From NCBI RefSeq assembly GCF_014385435.1, contig NZ_JACSUD010000017.1:1-55858 (forward strand): 55,858 bases of DNA. Direction: 5' to 3'. Both the position numbers and the translations under genes were made by a program. The notes below the pieces were generated by a model, which was not told the origin of the DNA, searched no databases, and was given only the letters and a program-made list of their open reading frames with translations. This document shows positions 1-55,858 of the stretch, one piece after another (the stretch's first letter is position 1; each line of letters starts with the position of its first letter). This stretch comes from Alloprevotella sp. Lung230. GTDB lineage: Bacteria > Bacteroidota > Bacteroidia > Bacteroidales > Bacteroidaceae.

Positions 1-5
1 AAATA

Positions 6-117
<112 letters not shown>

Positions 118-120
118 TTC

Positions 121-162
121 AAGAGAGCCTGAGTTCTGAAAAGAACACAGGCTCTCTTTTTT
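121..162 (+). terminator. Rho-independent terminator of the rRNA operon
   Basis: An 11-bp stem (121-131 with 148-158, AAGAGAGCCTG / CAGGCTCTCTT) is extended by an inner GTTCT-GAAA-AGAAC hairpin and followed by a run of T. It lies 4 bases after the 5S gene. Confidence 0.93.
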
Positions 163-215
163 GTGTTCTCTCCATCCTTCTTCCCTGCGATTGGGGGGAA
201 AAAGAAATCGGGGAG

Positions 216-235
216 GAGAATGTCGGAACATTCTC
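216..235 (-). terminator. Possible terminator of the phytase-like gene
   Basis: An 8-bp inverted repeat (GAGAATGT-cgga-ACATTCTC) lies 20 bases past the stop of the minus-strand gene. The T-rich stretch on the minus strand begins about 10 bases after the stem, so the match to a classical terminator is weak. Confidence 0.4.
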
Positions 236-254
236 ACCGAGGGAGAGAAATCAC

Positions 255-1331
255 TTATTGTTGTGAGAGGGCTACAACGCGGAGGAAGTCTTTGAGGCGA
301 AAGAGGGCATTGCCCATACGGGCTTGGGAGTCGTTGATGCAAATCAGTGTGGGGCGTCCGTCAGCTGTGGGATGACCGAGGCAGACGCCTTCGTAGTTGG
401 CGAGATTGCGGGCAAAGAGGTTGAAGTGGGTGGTCCAAGAGGCGAGCAGCGTCTTTCGGACAAACAGATGTGGTTCGATGGTGGAGAGAGCGGGGAGGGA
501 GTCAAGGGGCTGAGCGGTGTCAAGGTCGACTGCATAGAGTTTGACGGAGACTCTTGAGCCTAAGCGGTGTTGTGGAAAATGTCCCTCGCGCTCCATGACC
601 AGCAGACGGCCATCGGGTAGGGAAGAAAGGGCTGGCACCCCGAAGATGTAGGCGCGTCCGAAGCAGGTAACGCTGCCGGAATCGGTACGGTAGGCGTATT
701 GAGCGCGCAATTTCCCGGTTTCGTCATCGAAGGATAAAAGTCGCAATCGGTTGTCGGCACGAGGAAAACCACGTCCGGGTCGCGGGCCATCGGAGCGCAA
801 GGAACTCTCCGTGGTGGTCCAAAAGCAATGGCGCAAAGTGTCGTGACACAAGGCTTCAAAGCCGCGGTTGGGGTAGATGGCGGTGGTGGAAAACTGAGAG
901 GGGACGTCCAATTTCCGTCCTGTAGAACGTCCGCTGAGGTCGTATTCCAAGATAGCCTGGTCGCCTTCGCCCGAAATCCAGATGGTGTTGCGCCGAGGGA
1001 GGAAGGCCACGCCCTCACAATCGCGTGTGGTGTTTCCCCAGGCATCGCGTTGCTGAGGGGCTTCGCCGGAAAAGCCTTCGAAGCGGACGTTGGTGATTTG
1101 TCCCGAAAGACTGTCCTGTTCGATGTGGAAGATGAAAAAGCCATCGTCTGCTGCTTTGTCGCTCACCACGGCATAGCGCGAGTTGCCTAACGGGGTGATG
1201 CCGCTGTAATTGCCGGTCGGGATGCCCGGCCAGTGTGCGAGATTTTGCTGAGGAAGCGCTTGTCCCGGCTGTCCGCTTGTCGTGAGAAAAGCGGCGTTGA
1301 GCAGGAGGAAAAGGAGGGGGCTTGTTTTCAT
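255..1331 (-). CDS. Secreted esterase-like phytase-family protein
   Basis: A protein of about 358 aa resembling the esterase-like activity of phytase family (PF13449), a beta-propeller-like fold. Visible family segments are GNYSGITPLGNSRYAVVSDK near the N-terminus, DCEGVAFLPRRNTIWISGEG, YPNRGFEALC and NYEGVCLG near the C-terminus. The chosen start (ATG at 1331) gives a classical signal peptide, KTSPLLFLLLNAAFLTTSG, so export is likely. An in-frame start at 1418 would add 29 residues before the signal peptide and is less likely. It stands alone between the rRNA operon and a repeat block. Its substrate is not known; the family name does not establish phytase activity. Confidence 0.8.
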   Translation of the reverse strand: MKTSPLLFLLLNAAFLTTSGQPGQALPQQNLAHWPGIPTGNYSGITPLGNSRYAVVSDKAADDGFFIFHIEQDSLSGQITNVRFEGFSGEAPQQRDAWGNTTRDCEGVAFLPRRNTIWISGEGDQAILEYDLSGRSTGRKLDVPSQFSTTAIYPNRGFEALCHDTLRHCFWTTTESSLRSDGPRPGRGFPRADNRLRLLSFDDETGKLRAQYAYRTDSGSVTCFGRAYIFGVPALSSLPDGRLLVMEREGHFPQHRLGSRVSVKLYAVDLDTAQPLDSLPALSTIEPHLFVRKTLLASWTTHFNLFARNLANYEGVCLGHPTADGRPTLICINDSQARMGNALFRLKDFLRVVALSQQ

Positions 1332-1423
1332 TTTTGAGGTGTTTGTGTTAAGTTTACGTGCTTTATCACGGCTTGTAAATTGGCTTGATTGCTGATAGAA
1401 AAAGAGTTCTTGCTTCATAAAGG

Positions 1424-1575
1424 ATCAGTTTCAGATGTCTGAAACTCTCGGTTCATACGCCTGAAACTTGGTGTTTCAGCACCTGAAACTCGGTGTTTCA
1501 ACGTCTGAAACTTGGTATTTCAACGCCTGAAACTTGGTGTTTCAACGTCTGAAACTCGGTGCTTAGACATCTGAA
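1424..1575. repeat. 22-bp tandem palindromic repeats (six to seven units)
   Basis: The motif CTGAAAC recurs at 1438, 1461, 1483, 1505, 1527 and 1549, that is at 22-bp steps after one 23-bp step, with a decayed last copy near 1571. Each unit is a dyad, TGAAAC-TTGGT-GTTTCA, and neighbouring units also form GTTTCA-ACGTC-TGAAAC. Copies differ at a few bases. The block fills much of the 1332-1730 gap, upstream of the phytase-like gene, which has no other clear promoter. Confidence 0.9.
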
Positions 1576-1658
1576 CGCTTCGCAGATCGTGTGAGCAGGG
1601 TAGAGGAGAGGTGGTAAAATCGGAGGTGGAGGGCAGAGATTTGTCGCGGATGGAGCAG

Positions 1659-1706
1659 AAAAAACTTTCCCCTTGATGGGGCTTGAGCCTAAAATCAAGG
1701 GGAAAG
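1659..1706 (-). terminator. Terminator of the phoH-to-GNAT operon
   Basis: A 13-bp perfect stem (1665-1677 with 1694-1706, CTTTCCCCTTGAT / ATCAAGGGGAAAG) is followed on the minus strand by six T (1659-1664). It lies 25 bases after the stop of the minus-strand acetyltransferase. Confidence 0.9.
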
Positions 1707-1730
1707 AAGAGGGCTGTCAAAGTGGTGTTG

Positions 1731-2828
1731 TCAGTCGTCTAAGAGCATGGGCATGAGCACGGGCTGTGCTGCGAGAAAGACTGCGGCGAGTCCACCGGGA
1801 GTGGTGATACTGTCGGGCTTTTGGTCGGTGATGTGGAGACGACCATCGATGAGCTGGTAGAAACCGTTGTTTTCGGGGATGTCGTGATCGTTTTGTATGC
1901 CAACGTGGAGTTGCAATCCGGGATAGAGACGTCCGATGAAGGTGAGAAACTTCTCGACATTGATGATGCGGGCCATGGCGTAGGGCTCGGCACCTTTGAA
2001 GCCGCGGGCAGGGCAGCCGCCCACCATAACCATCTCCTTGACGTCCAGGAGTTGGAAGGCGCGGGCTTGGAGTTGCTGCATGATTTGCTCATCGGTGGTG
2101 AGGAGGAAACGGATGCAGCCTTGGAAAGTCTTGGCGGATCGCTTTCCGCTCTTCAGGGGTTTGCCTTCGCGTATGGCGAGGCAGAAGCCTACGATTTTTC
2201 CTCTTCGGCGGGCCACAATGACAAGTCCGTCGTTGAGGTCGTGGGTTTGTATGGCGGCGAAGAAGGCGTCTTCATCGAGTTTGATTTCGTAGGGGTGTCG
2301 TCCGCCGAAGGTGTTGTAGTAGGTCCAGAGGTCGCGTCCCCATTCGTATTCGGCTTGGATGTCGATTTTGAGGTTGGGGTTGGACTTGGACTTGATTGTG
2401 CCGTCGGGTGTTACGTCGATGGCGAGTCGGTGAGTGGCGGTGTAGTAGGCACCGTGGTCTTCGCTTTCGTAGAATTTGCGCAGGTGTTCGTCGCCGGGGA
2501 TGAGGAAACTGATGAGCGCGCCTTCGTCGTACATCTTGCGGTGGGCTTCTTTCAGGGCTTGCGTGGCGTAGCCTTTTCCTCGCTGTTTGGGGGCAGTGCA
2601 AAGTCCGCTGACGTAGCCGACGGGGATGAAGTGCCCGGCAAAGTGGAACTTGAAAGGCAGCACCTGGGTGGCGGCAACGACCTTGGCGTTTTTGCGGATG
2701 GTGACGTTTCGTTGGTCCGTGTAGCGGTCTTCAAAGTAAAGGTCAAGGAAGTCCTCACTGTCGTTGGGAAAGCAGGTGTGCCAGAGCTGGCGGGTCTGCT
2801 GCTTGATTTCTTCGGGAGTCAGGAGCAT
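1731..2828 (-). CDS. GNAT-family N-acetyltransferase (Eis-like)
   Basis: A 365-aa protein with an N-terminal GNAT fold. Acetyl-CoA-binding motif A is visible as YVSGLCTAPKQRGKGYATQA (about residues 68-87), with the R-G-x-G-x-A/G loop. The length and the C-terminal lobe fit the Eis/Acetyltransf_9 type rather than a single-domain GNAT. Its start overlaps the end of the preceding DUF2156 gene by 10 bases, so the two are translationally coupled. It is the last gene of the operon and is followed by a strong terminator. The acceptor substrate cannot be read from sequence. Confidence 0.85.
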   Translation of the reverse strand: MLLTPEEIKQQTRQLWHTCFPNDSEDFLDLYFEDRYTDQRNVTIRKNAKVVAATQVLPFKFHFAGHFIPVGYVSGLCTAPKQRGKGYATQALKEAHRKMYDEGALISFLIPGDEHLRKFYESEDHGAYYTATHRLAIDVTPDGTIKSKSNPNLKIDIQAEYEWGRDLWTYYNTFGGRHPYEIKLDEDAFFAAIQTHDLNDGLVIVARRRGKIVGFCLAIREGKPLKSGKRSAKTFQGCIRFLLTTDEQIMQQLQARAFQLLDVKEMVMVGGCPARGFKGAEPYAMARIINVEKFLTFIGRLYPGLQLHVGIQNDHDIPENNGFYQLIDGRLHITDQKPDSITTPGGLAAVFLAAQPVLMPMLLDD

Positions 2829-3739
2829 GTGATGGTGTATTTGTCTAAGAGGATTTTCGGTTGATAGCTGAGTTTGGCACGCCTCAGACCTTCGAGGCCT
2901 AAGTCTTCCTCGCGGTTGATGAGGGTGTATTGCTCGGGGAGATGTCGCACGAAGTCGCGGTTGATGATGGCGTAGGCGCCTTCGTAGTCGGTGTTGGCTT
3001 TTTCGCAGCAGACGTCGAAGGTGTCGTAGTTGATTGGGCCGCCGAAAGTGAAGGCGACGACTCTACCGTCGACGAGGATGGCTGCGCCTCGGGCTTGAAG
3101 TTCGTTCCAGTGCTTGAAGACGCGGCGCATGGAGTGCTGCTCGTCGTCGGCATCGAGGCGGGCGTGCATGTCGGTGTGTTTGGCAGCCCATTCTTCTTCG
3201 AGCTTCCAGCACTCTTTGGCCAGGTCGGGGGTGAGCTCGCGGTACTCGTAGTGGGGATATTCGCGCTCAAAGCGGTTGGCGTGATTGCGCTTGGATTGGA
3301 GCTTTTTGCCCGCGAGGGTTTCCAAGGCGGTCCGGTCGTAGATGTAGTCGGTGAAGGCGCGGTCGGCTGTGGCTTGAAATTTGCCGGGGAGCACGCTTTG
3401 CAGACGTCCCAGCATGCCTTGGCAAGCGCCCATCATCAGAAACGGCTGTCTCTCGGCTTCGGCTTCAGCGACAAGGTCGAGCAGGACGGCAGCGTATTCC
3501 TCGCGCATGGTTTCTTCGACATAGGGCGGCGGAGTGAGTGGTGGGAGATAGGCGGGCTTTCCATCGAAGAGGAAACGGATGATGAGCATCCCGCGGTGTT
3601 GGGCTATCTGGGTGTTGTAGAGAAATCGCCACGACATGAGGTTCATGAAGTTGAAGTCGCAGTTGCGACATTCGGACAGGAGCGTATATTGCTGCACGAG
3701 GTCGCGGTCGGTATAGTCAATGTCTCGAAAGAATATCAT
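2819..3739 (-). CDS. DUF2156 protein, lysyl-phosphatidylglycerol synthase C-terminal-like
   Basis: About 306 aa starting MIFFRDIDYTDRDLVQQY. It resembles the DUF2156/LPG-synthase C-terminal domain (PF09924), a double-GNAT fold that in related proteins uses aminoacyl-tRNA to modify lipids or peptides. Supporting segments are SECRNCDFNFMNLMSWR, KKLQSKRNHANRFEREYP and the C-terminal EEDLGLEGLRRAKLSYQPK. An alternative ATG lies 9 bases upstream at 3748. The longer reading frame running to 4282 only shadows the NigD gene. It overlaps the GNAT gene by 10 bases. The paired acyl-transfer folds suggest a shared envelope or metabolite-modifying role, which is inference. Confidence 0.82.
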   Translation of the reverse strand: MIFFRDIDYTDRDLVQQYTLLSECRNCDFNFMNLMSWRFLYNTQIAQHRGMLIIRFLFDGKPAYLPPLTPPPYVEETMREEYAAVLLDLVAEAEAERQPFLMMGACQGMLGRLQSVLPGKFQATADRAFTDYIYDRTALETLAGKKLQSKRNHANRFEREYPHYEYRELTPDLAKECWKLEEEWAAKHTDMHARLDADDEQHSMRRVFKHWNELQARGAAILVDGRVVAFTFGGPINYDTFDVCCEKANTDYEGAYAIINRDFVRHLPEQYTLINREEDLGLEGLRRAKLSYQPKILLDKYTITCS

Positions 3740-3782
3740 AGAAAGCATGGGGAGATAAAAACAACGCGGTGACTGGAGGAGG

Positions 3783-4463
3783 TTACCGAAAGCGTGCCGA
3801 ATGCTGCTGCTCGCCTGATGGGGTGCTGACCACCATCGTGATGGAGTCGAGGCCGGTACGCAGTTTGTGGGTATAGCCGTAGATGGGGCAGGAGAGGTAC
3901 ATCTCTTCCCAATAGTCGGGTCGGTCGCCGGCAGCATCATGATAGAGGTGGAGCACGAGGCGGCGTGGCTTTTGCTCATCGGTGGGCTGCTGAAAGGCGG
4001 CCGTTTGGAAACTGAAATAGTGCTTCTTGGCTGCTGTGCGCGGTACGGCAATGCGCAGATTGATGTAGCGCGAGGTCTGCCAAACGCTGATGACTTTGAC
4101 CGGGTCGGTGCGCATCTCTTCGGCCGAGAAGTGGCGGGCGTGGATGGTGAGCACGGGCATCCACTGGTGCACTGCGGCTTTGGTGTCGGTGGTGATTTGG
4201 TAGCCCACGAGCATGCGGTAGAGCGTGTCGGGGCGTAGACGGGGGAGGGTGTTGGCCGGGGCGAGGGTTTGCCCGTTGTCAAAGCGGATTTCTGACACCT
4301 GCCCTTTTACGCCGGTCGCTACCTCGCCCAAGTCGAAACGGGCCGGGGGCAGCACAGCGCCGTCTTCGGCATCGCTGCAACTGTGAAAGAAGAGGCCGAC
4401 AGACACCAGCACGAAGCCGGCCAAGAGGGAGAGGGAGCGGAGCAGGCGATGGGACTTAGTCAT
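3783..4463 (-). CDS. NigD-like lipoprotein
   Basis: A 226-aa lipoprotein starting MTKSHRLLRSLSLLAGFVL, with lipobox-like FFHSC placing the lipidated Cys near residue 27 and SDAEDG after it, typical of Bacteroidetes surface lipoproteins. The rest is beta-rich and resembles NigD-like proteins, first named for a bacteriocin-locus gene of Prevotella; their function is unknown. The ATG at 4463 was chosen because it starts the signal peptide. Its first 8 bases overlap the end of the acyltransferase gene. Confidence 0.75.
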   Translation of the reverse strand: MTKSHRLLRSLSLLAGFVLVSVGLFFHSCSDAEDGAVLPPARFDLGEVATGVKGQVSEIRFDNGQTLAPANTLPRLRPDTLYRMLVGYQITTDTKAAVHQWMPVLTIHARHFSAEEMRTDPVKVISVWQTSRYINLRIAVPRTAAKKHYFSFQTAAFQQPTDEQKPRRLVLHLYHDAAGDRPDYWEEMYLSCPIYGYTHKLRTGLDSITMVVSTPSGEQQHSARFR

Positions 4464-5703
4464 TCTGGAGCGCTTTGAGCTGGTTGTAGAGAGGGTTGGC
4501 ATACATGGTGAGCATTCGCTCTCGTAGGAAAGGCACGTCTTTCTCGGGGAGGTCAATCAGGGCTATTCGTCCTTGCAGATACTCCTCAAACTGAGCGCAC
4601 TCCTTAGCGGTGTAGTGTTCGACAAAGCGCGTGTTGTCTTCCAGCAAATCGGCCGCAATGTAGTTGGTGGCAAAGATACGATAGCCTTTGTGGATTTCGG
4701 TATCGATGCGTTGAGCTACTGCTTCCAGGAGTTCCTTGGTGGGCAGGTCTTTGTAGTCCTCTATCCACTCGTCGATGCAGGGTGCCAGTTGGTAGTGCAC
4801 ACGTCCTTTCTTGCCAAGGATACCCACCCGCATGTTGTCAAGATCGTCCTTCTGCGACTTTTTGAAGGCGGGATTGTCGCGTTTGAGCTGGAACTCGCGG
4901 GCTTTGAGATAGTCGCAAGGGTCATACTCATAGGAGATGGTGAGCGGCACGAGGTGCATGGAGCGCAGAGCTTCGAAAGGAGTACTGTCTGCACCAAGCG
5001 TCATCATGCGCAGCACGGAGGGCTGTGTGCGGTCGTTGCTGTCCTTCGCACGACCTTCGCGCTGGGCTATCCAAATGTTGTCGGTACCTGTGGCTATGAC
5101 GTGGTGCATGTAGCGACTCATCAGTTGGCTCGAAAGGAGCAACTCTTTGGGCGAAAGCGACCGCCGCACGATGAAGGCTTTGTTCATTCGCACAAAGCGC
5201 TCAATCCAGGGGTAGATGAGCAGGTTGTCGCCGATGGCGATTTGCACCGTGTTGGGAAACTTATGGTCGATGAGCACCACCGAAAGGATGGCAGAGTCGA
5301 GCACAATGTCTCGATGGTTGGAGATGTAGGTGTAGCCGGCAGAACGTGTGGATAGGGCATCGTGGGCAAAGGTCACTCCTCGTGTGGTGCGGCGCAGCAG
5401 TATGTGCATGGCGCGCAGCATGTAGCGCTTCTGGAAAGCTAAAGCACTATGCACCCCGATGGCGGTGAGTCGTAGGAAAGTGCGAATGACGCTTTTGGAC
5501 AGCCAAGGCACAAATCCGCGCAGCACCTGCATGAAGAGGCGGTCGTGGAGGAGAGATTCGAAATTCTCACGAATCTCTTCATCGGCCACGGGACGTATGG
5601 CGTCAAATTCGGAAGGAAGTTTCAAAACAGAATTGGCAGTTAGGAAGGTGAAAGGAATGCTTTTAGCATTTGCCCTCGATGATTTCAGAAAGCACGTCGG
5701 CAA
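4456..5703 (-). CDS. Glycerolipid acyltransferase (PlsB/PlsC-like)
   Basis: A protein of up to 415 aa with acyltransferase features. Motif I appears as ISNHRDIVLDSA (about residues 127-138), followed by a hydrophobic stretch and the block WIAQREGRAKDSNDRTQPS, which matches the E-G-R motif that binds the glycerol phosphate. The likely role is acylation of glycerol-3-phosphate or lyso-phosphatidate at the membrane. The spacing is odd: the family rule is H-x4-D, but here the nearest later Asp is at H+6. The first ATG (5703) lies 41 bases inside ddl; an alternative TTG start before KLPSEFDAIRPV would give less overlap. Confidence 0.78.
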   Translation of the reverse strand: MPTCFLKSSRANAKSIPFTFLTANSVLKLPSEFDAIRPVADEEIRENFESLLHDRLFMQVLRGFVPWLSKSVIRTFLRLTAIGVHSALAFQKRYMLRAMHILLRRTTRGVTFAHDALSTRSAGYTYISNHRDIVLDSAILSVVLIDHKFPNTVQIAIGDNLLIYPWIERFVRMNKAFIVRRSLSPKELLLSSQLMSRYMHHVIATGTDNIWIAQREGRAKDSNDRTQPSVLRMMTLGADSTPFEALRSMHLVPLTISYEYDPCDYLKAREFQLKRDNPAFKKSQKDDLDNMRVGILGKKGRVHYQLAPCIDEWIEDYKDLPTKELLEAVAQRIDTEIHKGYRIFATNYIAADLLEDNTRFVEHYTAKECAQFEEYLQGRIALIDLPEKDVPFLRERMLTMYANPLYNQLKALQND

Positions 5704-6655
5704 TCTGAAACTCGGAAGCGCGCACTTGCTGGGGGATGAAAGAGGCGGGGGTCATACCGGGCGTTGTGTTGATTTCGAGCAGATTAATTTGCTCGTGTCC
5801 GGTTTCGCCCGAGAGAATGTAGTCGATGCGGATGATGCCATAGCAACCCATTTGCTCATAGATAAACTTGGTCATGGCGCTCACGCGAGTAGCGGTCTCG
5901 GGGGCGATGCGAGCCGGAGTGATTTCGTCGCTCTTGCCTTCGTATTTGGCCTCGTAGTCGAAAAACTCAACGCCTTTTACCACCACTTCGGTGATGGGAA
6001 ATGTGACGACCTCACCACTCTTACGGCGGAAACATCCGCAGGTGATTTCGGTGCCTACAAGTAGACGCTCAATCATCACCTCGTCGCTTTCATTCATTGC
6101 CTTCTCGATGGCAGGCACCACTTCTTCGATGGTTTTCACCTTGGTCACACCAAACGAACTGCCGCCGGCATTGGGTTTTACGAAGCAGGGCAGACCTACT
6201 CGTGCTACAATCTCTTCGGACGAGGGAAGCGCCATGCCTTTGCGCACCATCAGACTGTCGGAAATGTGGAGTTCCGGAAAAGAACGGAGAAAGTTGTTGA
6301 GGGCAAACTTGTTGAAGGTCATGGCCTCGACAAGGACATCGCTGGTGTTGTAGGGCAGACCAATCAAGTCAAAGTAGCCTTGAAGGATGCCGTTCTCGCC
6401 TGGAGTGCCGTGAATGGTGATGTAGGCGAAGTCGAAAGTGCGGCGCACACCCTCTTTTTCAAAGGAAAAGTCGTTGAGGTCGATAGGGTATTGCTGTCCT
6501 TCTACATTGACGTGCATGTCACGTCCATGTTGCTCAACGATGTAGCATTCATATTTGCTGCTGTCCATGAAAGAGAGGATACCGGCTGCACTGCGCAGCG
6601 AAACATCATGCTCAGAGGAGTCTCCCCCGGCTATAATTGCGATTTGCTTTTTCAT
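5663..6655 (-). CDS. ddl: D-alanine--D-alanine ligase
   Basis: A 330-aa ATP-grasp enzyme joining two D-Ala in the cytoplasm for peptidoglycan precursors. The N-terminal loop IIAGGDSSEHDVSLRSA, the middle segment GLPCFVKPNAGGSSFGVTKV (ATP-grasp lysine and glycine loop) and the C-terminal INLLEINTTPGMT (metal-binding Glu and Asn) are all intact. Length is normal for the family. It is preceded by rluD with a 44-base gap and overlaps the acyltransferase gene, inside an operon rich in envelope genes. Confidence 0.95.
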   Translation of the reverse strand: MKKQIAIIAGGDSSEHDVSLRSAAGILSFMDSSKYECYIVEQHGRDMHVNVEGQQYPIDLNDFSFEKEGVRRTFDFAYITIHGTPGENGILQGYFDLIGLPYNTSDVLVEAMTFNKFALNNFLRSFPELHISDSLMVRKGMALPSSEEIVARVGLPCFVKPNAGGSSFGVTKVKTIEEVVPAIEKAMNESDEVMIERLLVGTEITCGCFRRKSGEVVTFPITEVVVKGVEFFDYEAKYEGKSDEITPARIAPETATRVSAMTKFIYEQMGCYGIIRIDYILSGETGHEQINLLEINTTPGMTPASFIPQQVRASEFQIADVLSEIIEGKC

Positions 6656-6699
6656 AATGGTGGATGGTGCTCTCTGCTTGTGGAGAGTCGGTTTCTACT

Positions 6700-7809
6700 T
6701 TATTTCTGCATCCCTTTGAGATAGACGCGCCACTTGTCAAGAAGTTGTTGCATATCGAGGGCAAGGTCGCTTTCAAAATCCATCTCTTCACCCGTGGTCG
6801 GGTGCTGAAATCCCAACGTCTTGGCATGGAGGGCTTGTCGTGGGCAGAGTGCCATTGCATTGCGGATGAAACTGCTGTAACTACTGCTGCGAGTGCCCCA
6901 CAAGATTTGGTCGCCACCGTAGCGCTCATCGGCAAAGAGGGGATGGCCCAGATGCTTCATATGTGCTCTAATCTGATGGGTTCGACCGGTTTCGAGGATA
7001 CATTCGACCAGCGTCACGTAGCCAAACCGCTCCAGTACACGATAGTGGGTTACGGCAGGCTTGCCCACACCGCTATCCAGAGGGAAGACGGCCATCTGCA
7101 TGCGGTCTTTCGGATGGCGGGCAATGTTGCCTTCGATGCGTCCTTCGTCCTCTTGCAGATTTCCCCAAACGAGAGCTTGATAGCGGCGACGTGTTGTCTT
7201 ATGGAAAAATTGTGCGCAGAGTTTCGTCTTTGCGTCAGGAGTCTTGGCCACAACGAGCAGCCCACTGGTGTCTTTGTCAATGCGATGCACCAAGCCCACA
7301 GTCGGATCGTTGGGATCGTAGTCAGGATTGTCGCGTAAATGCCATGCCACAGCGTTGACCAACGTGCCGTTGTAATTGCCACAGCCCGGATGAACCACCA
7401 GCCCGGATGGTTTGTTGATGACCATCAGCGCCTCGTCTTCGTAGACGATGTTGAGGGGAATGTCTTCAGGTTTGATGGTGCTGTCGAAACGTGGGCGATT
7501 GAGCATCAAGGTGATGACATCGCCCGGCTTGACCCGATAGTTGCTCTTCACTGCCTGTCCATTGGCGTGAATACATCCGGCATCGGCCGCAGCCTGAATG
7601 CGATTGCGTGAGGTGTCGTGCATCACATTGATGAGAAACTTATCGACGCGCAAGAGTTGCTGACCTTTGTCGGCCACAACGCGATAGTGCTCGTAGAGTT
7701 CGTCCGAAGTGCTGTCGATGCGCGAGGAAGTGCTTCCCTCAAAGTCGTCTTCGTCAAGCAGGAGTTCTTCTTGTGCTTCGTCTAAAACGGCGGGAAGGAT
7801 TTCGTCCAT
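6700..7809 (-). CDS. rluD: RluA-family 23S rRNA pseudouridine synthase
   Basis: A 369-aa enzyme isomerising uridine to pseudouridine in 23S rRNA. It has an acidic N-terminal tail of about 45 residues, an S4 RNA-binding domain (RVDKFLINVMHDTSRNRIQ, about 54-110), then the catalytic domain with VHRIDKDTSGLLVVAK, whose Asp178 is the expected catalytic residue, and TGRTHQIRAHMKHLGHPL. The S4 domain and length favour an RluD/RluC-type enzyme; the exact target uridines are inferred. It begins 3 bases after the PASTA gene. Confidence 0.88.
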   Translation of the reverse strand: MDEILPAVLDEAQEELLLDEDDFEGSTSSRIDSTSDELYEHYRVVADKGQQLLRVDKFLINVMHDTSRNRIQAAADAGCIHANGQAVKSNYRVKPGDVITLMLNRPRFDSTIKPEDIPLNIVYEDEALMVINKPSGLVVHPGCGNYNGTLVNAVAWHLRDNPDYDPNDPTVGLVHRIDKDTSGLLVVAKTPDAKTKLCAQFFHKTTRRRYQALVWGNLQEDEGRIEGNIARHPKDRMQMAVFPLDSGVGKPAVTHYRVLERFGYVTLVECILETGRTHQIRAHMKHLGHPLFADERYGGDQILWGTRSSSYSSFIRNAMALCPRQALHAKTLGFQHPTTGEEMDFESDLALDMQQLLDKWRVYLKGMQK

Positions 7810-7812
7810 GGG

Positions 7813-8454
7813 CTATTCTATTATTTCTTCTTCATAGACCACGGAGTCGTGGCCATGGATGAGTTGGTCGAGAGAGTCGTTGCCGTTGAAGATCTCTTCA
7901 TCAGCGCCATCGCCGACCAGCAAAATCAAAGGCTGATTGATAGGAATACGATCGCCCGTATGTACCGTCTTTCCAGCCACTTCAATACTGTAGACCCAGT
8001 CGCGGTCACCGGTGACACGCTTCACCGCTCCCAACTTAAATCCCATGGCCGATAGGCGCATTTTGGCTTCGCGCAGTGAGCAGTTGTCAGCAATGTCGGG
8101 CAGAGCAATGGTGCGTGCCGAAGAGGCGTTGACGGTGAGGTAAATCACGCGGTTGAGTTTGACCGGCGTACCTGGAAGGGGCTGTTGGTCCAAAATCAAA
8201 TCTCCGGCCAAGCGTGGCATATAGCCCGTGTCACTCACCTCCACTTGGAACCCGGCAGCACGCAACTTGCGCTGTGCCACTTCGCTGCTTTGGCCGCGTA
8301 CATCAGGCACTTCTATGGTTTGGCCATGATAGGTGTAGAAGTCGAGGAAAAAGTAAAATCCCGTTCCTATGGCTGCAAGCACTATTCCCATTGCCAACAG
8401 ATTGCCCCAAAGATAGCGACTGGTCAATTTCTGAAAGAAGGTTCTAAACGTCAT
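7813..8454 (-). CDS. PASTA-domain membrane protein
   Basis: A 213-aa protein with a short cytoplasmic N-terminus, one membrane helix (about residues 17-38, LLAMGIVLAAIGTGFYFFL) and extracytoplasmic PASTA repeats: VPDVRGQSSEVAQRKLRAAG, then LPDIADNCSLREAKMRLSAM, then a third partial repeat, and an acidic tail. PASTA domains in other bacteria bind peptidoglycan fragments or muropeptides. There is no kinase or transpeptidase domain, so this is a stand-alone sensor or scaffold. It sits next to ddl and rluD in what I recall as a common Bacteroidetes order. Confidence 0.85.
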   Translation of the reverse strand: MTFRTFFQKLTSRYLWGNLLAMGIVLAAIGTGFYFFLDFYTYHGQTIEVPDVRGQSSEVAQRKLRAAGFQVEVSDTGYMPRLAGDLILDQQPLPGTPVKLNRVIYLTVNASSARTIALPDIADNCSLREAKMRLSAMGFKLGAVKRVTGDRDWVYSIEVAGKTVHTGDRIPINQPLILLVGDGADEEIFNGNDSLDQLIHGHDSVVYEEEIIE

Positions 8455-8513
8455 ATTTTACACATCAGAAAACCGTTTCCTATCTTATCTCTTCTGACTG
8501 GTTAGAAAAGCCG

Positions 8514-9455
8514 TTATTGCTTCAGGTAGTTCAGCACGTTCTGCTCAATGCGGGCGTGCAGGTCGGCATTGGCTTCGCGGTTGAAGGTTTCGCCGGTGAT
8601 GTGCTCGTAAAGTTCGATATAGCGTTCCGATATTCCTTGCACGATGGTCGGTGTCATCTCCGGCACTTCCTGTCCGGCTTTGCCTTGGAAGCCATTGGCC
8701 ATCAGCCATTCGCGCACGAACTCTTTGGAGAGTTGTTTTTGAGGGTTACCTGCTGCAAAGCGTTCGGCATAGCCTTCGGCATAAAAGTAGCGACTGGAGT
8801 CGGGCGTGTGGATTTCATCCATCAGGTAGATGGTGCCGTTATGCTTGCCAAATTCGTATTTCGTGTCTACGAGTATCAGCCCACGCTCGGCTGCCATCTT
8901 CGTGCCGCGCTCAAAGAGGGCCAAGGTGTACTGTTCGAGTAACGCATATTCTTCGGGGGTGGCAAGGCCTTGTGCCAGGATTTCCTCCTTGGAGATGTCG
9001 GCATCGTGCTCGCCGATCTCGGCTTTCGTGGTCGGGGTGATGATGGGAGTGGGGAACTCCTCATTCTCACGCATGCCATCGGGAAGTTTTACGCCACAGA
9101 TTTCACGCACACCGCTCTTGTAGGCACGCCAAGCGCTTCCACACAAGTAGCCGCGCACAATCATTTCAATCGGGAAGCCTTCGCACATAATGCCGACAGT
9201 GACCATAGGGTCGGGGGTGGCCAACTTCCAGTTGGGACAAATGTCGGTGGTCGCGTCCAAAAACTTTGCCGCAATCTGGTTGAGCATCTGCCCTTTGAAA
9301 GGGATGCCTTCGGGGAGCACGACATCAAAGGCTGAAATACGGTCGGTGGCCACCATCACCAAGTGGTCGCCCAAGTGGTAGACGTCACGCACTTTGCCGT
9401 GATAGACACTCTGTTGGCCGGGGAAGTGGAAATCTGTTTTTGTTAAAGCTGTCAT
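8514..9455 (-). CDS. purC: Phosphoribosylaminoimidazolesuccinocarboxamide (SAICAR) synthase
   Basis: A 313-aa enzyme ligating CAIR and aspartate in purine synthesis. [20 protein letters not shown] is the N-terminal nucleotide loop; [16 protein letters not shown] and [20 protein letters not shown] (metal and substrate region) are family signatures. At 313 aa it belongs to the longer, yeast Ade1-like group rather than the roughly 237-aa E. coli type. It lies 12 bases after phoH, in the same operon. Confidence 0.95.
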
Positions 9456-9467
9456 AGTGAGGGTAAG

Positions 9468-10439
9468 TTAGGGGGTTAGGAGCTGTTGTGAATAGTAGGC
9501 TGGAGATGGGGCGTCGGCTTCATAGGCTTCGACAATGCGCGAAACGAGCTTGTGGCGCACAATATCCTTCTTCGTCATTTCTATAAAGGCGATGCCCGGC
9601 ACCTTCGCCAAAATGCGTTGTGCTTCGACCAAACCACTCTTTTGCGAGGGCGGGAGATCTATCTGTGTGCGGTCACCGGTAATCATCATCTTAGTGTTCC
9701 ACCCCATGCGGGTGAGAAACATCTTGATTTGAGCCGTTGTCGTGTTCTGGGCTTCATCGAGGATGACCACCGCATCGTTGAGCGTACGGCCGCGCATGAA
9801 AGCCAACGGGGCTATCTGGATGACGTTGAGGTCCATGTATTCTTGCAGTTTGGCCGCAGGAATCATCTCTTGCAGAGCGTCGTAGAGAGGTTGTAGGTAA
9901 GGGTCGATTTTGTCCTTCATGTCGCCGGGGAGGAAGCCCAACTTCTCGCCGGCCTCTACGGCGGGGCGGCTTAGGATGATTTTCTTGACCTCCTTGTTCT
10001 TTAGCGCACGGACAGCCAGAGCTATCGCTACATAAGTTTTGCCGGAGCCTGCCGGGCCGATGGCAAAGAGCATGTCGTTCTTCCGATAGGCTTCTACTAA
10101 ACGTAGTTGGTTGGCCGAACGCGGAGTGATGGGGCGCCCGCCGGTCGAAAAAACGATGACATCGCTGTCGTCTGCTTGTTGCGGTGTGCGATGTTTGAGC
10201 AAATCAATCACGTTTTCTTCCGTGAGGGCATTGTATTTGACACAATGCTTTTCCAAGGCGGCGATGTGTTCCTCAAATTCTGCCATGTCTTCTTCCGTGC
10301 CCATCGCTTTGATGACGTTGTCGCGCCCGATGATGCGAAGTTTGGGACAGAGGGCGCGCAGCAGGCGAAGGTTGGCATTGGCAGGGCCAAAGAAAGTGGC
10401 GGGGTCGGCCTCTTCAAGCACAAAATGTCGTTCTATCAT
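9468..10439 (-). CDS. phoH: PhoH-family ATPase
   Basis: A 323-aa P-loop ATPase of the PhoH/PhoL group. Walker A is FAIGPAGSGKTYVAIALAVR (about residues 115-134) and Walker B is NDAVVILDEAQNTTTAQIKM. An N-terminal alpha/beta region (NANLRLLRALCPKLRIIGRD) precedes the ATPase. The ATG at 10439 was chosen because family members begin close to this point and the promoter lies just upstream. Functions proposed for the family centre on RNA metabolism; the specific role is unknown. It is the first gene of the long minus-strand operon. Confidence 0.9.
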   Translation of the reverse strand: MIERHFVLEEADPATFFGPANANLRLLRALCPKLRIIGRDNVIKAMGTEEDMAEFEEHIAALEKHCVKYNALTEENVIDLLKHRTPQQADDSDVIVFSTGGRPITPRSANQLRLVEAYRKNDMLFAIGPAGSGKTYVAIALAVRALKNKEVKKIILSRPAVEAGEKLGFLPGDMKDKIDPYLQPLYDALQEMIPAAKLQEYMDLNVIQIAPLAFMRGRTLNDAVVILDEAQNTTTAQIKMFLTRMGWNTKMMITGDRTQIDLPPSQKSGLVEAQRILAKVPGIAFIEMTKKDIVRHKLVSRIVEAYEADAPSPAYYSQQLLTP

Positions 10440-10474
10440 TGAGTGGAAATCTCCGTTGGTTGGGTTTACTACTG

Positions 10475-10505
10475 CAAAAGTACGTTTTCGTAGCCAAAAA
10501 CCCAA
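10475..10505 (-). promoter_or_regulatory. Promoter of the phoH operon
   Basis: The minus strand shows TACTTTTG (plus-strand CAAAAGTA at 10475-10482) with a TTG 20 bases upstream (plus-strand CAA at 10503-10505). This fits the Bacteroidetes TTG - 19 to 21 nt - TAnnTTTG promoter. It lies 36 bases before the chosen phoH start. Confidence 0.75.
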
Positions 10506-10525
10506 GTAAATCCTTATTTTATTGC

Positions 10526-10533
10526 TACTTTTG
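10526..10533 (+). promoter_or_regulatory. -7 element of the DUF5715 gene
   Basis: TACTTTTG matches TAnnTTTG on the plus strand, 54 bases before the DUF5715 start. No good -33 TTG is seen at the expected distance. The element lies back to back with the phoH promoter. Confidence 0.6.
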
Positions 10534-10587
10534 CAGGAGAAACGCTAAACTGATGGAGGCACCCCCGCTCCATCTTTATCCAGACTT

Positions 10588-11412
10588 ATGACTCGAAAGC
10601 CTTCCCCCATCTTACTGATCAAACGCCATTTCTTCGTAGGCTTTATCGGCATCATCGCCCTCCTGGCTGGCGTCCGCAGGCTGTTTCCGGAGGTGACGCA
10701 TTTCTCCTTCTTCTCCGAGGCCGCAGAGCAGGCGGCTCCCCTTCCACAAGACACCATCGCGCTGGCATCGGCACGCGCCGACTCGCTCCTGCGCCGTCGG
10801 CGCACCTCGTTACGATTGCTCGACAAGACGGGAGCCCCCGTCAAGCATCCCATCCTCTCCGTACCGGCTTTTGATACGGCTTTCCCCGACCTGAACGACG
10901 TGCAATTGGCCACTGCTCGGCGTATCGGCATCTCCGAATGTGCCGACCGTGCAGAGGCAGCGCAGCGCATAAAGGACCTCGTCTATATCGGCGACAGTCC
11001 CTTCTACGAACTCAAAAACCTTACCCACAGTACCCCCTACCTGGTGCCTCGTGCCGCCACCCTGCTCAACGAAATCGGGCGCTCCTTTCTCGATAGTCTG
11101 GCGTCCAAAGGGTTGCCCTTCCACAAACTGAAAGTTACTTCCGTGCTGCGTACCAACGAGGACATCGAGCGGCTGCGCCGGCACAATGGCAACGCCAGCG
11201 AGCAGAGTTGCCACCGATTCGGCACGACTTTCGACATCTCCTACAATTTCTATCGGCGCGTGCAGGATCCTGCCCTCCCGCCGCAGCCCGAAACGTGGGG
11301 TGTGCAGCTCAAGAGTGTCCTAGCCGAGGTGCTCGACGACCAGCGCCGCATGGGGACGTGCTACGTGAAATACGAAGTGCACCAGTCTTGCTTCCACATT
11401 ACAGCACGCTGA
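10588..11412 (+). CDS. DUF5715 family protein, peptidase M15-like
   Basis: A 274-aa protein with an N-terminal membrane anchor or signal (HFFVGFIGIIALLAGV). The C-terminal half resembles M15/LAS-type peptidoglycan peptidases: KVTSVLRTNEDIERLRRHNG, then SCHRFGTTFDISY with the metal-binding His and Asp, and near the end YVKYEVHQSCFHIT with the last His. These fit a zinc D,D- or L,D-peptidase acting on cell wall in the periplasm, but activity is inference. It diverges from phoH and ends 34 bases before the first CRISPR repeat, with no clear terminator between. Confidence 0.75.
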   Translation: MTRKPSPILLIKRHFFVGFIGIIALLAGVRRLFPEVTHFSFFSEAAEQAAPLPQDTIALASARADSLLRRRRTSLRLLDKTGAPVKHPILSVPAFDTAFPDLNDVQLATARRIGISECADRAEAAQRIKDLVYIGDSPFYELKNLTHSTPYLVPRAATLLNEIGRSFLDSLASKGLPFHKLKVTSVLRTNEDIERLRRHNGNASEQSCHRFGTTFDISYNFYRRVQDPALPPQPETWGVQLKSVLAEVLDDQRRMGTCYVKYEVHQSCFHITAR

Positions 11413-11446
11413 CGAAAGATTTATCTGATTTTCAGTGGATTGATTT

Positions 11447-14262
11447 TTAGAACATCCCTTAAATTTGAGTACCTTTGCAGTATGAGTAACAACCACGGAC
11501 GATGAGCTGTACGCTCTCTCTTAGTTGTGATTTGCTTAAATTTGAGTACCTTTGCAGTATGAGTAACAACCTTTCAATGAGGGAGATTAGGTCGTAGGGG
11601 TTGTGATTTGCTTAAATTTGAGTACCTTTGCAGTATGAGTAACAACTAGGACAATTTCTGACAATCACACCGTTCCGTTGTGATTTGCTTAAATTTGAGT
11701 ACCTTTGCAGTATGAGTAACAACACGCGCCCCGCGGCGGCAAACCGCGGCAGTGTTGTGATTTGCTTAAATTTGAGTACCTTTGCAGTATGAGTAACAAC
11801 CTCTTCGGCCTTTACGCGGTTGTCGGCCTGGTTGTGATTTGCTTAAATTTGAGTACCTTTGCAGTATGAGTAACAACAATCCCCTGGGGCGGTGGCTATC
11901 GTATTGCGTTGTGATTTGCTTAAATTTGAGTACCTTTGCAGTATGAGTAACAACTGAGAAGGGAATTTTACGTACTCATTATGAGTTGTGATTTGCTTAA
12001 ATTTGAGTACCTTTGCAGTATGAGTAACAACTGCGGTGGGTCTGTGCATCACAGCTACCTTGTTGTGATTTGCTTAAATTTGAGTACCTTTGCAGTATGA
12101 GTAACAACCTTCGGCAGGAAGACCCTTGTTGTTACCGTGTTGTGATTTGCTTAAATTTGAGTACCTTTGCAGTATGAGTAACAACTGGGAGTACTGCAAA
12201 ACCTACCCAACGCTGGTTGTGATTTGCTTAAATTTGAGTACCTTTGCAGTATGAGTAACAACAGATGCTTCCGTAGAGCAGGCTGCGCAAATGTTGTGAT
12301 TTGCTTAAATTTGAGTACCTTTGCAGTATGAGTAACAACGAGAAGCAAGAACTCTTCGATTTGATGAAAGTTGTGATTTGCTTAAATTTGAGTACCTTTG
12401 CAGTATGAGTAACAACCGCTCCGACAGTCCAAAGCTAAAGAATATAGTTGTGATTTGCTTAAATTTGAGTACCTTTGCAGTATGAGTAACAACACGGCAA
12501 GCCTATCGAGGAACTCTTTCCGACGTTGTGATTTGCTTAAATTTGAGTACCTTTGCAGTATGAGTAACAACCACGACAAAAATAGTAATTTCATTTTGAT
12601 AGTTGTGATTTGCTTAAATTTGAGTACCTTTGCAGTATGAGTAACAACATACTTCAACGACGAAGTAAAAGGCTTGTAGTTGTGATTTGCTTAAATTTGA
12701 GTACCTTTGCAGTATGAGTAACAACGATACTCCCCAAGAAGAAGATACAATACTCGTTGTGATTTGCTTAAATTTGAGTACCTTTGCAGTATGAGTAACA
12801 ACGAGCGACTCGGGTTCATCTGGGTAATCATAGTTGTGATTTGCTTAAATTTGAGTACCTTTGCAGTATGAGTAACAACCCGCTTGCGCCAAAGATGCGG
12901 AAGGCTGTGGTTGTGATTTGCTTAAATTTGAGTACCTTTGCAGTATGAGTAACAACGACGAGAGGAGCGGTAGAGAGAAGAAGTCGTTGTGATTTGCTTA
13001 AATTTGAGTACCTTTGCAGTATGAGTAACAACGAAAAGGCGGGTATGATGACGGCAAAAGATGTTGTGATTTGCTTAAATTTGAGTACCTTTGCAGTATG
13101 AGTAACAACGGTGCGCTCGAGAAGTCGGCGCAGACCTAGTTGTGATTTGCTTAAATTTGAGTACCTTTGCAGTATGAGTAACAACTCCACTCGGTGGTCA
13201 GTTCTACCACCGGGGGTTGTGATTTGCTTAAATTTGAGTACCTTTGCAGTATGAGTAACAACAGGGAAAGTTGAAGGTGAGCGTCCGCGCGAGTTGTGAT
13301 TTGCTTAAATTTGAGTACCTTTGCAGTATGAGTAACAACTTGACCAGCGCGCCATGGCGTTCTTCTCCTGTTGTGATTTGCTTAAATTTGAGTACCTTTG
13401 CAGTATGAGTAACAACGCGATGCGCATGGGCATACCAAAGATTTCGTTGTGATTTGCTTAAATTTGAGTACCTTTGCAGTATGAGTAACAACTGACGAAT
13501 GAAGAGTTTGTAGGCTGGTTCTGTTGTGATTTGCTTAAATTTGAGTACCTTTGCAGTATGAGTAACAACAGTGCAAAAATAGCCCCTTTTTCCGATGTAG
13601 TTGTGATTTGCTTAAATTTGAGTACCTTTGCAGTATGAGTAACAACTTCGTGGCTGTTGCGCTTAAACGCCCACTTGTTGTGATTTGCTTAAATTTGAGT
13701 ACCTTTGCAGTATGAGTAACAACTGCAACGTTCCGAAGTACTCGTATTTAACGGTTGTGATTTGCTTAAATTTGAGTACCTTTGCAGTATGAGTAACAAC
13801 AGATGAACGCCGAGGTTACAGCTGCAAATTGTTGTGATTTGCTTAAATTTGAGTACCTTTGCAGTATGAGTAACAACAGGCTCTCTATCACTTGAAATCA
13901 TTGCGCAGTTGTGATTTGCTTAAATTTGAGTACCTTTGCAGTATGAGTAACAACCAAATCAATATATATGTAGATTGAAACTTTGTTGTGATTTGCTTAA
14001 ATTTGAGTACCTTTGCAGTATGAGTAACAACGTTTCTGCATTAAAGTTGCCCTTGCAGCCCGTTGTGATTTGCTTAAATTTGAGTACCTTTGCAGTATGA
14101 GTAACAACATTCTCACCGCGAAAATAGGGATTTAATCTGTTGTGATTTGCTTAAATTTGAGTACCTTTGCAGTATGAGTAACAACGAACTCGCGAGCGCT
14201 CCTCCGATTTGTGCAGTTGTGATTTGCTTAAATTTGAGTACCTTTGCAGTATGAGTAACAAC
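11447..14262 (+). CRISPR. Type II-C CRISPR array, 37 repeats, 36 spacers
   Basis: A 47-bp repeat starting GTTGTGATTTGC and ending GTATGAGTAACAAC alternates with spacers of 29-31 (mostly 30) bp, a 77-bp period. The repeats are essentially identical from 11524 to 14262. The first (11447-11493) is degenerate only in its first 11 bases. The 47-bp length and the GTTGTGATTTGCTT start match Bacteroidetes II-C repeats as I recall them; the crRNA sense is the plus strand by that comparison, opposite to the cas genes. Each repeat holds an internal promoter (see the separate entry). I saw no spacer matching elsewhere in the window, but I could not search this exhaustively. Confidence 0.98.
11525..11554 (+). 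promoter_or_regulatory. Promoter inside the CRISPR repeat (first full copy)
   Basis: Within each repeat, TTG at repeat positions 2-4 and TACCTTTG at positions 24-31 are separated by 19 nt, the same spacing seen at cdd, susC and the IS5-like transposase in this window. The TACCTTTG box is identical to that of gmd. Initiation would fall near repeat positions 36-40, so each transcript would begin with a few repeat bases and then the next spacer. The coordinates mark the first full copy; it recurs every 77 bp or so through the array. Confidence 0.7.
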
Positions 14263-14329
14263 TCATTCTTGCTAAATGTCTATTTATTAGAAAGTTACGT
14301 CGTAATTTAGTAATAAAAAAGGTACTATC
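14263..14329. other. AT-rich candidate CRISPR leader
   Basis: About 67 bases of AT-rich sequence with no gene directly follow the last, fully conserved repeat. The degenerate repeat is at the opposite end, so by the usual rule that decay marks the oldest end, new spacers would enter here, on the cas-proximal side. This is inference from repeat decay alone. Confidence 0.4.
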
Positions 14330-14370
14330 AAAATGAAGAAGATTGGTTGACACCATATCTTCTTCATTTT
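14330..14370 (-). terminator. Strong hairpin between array and IS element
   Basis: A 14-bp perfect stem (AAAATGAAGAAGAT / ATCTTCTTCATTTT) continues through a one-base bulge into TGGT-TGAC-ACCA, giving 18 paired bases. On the minus strand it is followed within about ten bases by a T6 run, so it may originally have ended the cas transcript before the IS inserted. It would also block array transcripts on the plus strand. Confidence 0.55.
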
Positions 14371-14476
14371 CTATTAACCCCAATTCGGGATTAGCCTTGC
14401 GTCTTCCTTCCTTAAATAGTCGTCCCTTAAATTCCCATTTATCATCTGATATTCAGTAATTTAATTAAGATATTCC

Positions 14477-14507
14477 TTTGATAAATCTGCAAGTTTTCTT
14501 ATCTTTG
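14477..14507 (+). promoter_or_regulatory. Promoter of the IS5-like transposase
   Basis: TTTG at 14477-14480, a 19-nt spacer and TATCTTTG at 14500-14507 match the Bacteroidetes promoter. The transposase ATG at 14531 is 24 bases downstream. Confidence 0.7.
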
Positions 14508-14530
14508 TATTCAGAAACTTGCAGATTTTT

Positions 14531-15840
14531 ATGATTAAAAAGCCCTATCCCAGCCCTTCATTATTCAGCAGTTTGTCGGATATGCCGGCCCCCTCTCGCC
14601 CTCTCTACAAACTCTCCGACAAAATAAATTGGGAGAAATTCGATGCTGCTTTCCGGCCTTTGTATTGTCAGCACAATGGTCGCCCAAGTAAGCCGATACG
14701 TTTGATGTGTGGTTTGTTGATACTCAAGCACCTTCGCAATCTCTCAGATGAATCCGTTGTGGAGCAATGGAGTGAAAACGCTTATTATCAATACTTTTGT
14801 GGTATGCAGGAGTTTATACCCGGTGCTCCTTGTGCCTCTTCCGAATTGGTTCACTTTCGCCATCGCATTGGAGAGGAGGGTATTGAACTCATCTTTCAAG
14901 AAAGCATTCGTGTCAATAACGAAGATGATGATGAACATCATCATGATACCGCTTTTATCGATTCAACCGTTCAGGAAAAGAACATCACTTTTCCTACGGA
15001 TGCCAAGTTGCATAAAAAGATAGTGGGCAAGGTTCTGCATCTCGTCGATAAACTGCATCTTCCTCTTCGCCAAAGCTATACCTTTGTGTTGAAAGGCATT
15101 TATCGCGACCAACGTTTCCGCAATCACCCCAAGAACCGCAAGAAGGCACTGAGAGCAGACCGGAAATTGCGGACAATAGCCGGGCGGTTGGTTCGAGAGC
15201 TCAAGCGCAATCTTGGAGAGAATTCTCTCTACACTGAACTCATTGATAGATTTCAAACCATTCTTTCACAAAGACGTAACAGCCGGAAAAAACTTTATTC
15301 CATTCACGAAGCCCAGGTGCAATGTATCAGTAAGGGAAAAGAAGACAAGAAGTACGAATTCGGCAACAAGGTCTCCATCATACGTTCGGCTACGGGTGTA
15401 TCATTCTTGGTGCGATGTCTTTTCGTAATGAATATGACGGACACACGATAGAAGCTGCGTTAGGACAAGTTGAACGTCTCACACAACGAAAGATTAAAAT
15501 ACTTGCAGGAGACAGAGGTTATCGAGGTAGGAAAGAGGTGAATGGTACTCAGATTTTAATACCGGACAGCCCCAAGCCATCAGAGAGCAGATATCAAAGG
15601 CGTAAGAAACACAAACTATTCTGCAAGCGGGCAGGCATAGAACCTACCATTGGACATTTGAAAGCAGATCATCGTTTAGGCCGCAACTTTTACAAAGGTG
15701 TGGTAGGAGACGCTGTAAACATACTGATGGCAGCAGCTGCTTACAACTTCAAAAGAGCCATGAGAGTTCTTTTGTGGCTGCTCAAAATAATAAGCGAGAG
15801 GCAGGGGAGGAGTGACTTTTTACTTATCAAAGCTTTTTAA
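14531..15840 (+). pseudogene. IS5-like transposase, frameshifted
   Basis: The first frame (14531-15451) carries the N-terminal DUF772-type region (LCGLLILKHLRNLSDESVVE, YFCGMQEFIPGAPC) and the first catalytic Asp in AFIDSTVQEKN. The second frame (from about 15400 to 15840) carries GDRGYRGRKEV with the second Asp and RRKKHKLFCKRAGIEPTIGHLKADH with the Glu. Reading passes from one to the other near 15400, where adding one base after GGTGTA would give TGVIILGAMSFRNEYDGHT. No slippery heptamer is visible, so a one-base deletion is more likely than programmed frameshifting. The element is probably immobile. Confidence 0.8.
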
Positions 15841-15850
15841 GGGACGACTA

Positions 15851-15954
15851 AATATAGGCACGCAATGACTCTTCCGCCCTTGATCTAGAGTGAATGAAAA
15901 TTGTTTCACAAAATGAGAAGTCAGAACACTGTTAGCAGTTTAACGTCCATTGTT
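15851..15954. other. Spacer between the two IS remnants
   Basis: About 100 bases with no recognisable gene. This is where original sequence between array and cas2 may survive. No anti-repeat matching the CRISPR repeat was found in it on either strand. Confidence 0.3.
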
Positions 15955-16506
15955 TCTTCTATCTTGAAAGTACAGAAATGTACGCCGTCTCGGTCCTGTG
16001 TCTCGTTTCTCTGATTTGGGCGCCGGACTTTGACTATTGCGTATCCCAAGGAAAGCACTACTTCGGCTATAAACTCCACGTGCTCTGTGGTTTAATGGAG
16101 TCATCCATTCATACGACCCTCCCAAGGCGAGTGTATACGACATCAACTATATGAAGGACATCAAGCCGCTTTACCGCGATTGCTGCATCTTTGGAGACAA
16201 GGGATACTCAGTGCGGAAGTCCAACTTGACCTTTTCGAGACGGTCAATATCAGACTTGAATGCCCCTACAGGCTCAACCAAAAGAACCGGAGGCCAACCC
16301 TTATCCCTTTCGCAAAGGCACGAAAGAGAGTTGAAACTTTGTTTTCGCAACTTGCTGATCAGTTCCTCCTCATCAGGAACTACGCAAAGGAAACCTGCGG
16401 ACTTTTTGCCCGAGTAGTAGGAAGAATCAGTGCGATGACCACATTACAATGCATCAATTACATTAACAACAAACCCATAGGAAGGATTAAGTACGCACTG
16501 ATTTAA
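15955..16506 (+). pseudogene. Remnant of a second IS transposase (DDE type, possibly IS982 or IS4/IS5 group)
   Basis: Pieces of a DDE transposase lie in shifted frames. FDYCVSQGKHYFGYKLHVLC is at about 16031-16090. INYMKDIKPLYRDCCIFGDKGYS (16140-16210) holds a catalytic-type GDKGY. After a shift come QLDLFETVNIRLECPYRLNQ and RKRVETLFSQLADQFLLIRN, ending NNKPIGRIKYALI at 16506. The N-terminal part is missing or unrecognisable and at least two frameshifts break it. It runs toward cas2, whose stop is 22 bases beyond. I am unsure of the IS family. Confidence 0.7.
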
Positions 16507-16527
16507 TTCCGCCAGCGGGTTAAGAAT

Positions 16528-16893
<366 letters not shown>

Positions 16894-16905
16894 TTAGCGA
16901 TAACC

Positions 16906-17826
16906 TTACAGTTTAGGATAGCTTATTTTTCGCAATTCTCCAGTAAAACATTTAGCCACAGAAGCCGTTGTGAGTGAAGCTGCGACTAATAGTGGACTTC
17001 GTTTACCTTCAACGCAGACATCAAGAGTCGGAATTTGCAGAAGATGGGCTTTGTCCTCCTGAGTTAGTTCTTCTTGGAAACCTTTTTGACGAAGGAGAAC
17101 AAGAACATGGGCATCGACATAGGGGCGATAGGGCTCCATAATGTCATCGGCTAAACAATAGGCATTGTAGCGATTATGGTGATGAATGCCCAAGGTCGGC
17201 AAAAGTCCGCTGGATACCAAAGCCCGCGCAATAATGGCGCGTAGGATGGCGTAGCCATAATTGAGCAAATGGTTGGGAGCCGCCTCTTCTCGACCACGTT
17301 TGAAATGGTCAATTTCTTGAGCAAAGAGATTTTTCCAATAGTAAGCCGCTGCACGTCCTTCCAAATTGTCGATATCGCCACTACGCACATCGTTGCTCCA
17401 CTTATCCATGCATCCCGCTTCTGCAGAAGTAAGTTGGCGCAAGATTGTGGATTGATTGGCGATTTTTTGTTTGACGGTTTGCTGCCACAACTGTTTTTTC
17501 AACGGCAATGAAGCACTGACTTGCGCTTGAAATCGTTCAGATTGTATAGTGTTTCCAGAAAGAGGCAGTAGCAGTCCTGTAGGCATGTGATGAGAATCGC
17601 ACGTGATGAGGGCTACATTGTTGTCGAGTAGTGCAGCGATGAGGGCGCTGGTTAGAGTGATTTGAGGATGATCAATAACGATGACGCCAATATCTTCAAT
17701 AGCTCGTGTACAAATATTTTCACCTTGCGCACCCTCCTTTTGGCTTTCCGATTTACGAATTACCAACTGTCGGGAGGACAAGGAAAGATAGGCAGGATTG
17801 CCAAAATAGAGGGTGCGTTTAATCAT
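16906..17826 (-). CDS. cas1: CRISPR-associated endonuclease Cas1
   Basis: A 306-aa type II Cas1 starting MIKRTLYFGNPAYLSLSSRQ. The catalytic residues are visible in NLEGRAAAYYWKNLF (Glu), GLLPTLGIHHHNRYNAYCLA (His) and DDIMEPYRPYVD (acidic). It integrates new spacers together with Cas2. The ATG at 17826 was chosen over an in-frame start at 17868 because it lies just past the cas9 stop (4-base gap) and aligns with family N-termini. Confidence 0.96.
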   Translation of the reverse strand: MIKRTLYFGNPAYLSLSSRQLVIRKSESQKEGAQGENICTRAIEDIGVIVIDHPQITLTSALIAALLDNNVALITCDSHHMPTGLLLPLSGNTIQSERFQAQVSASLPLKKQLWQQTVKQKIANQSTILRQLTSAEAGCMDKWSNDVRSGDIDNLEGRAAAYYWKNLFAQEIDHFKRGREEAAPNHLLNYGYAILRAIIARALVSSGLLPTLGIHHHNRYNAYCLADDIMEPYRPYVDAHVLVLLRQKGFQEELTQEDKAHLLQIPTLDVCVEGKRSPLLVAASLTTASVAKCFTGELRKISYPKL

Positions 17827-17830
17827 GATG

Positions 17831-20800
17831 TTATCTAATGATTTTGGTGATGTTGCCGAGACGGTCAACTTCGAGTTTCCAGCATACGGATTTGATTATC
17901 TCGCCGGTAAGTGCACGTTGATGCTTGGATTGAGGACTTCCTAATCCGAGTTCGTTCTGTATATTGTTGATGGGAGTCTTTACATTAAGGAGAGTCGTCG
18001 CAATTCGATGAGGAATAAAATTCGCAGTGGTGTTGCTTGAATCGATAAATTTATATATCCGTTCTCTTTGCAAATCTTCGACTTTCATATTGCTTCCGAT
18101 TTCCTCTTCGTTAGGTACATAGACGAGGTCGTTCGGAGAGAGGAAGAATTTCAGCGAAATGTTTTTATCATTACTGTCCGGAACAGGTGATAGACCTTGC
18201 TTGAGACGTTCGACCACTTCGATGAGTTGGATAGTTTCATAGGAGCGTTTGCCCTCGCCATCTTCAAAGATGGCAAAGTAAAGATTGGTGCCACTTTGAG
18301 CTTCAACAAACTTTGTTTTACGATTGCCTCGTTGTCCGACAGGGTATTTATTGCCGAGTAGTTCAAATATACGTACCTTTTTAATGGGTTGATGGGATTT
18401 TCCGTCATTGAACTTTGCTATGTTGGCATTAAGTTCGATAATCCCTTCAGGAGAGAAAGCCACCTTAGGGTCATCTCCTTTGTACTTCAAAAAGTTGAGC
18501 AAAATCTTTTGAATACCAGTATCGGTGATTTTTGCTATGGACTCCTTATCAAAATTTTCGTTCAGAGGTTTGCGTGAGGCAACGAGTGGTTCTCTATCAT
18601 CACTCATCACCCAAATTTCCACCTTACTAATATCACGATTTTCAAACTTATTTCCTAAAGTCTTGAAGTGTTTTTTGAGTTGCTTTGTATCAAAATTTTG
18701 TGCAATGAGGTGTAAAATGTATTCGCGCAAAGCTTTATCCACAATATTTTGTGGACGTTCCAAAGCGTAGGCAAGAGAAACCATCAAGGGATAGCGCAGG
18801 TTGACACGCCCAAACGGCATGCCTTTATGCATAGGTTTACGTATAGCCCACAATGTTTCCCCTTTTTGAGGAATATATTTCTTCTTGCCTTGCTCGTAGT
18901 GCTGGTAGAAATTGGTCGCTTTATTGATAATACGCACATAGTTCTTGAAACTTACCACCACCCCATGCAATGCCTGCTCGACATCTTGGGTAAAAGTTTT
19001 CCATGGTTTACGTAAAGTGCGACCTTTGTCGCAAAGTTGTTTGCGCAAATCCTCCCTACTTTGTGGTGAGGCTGCGTTCTCATTGTTGAGATAGTTGATA
19101 ATGTTATGCGAGGCGCAAGCAATGACGAGTGCATCCATTGCGTGATGTCGGTGGTCAATGCGCTTCTTAGAGTAGCCTTTTTGCAATTCGATCGGCATTG
19201 AGGTTTGGAACACACGCTTTCCGTCTTTATTCTCCCAATGACCAAAATCTTCTGAGTTGGTCAGCTTATTAAGACGTTGATAGCGAGGAGAGACTAGGTG
19301 ATTCCAAACATCTTGTAGCCCCCAGTCTTTCTTCAGACGATCAGTAATGCCTCCGGTACATACAATGACATGTTTCGACTTGGCCTCTTCTTCTCCTTCT
19401 TCTCGAACGAGATTGGAGAGGACGGATTGTATGAAGCGGGCGATATAACGAGAGTCGTTGAGCTGACGCTGTATAAACTCTGTTGGGATATCATCCAAAA
19501 GGAGTTTGCGTCGTTTGGTTGCATTGTCTTTGTAGATATGCTTTACCAAACTTTCATAATCATCCACTTTGAGTACGCGTAAATCACCCAGGGATTGTGA
19601 ATGGATAATTTCCCCTCCCCGTTTAGTAATAAATTCGTGGGCAAGCATACTACTTTTAGCTTTGTTGATTTCTGCCTCACAAATCACTTTGTTGCTGAAA
19701 GAATCATCGAAGAAGCGTTTCTGAGGAATCACATGTTCTATTTCATAAGCAGGAGTAAATAGTTTTGTGAGAGAGATGAAGCGACCGGTGTAAGGAGATT
19801 GGTATTTTTGTTCTAACCAAAGTTTGTAGCGCTTCATCTCGCTCGCAGAAGGCTGAGACTTCTGAGAAATCTTGATGATCTCATCATAATCTTGGTCGCT
19901 TTTTTCGAGGGTGGCCAAAGCACCCTCTTCGTAAATACGCAAGATGTCTTGCTGACTGGGTGAATATGGACGGACATCGCTGATAGTTGCATCATTTTTG
20001 AGTTCCATCAGTAGTGCTTTGATACGCAGCTTGGTGTTCTCATTGCGTTGGATGCGTTGACTGTCGTCTTGCCGTTGTTTAGCCGTTTTCTTCATCTCAC
20101 GCCCCATTTCGAGATGGATTTCATCAATATCTCCGAATTTCTTCCAAATGTCGTAGACCGTCCGTAGCGTTTCAAGCACCACTTGTTCAACTATCGGGTT
20201 CCTGAGGGAGTGCTGCTTGAAGTTATGGATATAGTTTTGCAAATCTTGGAGTGTTTCCCAACGCACAATCTCGCTCACTTCACTATGACGTCCATAAATG
20301 ATATAGCTGGCCAGCCAAACTGGAAGACCTTGGAAGTCTTCGAGTTTTTGGAGCGGGTAGCTCTTGTGCTGCATTTTGTCACGCAGCTTTTCGTCAATGT
20401 TTCCTGCGATTATGTTGTCAATTCGTGCTCGAGTGGTTGTATCAATGGCGTCAGCATTCCAAAACGAACCTTTACGCAGAAGAGTCAGAAAGCGTTTAAT
20501 GGCTTTTTCTGAGAATGCACCATAATCCTTTTCAAAAGGTTTGATACGTGTAAATACTCTGATTTGCTCTTGACTCAAACCACGTTTACGTAAGGCTTGC
20601 TCCAATTCCAACTTATCAGTGACGGAGTAGAGCAGATGCCACCACTGCATTTCACCTTCTCGGGTGTTGAGCTCAGCGGTGTTCATTTCTGCCTTTTCGA
20701 AAGTTGTGAGGAGGGTTGCTCGTGTTTCGTTGCAAGGATAAGTTTTCTCCTTGTCTTCGGCGTAATTCCAGTGAATCGGGTAAACGCTATTCCTTCCTTT

Positions 20801-22312
20801 GGGCTTCTTCCATCCAAAAAACTCTTTGAATAGTGTGTCTTGATTGATTTCTTTACGATTGTAGAGAAAAGCGTAAAGGCGCTCCCATTCTTCAGACGTT
20901 GAGAGATATCGTGAGGTGACGTCCTCTTGACTATCACGATCAAAAAGACGGATGTTGGTGATAAATTGCCACAGACGAAACTCTTGGTAATACGGATTTG
21001 AACGAGCAATACATTTGATGGGACGGTCTATACATTCCCCCGTTGAGTGGTCTATTGAGATACGTTTCTCGAGCGAGCAGTTACTGATTAAGTTTTTCTT
21101 GCTTTTAAGAGGACGCTGATAGAAAATGATGTCATCAAGGAAAAGATAAATGAAGTCTTTGCTTTGCAATTTTTGACGCTGTGCCTCGTTGCTGGGGTAC
21201 AGGTTGGCGATGCAGTCTTGTAATAACGCTTGGTCTTGCAACTCGGGTATAAACTCTGTTTGCTTTGTGAGGATTGCACGTAGTTCTTGTTTATAAAATT
21301 TACGTTCGATAGTGTGCACGAAATTTCCTCTGATTTTCACTTTGGGACGATCTCGCAAGGCCTGGTAGATGAAAGTGCCTACATGCAGTCCACTCTCTTC
21401 AATATCGTGCTCTGTGCGCTTTTTCCGAAGTGTCCAATCATCGTCTTTGGGAATACGAAAACTGCGTTTTACATTCCCCTCCTTATCAAGCTTCAATGTG
21501 ACACCATCAGCTTCATATTCTGTGGTAACAATGAATTGACGAGTTTGGCCGACCCAATTCTCCAAAGAGATAGCACTGGTACGCCGGTCAATCATACCAT
21601 TGTCGAGATACACATTGTACCAAGTACTCTTGCCTTTCTTCCTATCCGTGGCTTCCACACGTACCACGCGGGCTTCTAAAAACTCCACGCGCTTTGTTTT
21701 ATCCTCTTCTTCTTCCTCGCCGCGCAATTGATAATAGCCACGTTTTTGATTGAAATTGAGGATTATCCAAGCCAATTCTTCTTTACTGATTGGAGCACGT
21801 AACGCTTTGCTGCGCAGATAGTAGATGGTCCAGTCGAGTGGCACCTTTTGGTCGGGTGTCCAGCTCGAATCGTGTGCCATAAAGTCGGCAATCATCTCAT
21901 GGAACGAGTCCATAAAAAGAAATTCCATTTTACCATCTTTATTACGTCTCCAAGCTAATTTCGGTTCGCTTTCATCGAGAAACTTTCCGTAGGTTTTGTT
22001 GTCATTCTTATCCCAGCCAATGGATTGATCAAAGTGTTGAGGAAGAAAACCCATCATGTGGAGTACGCGAAACAAGCGCTCTCTTCTCTGTAGAGAGCGC
22101 TCACGCAAATGGCGAGTTGAGCGATATTGGGTACGCTCAGCCGTTTGTGATACACTGATGCCACTTTCAAATTTTCCCATCACGTCTTGCGACATCGGGA
22201 TGATACGACTGCCTAAACGTATTTTTTCAATTAGGTTACCATTGTCGTCAAAAACTAAGTAGGCCCAACCAATACTATTGGTACCCAGGTCCAAACCAAG
22301 AATTCTTTTCAT
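17831..22312 (-). CDS. cas9: Type II-C CRISPR nuclease Cas9
   Basis: A 1493-aa dual-nuclease effector. RuvC-I is KRILGLDLGTNSIGWAYLVF with Asp8; an arginine-rich bridge helix covers about residues 60-85 (RSTRHLRERSLQRRERLF). RuvC-II is DEIHLEMGREMKK with Glu735. The HNH domain is YEIEHVIPQKRFFDDSFSNK with His860. RuvC-III is RIDHRHHAMDALVIACAS with His1057 and Asp1060. All catalytic residues are intact. The lack of csn2 and cas4 and the 47-bp repeat place it in II-C. It is much longer than typical II-C Cas9 (about 1000-1100 aa) but fits the large Bacteroidetes branch. No own promoter was seen; cdd lies 55 bases upstream on the same strand, so read-through is possible. Confidence 0.97.
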   Translation of the reverse strand: MKRILGLDLGTNSIGWAYLVFDDNGNLIEKIRLGSRIIPMSQDVMGKFESGISVSQTAERTQYRSTRHLRERSLQRRERLFRVLHMMGFLPQHFDQSIGWDKNDNKTYGKFLDESEPKLAWRRNKDGKMEFLFMDSFHEMIADFMAHDSSWTPDQKVPLDWTIYYLRSKALRAPISKEELAWIILNFNQKRGYYQLRGEEEEEDKTKRVEFLEARVVRVEATDRKKGKSTWYNVYLDNGMIDRRTSAISLENWVGQTRQFIVTTEYEADGVTLKLDKEGNVKRSFRIPKDDDWTLRKKRTEHDIEESGLHVGTFIYQALRDRPKVKIRGNFVHTIERKFYKQELRAILTKQTEFIPELQDQALLQDCIANLYPSNEAQRQKLQSKDFIYLFLDDIIFYQRPLKSKKNLISNCSLEKRISIDHSTGECIDRPIKCIARSNPYYQEFRLWQFITNIRLFDRDSQEDVTSRYLSTSEEWERLYAFLYNRKEINQDTLFKEFFGWKKPKGRNSVYPIHWNYAEDKEKTYPCNETRATLLTTFEKAEMNTAELNTREGEMQWWHLLYSVTDKLELEQALRKRGLSQEQIRVFTRIKPFEKDYGAFSEKAIKRFLTLLRKGSFWNADAIDTTTRARIDNIIAGNIDEKLRDKMQHKSYPLQKLEDFQGLPVWLASYIIYGRHSEVSEIVRWETLQDLQNYIHNFKQHSLRNPIVEQVVLETLRTVYDIWKKFGDIDEIHLEMGREMKKTAKQRQDDSQRIQRNENTKLRIKALLMELKNDATISDVRPYSPSQQDILRIYEEGALATLEKSDQDYDEIIKISQKSQPSASEMKRYKLWLEQKYQSPYTGRFISLTKLFTPAYEIEHVIPQKRFFDDSFSNKVICEAEINKAKSSMLAHEFITKRGGEIIHSQSLGDLRVLKVDDYESLVKHIYKDNATKRRKLLLDDIPTEFIQRQLNDSRYIARFIQSVLSNLVREEGEEEAKSKHVIVCTGGITDRLKKDWGLQDVWNHLVSPRYQRLNKLTNSEDFGHWENKDGKRVFQTSMPIELQKGYSKKRIDHRHHAMDALVIACASHNIINYLNNENAASPQSREDLRKQLCDKGRTLRKPWKTFTQDVEQALHGVVVSFKNYVRIINKATNFYQHYEQGKKKYIPQKGETLWAIRKPMHKGMPFGRVNLRYPLMVSLAYALERPQNIVDKALREYILHLIAQNFDTKQLKKHFKTLGNKFENRDISKVEIWVMSDDREPLVASRKPLNENFDKESIAKITDTGIQKILLNFLKYKGDDPKVAFSPEGIIELNANIAKFNDGKSHQPIKKVRIFELLGNKYPVGQRGNRKTKFVEAQSGTNLYFAIFEDGEGKRSYETIQLIEVVERLKQGLSPVPDSNDKNISLKFFLSPNDLVYVPNEEEIGSNMKVEDLQRERIYKFIDSSNTTANFIPHRIATTLLNVKTPINNIQNELGLGSPQSKHQRALTGEIIKSVCWKLEVDRLGNITKIIR

Positions 22313-22367
22313 GTTTAAAGATGATAAGGTCTGATTAAAATAAAGTTGAGTTCCGATTCGCGCTCAA

Positions 22368-22856
22368 TCACAACGCATCGCTGTCGAAGCGCAGAGGCAG
22401 TAGGGCTGAGGCCGTTTCGACCTCGAAGATACCGTTGCGGCCGTAGAGCAGGACGCGGATGGGACGGCCGTAACGTTTTTCCGTCTCGACCAAAACCTGC
22501 CGGCAGACGCCACAAGGGCTGATGGGATTGTCCAAAAACTCTTGGTCTTCCTCGCGCCATGCTGCCACAGCGATGGCCACGGGAGCCACATCGGGCCGAC
22601 TGGAGTTGGCATAGAAAATGGCGGTGCGCTCGGCGCAGGTGCCGGCGGGATAGGCTGCGTTTTCCTGATTGGAGCCACACACGATTTCGCCATTCTCCAA
22701 CAGCAAGGCCGCCCCTACATGAAAATGCGAGTAGACGGCATAGCTCGTTTGGGTGATTTTTTTGGCGCGTTCCACCAAACGGCGATCCAGTTCGGAGAGT
22801 TCGCTGCCATCGGCATTATAGTGGGTGAGGGTCGTGCTGAGTTGGGTCTTCTTCAT
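22368..22856 (-). CDS. cdd: Cytidine deaminase
   Basis: A 162-aa zinc enzyme that turns cytidine or deoxycytidine into uridine in pyrimidine salvage. The zinc and active-site motifs are intact: AGTCAERTAIFYANS (the C-A-E motif with its catalytic Glu) and NPISPCGVCRQVL (the PCxxC motif). The ATG at 22856 (MKKTQLSTT) fits family length; an upstream in-frame start at 22946 would read through the promoter. It may be the first gene of a transcript continuing into cas9. Confidence 0.93.
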   Translation of the reverse strand: MKKTQLSTTLTHYNADGSELSELDRRLVERAKKITQTSYAVYSHFHVGAALLLENGEIVCGSNQENAAYPAGTCAERTAIFYANSSRPDVAPVAIAVAAWREEDQEFLDNPISPCGVCRQVLVETEKRYGRPIRVLLYGRNGIFEVETASALLPLRFDSDAL

Positions 22857-22900
22857 AAGGTTGAATAATAAGGATGAAACGTAAAAGAGGGATGTAACTG

Positions 22901-22930
22901 CAAAATTACTTAAAAGATGCACTTGAACAA
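22901..22930 (-). promoter_or_regulatory. Promoter of cdd (and possibly cas9)
   Basis: Minus strand: TTG (plus-strand CAA at 22928-22930), 19 nt, TAATTTTG (plus-strand CAAAATTA at 22901-22908). This matches the Bacteroidetes promoter well, 45 bases before the cdd start. Confidence 0.72.
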
Positions 22931-23026
22931 GCCCACAGCCTTGCATTTTTGTGGAAAAGAGGGGAAAAACCAGTGATTACGGCTTTTTTTTCGTAATTTA
23001 GCGCCTCAAAATCACTTCCCAACTCC

Positions 23027-23461
23027 ATGTTTAGACCTCTTTCCCTCGCTTTCTTTGGGGCGACCCTTCTGCTGGCAGCCTGCCAGTCCAAGGGCTCACA
23101 AACCTCTGAGCGCCGCCGGCAAGCCGAAGCGCAGGCGCGGAGCTTTCTTGTAGAAGCCCGTGCCCACTTGCAGCAACACGACTTTGCCCGAGCGCGACAA
23201 CGCATCTACGCCATGCGCGACAGTTGTCGCTATGCCCTCGAAGCTCGCGAAGAGGGGATTGTGTTGCTGGACAGCGTGGAACTGCTCATGGCACAGCACC
23301 ATCTGCAAGGGGTCGATGGGCGACTGCTGGCCGCGCAAGAGCGAGGAGCAATGGCCGAGGCCGAACGGCTTCAACGGCAATTTGACGAAATCTGCCGACA
23401 AGTGAAATTCTATCAACGCAAACTACAATATGACAAACAGCAACGCCGGTCACATCCTTGA
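23027..23461 (+). CDS. Small lipoprotein of unknown function
   Basis: A 144-aa protein with a clear lipoprotein signal, MFRPLSLAFFGATLLLAACQ (Cys19). The mature part is highly charged and helical, rich in Arg, Gln and Ala (QAEAQARSFLVEARAHLQQH), probably coiled-coil. I do not recognise a named family. Its end overlaps the start of the helicase gene by 32 bases, so the two are probably co-transcribed. It diverges from cdd. Confidence 0.72.
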   Translation: MFRPLSLAFFGATLLLAACQSKGSQTSERRRQAEAQARSFLVEARAHLQQHDFARARQRIYAMRDSCRYALEAREEGIVLLDSVELLMAQHHLQGVDGRLLAAQERGAMAEAERLQRQFDEICRQVKFYQRKLQYDKQQRRSHP

Positions 23462-25862
23462 CCCCTATCAGCGCGAAGAAGCTGCCTTCGTGGTGCGCCC
23501 CGACAGTTTCTGGCAGGAACAACTCAACGACAGCCAGTGGGAAGCCGTGCGCCATTGCGACCGCCCGCTGTTGGTCATTGCCGGAGCGGGTTCGGGCAAG
23601 ACACGCGTCTTGACCTACAAAATTGCCTACCTATTGGAACATGGCTATAAGCCGTGGGACATCTTGGCGCTCACCTTCACCAACAAAGCCGCCAAGGAGA
23701 TGAACGAACGCATTGCCCGCATCGTGGGGCCGGGACGTTCACGCGGGCTGTGGAGCGGCACGTTTCACAGTTGTTTTGCGCGCATCCTTCGAGCCGAAAG
23801 CGAAGCCGTGGGCATGAAGTCCGATTTCTCCATCTATGACGCCGCCGACTCTCGCTCCCTCATCAAGAGTATCATCAAGGAGCGTGGACTGAACGACAAA
23901 ACCTACGCCCCCTCGCGCATTCAGGGACGCATCTCTTCGGCCAAAAACAATCTCATCCTGCCTCAGGACTATGCAGCCGATGCCCAAATTCAGGCCTACG
24001 ATCAGCGCGAAGGCATCGGTGAAACCCATCACATCTACACCGAATACTTTCGGCGTTGCCGCACGGCAGGGGCTTTCGATTTCGACGACCTCCTGCTCTA
24101 CACCTACCTCCTCTTTGCCCACAACGAAGAGATACGCCAGCGCTATGGGCAGCGTTTCAAGTATCTCCTTGTCGACGAATACCAAGACACCAACTACGCG
24201 CAGCACGCCATCGTCTCCCTCCTCACCCGCGACAACCCCCACATCTGCGTAGTGGGCGACGATGCCCAGAGCATCTACTCTTTCCGCGGAGCGAAGATTG
24301 ACAACATCCTCCACTTCCATCGCCAATATCCAGAAGCCATCACCGTCAAGCTCGAGCAAAACTATCGCTCCACCCAAAACATCGTCGGTGCGGCCAACAG
24401 TATCATCGCCCACAACAAGGGGCAGATAGAAAAGGTGGTGTTCAGCGAAAACGAAGAAGGCGACAAAATCCGCGTCATGCCCGCCGCCACTGACAAGGAA
24501 GAGGCGGCCAAGGTGGTGGGCGTCATCGCGCGGCTGCACCGCACGGAAAGCGTGGGCTTCGACCAAATCGCCATCCTCTATCGCACCAACGCCCAGAGTC
24601 GCTCCTTCGAGGACGTGCTCCGCGAGCGCAACTTCCCCTACCGCATCTACGGCGGTCTTTCGTTCTATCAGCGCAAGGAAATCAAAGACATCCTCGCCTA
24701 CCTCCGCTTGCTGAGCAATCTCGACGACGAGGAGGCTTTCAAGCGCGTGGTCAACTATCCCGCCCGCGGCATCGGCAATACCACGCTTCAAAAACTCTTT
24801 ACCGCCTCACGCGAGCACGGCGTGAGCCTCTGGAGCGTGGCCGAGCATCCTGATGCCTATGGTGTGGCGCTCAATCGCGGTACCCTCGGCAAGCTCGCAG
24901 CCTTCTGCACCCTGTTGCGCGACTTTCAGGCACAGGCCGCCCGTCTCGGTGCGTTTGACCTCGTGCTGAAGGTCATCAGCGAGTCGGGCATCAAGGCGGA
25001 TCTCGACCGCGAAGATGGTCCCGAGGGCGACAGCCGCCGCGAGAATGTCGAGGAGTTGCTGGGCGCCATCCGCTCCTTTGAGCATGAGGTCTTGGGCGAA
25101 AATACCCAGGGACGTGTCCCTGTCACCGACTATCTGCAACAATCGGCCCTCCAAACCGATGCCGATGAAAAGGATGATGGCACGCCCAAAATCACCCTTA
25201 TGACCATCCATGCCGCCAAGGGACTTGAGTTTGACGCAGTCTTTGTCACGGGGCTGGAGGAAAACCTCTTTCCCGGCAGTCAGGCCCGCTTGTTTGCGAA
25301 CGAGATGGAGGAGGAGCGCCGCCTCTTCTACGTGGCTGTGACGCGTGCCAAGCGCTTCTGCTATCTGAGCTATGCGCAGTCGCGCTACCGCTACGGCAAT
25401 CTGGAAGTTTCGGACGAAAGTCTTTTCGTGGGCGAAATCGACCGGCGCTTTGTCGTGAAAGATGCCTCCTCGTCCGACGCTCTCATCGGTGGCATTGCTC
25501 CCTCGTTGCGCAAAGCTCTCTTCGGGGTAGACTCCGCGGCCGAACCGCCCCGCCCGAAGCCAGCCTTTCGCCCTTCGTGTTTCGAGACTTCTGCTCCCTC
25601 TCGGGGAGGACAGACGCCTCGTCCTGCACCGCTCGCCAAGCCTTTGCGGCGGGTCGAGACACCCCCAGCTGCAATCAGTGGAAGCGTGCACCCCGCTAGG
25701 CTCGCCATCGGCACTTGCATTGACCACGAGCGTTTCGGCCGAGGGCGCATCACGCAGATTGAGGGCAGCGGTGACAACGCCAAAGCCACGGTCGAGTTCG
25801 ACCTCTCCGGTCGCAAAAACCTCTTGCTCAAGTTTGCCAAATTCACTGTGGTAGAGGCTTAG
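23430..25862 (+). CDS. UvrD/PcrA-type DNA helicase
   Basis: An 810-aa superfamily 1A 3'-5' helicase. Motifs in order: LNDSQWEAVRH (Q motif), LLVIAGAGSGKTRVLTYKIA (Walker A), LALTFTNKAAKEM (Ia), YLLVDEYQDTNYAQ (II, DExx), VVGDDAQSIYSFRGAKI (III), LEQNYRSTQNIV (IV), TLMTIHAAKGLEFDAVFV (V) and RRLFYVAVTRAKRFCYLSYA (VI). The C-terminal 135 or so residues are low-complexity and end in a Tudor-like fold (GRGRITQIEGSGDNAKATVE), as in PcrA. It likely unwinds DNA in repair and replication. I cannot tell UvrD from PcrA by sequence alone. Confidence 0.93.
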   Translation: MTNSNAGHILDPYQREEAAFVVRPDSFWQEQLNDSQWEAVRHCDRPLLVIAGAGSGKTRVLTYKIAYLLEHGYKPWDILALTFTNKAAKEMNERIARIVGPGRSRGLWSGTFHSCFARILRAESEAVGMKSDFSIYDAADSRSLIKSIIKERGLNDKTYAPSRIQGRISSAKNNLILPQDYAADAQIQAYDQREGIGETHHIYTEYFRRCRTAGAFDFDDLLLYTYLLFAHNEEIRQRYGQRFKYLLVDEYQDTNYAQHAIVSLLTRDNPHICVVGDDAQSIYSFRGAKIDNILHFHRQYPEAITVKLEQNYRSTQNIVGAANSIIAHNKGQIEKVVFSENEEGDKIRVMPAATDKEEAAKVVGVIARLHRTESVGFDQIAILYRTNAQSRSFEDVLRERNFPYRIYGGLSFYQRKEIKDILAYLRLLSNLDDEEAFKRVVNYPARGIGNTTLQKLFTASREHGVSLWSVAEHPDAYGVALNRGTLGKLAAFCTLLRDFQAQAARLGAFDLVLKVISESGIKADLDREDGPEGDSRRENVEELLGAIRSFEHEVLGENTQGRVPVTDYLQQSALQTDADEKDDGTPKITLMTIHAAKGLEFDAVFVTGLEENLFPGSQARLFANEMEEERRLFYVAVTRAKRFCYLSYAQSRYRYGNLEVSDESLFVGEIDRRFVVKDASSSDALIGGIAPSLRKALFGVDSAAEPPRPKPAFRPSCFETSAPSRGGQTPRPAPLAKPLRRVETPPAAISGSVHPARLAIGTCIDHERFGRGRITQIEGSGDNAKATVEFDLSGRKNLLLKFAKFTVVEA

Positions 25863-25911
25863 CCGCCCTTTCGTGTGGGGTTCTGCTCCTCTCCTTTCCC
25901 CGCTTTCCTCT

Positions 25912-25953
25912 ACGGCAACCATCGACTCTCAGAGCCGATGGCTGCCGTTTTTT
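25912..25953 (+). terminator. Terminator of the helicase gene
   Basis: Stem ACGGCA-a-CCATCG with CGATGG-c-TGCCGT around an 11-nt loop, then six T. It lies 49 bases after the stop codon. Confidence 0.88.
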
Positions 25954-25988
25954 CTTGCTGGAGCGGATGTTCCGTCCCCATCCAATAG

Positions 25989-26054
25989 CCTTTCTCACGG
26001 TGGTAAATTTATTTTCAACGTGGTGAAAACTCATTTTCAACGTGGTGAAAATTC
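25989..26054. repeat. 22-bp tandem palindromic repeats (two perfect units, one decayed)
   Basis: Units at 26011-26032 and 26033-26054 differ at one base, and a weaker copy precedes them at 25989-26010. Each holds the dyad TTTTCA-ACGTGG-TGAAAA. The core TTTCAACGT and the 22-bp step are shared with the block at 1424-1575. It lies between the converging helicase and fcl genes and their terminators. Confidence 0.85.
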
Positions 26055-26088
26055 TGCTACCTCAGACCCACGAACTCCGGAAAGGAGA

Positions 26089-26138
26089 AGCGGTGCCCCT
26101 CTTTCGTCCGTAAGGACGAGGAGGAGCACCGCTTTTTT
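26089..26138. terminator. Terminator hairpin between converging genes
   Basis: Stem AGCGGTGC / GCACCGCT (26089-26096 with 26126-26133) with an inner TCGTCC-gtaa-GGACGA hairpin. It has a T6 tail on the plus strand and a weaker pyrimidine tail on the minus strand. It lies 26 bases after the fcl stop on the minus strand, so it may act in both directions. Confidence 0.8.
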
Positions 26139-26163
26139 GAGGGGGAGGAATGTCGGTGGCCGA

Positions 26164-27300
26164 CTATTGAGCAGCGTGGTTGATGCAGATGCCTTGCCGA
26201 TACCATTGGTAAAGGCGGTGGATACCTTCTTCGATTTCGATCTTGTGATGCCAACCCAAGCTGTGGAGTTTGCTGACATCACAGAGTTTGCGGAGGGTGC
26301 CGTCGGGCTTGGAGGCGTCCCAGCGCAGCGCACCACGAAAACCGATTTCTTGGACGATGTGCTCGGCAGCTTCGCGGATGCTGATTTCGCGACCAGTGCC
26401 CACGTTGATGTGGCAGTTGCGCACTTCTCGCAGGCCATCGGCATTGGTGGGGGAGGATGTGCAGGTGGCGCGGAAGTCGACGTTGAGCAGGACGTGCACA
26501 CTGGCATCGGCCATCTCTTCGCTCCACAAGAACTCGCGCATCGGAGCGCCTGTTCCCCAAAGAGTGACGGCCTCGGGGGTGATGCCGTAGTCGCTCAGCA
26601 CAGCCAAGATGTCGACCTCGGAGGAGGTGTCGTCGATGCGTTGCGTGGTGCTGCGTCGAGTCACCGGGCGCAACTTCAAGTCTTGGCGTACCGCGTCCCA
26701 ATCGCCCTCGTTGAGACAGCGGGCCAGGTGAATTTTGCGTATCATCGCCGGCAGCACGTGGGAGTTTTCGAGGTGGAAGTTGTCGTTGGGGCCGTAGAGG
26801 TTGGTGGGCATCACGGCAATGTAGTTGGTACCGTATTGGAGATTGAAACTCTCGCACATCTTGAGTCCTGCGATTTTGGCAATGGCATAGGGCTCGTTGG
26901 TGTATTCGAGGGGGGAGGTGAGCAAAGTGTCTTCGGACATCGGCTGCGGAGCTTCGCGAGGGTAGATGCAGGTGCTGCCCAGGAAGAGCAGATGTTGCAC
27001 TCCGTGTCGCCAAGCCTCTCCGATGACGTTTTGCTGGATCTGAAGGTTGCGATAGATGAAGTCGGCCCGATATTGCAGATTGGCCATGATGCCACCCACA
27101 TGGGCTGCGGCAAGGACAACAGCGTCGGGGCGCTCGGCATCAAAAAACTCTCGCACGGCCACACCATCGAGCAAGTCGAGCTCGGCGTGGGTTTTCCCCA
27201 CGAGGTTGCGGTAGCCGCGGGTTTGGAGGTTGTCCCAGATAGCAGAACCCACCAAGCCGCGATGACCGGCGACGTAGATTTTTGCGTTTTTCTCTAACAT
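26164..27300 (-). CDS. fcl: GDP-L-fucose synthase
   Basis: A 378-aa short-chain dehydrogenase/reductase that epimerises and reduces GDP-4-keto-6-deoxymannose to GDP-L-fucose. Visible are the Rossmann loop KIYVAGHRGLVGSAIW, AAAHVGGIMANLQY, the catalytic Ser in LLFLGSTCIYPREAPQPM and the YAIAK Tyr-Lys pair, then PTNLYGPNDNFHLENSHVLP. It has a longer middle segment than the E. coli enzyme (321 aa). It lies 12 bases downstream of gmd and completes the two-step pathway from GDP-mannose. Confidence 0.94.
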   Translation of the reverse strand: MLEKNAKIYVAGHRGLVGSAIWDNLQTRGYRNLVGKTHAELDLLDGVAVREFFDAERPDAVVLAAAHVGGIMANLQYRADFIYRNLQIQQNVIGEAWRHGVQHLLFLGSTCIYPREAPQPMSEDTLLTSPLEYTNEPYAIAKIAGLKMCESFNLQYGTNYIAVMPTNLYGPNDNFHLENSHVLPAMIRKIHLARCLNEGDWDAVRQDLKLRPVTRRSTTQRIDDTSSEVDILAVLSDYGITPEAVTLWGTGAPMREFLWSEEMADASVHVLLNVDFRATCTSSPTNADGLREVRNCHINVGTGREISIREAAEHIVQEIGFRGALRWDASKPDGTLRKLCDVSKLHSLGWHHKIEIEEGIHRLYQWYRQGICINHAAQ

Positions 27301-27312
27301 GATGACAGGAGG

Positions 27313-28407
27313 TTATTTAACGATGCCTTTTTCCAGATATTCGGCGAGGTTCACGCGTAGGGTGTCGGCCACGTTTTCGACAGCCACCTTGTGCATGTCG
27401 TGCTGCACCATGATGTGTACGAGTTCTTCAAAAGAAGTTTTGGCCAAAGGATCCCAGCCCAACTGCTGCTTGGCTTTGGTGGGGTCGCCCCAGAGATTGA
27501 CCACGTCGGTGGGACGATAGAAGTCGGGCGACACCTCGATGAGCACTTTGCCCGTTTTCTTGTCGATGCCTTTCTCTTCCATGCCTTCGCCTTCAAACTC
27601 CAGTTCGATGCCGGCAGCCTTGAAAGCGTGATAACAGAACTCACGCACAGAATGCTGTTCGCCGGTGGCGATGACGAAGTCTTCGGGGCGTTCGTGCTGA
27701 AGGATGAGCCACATGCACTCCACGTAGTCCTTGGCATAACCCCAGTCGCGCAGCGAGGAGAGGTTGCCCAAGTAGAGCTTGTCCTGCTTGCCTTGGGCGA
27801 TGCGGGCGGCAGCGAGGGTGATTTTGCGTGTCACGAAGGTTTCGCCGCGGCGCTCACTTTCGTGGTTGAAGAGGATGCCCGAACAGCAGAACATACCATA
27901 GGCTTCGCGGTATTCCTTGACAATCCAGAAACCATAAAGTTTGGCCACAGCATAAGGACTGTAAGGGTGGAATGGGGTGTTCTCGTTTTGAGGCACTTCC
28001 TCCACCTTGCCGTAAAGTTCAGAGGTCGAGGCTTGATAGATGCGGCAGGTGTCGGTCAGGCCACACATACGCACGGCCTCCAGCACGCGGAGCACTCCCA
28101 CAGCATCGACATCGGCCGTAAATTCGGGAGCGTCGAACGAAACCTGAACGTGGCTTTGTGCTGCGAGGTTGTAAATCTCATCGGGGCGCACCTTGGAAAT
28201 GATTTGCAGGACGGACATAGAGTCGCCCATGTCGCCATAATGAAGATGGAACTGTGGGCGGCCTTCGAGGTGGGCGATGCGCTCACGATAGTCCACTGAA
28301 GATCGGCGGATGACACCGTGCACATCGTAGCCTTTTTCCAATAAGAACTCGGCCAAGTAAGAGCCGTCTTGTCCTGTTACTCCTGTGATAAGGGCTGTTT
28401 TGTTCAT
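27313..28407 (-). CDS. gmd: GDP-mannose 4,6-dehydratase
   Basis: A 364-aa NADP-dependent dehydratase making GDP-4-keto-6-deoxymannose. [20 protein letters not shown] is the nucleotide-binding loop, followed by [44 protein letters not shown] (Thr/Ser and Glu) and the YAVAK catalytic pair. [17 protein letters not shown] and [12 protein letters not shown] are also diagnostic. First gene of gmd-fcl; its product feeds fucose into surface glycans or glycoproteins. Confidence 0.96.
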
Positions 28408-28453
28408 AACTCGTTGCTTGTTTGTTGTTATTATTTCTACAAATTTACGCTTG

Positions 28454-28485
28454 CAAAGGTAGAGAAAACTCGTGCAACGGCCAAA
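28454..28485 (-). promoter_or_regulatory. Promoter of gmd-fcl
   Basis: Minus strand: TTTG (plus-strand CAAA 28482-28485), 20 nt, TACCTTTG (plus-strand CAAAGGTA 28454-28461). The -7 box, with its following C, is identical to the one in the CRISPR repeat. Confidence 0.75.
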
Positions 28486-28523
28486 CTCATCTACTAAAAT
28501 CGATAGATTTAGGGCATACGTTG

Positions 28524-28554
28524 TTGTAGTTACGGCCTAAAAGCCGTAACTTTG
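28524..28554 (+). promoter_or_regulatory. Promoter of the RNA methyltransferase gene
   Basis: TTG at 28524-28526, 20 nt, TAACTTTG at 28547-28554, about 25 bases before the chosen ATG at 28579. It diverges from the gmd promoter. Confidence 0.75.
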
Positions 28555-28578
28555 CCTTCAAAATCAGACCTAATTAGT

Positions 28579-30006
28579 ATGGCTCGCAAAAAGAAACCTC
28601 TTCCTTTACTCGAAAATATCCTCATCACCGACATCGCCGCCGAAGGCAAAGCGCTGGCCAAGGTGGACGGCTTGGCTGTATTCGTACCTTACGTCGTCCC
28701 GGGCGATGTCGTGGACATCCAGCTCCGCCGCAAGAAGCATAGTTATGCCGAAGGCGAAGCCGTGAAGTTCCACCAACTCAGCGACCATCGTGCGCAACCT
28801 TTCTGCAAGCATTATGGTGTGTGTGGCGGTTGCAAATGGCAGGTGTTGCCTTATGCCGAGCAAATCCGTTACAAACAGAAGCAGGTGATGGACCACCTGC
28901 AACGCATCGGCAAGGTGGATCTCCCTGAGTGCCGGCCCATCCTCGGGTCGCGTCAGGACCGCGAATACCGCAACAAGTTGGAGTTTGGCTTTTCCAATAA
29001 GAAGTGGCTCACCCTTGAACAGGTGAAAAGCGGTGAGAAATTCGACCAAATGAACGCCTTGGGTTTTCACATCCCAGGAGCGTTCGATAAAATTCTCGAC
29101 ATCGATGAGTGCTTTCTTATGCAGGACATCAACAACCGCATCCGCAACGGGCTGCGCGCCTTTGTCTTGGAGCGTGGATTTGACTTTTACGACCTGCGCG
29201 GCAATCGTGGTCTGCTGCGCAACATCATGCTGCGCACCGCCTCGACGGGCGAAGTGATGCTGCTTGTGCAGTTTTGCATCACCTCCGATAGCGAGCGTGA
29301 GCAAGCTCTCGAAGTGATGGACTTCCTGCACCGAGAGTTTCCCGAAATCACGGCCCTACTTTACGTCAACAACACCAAGTGCAACGACACCATCGGCGAC
29401 CTTGACGTCATCACTTATGCCGGCACGGACTTCATCTATGAGCAGATGGAAGGCTTGCGTTTCAAAGTCGGCCCGAAGAGTTTCTATCAGACCAATTCGG
29501 AGCAGGCTTACGAACTCTACAAGGTGACGCGCGATTTTGCCGGCCTAACGGGCAATGAACTTGTCTACGACCTCTACACCGGTACCGGAACGATTGCCAA
29601 CTTCGTGGCTCAAAAGGCTCGCTTTGTGGTGGGCATCGAATATGTACCCGAAGCGATTGCCGATGCCAAGGTCAATGCAGCCCTCAATGGTCTGGACAAA
29701 AAGACGCTGTTCTATGCCGGCGATATGAAAGATATCCTGACCGACGCCTTCATTGATGAGCACGGCCGGCCGGATGTCATCATCACAGACCCTCCCCGCG
29801 CCGGTATGCACGCTGATGTGGTGGGTGTGATTTTGAATGCCGCCCCGAAGCGCATTGTCTACGTCTCCTGCAATCCCGCGACCCAGGCACGTGACCTACA
29901 ATTGCTGGACACCAAATATCGTGTTGTCGCTGTGCAGCCGGTCGATATGTTCCCTCAAACGCATCACGTGGAAAATGTGGTGCTCCTCGAACTCAAAACA
30001 CCTTGA
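28579..30006 (+). CDS. rlmD: 23S rRNA (uracil-C5)-methyltransferase, RlmD/RumA-like
   Basis: A 475-aa SAM-dependent RNA methyltransferase. An N-terminal TRAM domain (LLENILITDIAAEGKALAKV) is followed by a four-Cys iron-sulfur cluster site (CKHYGVCGGCKW plus a later Cys). The SAM site is YDLYTGTGTIANFVAQKARF and DVIITDPPRAGMH. The catalytic Cys is in IVYVSCNPATQARDLQLL. MFPQTHHVENVVLLEL is the terminal family signature. The ATG at 28579 was chosen because the promoter overlaps the upstream start at 28552. The target uridine (U1939 or another) is inferred. Confidence 0.92.
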   Translation: MARKKKPLPLLENILITDIAAEGKALAKVDGLAVFVPYVVPGDVVDIQLRRKKHSYAEGEAVKFHQLSDHRAQPFCKHYGVCGGCKWQVLPYAEQIRYKQKQVMDHLQRIGKVDLPECRPILGSRQDREYRNKLEFGFSNKKWLTLEQVKSGEKFDQMNALGFHIPGAFDKILDIDECFLMQDINNRIRNGLRAFVLERGFDFYDLRGNRGLLRNIMLRTASTGEVMLLVQFCITSDSEREQALEVMDFLHREFPEITALLYVNNTKCNDTIGDLDVITYAGTDFIYEQMEGLRFKVGPKSFYQTNSEQAYELYKVTRDFAGLTGNELVYDLYTGTGTIANFVAQKARFVVGIEYVPEAIADAKVNAALNGLDKKTLFYAGDMKDILTDAFIDEHGRPDVIITDPPRAGMHADVVGVILNAAPKRIVYVSCNPATQARDLQLLDTKYRVVAVQPVDMFPQTHHVENVVLLELKTP

Positions 30007-30070
30007 CTTTGCAGCCACCTTCTGCCTACTTAGAGGCAGATATTCTATACGACTCTCTCTCACAGTGCTT

Positions 30071-30778
30071 ATGCTCTCCCCACGACCTACGGCCCATCTC
30101 CGCTCTCAAATCTCCGCCTTTGTCTCTGCACGCCAGGCCGAGGCACTGCGCGACTACCTCAGGACTTTGCGCAACTCTGACTTTCGTGCGGCTGGTATCG
30201 TGATGAGCGAAGCCAAATGTTGGGAGCAGTTGGATGAAGCAGAGTTTTGGCATTTTTTCCTCGTTCTTAATGTCGATAATGCTCGCGCCTATCTGGGGAC
30301 GCTGCTCAAAGCCACTGTGGCAAGACATAAGGTGCAATCACTGACTTTTGAAAGCGAAGACTTCGGGCGCTTTGCCACCGAAACGGCTACCGACATCGAC
30401 CGTCGAAAGGCTCTCGAAGCCCTGTTGCCTCTTCTCTCCACTCCTGAAGCCGTGGAGCAAATGCTGCAACGTTTTTTACTTTCGCAAGAAACACCGGTCA
30501 CACGTGCTCTCTGCCTCTTGCGCATCAGTTCGCCGGCCACTCTCTTCCTCTTGTTCCGTACCCTCAAGGAAGTCGATGACGACCCGAACCTCATCCGCAG
30601 ATTTGCGGTAGAACTCATCCGTCGCGGTGACAAGCAGGCTTATAATATGGCGTGTATTCTTCGCGACTACTTCGACCTCGAAGCCCTGCCCGGCACTTTT
30701 TCTTTACAACTCGCTCCTTACGAACTTTCACGTCTCGACACGAATTTCGACTACTTCGTCAAAATTTTGGCTCGCTGA
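30071..30778 (+). CDS. Hypothetical protein, helical
   Basis: A 235-aa protein starting MLSPRPTAHLRSQ. It is rich in Leu, Ala, Arg and Glu and probably all-helical, with repeats of the kind RRKALEALLPLLSTPEAVEQ and ISSPATLFLLFRTLKEV that suggest a HEAT-like or ARM-like fold. There is no signal peptide or membrane segment. I do not recognise a family. It lies 64 bases after rlmD on the same strand and 31 bases before another unrecognised gene. The reading frame is open from 29837, but the part before 30071 overlaps rlmD. Confidence 0.7.
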   Translation: MLSPRPTAHLRSQISAFVSARQAEALRDYLRTLRNSDFRAAGIVMSEAKCWEQLDEAEFWHFFLVLNVDNARAYLGTLLKATVARHKVQSLTFESEDFGRFATETATDIDRRKALEALLPLLSTPEAVEQMLQRFLLSQETPVTRALCLLRISSPATLFLLFRTLKEVDDDPNLIRRFAVELIRRGDKQAYNMACILRDYFDLEALPGTFSLQLAPYELSRLDTNFDYFVKILAR

Positions 30779-30809
30779 CGAACTGTTCTACTTTTTCCTC
30801 CTCAACGCA

Positions 30810-31097
30810 ATGGCTCAACTCAGGATTTCTGAACTCGATGATTTTAGCGCGGCCCTCCTTTCCTACGTAGAGGCGGCCCTCCGTGCTGCCGGCGAGATGC
30901 CCGACTACTGCCAAGAGGCTGTGCGCATTGTTGATGCTCGCAATCACCTTTTTGCCGCTGTCGGTCCTCACCTCACCGATGAAGAACACGGCATCTACGC
31001 CCTGCGCGATCTCTGTGCACTGGATGACGACACGATGGAACTTCGTCCCGACCGCCATCGCTGTGCAACCGTAGGGCGCGACTTCGGGCTGCGATAA
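30810..31097 (+). CDS. Small hypothetical protein
   Basis: A 95-aa protein starting MAQLRISELDDFSAALLSYV, acidic and helical, ending RCATVGRDFGLR. It has no signal, membrane helix or known motif. It sits between the helical hypothetical gene and the thioesterase with short gaps on both sides, so it is likely in the same transcript. Coding is supported by position and codon pattern only. Confidence 0.6.
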   Translation: MAQLRISELDDFSAALLSYVEAALRAAGEMPDYCQEAVRIVDARNHLFAAVGPHLTDEEHGIYALRDLCALDDDTMELRPDRHRCATVGRDFGLR

Positions 31098-31152
31098 ACA
31101 CGCTTCATTGCTGAACAACCACTCATTCACCTTCACCAAAAACACTACGACA

Positions 31153-31572
31153 ATGACTGAAACTTTTCGCCATAAGACACCCATTCAAATCCGATTTAAT
31201 GACTTGGATGCCTACAACCACGTCAACAACAACGTCTATGCCTCCTACTATGACTTGGGCAAAGAAAGTTATTTTGCCGATGTGCTGCAATGCGACTTCC
31301 GCTTGCAAGATGTTGTATTCATCGTGGCACACATCTCTTTCGATTTTATTGAACCCATCCACTATGGTGATGACATTATAGTCGAAACCCGCGTCAGCCA
31401 CATCGGCACTAAGAGTTTTACCCTCATGCAGCAGGCGCGCAATCAGAAGACAGGACGCATCGTTTGCAAAGGCGAAACCGTGATGGTGTGTATCAACCTG
31501 CACACCCAAGAAACGGCCGAAGTTCCCGAACAATATCGTCAAGCTTTCGAAGCCTTTGAAGCCGGGGTCTAA
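31153..31572 (+). CDS. Acyl-CoA thioesterase, 4HBT (YbgC-like)
   Basis: A 139-aa hotdog-fold thioesterase. IQIRFNDLDAYNHVNNNVYA contains the family's Asp/Asn-His catalytic signature, followed by the long helix (YYDLGKESYFADVL) and the beta-strands VAHISFDFIEPIHYGDDIIV. It probably hydrolyses acyl-CoA in the cytoplasm; chain-length preference is unknown. The ATG at 31153 aligns with family starts; an in-frame upstream start at 31108 is unlikely. Confidence 0.88.
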   Translation: MTETFRHKTPIQIRFNDLDAYNHVNNNVYASYYDLGKESYFADVLQCDFRLQDVVFIVAHISFDFIEPIHYGDDIIVETRVSHIGTKSFTLMQQARNQKTGRIVCKGETVMVCINLHTQETAEVPEQYRQAFEAFEAGV

Positions 31573-31662
31573 CTCTTTTCCTCACCTTAAGTAAGTGTTC
31601 AAAATTAAACGTAACTATCAAATTAACTACGAACCCCTACTTAGATTTTGCCTTTCGCAGCC

Positions 31663-32706
31663 ATGCAACAAATTCTCTACCCCAGTGCACTCTCAGAGTT
31701 GCTGCCCACTCTTCTGGCAGAAGCACCCGTGCCGGACCGCATCGCGGTGCTTACCGACCAGACCACCTACCAACACTGCCGCAGCCTGCTGGGTAACAGC
31801 GCAGCAACGGCCTACGACATCGTCATTCCGCCCACCGATACGCACAAAACGCTCGACACGCTTTCACAAGTCTGGGAAGGACTGCAACGTGCAGAAGCCA
31901 CACGCCACTCGCTGCTCATCAATCTGGGGGGGGGCATGGTCACCGACTTGGGAGGATTTGCTGCCGCTACGTTCAAGCGTGGCATTCGCTTCATCAACAT
32001 CCCAACGACCCTCTTGGCCATGGTCGATGCGGCTGTGGGGGGCAAGACCGGTATCAACTTCGGTGGGCTGAAGAACGAGGTAGGCTGCTTTGCCGATGCA
32101 CAAACCGTGGTTGTCTGCACCGAACTCCTACGCACACTTGATGACGAAAACCTCCGTTCAGGTTATGCCGAAATGCTCAAGCACGCCCTTCTCACCGGCA
32201 CAGACTGCTGGGCGCGGCATCTGCGTTTCGATCTCTCTGCTCCTGATTTTGACATTCTGCAAGGACTGGTGCGTGAGAGCATCGTTTGTAAGCAACACAT
32301 TGTGGAGCAAGATCCGCATGAGAAAGGCATCCGAAAGGCGCTCAACCTTGGCCACACCGTGGGGCACGCCTTGGAGAGTTTCCTCATTGAGACCCAACGT
32401 CCCGTACTCCACGGCTATGCTGTGGCTTGGGGATTGGTGTGCGAACTCTTTATGAGCGCTGCACAGGCGGGACTTCCCACCGATGTGCTCCACTCGACCA
32501 CGCGTTTCATTCTCCGCACCTACGGCCGTCCTGCCATCACTTGCGATGACTACGACCGCCTTCACGCCCTCATGCTTCACGACAAGAAGAATGTGGCCGG
32601 CAGCATCCGATTCACCCTCTTGTCCGATGTGGGCGAAATCCTCATCGACCAAACTGCCGACCGCACTCTCATCGAGGACGCCCTCGACTTCTTGCGGGAA
32701 GCTTAA
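31663..32706 (+). CDS. aroB: 3-dehydroquinate synthase
   Basis: A 347-aa NAD- and metal-dependent enzyme, the second step of the shikimate pathway. LINLGGGMVTDLGGFAAATF is the NAD loop, IPTTLLAMVDAAVGGKTGIN the active-site segment, and RSGYAEMLKHALLTG and LNLGHTVGHALE supply metal ligands (Glu, His). ATG at 31663 is used; a TTG 15 bases upstream is in frame but unlikely. A 90-base gap separates it from the thioesterase. Confidence 0.96.
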   Translation: MQQILYPSALSELLPTLLAEAPVPDRIAVLTDQTTYQHCRSLLGNSAATAYDIVIPPTDTHKTLDTLSQVWEGLQRAEATRHSLLINLGGGMVTDLGGFAAATFKRGIRFINIPTTLLAMVDAAVGGKTGINFGGLKNEVGCFADAQTVVVCTELLRTLDDENLRSGYAEMLKHALLTGTDCWARHLRFDLSAPDFDILQGLVRESIVCKQHIVEQDPHEKGIRKALNLGHTVGHALESFLIETQRPVLHGYAVAWGLVCELFMSAAQAGLPTDVLHSTTRFILRTYGRPAITCDDYDRLHALMLHDKKNVAGSIRFTLLSDVGEILIDQTADRTLIEDALDFLREA

Positions 32707-32761
32707 TCCGTGGACTGACAGCAACGACAATCCTACCTAATCACCCACCTTTTCTATATCC

Positions 32762-33685
32762 ATGCAAAACAAAGGAACACTCGGCGCTGCACTTGGTCTT
32801 CTTGCCGCCGTATGCTATGGGTTCATCCCCTTGCTCACCAAACCGCTGCAAACTCCCGAAGCCGGCAGTTTGCCGATGTCTTCTTCCACCATCTTGTTCT
32901 ATCGCTTCGGCCTTGCAGCTCTTGTCGTGGCCGGTGTGATGCTGATGCGCCGCATCTCCTTTCGCATCAGCTATCCGGAGTTTGTACGCCTCACCTTCTT
33001 GGCCTTTCTGAGCGATGGGGCAGCCCTCTTCCTCATCGCCGGCTACCCTTATATGAACAGCGGAGTGGCCACCACCATCCACTTTATGTATCCCGTCATG
33101 ACGGCCCTCCTGATGATAACCTTCTTCCACGAGCGTCGGCGCATCTCGACCTTTCTCGCTGTGGGGATGGCAGTGCTGGGCGTAGGGCTGCTTTCGTGGT
33201 CCGATAGTGGTGCGGTAGCTCCCATCGGTATTGTCTTGGAACTCATTTCGGCGCTCTGCTTCGCTTTCTATCTGATACGGGTCAACCACTCCCGCGTGTC
33301 GACCATCAACGTGGTCAAACTCACCTTCTACGTCATGGCCCTCGGTGCCATCATATTTGCTGCCTTTGTGTCCTACGAGCAAGCCGACTTCGACTTATCT
33401 CAACGCTACACCCTCCTGCCCAACGCACAAGGTTGGATGCACCTTGCCGGCTTGGCACTGATTTGCACCGTGGTCACCAACCTTTCCCTCATCTACGCCA
33501 CCCACTTGGTCGGACCCACCATGGCTTCCGTACTTGGCGCGCTTGAGCCGGTCACGGCCATCCTCGTCGGAGCCTGCCTGCTGGGCGAAAGTCTCACGCT
33601 CACTATTCTGCTGGGTATTGCGGTCATCCTTGCTGCCGTCCTCATCATCATTCTCAAGAACCGCAGGCCACCGTCTTGCACTTAG
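32762..33685 (+). CDS. EamA/DMT-family transporter
   Basis: A 307-aa inner-membrane protein with about ten predicted helices in two EamA halves: GAALGLLAAVCYGFIPLLTK at the start, YPYMNSGVATTIHFMYPVMT at the end of the first half, and GPTMASVLGALEPVTAILVG in the second. Members export or exchange small metabolites; the substrate cannot be inferred. It is 55 bases after aroB on the same strand and followed by a strong terminator. Confidence 0.9.
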   Translation: MQNKGTLGAALGLLAAVCYGFIPLLTKPLQTPEAGSLPMSSSTILFYRFGLAALVVAGVMLMRRISFRISYPEFVRLTFLAFLSDGAALFLIAGYPYMNSGVATTIHFMYPVMTALLMITFFHERRRISTFLAVGMAVLGVGLLSWSDSGAVAPIGIVLELISALCFAFYLIRVNHSRVSTINVVKLTFYVMALGAIIFAAFVSYEQADFDLSQRYTLLPNAQGWMHLAGLALICTVVTNLSLIYATHLVGPTMASVLGALEPVTAILVGACLLGESLTLTILLGIAVILAAVLIIILKNRRPPSCT

Positions 33686-33704
33686 AGGCTTCCAATGGCG
33701 TGAA

Positions 33705-33746
33705 ACAATAAATCTTCGGCCTAAAACAAGGTCGAAGATTTATTGT
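33705..33746. terminator. Bidirectional terminator after the DMT gene
   Basis: A 14-bp perfect stem (ACAATAAATCTTCG / CGAAGATTTATTGT) around GCCTAAAACAAGGT, in which CCT and AGG can also pair. AT-rich outer stem on both sides; 19 bases after the transporter stop. Confidence 0.8.
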
Positions 33747-33808
33747 GGACTATAATCTGAGTAAAAAGGAGGTGACCTTAAACCCAATTGGGGTCATTAA
33801 GCCGAAAT

Positions 33809-33852
33809 TTGTCTTATAAGAGAATTTGAATTGTCTTATAAGAGAGTTTGAC
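33809..33852. repeat. Two 22-bp tandem units with a CTTATAAG palindrome
   Basis: TTGTCTTATAAGAGA recurs at 33809 and 33831, an exact 22-bp step, and the units differ at two bases. The rest of the 33747-34052 gap holds no gene that I can see apart from the carB terminator. Confidence 0.8.
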
Positions 33853-33989
33853 CCTTAAGCCTAATATTCAATTATATTGCCGTTTTGAAGTTTGCCGGAC
33901 AGCAATAATTCGGATTGTTTCACGCTGGGAAGCCCCCTTTTTCCGACGAAAAGCGGGGCGGGAAGTCGGGCGCGTAGGAGGGTGGCATA

Positions 33990-34030
33990 AGAAAGCACCG
34001 CAACGCCCGACGAAGCAGGCATTGCGGTGC
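33990..34030 (-). terminator. Terminator of purF-carA-carB
   Basis: A 9-bp perfect stem GCACCGCAA / TTGCGGTGC (33995-34003 with 34022-34030), with a T-rich tail TTTCTT on the minus strand, 22 bases after the carB stop. Confidence 0.8.
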
Positions 34031-34052
34031 AGCGCGAAAAGGCGGGGAGGAA

Positions 34053-37000
34053 TTAGAACTCCTGCCAGCTCTTGATTTCGAGATCTTCCAGACGCGTGGT
34101 GGTGAAGGCGTAGATGAAGGCCGAGGCCAGGCGCGCGTTGGTGAGGAGCGGGATGTTGAGGTCGATGGCCGCGCGGCGTATCTTGTAGCCGTTGGTCAGT
34201 TCGCCGGTGGAGAAATTCTTGTGGATGTTGACCACCATGTCGATTTCCTTGCTGTGGAGCAGATCGAGGGCGTGGGGCAGTGCAGCCTCCGGACTGCCGG
34301 GCTTGAGGGCTTCGACTTCGCTGGGCCAGAGCACGCGCTGAGAGGGGATGTCGTTGTCGGACAGATAGCTGTTGGTGCCGGCGGTGGCGTAGAGGCGGAA
34401 GCCGTGTTGGTGGAGCCGGCGGGCGGCTTCGAGCATGTCGGCCTTGTTTTTGCCGCTTCCGGTGGAGAGGAGGATGTTCTTCTTGGGGATGCGCAGCCCC
34501 ACGGAGAGCAGACTTTTGAGGAGCGCCGAATTGGCATTTTCGCCCAAACAGCCCACTTCGCCGGTCGATGCCATGTCGACGCCCAGGACGGGGTCGGCCT
34601 TTTGAAGGCGGTTGAAGGAGAACTGCGAGGCTTTGATGCCCACATAGTCGAGGTCGAAGAGCGACTTGGAAGGTTTCTCCACGGGCAGGCCGAGCATGAT
34701 GCGCGTGGCCAGTTCGATGAGATTGATCTTCAACACCTTGCTCACAAAGGGGAAGGAGCGGGAGGCGCGGAGGTTGCACTCGATGACCTTGATGTCGTTC
34801 TCCCGAGCGAGGAATTGGATGTTGAAGGGGCCGGAGATGTTGAGCTCTTTGGCAATCTGCTTGGAAATCTTCTTGATGCGGCGCGCCGTTTCGACATAGA
34901 GTTTCTGCGGGGGGAACTGGATGGTGGCATCGCCGGAGTGTACGCCGGCAAATTCCACGTGCTCGGAGATGGCGTAGGCGATGATTTCGCCGTCTTTGGC
35001 CACGGCGTCCATCTCGACCTCCTTGGCATGTTGGAGGAATTGCGACACCACCACGGGGTGCTTTTTACTCACGTTGGCGGCCATCGTGAGGAAGCGCTCA
35101 AGGTCTTCCTGGTTGTGGCAGACGTTCATCGCGGCGCCGGACAGAACGTAGCTGGGACGCACGAGGACAGGGAAGCCCACCTCTCCGATGAAGGCGTTGA
35201 TGTCGTCCATCGAGGTGAGGGCGCTCCACGCCGGCTGGTCCACTCCGATGCGGCCGAGCATGGCGGAGAACTTCTCGCGGTCTTCGGCGTTGTCGATGTA
35301 CTTGGCTTGTGTTCCGAGGATGGACACGCGTTGCTCATCGAGGCGCAGGGCGAGATTGTTGGGAATTTGTCCGCCGGTGCTCACCACGACACCATAAGGA
35401 AGCTCAAGGTCGAGGATGTCGAGCACGCGTTCGAAAGTGAGTTCGTCGAAGTAAAGGCGGTCGCACATGTCGTAGTCGGTCGACACGGTCTCGGGATTGT
35501 AGTTGATCATCACCGAGCGGTAGCCTTCTCGGCGGATGGTGTTGAGGGCTTGCACACCGCACCAGTCGAACTCCACGGACGAGCCGATGCGATAGGCACC
35601 CGAACCGAGCACCACAACGGAGCGCTTGTCGTTTTCGAAAGCAATGTCGTGGGCAACGCCGTTGTAGGTGAGGTAGAGGTAGTTGGTCTGCGCCGGATAT
35701 TCGGCCGCGAGGGTGTCGATCTGCTTCACATAGGGCACGATGCCGGCACGTTTGCGCACTTCGCGCACCAGGAGTTGGGCCTTTTCCATCTCCATCTCCT
35801 TCTCCATACCCAGGGCACGGGCCACCTGGAAGTCGGTGAAGCCCTGTTGCTTGGCCTTGCGCAACAGTTCGCTGTCGAGCACATTGATGTTTCCACACTT
35901 TTTGAGTGCCGCGTTAGTCCGGTAGATGTTAAGCAGCTTGTCCAAGAACCAGCGGTCGATTTTGGTCAATTCGTGGATTTGGTTGACGGTGTATCCGGCG
36001 AAGAAAGCCTTTTCGATGATGAAGATGCGCTTGTCGGTAGGCGCTTTGAGGGAGGCTTCGATGTCGTCGATTTTCAGCTCCTTGTTGCCCACAAAGCCGT
36101 GCATGCCTTGTCCAATCATGCGCAGTCCCTTCTGAACGGCCTCTTCAAAAGTGCGCCCGATGGCCATCACTTCGCCCACGGATTTCATCGAACTACCCAA
36201 TTCGCGGTCGACTCCGCGGAACTTGCCCAAGTCCCAGCGTGGGATTTTGCAAACCACATAGTCGAGTGCCGGTTCGAAGAAGGCGGAAGTCGTCTTGGTC
36301 ACAGAGTTCTTCAAGTCGAAGAGCCCGTAGCCCAAACCCAGCTTTGCCGCCACAAATGCGAGGGGATAGCCCGTCGCTTTGGAAGCCAAGGCCGAACTTC
36401 GGCTCAAACGTGCGTTGACCTCGATGACGCGATAGTCCTCGCTCTCGGGGTCGAAAGCATATTGCACGTTGCACTCGCCCACGATGCCGACATGGCGCAC
36501 GATGCGGATGGCCAGCTCACGCAGTTTGTGATATTCACTGTTGGTGAGGGTTTGGGAAGGGGCGATGACAATCGATTCACCGGTGTGGATGCCGAGTGGG
36601 TCAAAGTTTTCCATGTTGCACACGGTGATGCAGTTGTCGAAACGGTCGCGCACCACTTCGTATTCCACCTCTTTCCAGCCCTTCAAACTCTTCTCAACGA
36701 GGACTTGGGGAGAGAAGGAGAAGGCTTTTTCGGCCAAGTGGTTGAGCTCTTCCTCGTTGTCGCAAAATCCGGAGCCGAGACCGCCAAGCGCGTAGGCCGC
36801 GCGGATGATGACGGGATAGCCCAGGGTTTTGGCCGCCCGACGTGCGTCCTCGATGTTTTCCACCGCCTCGCTCTTGATGGTCTTGACGCCGATTTCATCC
36901 AACTTCTTGACAAACAGCTCGCGGTCTTCCGTGTCCATAATGGCTTGTACCGGTGTGCCGAGGACGGTGAGGTTGTAGCGTTCCAGCGCACCGCTGCGAT

Positions 37001-37304
37001 AGAGTTCGACCCCACAGTTGAGCGCCGTCTGCCCCCCAAAGGCGAGCATAATACCTTGAGGACGTTCCTTTTCGATGACACGTTCAATGAAATATGGGGT
37101 GACGGGGAGAAAGTAAATCTTGTCGGCCACTCCTTCTGAAGTCTGAACTGTGGCGATGTTGGGATTGATGAGAATGGTTTCGATCCCTTCCTCTTTCAAG
37201 GCTTTGAGTGCCTGACTGCCGGAATAGTCGAACTCACCGGCTTCACCAATTTTGAGTGCTCCGGAGCCGAGCAGGAGCACTTTCTTAATGTTGGGGTCAA
37301 TCAT
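34053..37304 (-). CDS. carB: Carbamoyl-phosphate synthase large subunit
   Basis: A 1083-aa enzyme of standard length. The two homologous ATP-grasp halves are visible: the first from KKVLLLGSGALKIGEAGEFD with YPVIIRAAYALGGLGSGF; the second from KRSVVVLGSGAYRIGSSVEF with FPVLVRPSYVLSGAAMNV. The oligomerisation region lies between them and an MGS-like allosteric domain follows (GKNKADMLEAARRLHQHGFR onward). It makes carbamoyl phosphate from bicarbonate, ammonia supplied by CarA and two ATP, for pyrimidine and arginine synthesis. It starts 12 bases after carA. Confidence 0.97.
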   Translation of the reverse strand: MIDPNIKKVLLLGSGALKIGEAGEFDYSGSQALKALKEEGIETILINPNIATVQTSEGVADKIYFLPVTPYFIERVIEKERPQGIMLAFGGQTALNCGVELYRSGALERYNLTVLGTPVQAIMDTEDRELFVKKLDEIGVKTIKSEAVENIEDARRAAKTLGYPVIIRAAYALGGLGSGFCDNEEELNHLAEKAFSFSPQVLVEKSLKGWKEVEYEVVRDRFDNCITVCNMENFDPLGIHTGESIVIAPSQTLTNSEYHKLRELAIRIVRHVGIVGECNVQYAFDPESEDYRVIEVNARLSRSSALASKATGYPLAFVAAKLGLGYGLFDLKNSVTKTTSAFFEPALDYVVCKIPRWDLGKFRGVDRELGSSMKSVGEVMAIGRTFEEAVQKGLRMIGQGMHGFVGNKELKIDDIEASLKAPTDKRIFIIEKAFFAGYTVNQIHELTKIDRWFLDKLLNIYRTNAALKKCGNINVLDSELLRKAKQQGFTDFQVARALGMEKEMEMEKAQLLVREVRKRAGIVPYVKQIDTLAAEYPAQTNYLYLTYNGVAHDIAFENDKRSVVVLGSGAYRIGSSVEFDWCGVQALNTIRREGYRSVMINYNPETVSTDYDMCDRLYFDELTFERVLDILDLELPYGVVVSTGGQIPNNLALRLDEQRVSILGTQAKYIDNAEDREKFSAMLGRIGVDQPAWSALTSMDDINAFIGEVGFPVLVRPSYVLSGAAMNVCHNQEDLERFLTMAANVSKKHPVVVSQFLQHAKEVEMDAVAKDGEIIAYAISEHVEFAGVHSGDATIQFPPQKLYVETARRIKKISKQIAKELNISGPFNIQFLARENDIKVIECNLRASRSFPFVSKVLKINLIELATRIMLGLPVEKPSKSLFDLDYVGIKASQFSFNRLQKADPVLGVDMASTGEVGCLGENANSALLKSLLSVGLRIPKKNILLSTGSGKNKADMLEAARRLHQHGFRLYATAGTNSYLSDNDIPSQRVLWPSEVEALKPGSPEAALPHALDLLHSKEIDMVVNIHKNFSTGELTNGYKIRRAAIDLNIPLLTNARLASAFIYAFTTTRLEDLEIKSWQEF

Positions 37305-37316
37305 AATAGTCGTTGC

Positions 37317-38408
37317 TTATTTGAGGAGGTTTACGAAATCATCGAAAAGAAATTCTGTGTCCACCGGACCACTGCAGGCTTCGGGGTGGAACTGAGCAGA
37401 AAACCAAGGGTGGGTCTTGTGACGGATGCCCTCATTAGAGCCATCGTTCATATTGACGAAATAAGGTTCCCATCCTTCTGCGAGCGTGTCGGTGTTCACG
37501 GCATACCCATGATTTTGAGAAGTGATGAAGCAGCGATTAGTCCCCATCATACGCACTGGTTGGTTGTGAGACCGATGTCCGTATTTAAGTTTGTAGATGG
37601 TTGCTCCGGCCGCTTTGGAAAGCAATTGGTTGCCCATGCAGATGCCCATGCAAGGACGTACCTTGGGATTGGCGAGAAAAGTGCGAATATGTTCCACGGT
37701 CTTGACGCAGGTGTCAGGGTCACCGGGGCCATTGGCTAAGAACAAACCATCGAACTCGAGCGTGTTGAAATCATAGTCCCAAGGTACACGGATGACTTCC
37801 ACACCGCGATTGATTAAGCAACGGATGATGTTGTGCTTGACTCCACAATCGACCAATACCACCTTTTTAGGGGCTGCTTGGCCATGTGTAGGGGAGTAAC
37901 GAATCACTTCTTTACAACTGACCTCTGCTACAAAATTCACACCTTCATATTTGGCTTCCGGTATATTATTCGGCTCATCATCAAAAAGAATCTTGCCCAT
38001 CATCACACCATGCTCACGAAGCACCTTGGTGAGTTGGCGCGTGTCAATTCCTGTGATTCCGGGTACTTTCTCACGTTTGAGCCATTCGGACAAACTTTCT
38101 TTGGCATTCCAATGGGAGTAGTTTTCGCTGTAATCGCTGACGATAATGGCACGAGCATAAATTTTGTCGCTTTCCATAAAGGTGGCAAGTCCATTGTCTT
38201 CCATCGTAAAAGTTGGTACGCCATAATTGCCTACGAGGGGATAGGTGAGTGCCATCAACTGCCCGGCATAGGAGGGGTCGGTGAGACTTTCTGGATAGCC
38301 TGTCATGGCCGTGTTGAAAACGACTTCCCCTGCAATGGGACTTTCGTAGCCGAAGCTGGTGCCGTGAAAACGAGTACCATCGCTGAGTAAGAGAGTTACT
38401 TTTCGCAT
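37317..38408 (-). CDS. carA: Carbamoyl-phosphate synthase small subunit
   Basis: A 363-aa glutaminase subunit. The N-terminal domain starts RKVTLLLSDGTRFHGTSFGY. The class I amidotransferase domain has CMGICMGNQLLSKAAGATIY with the nucleophile Cys, and the catalytic His-x-Glu in FSAQFHPEACSGP. The residue after the nucleophile elbow is Asn where many CarA have His (GHQ). ATG at 38408 (MRKVTLLL) is chosen over 38471, which would overlap purF. It passes ammonia to CarB. Confidence 0.96.
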   Translation of the reverse strand: MRKVTLLLSDGTRFHGTSFGYESPIAGEVVFNTAMTGYPESLTDPSYAGQLMALTYPLVGNYGVPTFTMEDNGLATFMESDKIYARAIIVSDYSENYSHWNAKESLSEWLKREKVPGITGIDTRQLTKVLREHGVMMGKILFDDEPNNIPEAKYEGVNFVAEVSCKEVIRYSPTHGQAAPKKVVLVDCGVKHNIIRCLINRGVEVIRVPWDYDFNTLEFDGLFLANGPGDPDTCVKTVEHIRTFLANPKVRPCMGICMGNQLLSKAAGATIYKLKYGHRSHNQPVRMMGTNRCFITSQNHGYAVNTDTLAEGWEPYFVNMNDGSNEGIRHKTHPWFSAQFHPEACSGPVDTEFLFDDFVNLLK

Positions 38409-38436
38409 GATTGTGATATTGAATGTTCGGAAAGGC

Positions 38437-40329
38437 TTATTGTTGTTCCATATAACGGATGAAGGCATCATTTACGCACTTATTTCCACCCGGAGTGGGG
38501 TAGTGTCCACTGAAGTACCAGTCACCAGATGATGTGGGGCAGGCGCGATGAAGCCCTTCTAAGCTGAGGTAGACCAAATGTATTTCGGTGGTGACACCTT
38601 CCGGACGAAGCAACTCTACCATTTTCTGATTGATTTCATCGACAGAGAAAGGTGCATAAAGTTCTGTGACGTAGTTGACAATCTCTTCTTTCGGTAGATG
38701 TTCTTGTGCCTTGCAGCGACGATAGATATCGTTGAGGAGTGCGCGCGTTCCGCGCTCTTCATGTAAAGCAATGGCAGCACGGAAAGCGATAAACTCGTCC
38801 ATATTGGCCATATCAATACCATAGTAGTCGGGGTAACGTACTTGTGGAGAACTGCTGACAATCACGATGCGCTTAGGATGTAGGCGGTTCATAATGCGAA
38901 GGATGCTTTCGCGTAAGGTCGTGCCACGCACAATGCTATCATCGATAATCACCAGATTGTCTTGCCCTGCTCTCAGACTTCCATAAGTGATGTCATAGAC
39001 ATGAGCCGCAAGATCGTTGCGAGAGTTGCCCTCTGCAATGAATGTGCGCATTTTGATATCTTTCCAAGCCACCTTTTCTGTACGGATGCGATGAGAGAGA
39101 ATTTCTGCAATTCGAGCATTTATCTCTTCTTCTCTTCCTTGATAAGACGTTGTGAGAGCTACGATCTCTTTTGTCTTCTTTTGGTTGAGATAATCGTCAA
39201 ACCCTTGTACCATTCCATAATACGCAGCTTCTGCAGTATTCGGTATGTAGGAAAATACAGTGTCTTCTACCTCGTGATTGATGACTTTCAGAATGTCGGG
39301 CACTAACTGACGCCCCATCTCCTTACGTTCGCGATAAATGTCACAATCAGAACCTCTACTGAAGTACACGCGTTCGAAAGAGCAAGATTGACGCTGTTGA
39401 GGGGGAAGGATTTGTACAACGCGCAATTCGCCCGTATGGCTGGTGATGAGTGCTTCTCCTGGTTGAAGTTCTTTAATCTCATCGCTTTCCAAATCAAAGG
39501 TGGTTTGAAGCACAGGACGCTCACTGGCAACTGCAAAGACTTCGTCATTCTTATACCAGAATGCCGGACGAATACCCCAAGGATCACGCAATGTGAAAGT
39601 TTCCCCACTTCCCGTGATGCCACAAATGCAATACCCTCCCTCCCAAATCGGAGCGGCTTCTCGCAAGATATTAGCGACATCTATATGGGCTTCTATATAT
39701 TGGGTAATATCGCGATCTTGCAGTCCATTTTGCTCTGCTTCTGCAAATCGACGTTCAGCTTCGCGATCAAGACGATGACCAAGTTGCTCAAGTAGCAGAT
39801 AAGTATCGCTTAGCATACGAGGATGTTGGCCTTTGACTGCGATACTATCGAAAATCTCTTGCACATTGGTCATATTGAAATTGGCACAAATACAGAGATT
39901 TTTTGCCCGCCAATTGTTACGGCGTAAGAAAGGATGGACATAGGAAAGGCCACGCTTGCCGGTAGTGGAATATCGGAGGTGGCCCATATAGATTTCTCCC
40001 ACAAAGGGAATGTTCTTGCTGGCGAAATCAACGTCAGCAAGTTCGGTTGGCGAAAAGTTGGTTAACTTATTGTGAACAGCGGAAAAAACTTCTTGAATGG
40101 CTGTATTACCCATCGCACGCTCACGGAAAAAGTATTCCTCACCAGGTTCAGCTCCCAGCTTCAAGGCTGCCAATCCAGCACCCTCCTGACCACGATTGTG
40201 TTGTTTTTCCATCATCAGATAGAGCTTGTTAAGCCCATACATCCATGTTCCGTAGCGTTGTTGGTAGTAAGCCATCGGCTTGAGAAGTCGCACCATTGCG
40301 ATGCCGCATTCGTGTTTCAGCTGTTCCAT
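38437..40329 (-). CDS. purF: Amidophosphoribosyltransferase, long Bacteroidetes type
   Basis: A 630-aa enzyme for the first committed purine step (PRPP plus glutamine). An Ntn-type glutaminase domain begins MEQLKHECGIAMVR with the likely nucleophile Cys8 exposed after a short leader. GHLRYSTTGKRG, CANFNMTNVQEI and SDTYLLLEQLGHRLD follow. The C-terminal PRT domain has the PRPP loop LVIIDDSIVRGTTLRESILR. It is about 130-150 residues longer than E. coli PurF, with insertions and an extra C-terminal part. It heads purF-carA-carB, with gaps of 28 and 12 bases. It could be annotated only as a class II glutamine amidotransferase by some tools. Confidence 0.9.
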   Translation of the reverse strand: MEQLKHECGIAMVRLLKPMAYYQQRYGTWMYGLNKLYLMMEKQHNRGQEGAGLAALKLGAEPGEEYFFRERAMGNTAIQEVFSAVHNKLTNFSPTELADVDFASKNIPFVGEIYMGHLRYSTTGKRGLSYVHPFLRRNNWRAKNLCICANFNMTNVQEIFDSIAVKGQHPRMLSDTYLLLEQLGHRLDREAERRFAEAEQNGLQDRDITQYIEAHIDVANILREAAPIWEGGYCICGITGSGETFTLRDPWGIRPAFWYKNDEVFAVASERPVLQTTFDLESDEIKELQPGEALITSHTGELRVVQILPPQQRQSCSFERVYFSRGSDCDIYRERKEMGRQLVPDILKVINHEVEDTVFSYIPNTAEAAYYGMVQGFDDYLNQKKTKEIVALTTSYQGREEEINARIAEILSHRIRTEKVAWKDIKMRTFIAEGNSRNDLAAHVYDITYGSLRAGQDNLVIIDDSIVRGTTLRESILRIMNRLHPKRIVIVSSSPQVRYPDYYGIDMANMDEFIAFRAAIALHEERGTRALLNDIYRRCKAQEHLPKEEIVNYVTELYAPFSVDEINQKMVELLRPEGVTTEIHLVYLSLEGLHRACPTSSGDWYFSGHYPTPGGNKCVNDAFIRYMEQQ

Positions 40330-40355
40330 TATGAGGTCGGTTGAGATTGATAGTG

Positions 40356-40363
40356 CAAAAGTA
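40356..40363 (-). promoter_or_regulatory. -7 element of purF-carA-carB
   Basis: Plus-strand CAAAAGTA reads TACTTTTG on the minus strand, 26 bases before the purF start. No good -33 TTG is seen at the expected distance. Confidence 0.6.
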
Positions 40364-40417
40364 GTAATTATTTTTGACTTTAGAGGTATCTTGCTACCTT
40401 AGAAATGTCCCCCTCTA

Positions 40418-40481
40418 TCAAAAAACGTAATCCCCTCCGAAACGGCATTTAGTTCAATGAGAAATGCTCGTTTCTGAGGGG
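40418..40481 (-). terminator. Terminator of the YecH-like gene
   Basis: An extended stem CCCCTC-GAAACG-CATTT with AAATG-CGTTTC-GAGGGG (small internal mismatches; 40432-40481) is followed on the minus strand by ATTACG and six T (40420-40425). It lies six bases after the stop codon. Confidence 0.88.
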
Positions 40482-40486
40482 AAATG

Positions 40487-40723
40487 TTAATGATGATGTC
40501 CACAACGATTGGCACTATTCACGGTGTATCCCGTCGTGGTTTCTAAAAACTTACCTTTGTTTTTGAGGAAATCAATAATCGCTTGCGGAGACATTCCCTC
40601 AGCGCTGCACGTGTGGAAGGTGGCATCTTCTCCAAATTTCTGTGTGATGGCTTCCAAGAGTGTGGCATCGGTATAATTGTTGCCTTCCATCATATCCAAA
40701 ATTGCATGTGCGTGAAAATCCAT
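40487..40723 (-). CDS. YecH-family putative metal-binding protein
   Basis: A 78-aa protein resembling DUF2492/YecH: MDFHAHAILDMMEGNNYTDA at the start, FHTCSAEGMSPQAIIDFL in the middle and the C-terminal metal-ligand-rich ANRCGHHH. Family members are called metal-binding on the basis of these His and Cys residues; the function is unknown. It is a single gene with its own strong terminator, upstream of purF. Confidence 0.82.
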   Translation of the reverse strand: MDFHAHAILDMMEGNNYTDATLLEAITQKFGEDATFHTCSAEGMSPQAIIDFLKNKGKFLETTTGYTVNSANRCGHHH

Positions 40724-40801
40724 ATTTCGAAATTAAATGTTGAGACAATGAACTAATGTGATAACGTAGTTCCTTAATGATAAAATTCTATGTTTTTGTG
40801 T

Positions 40802-41437
40802 TTAAAAGCAAAGACGCCATGGAATGGACAAGAAGATAAGCGTCAGCAAATAAATCGTTGTGATGTTGTTTTGCAGAGGAGGGTAGTAGTGGTGTTGGTA
40901 GGAATTGCAAAAAACTACCCGATAGCAACGATAAGCTAAACCGCCAAGCAATATACCCAACAAAAGGCCGACCAGTAAATCACCAAAGTAGTGTACACCT
41001 AAGTAGATACGAGTCCAACAATTGAGTAATACCCAAGAAGAGAGAGAGAGAGAAGTTCGGCGATTTTGGAAAAGCAAAGATAAAGCGGTCGCTAATGTGG
41101 CTGTGTTGGCAGCATGAGAAGAAAAGAAACCATAGAGTCCACCGCGATACCCATTTACGATATCAACCCATTGGGCTATCTGTGGATTGTGAGTGGGACG
41201 CCATCTCGCAATCCAAGGTTTGAAAATGGAGGAGGCCACTTGATCGGCAATCACTACGGAGAGCAGTAATAGAGCAAGTAAGAAGAAAAAGTGACGCAAA
41301 TCATGTTCGCGAAACAAAGTGTAGAGGATGATAAGGAATAGTGGAATCCAAACCCAAGTTTGGGTGGCGTTCCAAGCTACTCCATCCATATAAAGTGAAT
41401 GACTCCCATTGAAGAATAGAGTGATGTACTGATCCAT
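40802..41437 (-). CDS. PAP2-family membrane phosphatase
   Basis: A 211-aa integral membrane protein with about five or six helices. The three phosphatase motifs are present: KPWIARWRP, GFFSSHAANT (SH motif) and RIYLGVHYFGD (R-x5-H-x3-D). Likely substrates are lipid phosphates such as undecaprenyl pyrophosphate or phosphatidylglycerol phosphate; which one is unknown. An (AG)7 dinucleotide tract at about 41039-41052 lies inside the coding region. It follows atpG with an 83-base gap on the same strand. Confidence 0.88.
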   Translation of the reverse strand: MDQYITLFFNGSHSLYMDGVAWNATQTWVWIPLFLIILYTLFREHDLRHFFFLLALLLLSVVIADQVASSIFKPWIARWRPTHNPQIAQWVDIVNGYRGGLYGFFSSHAANTATLATALSLLFQNRRTSLSLSSWVLLNCWTRIYLGVHYFGDLLVGLLLGILLGGLAYRCYRVVFCNSYQHHYYPPLQNNITTIYLLTLIFLSIPWRLCF

Positions 41438-41520
41438 AACGGCAGAAGAACAACGGCAAACAAGGTGAGAGGTGCGTTGGAATGTCTACAACTTCTCTTC
41501 TACAAGACCTCTTCTGCTGA

Positions 41521-42384
41521 TTATTGCATCGACCCACCAACAATGTCGAGAAGTTCTGCGGTAATAGCTTGTTGGCGTGTCTTATTATATTGTAAAGTCA
41601 AATCGCGCAGTAAATCATCTGCATTGTCTGTGGCCACCTGCATCGCAATGACGCGTGCTGCATGTTCCGAAGCCAAACTATCAAGCATTGCCGAAAACAA
41701 CTTGAGATGCAAAGCTTGAGGAATGAGTTTCTCTATGAGTACACACGGTGAAGGCTCTATAATGAAGTTGGTTGTGCTTGCTGTTGAGGATGAACCGGCG
41801 AAACTGATGGGCAAAAATTGCTCCGTAACGAGTACTTGAGTCCCCGCACTTTTGAAATGGTGGTAAATCATCTCCACTCGATCTATTTCCCTCTTTAGAA
41901 ACAATTCCATAATTTCAGAGGCAAACTCTGTGATTGGAGCATATTGAGGATGGTCTAAAAGATGCGAGCGGTCCGTGCCGACAGGAAATCCCATTTTCTG
42001 AACCGCTTCTGTAATCTTTCGTCCAATAGGATAGAGATACTTAATTTCTACACCTTGTGAACGATAATCTTCAATCGTATGACGCAGTTGCTTAATAACA
42101 TTTCCATTGAACCCACCACACAGACTGCTATTGGAGGAGAAAACAATCAGAGCCACTCTCTGTATAGGACGACACAGTGCATAAGGAGAAGAAATATCCC
42201 CCTCAAGAGTCCCTACAAAAGTAGACATCATTTCGTTGACTTTACTTTCGTAAGGGCGCATTTGCTCAATGGCTTGCTGAGCATGATGGAGCTTAGAACT
42301 GGCCACCATTTTCATAGCACTGGTAATCTTGCGTGTGCTATTGACAGAGGCTATTCGAGTTTTAACTTCTTTGAGTGAGGCCAT
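41521..42384 (-). CDS. atpG: ATP synthase F1 gamma subunit
   Basis: A 287-aa rotor subunit. The N-terminal helix MASLKEVKTRIASVNSTRKI and the C-terminal helix with ARVIAMQVATDNADDLLRDL and YNKTRQQAITAELLDIVGG are the conserved coiled-coil that turns inside the alpha/beta ring. Length is normal. It is last in the operon and set apart from atpA by 265 bases holding two hairpins, whereas other gaps in the operon are 60 bases or less. Confidence 0.96.
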   Translation of the reverse strand: MASLKEVKTRIASVNSTRKITSAMKMVASSKLHHAQQAIEQMRPYESKVNEMMSTFVGTLEGDISSPYALCRPIQRVALIVFSSNSSLCGGFNGNVIKQLRHTIEDYRSQGVEIKYLYPIGRKITEAVQKMGFPVGTDRSHLLDHPQYAPITEFASEIMELFLKREIDRVEMIYHHFKSAGTQVLVTEQFLPISFAGSSSTASTTNFIIEPSPCVLIEKLIPQALHLKLFSAMLDSLASEHAARVIAMQVATDNADDLLRDLTLQYNKTRQQAITAELLDIVGGSMQ

Positions 42385-42440
42385 AGTTATTTAGCATAAG
42401 TAGATGTTCTGAATCAATTGATACTATATTTGTTTCTATT

Positions 42441-42514
42441 TTCCGTCAGTTCGTCTTTGCGAAGAAGTAGTGTAGCGGGCTACACGACTGATGAAGAAAG
42501 GCGAACTGACGGAA
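42441..42514. repeat. Long inverted repeat between atpA and atpG
   Basis: TTCCGTCAGTTCG (42441-42453) pairs perfectly with 42502-42514 and continues as a T-G wobble and CTTT/AAAG, about 18 bp in all. An inner hairpin GTGTAG-cggg-CTACAC caps it. There is no T tract on the minus strand. Confidence 0.85.
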
Positions 42515-42594
42515 AAGGGAGACAAAGATAGTGTCAAAGTAGAGAACAGTCTACAATTAAGATAGCTACATTTAATTTTGGGCACCTACTTATC

Positions 42595-42627
42595 CATTGC
42601 AAGACCTTCAAAGAGGTTCTTGCAATG
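42595..42627. repeat. Second inverted repeat between atpA and atpG
   Basis: CATTGCAAGACC pairs with GGTTCTTGCAATG through one bulged T around an 8-nt loop. It lies 23 bases after the atpA stop. Confidence 0.8.
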
Positions 42628-42649
42628 AATGGTTGGAGGATTGGCAAAA

Positions 42650-44233
42650 TTATTTGTATTGACTCACGAGCTCTGCTGCTACCTTCTTGAGTAACTGCTC
42701 GACCTCGTCTGTAAGTTTCCCTTCTGTAAGAGGGCGCAACACATTGTCGACATATGTGGCCCGTAGAACATTGAGAAATTGTTCTTGAAATTCTCTGACC
42801 TTTTCGAGAGGAACATCTGCCAATAGTCCTTTTGTTCCACAATAGAGGATTGCAACTTGCTCTCCTACGGGCATCGGGCTATACTGTGCTTGAATGAGCA
42901 ATTGATTGTTTTTGCGTCCACGGTCGATTGTCATGGAAGTGACGGCATCCATATCGCTGGAGAATTTAGCAAAAGCCTCCAACTCACGATATTGGGCTTG
43001 ATCGATTTTGAGTGTACCCGCCACTTTCTTCATGGATTTAATTTGTGCAGAACCACCTACACGAGACACCGAGATACCCACATCAATAGCAGGACGAAAT
43101 CCTTGGTTGAAGAGATTCGTATCCAAATAAATTTGACCATCAGTAATTGAAATGACATTGGTCGGAATGTAAGCAGATACGTCTCCCGCTTGCGTTTCAA
43201 TGATAGGAAGTGCGGTAAGCGAACCTCCTCCTTTCACTTGTCCTTTGAGAGATTCCGGCAAGTCATTCATTTGTTCGGCCACCTCTTGCTGGTTGTTGAT
43301 TTTTGCAGCACGCTCCAAGAGGCGGGAATGTAGATAGAAAACATCACCAGGATAGGCCTCGCGCCCAGAAGGGCGACGCAAGATGAGCGATACTTCACGA
43401 TAGGCTACTGCTTGTTTGGAGAGATCGTCATAAACGACCAAGGCGTGCTTACCACGATCGCGAAAGAACTCACCAATTGCAGCTCCAGCCATTGGTGCAT
43501 AGTACTGAAGAGCAGCACTTTCAGAGGCGGTAGCTGAAACGATAATGGTGTAGTCCATTGCTCCTTTCTCCTTGAGCGTATTGACTATGTTAGCCACGGT
43601 AGAGGCCTTTTGTCCAATTGCGACATAGATGCAGTACACAGGATCACCAGCTTCGTAACATTGACGTTGGTTGATAATCGTGTCAATGGCAATGGCTGTT
43701 TTCCCCGTTTGGCGGTCGCCAATGATTAATTCGCGCTGTCCACGCCCAATGGGAATCATGGAGTCTACGCTTTTAAGACCTGTTGCCAACGATTGGGTAA
43801 CGGGCTGTCGATAAATTACACCGGGAGCTTTACGGTCGAGAGGCATTAGAAATTTATCACCCGTAATTTCCCCAGCCCCATCTAAGGGCTGTCCAAGTGG
43901 GTTGATGACACGTCCCAACATGTCTTCGTTGACCATAATAGATGCTACGCGACCTGTACGCTTGACACTCTGTCCTTCTTTAATGCCTTCGGAAGAGCCC
44001 AGAAGCACAGCGCCAACATTATCCTCTTCGAGGTTCATGGCAACGGCCATTATACCATTTTCGAATTCGAGCAGCTCATTTTCGGTCACTTGGGTTAGAC
44101 CATAGATGCGTGCCACACCATCACCGACAGAGAGGACGACACCTACTTCTTCAAATTTCACGTCGGTCGCTAAATCTTTCAGTTGCTGTAACAGCACTTC
44201 TGAAATTTCGCCAGGCTTGATATTATTAGGCAT
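42650..44233 (-). CDS. atpA: ATP synthase F1 alpha subunit
   Basis: A 527-aa regulatory nucleotide-binding subunit. Walker A is [40 protein letters not shown] includes Walker [20 protein letters not shown] and [20 protein letters not shown] follow. Length is slightly above E. coli (513 aa). It lies 26 bases after atpH. Confidence 0.98.
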
Positions 44234-44259
44234 AATTGTTTCTTACTTTGTTGGAGGGG

Positions 44260-44805
44260 TTACTTCAATTTACGGCGTAGGTGCTCAAACTGTCCACGCA
44301 AACTTGCATCCATACGATAGTCTTTGTATTCGAGAATAAATCCAGCTTGTAAAGCAGGATTTATTTTTACGTTGATGTGCACATCGCTATTTGTACGTTT
44401 TGTCAGCAATGTTTGCATACGTCGTTGAATGTCCGAAGAAATAGGGGAGGCCACTGTTAAATGAGCACTAATCATATGATTCTTCATTTCATAACGATGT
44501 TGAAACGCGGTAGCTATGAAATGAAATAAATCTGCACGTTTTTTGTTGACCACCAATTCGATAAAACGGGCGGTACTTTGCGAAACGCGATGTGCTCCTT
44601 TGGCTGTAGCAGCTGCACAAAGGAGGTCTATTTTCTGTGGTTCAGAGAGGACAGGACTGTTAAGTATGGATTTCATTTGATGCGCTCCTCGAAAGTTCTG
44701 ATCAAGCTGTTGCATCTCTGCGTATACTTGTGTCTCCTCCTGATTGTCTGAAGCAAATCGGAGTAGCGCTTTGGCATATCTTGATGCTACGATACCTATA
44801 TCCAT
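44260..44805 (-). CDS. atpH: ATP synthase F1 delta subunit
   Basis: A 181-aa subunit linking F1 to the peripheral stalk (OSCP homologue). MDIGIVASRYAKALLRFASD is the typical N-terminus and the C-terminal part (INPALQAGFILEYKDYRMDA, then SLRGQFEHLRRKLK) is the family signature. Placed between atpF and atpA as usual. Confidence 0.95.
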   Translation of the reverse strand: MDIGIVASRYAKALLRFASDNQEETQVYAEMQQLDQNFRGAHQMKSILNSPVLSEPQKIDLLCAAATAKGAHRVSQSTARFIELVVNKKRADLFHFIATAFQHRYEMKNHMISAHLTVASPISSDIQRRMQTLLTKRTNSDVHINVKINPALQAGFILEYKDYRMDASLRGQFEHLRRKLK

Positions 44806-44835
44806 TGTGCCTATTTACAGGGGTGATACTATTTT

Positions 44836-45348
44836 CTACTTCTTTTCTACATCGTCAAGAATGCCATTGATGAAAGATTCTTGTGCATTGTCTTTTTCAA
44901 TTTTCTGACGTACAATCTTCTCGGCAATCTGAATCGACAAATCGGCGACTTGTGAGCGTATATCTTGCAAGGCATTTGCCTTTTCCACTTGAATTTGAGC
45001 TTTTGCTTCTTCAAGGATTTTAGCACCTTCTGTTTCAGCCTTTGATTTCGCTTCCTTGACAATTGCTTCACGAGTTGCCACAGCCTCCTTCAAAATCTCT
45101 GCTTGTTTCTCGCGAGCTTCTCGGAGGACTCTTTCGCTCTCCGACTGTATACCGGCTAATTTTTCATTGGCTACTCGAGCATTCTTTAAGCTTTCATCAA
45201 TAAAATTCTTTCGCTGCTCGACCATATTTGTAATAGCCGGAAAACCGAATTTAGAGAGGATGATGAGAACAATAATGAAAGCCACGAGCATCCAAAATAA
45301 TAGCCCGAAGTCGGGAGTGAGAATTGAAGGCAAGTTCAATGACTCCAT
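44836..45348 (-). CDS. atpF: ATP synthase Fo b subunit
   Basis: A 170-aa peripheral-stalk subunit. One N-terminal membrane helix (GLLFWMLVAFIIVLIILSKF) is followed by a long charged coiled coil (ERVLREAREKQAEILKEAVA, AKSKAETEGAKILEEAKAQI). It anchors F1 to the membrane through AtpB and AtpH. A 33-base gap separates it from atpE. Confidence 0.96.
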   Translation of the reverse strand: MESLNLPSILTPDFGLLFWMLVAFIIVLIILSKFGFPAITNMVEQRKNFIDESLKNARVANEKLAGIQSESERVLREAREKQAEILKEAVATREAIVKEAKSKAETEGAKILEEAKAQIQVEKANALQDIRSQVADLSIQIAEKIVRQKIEKDNAQESFINGILDDVEKK

Positions 45349-45381
45349 ATTTGGATGTTTGTGAGTTGAGTCGTATTAGGC

Positions 45382-45627
45382 TTATTTGATGAGGAAGGCA
45401 CAAGCAGCTACAGCAAAGAGGGCAACACCTTCTACCAAAGCTGCTACGATAATCATGTTGGTCATAATTTTGTTGGAGGCTTCTGGTTGACGTGCAATTG
45501 CGTCCATTGCAGAACTACCAATTTTGCCAATGCCAAGACCAGCGCCAATTGTTGCAAGACCAGCACCAAGTGCCATTCCGAGCTGAGCAAAGCCAGTAGA
45601 AGTAGCTTCTAAAAGAGGTAACATCAT
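45382..45627 (-). CDS. atpE: ATP synthase Fo c subunit
   Basis: An 81-aa two-helix proteolipid. Helix 1 has the glycine-rich LGMALGAGLATIGAGLGIGK, the polar loop has ARQPEASNK, and helix 2 has IIVAALVEGVALFAVAACAF with the ion-carrying Glu. The lack of the Gln in helix 1 and of Ser/Thr after the Glu points to protons rather than sodium. Forms the rotor ring. Confidence 0.96.
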   Translation of the reverse strand: MMLPLLEATSTGFAQLGMALGAGLATIGAGLGIGKIGSSAMDAIARQPEASNKIMTNMIIVAALVEGVALFAVAACAFLIK

Positions 45628-45687
45628 AGTTGTAAGTGTTTGATTGATTGTTATTTTGATTTATTGTTTTGCAAAATTGTTTGTTCT

Positions 45688-46782
45688 CTATTCCTGGTGA
45701 TGCTCGGGGAGAGACAATCCGATGAAAACAGAGGAAAGAAGCGTAAAGACATAGGCTTGAAGAAAAGCAACGAGGAGTTCGAGGCAATTCAGAAAGACCA
45801 TAAGTAAGGCACTGAACACCGTAAAGATAGATCCCATTGTAGAACTAATCTGCCAAGTCATAAAGATGACAAAGGTGAACGATAAGATGATTGCGTGTCC
45901 TGCCATCATATTTGCAAAGAGACGTATCATCAATGCAAAGGGTTTTGTGAAGATACCAAAGACCTCGATAAGTGGCATAACTGGCGGGATTTTCAGCCAC
46001 AAAGGAACGTTAGGCCAAAGAATCTCTTTCCAATACTCCTTGTTGCCAAATAGATTTACCAAAAGCATCGTACCTATTGCTAAGAATAAGGTGATGTTGA
46101 TATTGCCTGTTACATTAGCCCCACCAGGAAATATGGGAATCAGACCTAACAAGTTGTTGGTAAAAATGAAGAAAAACACAGTGAGCAAATAGGGCGCGTA
46201 ACGCTTATAATGCTTTTCGCCAATAGAGGATTTGATGACATCATCGTTGATGGTAATGACCAACATTTCCATCATTCCTACAAATCCTTTGGGGGCGTCG
46301 CTTTGAGCATCGCGCTTCTTATACCAATGTGCACAATAGAGAAAAACTCCACATAAGATAAAAACTACGAGCCAAATTTCAAGTACATCTTTGGTAATGG
46401 ACAAATCCCAGGGGCGTTCGATAGTCCCATCGGGTAGACGCTCATAGATCTTATTGTGGTGCTCCGGATTAAGGAAAAAACCTTTATAATCCTTATTTTG
46501 CTCTGCTGCTTTATGGAGGTGTGCACTGCTAAATAGATGCCATCCACTTTCTTTGCCCTTGACGATAATGGGTAGGGGGATTGAAACATGATGACCATTC
46601 CATGTAGTGATGTGCCAATCATAAGAGTCAGCCAAATGCTCGAGTACGAACTCAGATACATTAATCTCTTTCTCTTTTTGGTGTCCAGACACCGCAAAAG
46701 AAGGCAGACCACTCCCTAAAAACAATCCCATAAGTAGGACGAATAGATAGCAGTTGAGAGAAAGTCTGAGACGATGTTTCAT
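45688..46782 (-). CDS. atpB: ATP synthase Fo a subunit
   Basis: A 364-aa membrane subunit forming the proton half-channels. The essential Arg lies in FALMIRLFANMMAGHAIILS, and LNCLELLVAFLQAYVFTLLS is the last conserved helix. A signal-like N-terminus (FVLLMGLFLGSGLPSFAVS) and an extra periplasmic domain of about 100 residues precede the usual core, so it is far longer than E. coli AtpB (271 aa); such extensions occur in Bacteroidetes. Its first 4 bases overlap the preceding membrane-protein gene. Confidence 0.95.
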   Translation of the reverse strand: MKHRLRLSLNCYLFVLLMGLFLGSGLPSFAVSGHQKEKEINVSEFVLEHLADSYDWHITTWNGHHVSIPLPIIVKGKESGWHLFSSAHLHKAAEQNKDYKGFFLNPEHHNKIYERLPDGTIERPWDLSITKDVLEIWLVVFILCGVFLYCAHWYKKRDAQSDAPKGFVGMMEMLVITINDDVIKSSIGEKHYKRYAPYLLTVFFFIFTNNLLGLIPIFPGGANVTGNINITLFLAIGTMLLVNLFGNKEYWKEILWPNVPLWLKIPPVMPLIEVFGIFTKPFALMIRLFANMMAGHAIILSFTFVIFMTWQISSTMGSIFTVFSALLMVFLNCLELLVAFLQAYVFTLLSSVFIGLSLPEHHQE

Positions 46783-47180
46783 TTGGATAAATCTTTTTTA
46801 TGGTCTCTTTGTCGACACCATGTAGAGAAAAGCAAGGTAATGAAGTAGAAGCTGAGAACATTGGCAAATGCTATCGTGAAGTCCACATCATTATGTGTTT
46901 TGAGATAAAGTAAAATACCCAGTGTCAGCAATAGACGAAAGAGGGAAAAACCTAAATTGACACCTATGAAGTAGGAGGAGTCTTTAGATCTGAAATGCTC
47001 CGTTAATATGAGCTCTACGGACGTGAAGATGAAGAAAAGTACTGATACTACTACAAGCTGCATCGCTACATGTGACAAGACAATAGTTGCGATGCTATGC
47101 TCAATCATCAGTAGGGTCGGCGCTACAATGAAGTAGACGGCGGCCAAGGTGAGGATTAGTTTTACTTGACGTAACATCAA
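46779..47180 (-). CDS. ATP-synthase-associated membrane protein
   Basis: A 133-aa protein with four predicted membrane helices (LILTLAAVYFIVAPTLLM, IVLSHVAMQLVVVSVLFF, YFIGVNLGFSLFRLLLTLGI, FANVLSFYFITLLFSTW) and a basic tail. It lies between atpC and atpB and overlaps atpB by 4 bases, the place where AtpI/AtpZ-like assembly or cation proteins are found in other phyla. I see no sequence signature that proves AtpI homology; a role in c-ring or Fo assembly is inference from position. Confidence 0.8.
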   Translation of the reverse strand: MMLRQVKLILTLAAVYFIVAPTLLMIEHSIATIVLSHVAMQLVVVSVLFFIFTSVELILTEHFRSKDSSYFIGVNLGFSLFRLLLTLGILLYLKTHNDVDFTIAFANVLSFYFITLLFSTWCRQRDHKKDLSK

Positions 47181-47435
47181 TTATGCTGTTTCTACGCACA
47201 AAGTGACCTTATTCTTCTTTACTTCTACAAATCCGGCAGAGATATTGATTTCGAAAGCATTATCCCCAACGCACACAATAGTTCCTGCTTCAAGAGAAGA
47301 CAAGATAGGGGCATGATTCTTGAGTATCTCAAAACGCCCTTTCTCCCCTGGTACGAACACAGCTTCCACTTTTGCGTCAAAGAGTGTTCGTTCCGGTGAT
47401 ATGATGGTCACATGCAGGTTTTCAAATTGAGACAT
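47181..47435 (-). CDS. atpC: ATP synthase F1 epsilon subunit
   Basis: An 84-aa subunit containing only the N-terminal beta-barrel domain (LHVTIISPERTLFDAKVEAV, GRFEILKNHAPILSSLEAGT). The C-terminal helical hairpin of E. coli epsilon (139 aa), which inhibits ATP hydrolysis, is absent, as is usual in this phylum. It lies 5 bases after atpD. Confidence 0.94.
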   Translation of the reverse strand: MSQFENLHVTIISPERTLFDAKVEAVFVPGEKGRFEILKNHAPILSSLEAGTIVCVGDNAFEINISAGFVEVKKNKVTLCVETA

Positions 47436-47440
47436 AAGAA

Positions 47441-49965
<2,525 letters not shown>

Positions 49966-49981
49966 AAAATCACTATTTAGG

Positions 49982-50054
49982 AGCGGCAGACGGGGCTCGA
50001 ACCCGCGACCCTGGGCTTGGGAAGCCCATGCTCTACCAACTGAGCTACTGCCGC
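49982..50054 (-). tRNA. tRNA-Gly (anticodon CCC)
   Basis: A 73-nt cloverleaf. The acceptor stem is GCGGCAG/CTGCCGC, the D arm AGCTCAGTTGGTAGAGC, the anticodon stem-loop TGGGC-TTCCCAA-GCCCA (anticodon CCC at the centre) and the T arm CGGGTTCGAACCCCG. CCA is not encoded. It precedes pfkA by 16 bases. Confidence 0.95.
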
Positions 50055-50122
50055 AATAATATGCTGATGAAAAATAATAGGCACGCTCTTGAAAAAATAG
50101 GGCTGTCCATTCGTTTCCTCTG

Positions 50123-50155
50123 CAAAAGTAACACTTTTATTTTATATGCCCCAAA
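50123..50155 (-). promoter_or_regulatory. Promoter of tRNA-Gly and probably pfkA-atp
   Basis: Minus strand: TTTG (plus-strand CAAA 50152-50155), 21 nt, TACTTTTG (plus-strand CAAAAGTA 50123-50130). It lies 68 bases upstream of the tRNA 5' end. No promoter fits in the 16 bases between the tRNA and pfkA. Confidence 0.72.
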
Positions 50156-50270
50156 TTCTGAGAACTTGTTTTTTGTTTCTGTGGGCAAAAAAGAGGTGCG
50201 GAAGCGAAAAATAGAGGGATATTCACCCATTTTTTTCTTCCACACGCCTTTCTTCCGACCTTGAAACAGG

Positions 50271-50414
50271 TTAGTAGATGAAGACCCGCTTGTAGTAGGA
50301 GCGCCCCATCTGAACTGCCTTTAAGAGGTAAATTCCTTTTGGTATAAGTAGGTCTTCAAGAAGATGAAGGACACAAAGTACAGTGTCATTGGAGCAAACG
50401 AGTTTTGAACGCAA
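50271..50414 (-). pseudogene. Possible remnant of a T9SS C-terminal sorting domain
   Basis: A 47-codon open stretch with no start codon near its beginning ends LEDLLIPKGIYLLKAVQ and GRSYYKRVFIY before a stop. The pattern P-K-G-I-Y-L-L-K plus a terminal K-R-V-x-x resembles the type A C-terminal signals of proteins exported by the type IX secretion system. It lies downstream of susD on the same strand. The rest of the 50055-50524 gap shows only the tRNA promoter and a hairpin. Confidence 0.45.
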
Positions 50415-50466
50415 TCATTGGAGGAAATGAAACAAGAGTAAGTGAGTGTGGTTGATATCAAAGCAA

Positions 50467-50500
50467 CGCCCCCACACCATTTAAAGGGCGTGGGAGCGTG
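50467..50500 (-). terminator. Possible terminator of susC-susD
   Basis: A 10-bp stem with one mismatch (ACGCCCCCAC / GTGGGAGCGT) lies 25 bases after the susD stop. The minus-strand tail (TGCTTTGAT) is only moderately T-rich. Confidence 0.5.
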
Positions 50501-50524
50501 CAATTTCAGAAAGAACAGCAAAGA

Positions 50525-52141
50525 TTAGTAGCCGTCGTTTTGCTTGAGCTTAGGATTGCGGTCGATGGCCGATTGCGGAATGGGGAAATAGCGGAAAGTA
50601 GGCTTGAAGAGACGGTCTTCAATCTTAATCCGGTTGCCACTAACGGTGCAACGCAGTCCAGGGGCAGTGGCAGCATTCATATCGATGGTGCCACTGATGC
50701 GGGTGAGCGTTTCGTTGAGCACCTTCATTGCCAGCATCTGGCCGGAGGTGTCTTTCCAACGCACGATGTCGGCACGGCGGAAACCTTCGCCCGCCAGTTC
50801 TACGGTGCGTTCCCGATGGATTACTTCGCGCAGGGCATCCTTTGTGGCATAGCGTGTGCGGTCCACAGCGGGCATCCCGACACGAGTGCGGAGCTGATCA
50901 ATGAGATTGTAGACTTCGGTCGAGGGACCATTGAGTTCATTGAGCGCTTCGGCGCGGGTGAGTAACACTTCGGCATAGCGGAAGAGGATGACATAAGGGT
51001 CGGCCGACCACATATCGTCATATTGCTTAAGAGGAGCTGTGTACTTCGCCCAAGTGAGTCCTGTCTTCGAGGCGTTGTCGGCCGCTTCGGGAAAGTTGGT
51101 GTTGTTCTTTCCGTTAATCACTTTGTCGAGCGTGTTGTAGACACCGCCCCAGTAGTCGCAACCGGGATAGAGAATACTCATCGCCATGCGTGGGTCACGT
51201 TTATTGAAGGGATGTGTGGCATCATAGAGGGGAGAGTCTTCCTGAGGAAGGCCATCCTCCATCGGATAAATCTCCACCAAGTGTTGTGTCGGGACAACCG
51301 ATGACCAACCGCCATCGCCATTGTTGTAGAACTGCCCAATGGTGTACAGCGAGTGCTTGGACTTCTCGTGATCTTCGCCTACAATGATTTCTTTCGAGTT
51401 TTTGCCTTCGAGAGTGAAAATCTTAGCATAGTTGGGGTCGAGTTCATACTGGCCGAGGGCTATAATCTCTTGTGCTGCATCGGCAGCCTTTTGCCAGTTG
51501 CCACGATAGAGGTGGGCACGCATCTTGATGGCCAGTGCCGCCCCTTTGGCAATACGGCCGCGGGCGGCAGGTCTGTCGTTGAGCAGCGTGATGGCGCGAT
51601 CGATATCTTTGTCGAAATAGTCCCACACCTCAGCTTCCGTGTTGCGGGGTACTTTGGCGGCTTCGGCATTCTGATACTGGTGTTCGATGATGGGTACACC
51701 GCCATACCAGAAGTTCATGTTCATGTAGGTAAAGGCACGGATGGCTAAGGCCTGACCGAGGAGGTTGTTCTTCACCTTGTCGTCAGAGATTTTGGCCTTA
51801 TCGATGTTGTCCACAACGTTGTTGCAGGCCGAAATCTGCCAGAAGTCGTAAAGGCTGTTGCCGGGGCTGGTGGCTGTCCAGAGGCCGTTGCCCATCATCT
51901 GCCCACCTTCCCAAGAGAAGTTGTTGTAGGCAATGTCGGAGGCTGCGTCCATATAGAGCACATTGGTGTAGAGATTGCCCCAGCCCTGATAGCAGGTGAC
52001 GAGGAACTTGTCTACCTCGTCGGCATTCTTCCACGTGGTGGCAGGCGACAACTGGTCGTGAGGCACAGTGTCAAGAAAATCGGAGCATGAAGTCACACCC
52101 AAAGAGAGGAGTGCGAGGATGCTATATACAATGCGTTTCAT
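50525..52141 (-). CDS. susD: SusD/RagB-family surface lipoprotein
   Basis: A 538-aa nutrient-binding lipoprotein. The signal RIVYSILALLSLGVTSCSDF places the lipidated Cys near residue 19. NADEVDKFLVTCYQGWGNLY and LGQALAIRAFTYMNMNFWYG are TPR-like SusD signatures, and the C-terminal RYAEVLLTRAEALNEL and TVELAGEGFRRADIVRWKD are the RagB/SusD domain. It forms the lid of the SusC transporter on the outer membrane. ATG at 52141 is used; 52171 would overlap the susC stop. The gene symbol marks the family; starch is not implied. Confidence 0.95.
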   Translation of the reverse strand: MKRIVYSILALLSLGVTSCSDFLDTVPHDQLSPATTWKNADEVDKFLVTCYQGWGNLYTNVLYMDAASDIAYNNFSWEGGQMMGNGLWTATSPGNSLYDFWQISACNNVVDNIDKAKISDDKVKNNLLGQALAIRAFTYMNMNFWYGGVPIIEHQYQNAEAAKVPRNTEAEVWDYFDKDIDRAITLLNDRPAARGRIAKGAALAIKMRAHLYRGNWQKAADAAQEIIALGQYELDPNYAKIFTLEGKNSKEIIVGEDHEKSKHSLYTIGQFYNNGDGGWSSVVPTQHLVEIYPMEDGLPQEDSPLYDATHPFNKRDPRMAMSILYPGCDYWGGVYNTLDKVINGKNNTNFPEAADNASKTGLTWAKYTAPLKQYDDMWSADPYVILFRYAEVLLTRAEALNELNGPSTEVYNLIDQLRTRVGMPAVDRTRYATKDALREVIHRERTVELAGEGFRRADIVRWKDTSGQMLAMKVLNETLTRISGTIDMNAATAPGLRCTVSGNRIKIEDRLFKPTFRYFPIPQSAIDRNPKLKQNDGY

Positions 52142-52170
52142 AAAGGTATCAGTTTTGATGTAGGGAAACA

Positions 52171-55100
52171 TTAGAAAGTGATGCTCACGCCCAGCGAGTT
52201 GGTCATAATGAGCGGATAGCTCGACGCGCGTTCGGAGGAAATCTCGGGATCAATGTTGATTTTCATCGCATCAATGGTGAAGAGGTTTTCAACCGAGTAA
52301 TAGAAGCGTACCTTGCTCATGCCCAGCGGGGCACTGATACTCTGCGGTAGCGTGTAGCCCAGCTGGAGGTTCTTCAAGCGAAGGTGGGAAGTATTGGCGA
52401 GCCAGAAGTCACTCATCACGTTGGAGGGGTGGCTGGGAGACACGCGGGCGTCGGAAACGCGAGGCATTTTGCCGGCATTGCCCTTGTAAGTCCAAGACTC
52501 GCGCCAGATGCTGGCTGGGTGAGAGTTGTCGCCGCGGAAGTCGCCATAGACTTCGGAGTTCAAGACACGTGCACTCTTGGCAAAGCCCGAGAAGATGGCT
52601 TGAAGGTCGAAGTTTTTCCAACCGGCGTTGAGTACAAGGCCGAAGTGGATGGCGGGCGTAGTGGAGTTGCAGAGTTTGCGGTCGTCGGTGGTCATGGCCC
52701 CATCGCCATTGGTATCGGCGTAAATCAAGTCACCAGCCTTAAACTTATACTTTCCGAAAGGATAGCCGGGTTTGCCGGAATACTTGTCCATCCAGGCTTG
52801 GGCTTCGGCATCAGTGGCAAAGAAACCATCGGCGTGGTACATGTAGTAAGAGTTGTAGGCGTGCCCAATCTGGTTGCGCTGATTTCCAGAGTTAAGGAAC
52901 TCGACACCGCCGAGGTTGAGCAGTTCGTTGTGGTTGAACGAGATGTTGCCTTGTGCACCAAACGTCCAGTCGCCCCAACGGTTGTTGTAGCCGAGCGAGA
53001 TTTCAACACCTGTGTTGCGAAGGGCACCCACATTGTCGTAGTAGTCGCCGAGAGCAAATTCTTTGGGAGCAGGCACTTTCATGATGATGCCCGTGGTCTT
53101 CCGGTTGTAGAAGTCCACACTACCAGTGACGTGCTTGAAGAGTTCGAAGTCTACACCGAAGCCCCAAGTCGTGGCTTTTTCCCAAGAGATGGTGCTCACC
53201 TTGTAGCTGCCTTGATAGTAGCCCGGAGTCACCACGCCGTTGAACACGGCTTTCCCATCGATGTTGTAGAGGTTGAGAGAAGGATAGTAGTCGTCTAGAG
53301 CGTCTTGGTTGCCGAGTTTACCCCATGAAGCACGAATCTTCAGGTAGCCCAGCCAGTCGCGGGTGTTTTCCATAAAGTGTTCTTCGCTGATGCGCCAAGC
53401 ACCGGAGAAGGAGGGGAAGTAACCCCAGCGATGTCCTTTCGAGAAACGAGAGGAGGCATCGGCGCGGAGGTTGGCTTCAAAGAGGTATTTGCCCATCAAG
53501 TCGTAGTTGATGCGGCCGAACCAACTCAACATGTTTAGTTCGCGAGAATAGCCACCATTTTTGCTGGTCGAGGCATCGCCCGCGTTCATGTCCGTCACGT
53601 CGTTATTGGGGAAGTTCTTGCGCTCACCGGTCAGTTCATCGTAGTCGAACTTCTCAGCATGATAGCCGCCCAACACTTTCAAGCCATGTACGCCCCATTG
53701 CTTGTCGTAGTTGAGAAGCACGTCCACACTGGTACGAGCGCGGTTGTACTGCCCTTGTCCGAGGTTGTTGGGCGAAGTTTCTTTGTTGGGATTGTAGCGA
53801 AAGTATTTGAGGAACGACCGCTGGTTCTGCGTGAGGTTGAGGTGCGCCACCTTCACGCTGGCCACCAATCCTTCCATCAGTTTGTAGTCCAGACCGAGGT
53901 TGAGGTTCGTGTTCTGCGTCTTGGTGATGACGGGTTGCTTCGCATCGAGCCACGCTATGGGATTGCCATCGCCGATGGTGCCATAAGTGCCATCAGCCTT
54001 GCGTGCGGCAATCCACGGAGCAATGATGTTGAGCTGGCGAATGATTTGGTCGGAACCGCGGCCCACATAGTTATTGTTGGGGTCATCGTAGTCGTTGTTG
54101 ATGAAGTTGAGCCCGGCATGTCCCGTGAGACGTGGAGAGAAGGTGAAGTCGAGGTTGGTGCGGATGCTGAAGCGCTCGCGGTTGGAACTTTCGAGGATAC
54201 CTTGTTGATTCATGTAGCCTGCCGCAGCCATATACTTCACCGTCTCTGTGCCGCCCGTCACGTTGAAACTGTGCGAGTGTTGTACGCCGGTTTTGAAGGC
54301 CAAGTCATACCAGTCAGTGTTGGGATAGTTATCGGGGTCGCTGCCGTTGCGGAACTTTTCAATTTCGGCCGCAGTGAAGCGTTCGGGTTTACCATTGTCC
54401 TTGAGGGCAAAGTTGAGCATTTCTGCATATTCCGCAGAAGTCAAGCGCTCCACAAGACGAGTGGCATTGAGGAAGCCCACATTGCCGCTGTAGGTCACAA
54501 CGGGCTTGCCCACCTTACCACGCTTGGTCGTAATCAGGATGACACCATTGGAAGCCTTCGAACCATAGATGGCGGCCGAAGCTGCATCCTTCAGCACCGA
54601 GATACTTTCAATGTCGTTAGGGTCGATGGAGTTGAGGTTGTTGGTCTCCACACCGTCCACGAGGATATAGGGCGAAGCGTTGTTGAGCGTCCCCACGCCA
54701 CGCACACGAATCGTGGACCCATCGGCACCGGGGCGTCCTTGTCCGGCAGTGACGCTCACACCAGGCATCAAGCCTTGCAAGGCTGACGACACGTTTTGCA
54801 CAGGACGGCTTTGCAAATCTTCGCTCTTAATTTGAGCCACCGAACCCGTCAGATTGGCTTTGGCCTGCTTACCGAAACCGACCACCACTACTTCGCCGAG
54901 GTCCTTGTTGTCCTCCACGAGGGTGATACTCAGAGGGCTGTCGCTCACGGTCACTTTCAGGAGTTGGTAGCCGATGTAGTGAATGGAGATTTGCTTGGCG
55001 CGCACATTGGAGAGGGAGAAGCGACCGTTGTTGTCGGTCATGGTGGCGTTGCGCGGATTGCTTTCATCGCGCACCACCGCTCCAGGCAGCGGATTGCCCG

Positions 55101-55290
55101 CTGTATCATGCACCGTTCCGCTCACCTTCACGCCCGTCTGTTGAATGGCTGCCGTGCGCAGGGAGGTGGCTTGTGTCGCAAGCGCAGTGGCGGGTGAGAG
55201 TTGCACGAACCCTGCACACATCAAGCAAAGTGCAGTGGAGAGCTTGACGGGAATACGTCCGCTCAGCCATCGAGGATTGGTTGTACTCAT
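52171..55290 (-). CDS. susC: SusC/RagA-family TonB-dependent outer-membrane transporter
   Basis: A 1039-aa protein: a signal sequence (about residues 1-38), a carboxypeptidase-regulatory-like domain (VKVSGTVHDTAGNPLPGAVV to YIGYQLLKV, about 50-120), a TonB-box/linker region (GEVVVVGFGKQAKANLTGSV), the plug with SALQGLMPGVSV and GSTIRVRGVGTLNNASPYIL, then a 22-strand barrel ending in SLGVSITF with the terminal Phe. It imports a glycan or peptide captured by the SusD partner. No glycoside hydrolase or peptidase is seen nearby in the window, so the substrate is unknown. Confidence 0.96.
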   Translation of the reverse strand: MSTTNPRWLSGRIPVKLSTALCLMCAGFVQLSPATALATQATSLRTAAIQQTGVKVSGTVHDTAGNPLPGAVVRDESNPRNATMTDNNGRFSLSNVRAKQISIHYIGYQLLKVTVSDSPLSITLVEDNKDLGEVVVVGFGKQAKANLTGSVAQIKSEDLQSRPVQNVSSALQGLMPGVSVTAGQGRPGADGSTIRVRGVGTLNNASPYILVDGVETNNLNSIDPNDIESISVLKDAASAAIYGSKASNGVILITTKRGKVGKPVVTYSGNVGFLNATRLVERLTSAEYAEMLNFALKDNGKPERFTAAEIEKFRNGSDPDNYPNTDWYDLAFKTGVQHSHSFNVTGGTETVKYMAAAGYMNQQGILESSNRERFSIRTNLDFTFSPRLTGHAGLNFINNDYDDPNNNYVGRGSDQIIRQLNIIAPWIAARKADGTYGTIGDGNPIAWLDAKQPVITKTQNTNLNLGLDYKLMEGLVASVKVAHLNLTQNQRSFLKYFRYNPNKETSPNNLGQGQYNRARTSVDVLLNYDKQWGVHGLKVLGGYHAEKFDYDELTGERKNFPNNDVTDMNAGDASTSKNGGYSRELNMLSWFGRINYDLMGKYLFEANLRADASSRFSKGHRWGYFPSFSGAWRISEEHFMENTRDWLGYLKIRASWGKLGNQDALDDYYPSLNLYNIDGKAVFNGVVTPGYYQGSYKVSTISWEKATTWGFGVDFELFKHVTGSVDFYNRKTTGIIMKVPAPKEFALGDYYDNVGALRNTGVEISLGYNNRWGDWTFGAQGNISFNHNELLNLGGVEFLNSGNQRNQIGHAYNSYYMYHADGFFATDAEAQAWMDKYSGKPGYPFGKYKFKAGDLIYADTNGDGAMTTDDRKLCNSTTPAIHFGLVLNAGWKNFDLQAIFSGFAKSARVLNSEVYGDFRGDNSHPASIWRESWTYKGNAGKMPRVSDARVSPSHPSNVMSDFWLANTSHLRLKNLQLGYTLPQSISAPLGMSKVRFYYSVENLFTIDAMKINIDPEISSERASSYPLIMTNSLGVSITF

Positions 55291-55368
55291 GGTTGGTTTG
55301 TTTTAAGGTTGATAATAAAAAGGTGTTATTCTTGGTCTCTCAAAGGGAGAACTAAGGTTTGTTGCGTG

Positions 55369-55399
55369 CAAATATAAATGTTTTTGTCTAATACACAAA
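55369..55399 (-). promoter_or_regulatory. Promoter of susC-susD
   Basis: Minus strand: TTTG (plus-strand CAAA 55396-55399), 19 nt, TATATTTG (plus-strand CAAATATA 55369-55376), about 80 bases before the susC start. Confidence 0.75.
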
Positions 55400-55667
55400 G
55401 CAAAACTACCTAAATTTTCACCTTTGGGGACGTATTTTATTAAAAAGGTCGTATTTTCTCGGACGTTGTCAAAAAAAAACGCAAGCCGATAGCAGCGCAA
55501 CACCAACAACATAGAATTTGATTTTCTACAGCATAGAAGTTTTTTGGGAAACTATTGCTGTACGCTAAACTTGGATTATCCTATCTTTTCGTTTGCCCGG
55601 ACGAGCCGTGCTCCAATAAAAACAAGACTGCACCAACGACAAAAGTTACTTTCGTCAAGGATAAACT

Positions 55668-55751
55668 ATAAACCAAACTTTGAATTACATAAACCAAACT
55701 TTGGTTTATATAAACCAAGGCTTGAATTACATAAACCAAGGTTTGGTTTAT
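55668..55751. repeat. Four 21-bp palindromic tandem units (42-bp higher order)
   Basis: ATAAACCAA recurs at 55668, 55689, 55710 and 55731, an exact 21-bp step. Units 2 and 4 are near-perfect palindromes (ATAAACCAAA-C-TTTGGTTTAT in unit 2), while units 1 and 3 end in TTGAATTAC, so the real period is 42 bp. The remaining 55400-55858 sequence shows no gene that I can support. Confidence 0.88.
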
Positions 55752-55858
55752 AGATTACTCGTTAGCTTTTCAACTTTTCTTGCTGAAGCAGCCAACTTTT
55801 TCTTTCTGGCAGACGAGATGCGGCACTTAATATAAAGAAGAGGGTGGCGGTACACCAT

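What the first reader, a model, noticed from the sequence alone, without database searches (positions are those of the whole stretch)
11447..14262. Every CRISPR repeat carries a complete Bacteroidetes promoter
Inside the 47-bp repeat, TTG (repeat positions 2-4) and TACCTTTG (24-31) are 19 nt apart. The same architecture is seen at five or more unrelated genes of this window (cdd 19 nt, IS transposase 19, susC 19, rlmD 20, gmd 20, tRNA-Gly 21), and the gmd -7 box is identical. Transcription would start near repeat positions 36-40 and run into the next spacer, so all 36 spacers could be expressed independently without a leader promoter and perhaps without RNase III processing at the 5' end. Repeat-internal promoters are known in Neisseria and Campylobacter II-C arrays, where they use a sigma70-type -10. 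A version rewritten for the Bacteroidetes sigma factor would be a convergent solution, and it places a constraint on repeat evolution.
Basis: partly seen in the sequence, partly recalled or inferred. Interest (0 to 1): 0.82.

Follow-up and report, generated by a model that had tools for sequence, protein, structure and literature searches.

The report
CRISPR repeats that carry promoters
Each repeat of this CRISPR-Cas9 array carries the core signal at which Bacteroides-type bacteria start transcription, and the signal is kept by selection in many relatives, so each stored virus memory is probably read out from its own switch; no RNA has been measured yet.

Summary
Observation confirmed: 36 identical 47-bp repeats plus one decayed terminal repeat, all with TACCTTTG at positions 24-31; the 36 intact ones also have TTG at 2-4, 19 nt upstream. 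Among 102 distinct 45-49-bp II-C repeats of relatives, 66 have a perfect TAnnTTTG 17-23 nt after positions 2-4 and 93 have at least 5/6 (shuffle means 0.9 and 12.8). On a Cas9 tree its six fixed letters changed 1-16 times each, its two free letters 19 and 24, flanks 24-48. tracrRNA pairing does not explain it: 96 of 101 anti-repeats stop before TTTG. The same box precedes tracrRNA (106 of 148 perfect). Leaders and upstream flanks are not enriched for promoters; leaders hold terminator-like hairpins in 72 of 107 (27 expected). The -33 TTG is not independently supported: 10 of 54 mutated terminal repeats keep it. No RNA data. Repeat-internal promoters are known in Campylobacter and Neisseria, and a TTG-only version was proposed for Flavobacterium: a new variant of a known kind. 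Extra: this genome's tracrRNA lies on another contig, away from cas9.

The parts
11447..14262 (+). II-C CRISPR array: one decayed terminal repeat, 36 exact 47-bp repeats, 36 spacers of 29-31 nt
   Evidence: repeat found only on this contig in the genome, exact match
11447..11493 (+). Terminal (leader-distal, 'extra') repeat: positions 1-11 decayed, TTG lost, -7 box TACCTTTG kept at 11470-11477
11524..11570 (+). First exact repeat: TTG at 11525-11527, -7 box TACCTTTG at 11547-11554; inferred transcription start near 11559 (repeat position 36); the same layout in all 36 exact repeats
   Evidence: start site is inference
14263..14416 (+). Leader at the 3' end of the array; no TAnnTTTG on the strand pointing into the array
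14330..14371 (+). Strong hairpin in the leader, terminator-like, ends 109 nt after the last repeat; similar hairpins in 72 of 107 related leaders
   Evidence: (fold z -5.4 for 14216-14400)
14531..15451 (+). IS5-family transposase ORF between leader and cas2
16528..16860 (-). cas2
   Evidence: TIGR01573
16906..17829 (-). cas1 (type II)
   Evidence: TIGR03639
17831..22312 (-). cas9, 1493 aa
   Evidence: TIGR01865

Best explanation
Each repeat is a promoter for the spacer that follows it. The primary sigma factor of Bacteroidota recognises TAnnTTTG at repeat positions 24-31; RNA polymerase starts near position 36 and transcribes the last ~12 nt of the repeat, the whole 30-nt spacer and the 5' half of the next repeat. 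That half (positions 2 to about 24) pairs with tracrRNA, itself started by the same kind of box a few nt before its anti-repeat, and RNase III trims the 3' side. Transcripts run towards the leader, where a hairpin ends them. Shown by sequence: box, position, conservation, strand, tracrRNA box, leader hairpin, no enriched external promoter. Inferred: sigma recognition, start site, read-through and processing.
For: Perfect box in 66 of 102 distinct repeats (29 of 53 de-duplicated), >=5/6 in 93 (47); shuffle means 0.9 (0.5) and 12.8 (7.0); first of all XXnnXXXX words in the repeat middle without prior choice; 0 of 102 perfect on the other strand. With no position limit all perfect boxes start at 23-28 except one at 31 and the window's extra one at 14. 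Fewest changes on the Cas9 tree at exactly the six fixed letters; 64 perfect boxes against 1.1 mean, 24 maximum, when columns are permuted with the tree kept. 96 of 101 anti-repeats end before TTTG. tracrRNA promoters of the same loci: 106 of 148 perfect, 143 >=5/6 (null 3.8, 49.8), TTG at gap 17-23 in 96 of 143 (22.5 expected), gaps 20 and 19 commonest. Promoters into the array: 2 of 107 leaders (2.0 expected), 2 of 77 upstream flanks (1.6); terminator-like hairpins 72 of 107 (27.1), 39 of the 72 ending 98-107 nt after the last repeat. Both halves of an IS-split F. psychrophilum array with 46-bp repeats are reported transcribed (PMC10309648, passages).
Against: No RNA data here. 9 of 102 long repeats have at most 4/6 and 36 are imperfect, e.g. 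Mucilaginibacter L183 and L036; a 57-bp repeat (L233) has none in place. Ten of 16 arrays with 36-bp repeats lack it in place, including this genome's second II-C array (L048), and I found no promoter for them. In terminal repeats the box is kept no better than the stretch after it (3.0% against 2.7% changed), so that is not independent support, and TTG is lost. Unanchored, positions 24-27 of the 47-mers changed as often as 22-23, and 36, 37, 39 and 41 changed only 12-16 times, like position 31. PMC5006608 (passages) reports no promoter in Riemerella 47-nt repeats.
Confidence: 0.85

Rival explanations
1. The box is kept as a recognition or ruler motif for Cas1-Cas2 during spacer integration, not for transcription.
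For: Repeat-internal motifs for integration are known in other types (recalled). The box sits at a near-fixed distance from the 5' end, and all repeats but the terminal one pass through integration.
Against: Two free letters inside the box match the sigma consensus exactly; the same box stands before tracrRNA, where Cas1-Cas2 has no role; some 36-bp repeats keep a 5/6 box though the distance to the 3' end is 11 nt shorter.
Confidence: 0.08
2. The array is transcribed from outside (leader or upstream flank) and the box is a relic or chance.
For: Leader-driven expression is the rule in most CRISPR types; PMC5006608 predicts leader promoters in Riemerella (passages). TAnnTTTG without TTG occurs in 13 of 77 upstream flanks (8.4 expected).
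Against: TTG-box promoters at chance level in leaders and flanks; none in the window's own leader or upstream flank; strong conservation of the repeat box.
Confidence: 0.05
3. The box is conserved because it pairs with tracrRNA or simply through shared ancestry.
For: 62 of 101 anti-repeats reach the first letters (TAnn) of the box; the repeats are homologous at their 5' end.
Against: Only 5 of 101 reach TTTG, where the two slowest positions lie; flanks of the same age changed several times more often; tree-keeping permutation does not reproduce it.
Confidence: 0.02

Closest known systems
Repeat-internal crRNA promoters of type II-C arrays in Campylobacter jejuni and Neisseria meningitidis (PMC3656092, passages; the Neisseria paper itself was not held)
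   Same: cas9-cas1-cas2 only, a promoter element in each repeat, transcription of each spacer into the next repeat, tracrRNA and RNase III for the 3' side
   Different: There a sigma70-type extended -10 (GGTAAAAT in C. jejuni) ends the 36-bp repeat and transcripts start inside the spacer; here a Bacteroidota -7 box lies mid-repeat and the start is predicted inside a 47-bp repeat
Proposed TTG repeat promoter of Flavobacterium columnare and F. psychrophilum II-C (PMC8092290, PMC10309648; passages)
   Same: Same phylum, same idea of Bacteroidota promoters in II-C repeats, transcription towards the variable end
   Different: Only TTG was named; here the -7 box is the conserved element, and TTG alone is not a marker because 36-bp repeats without the box have it too
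Decayed 'extra' repeat of II-C arrays (PMC12080349; sections 4, 16 and 20 read)
   Same: First repeat decays in its first ~15 nt; the authors suggest it must remain a promoter
   Different: They do not treat Bacteroidota promoters ('Bacteroid' occurs 0 times); here the decay removes TTG but leaves the -7 box
Canonical sigma-ABfr promoter of Bacteroides (PMC7366714; section 8 and passages)
   Different: Here it is inside a CRISPR repeat and copied with every new spacer

Membership tests
Type II-C CRISPR-Cas | cas9, type II cas1 and cas2 in one locus with an array | tested here: met
Type II-C CRISPR-Cas | no csn2 (II-A) or cas4 (II-B) in the locus | not tested
   no dedicated search for csn2 or cas4 was run
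Type II-C CRISPR-Cas | tracrRNA whose anti-repeat pairs with the repeat 5' half | tested here: met
   found on another contig of the genome, with the tracrRNA core of relatives
II-C arrays with repeat-internal promoters | promoter element in each repeat on the crRNA strand, conserved in relatives | tested here: met
   -7 box; -33 TTG inconclusive:
II-C arrays with repeat-internal promoters | one primary transcript start per repeat or spacer | not testable with these tools
   needs dRNA-seq or 5'-RACE
II-C arrays with repeat-internal promoters | sigma70 extended -10 at the 3' end of the repeat (Campylobacter form) | tested here: not met
   repeat ends GAGTAACAAC
Bacteroidota primary-sigma promoter | TAnnTTTG at -7 | tested here: met
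Bacteroidota primary-sigma promoter | TTG or TTTG at -33, functional | tested here: inconclusive
   present at the optimal gap of 19 (compare tracrRNA promoters), but its conservation is explained by tracrRNA pairing and it is lost in terminal repeats

The most novel reading that the evidence does not exclude
In Bacteroidota the long 46-48-bp repeat exists because of the promoter: the extra ~11 nt after the -7 box keep the start site inside the repeat, so the whole spacer is transcribed, unlike Campylobacter. Because all promoters fire towards the leader and a terminator stands only there, read-through adds up along the array and the newest spacers get the most transcript: a built-in bias towards recent infections.
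Probability: 0.3. Interest if true: 0.78.

Novelty: new variant of a known kind. Interest (0 to 1): 0.6.

Why it matters
It extends promoter-per-repeat expression to a phylum with a different sigma factor, by convergence or re-coding, and says where to look for the starts. It explains a conserved block in the middle of a common gut II-C repeat family that tracrRNA pairing does not account for, predicts that these leaders end transcription rather than begin it, sharpens the TTG-only proposals in Flavobacterium, and bears on a published negative in Riemerella (not tested directly here). It also matters to anyone who wants to express native Cas9 guides in Bacteroides.

Tried and rejected
The -33 TTG traced through terminal repeats gave a negative. 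Box retention in terminal repeats was rejected as support, because the stretch after it is kept equally well. A pyrimidine-A initiator 5 nt after the box: 44% of 93 repeats, but 28% of 47 after de-duplication with another offset as high; dropped. A MAFFT alignment of the repeats smeared the box through indels and was replaced by unaligned, anchored and shuffled counts. A short anti-repeat-like match at about 22366 beside cas9 was judged chance within the end of cdd once the tracrRNA core of relatives was known. A shared alternative -7 code in lineages without the box: repeat and tracrRNA box scores correlate (98 loci, rho 0.37; TTTG in both or neither, Fisher p 0.024), but phylogeny is not controlled. 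No promoter was found for the 36-bp clade. Rfam gave nothing on the displaced tracrRNA. A control in another phylum could not be set up. The opposite strand of the leaders was not tested for terminators.

Rows dropped before counting: of 181 loci scanned 56 gave no array, many because the contig ends; 128 array calls were made. Left out of the long-repeat counts: L235 (not such a repeat), a 34-nt call in L188 and a 33-nt second call in L045, L128 (consensus cut to 33 nt; it has TATCTTTG), L233 (57 nt; no box in place), and 16 arrays with 36-bp repeats, treated apart. That left 107 long arrays, 102 distinct repeats. Six arrays' loci without a readable Cas9 were left out of the tree, which left 101 long repeats. 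One search searched anti-repeats on the crRNA strand only; one search searched both strands for the first 32 long arrays: 27 best on the crRNA strand, 3 on the other (L045, L091, L099), 2 none (L113, window).

Full report
What is there. The window holds a II-C CRISPR locus: cas9, cas1 and cas2 on the minus strand, an IS5 transposase, a leader, and an array of 36 exact 47-bp repeats plus one decayed terminal repeat on the plus strand. TTG (2-4) and TACCTTTG (24-31) are 19 nt apart as reported. An exact search found the repeat only on this contig of the genome. A second Cas9 with a 36-bp-repeat array lies on contig C11 (L048); that repeat has no such box in place.

Comparison set. Cas9 searches over relatives, phylum and class and one scan of named genomes (80 of 552 confirmed relatives kept) gave 181 loci for the array scan; 107 arrays have 45-49-bp repeats, 102 distinct, 53 after greedy removal of repeats within 8 edits. 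Named hosts with such arrays include Bacteroides, Phocaeicola, Parabacteroides, Prevotella, Segatella, Butyricimonas, Dysgonomonas, Flavobacterium, Capnocytophaga, Chryseobacterium, Mucilaginibacter and Algoriphagus.

The -7 box is more than chance. A perfect TAnnTTTG 17-23 nt after positions 2-4 occurs in 66 of 102 repeats (29 of 53) and at least 5/6 in 93 of 102 (47 of 53); shuffling the middle gives means of 0.9 and 12.8 (0.5 and 7.0), a Markov null 1.1 and 14.2 (0.5 and 7.3). Ranking all gapped hexamers of four shapes without prior choice, TAnnTTTG is first in its shape (67 of 102, 30 of 53) and the leaders of the other shapes are pieces of GTATCTTTG. With no limit on position, perfect boxes start at 23-28, apart from one at 31 and the window's second box at 14. 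On a Cas9 tree of 101 long repeats, anchored on the box, the six fixed letters changed 6, 7, 1, 3, 16 and 12 times, the two free ones 24 and 19, the upstream flank 24-31, the downstream flank 35-48. Unanchored, in 60 repeats of exactly 47 bp, positions 28-31 changed 2, 8, 12 and 16 times and 32-35 changed 25-29; but 24-27 changed 13-17, like 22-23, because the box start varies, and 36, 37, 39 and 41 changed only 12-16. Column permutation that keeps the tree gave a mean of 1.1 and a maximum of 24 perfect boxes against 64 observed (all). Low change at the fixed letters and freedom at nn is what a promoter box predicts.

What else could hold it. Anti-repeats on the crRNA strand were found for 101 of 107 arrays and pair repeat positions 2 to about 24: 34 end before the box, 62 within TAnn, 5 reach TTTG. 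In a two-strand search of 32 long arrays the best hit was on the crRNA strand in 27. Pairing therefore explains positions 2-24, TTG included, but not TTTG.

A calibrated promoter in the same loci. Anchoring on the tracrRNA core, found in 149 of 182 loci, 148 distinct regions show a perfect box in 106 and at least 5/6 in 143 (null 3.8 and 49.8), most often ending 19-21 nt before the core; 96 of the 143 have a TTG 17-23 nt upstream (22.5 expected), gaps 20 and 19 commonest. In the listing the box mostly ends 1-6 nt before the anti-repeat, so the predicted start falls at the anti-repeat's 5' end. The repeat's 19-nt gap lies in this optimum.

The -33 TTG. Of 107 arrays, 79 have their first repeat inside the contig; 54 of these first repeats are mutated. 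Over the 79, 31% of positions 1-12 changed, 3.0% of fixed box letters and 2.7% of the stretch after the box. TTG survives in 10 of the 54 and the box keeps its score in 44 of 50. Of 38 that lost TTG but keep a box, 5 have a TTG at the right gap (5.1 expected). So TTG is either dispensable or its loss weakens only the oldest spacer's promoter. The box is kept no better than its 3' neighbours, so this is not independent support for it. Decay of the first ~15 nt is the published II-C pattern (PMC12080349, sections 4, 16, 20).

Where transcription can begin and end. TTG-box promoters pointing into the array occur in 2 of 107 leaders (2.0 expected) and 2 of 77 upstream flanks (1.6); box alone in 7 of 107 (11.3) and 13 of 77 (8.4). 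Neither flank of the window's array has a box pointing in. In the direction out of the array, leaders have terminator-like hairpins in 72 of 107 (27.1 expected), 39 of the 72 ending 98-107 nt after the last repeat (all); in the window the hairpin is 14330-14371. The anatomy reads out of the repeats and stops in the leader.

36-bp repeats. Of 16 arrays, five (L083, L095, L096, L206, L225) have the same kind of 5' half and a 5/6 box with the 3' tail missing, L237 has GATCTTTG, and ten, mostly of the GTTGTGGTTTGATTAAAG type, have none at the right gap, though L111 has a 5/6 match just outside it. TTG at 2-4 is present in 15 of the 16, so TTG alone does not mark this promoter. I found no canonical promoter for the ten.

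Literature. Promoters per repeat in II-C are known from C. jejuni dRNA-seq, with starts at spacer position 5 (PMC3656092, passages), and Neisseria (cited there and in PMC5006608; the Neisseria paper was not held). In Bacteroidota, PMC8092290 and PMC10309648 (passages) propose TTG as the repeat promoter, the first with eight RNA-seq reads, the second reporting transcription of both parts of an IS-split array. PMC5006608 (passages) reports no promoter in the 47-nt Riemerella repeats. Searches for TAnnTTTG with CRISPR, repeat-encoded promoters, II-C leaders with terminators and B. fragilis crRNA starts listed no paper that I recognised as placing the -7 box in the repeat; most listed papers were not opened and the library lacks most subscription journals.

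Verdict. A widely conserved, selected -7 box in Bacteroidota II-C repeats, most likely one promoter per repeat; TTG unproven; transcription itself untested. Interest 0.6: it makes a clear experiment possible, but the principle is known.

Noticed in passing
G000:C5 about 71884-71975 (-), i.e. L238:1385-1476; window 22313-22367: This genome's tracrRNA (anti-repeat, conserved core, terminator-like hairpin; TTTG-N20-GACTTTTG 4 nt before the anti-repeat) lies on another contig. The gap between cas9 and cdd in the window has none, whereas 10 of the 12 other loci printed have it close upstream of cas9 (L033 on the other strand, L118 not readable). The cas locus or the tracrRNA seems to have moved.
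   Followed up: partly
G000:C11 about 20400-26400 (L048): A second Cas9 (about 1224 aa) with a 14-repeat array of 36-bp repeats in the same genome; its repeat has no TAnnTTTG at the right gap, so the two systems must be expressed differently.
   Followed up: partly
window 14417-16520: An IS5 transposase split over two overlapping ORFs (14519-15451, 15415-15840) and a further transposase-like stretch up to 16506 separate the leader from cas2; only the first ORF was tested.
   Followed up: no
window repeat positions 14-21: The window's repeat has a second perfect TAnnTTTG (TAAATTTG), the only one of 102 repeats with a box starting at 14; its -33 region would lie in the preceding spacer, so its strength could vary from spacer to spacer.
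   Followed up: no
tracrRNA regions of relatives: The free letters of the box differ between the two sets: TATATTTG-like before tracrRNA (37 of 100) but TATCTTTG-like in repeats (47 of those with a perfect box); the reason is unknown.
   Followed up: no
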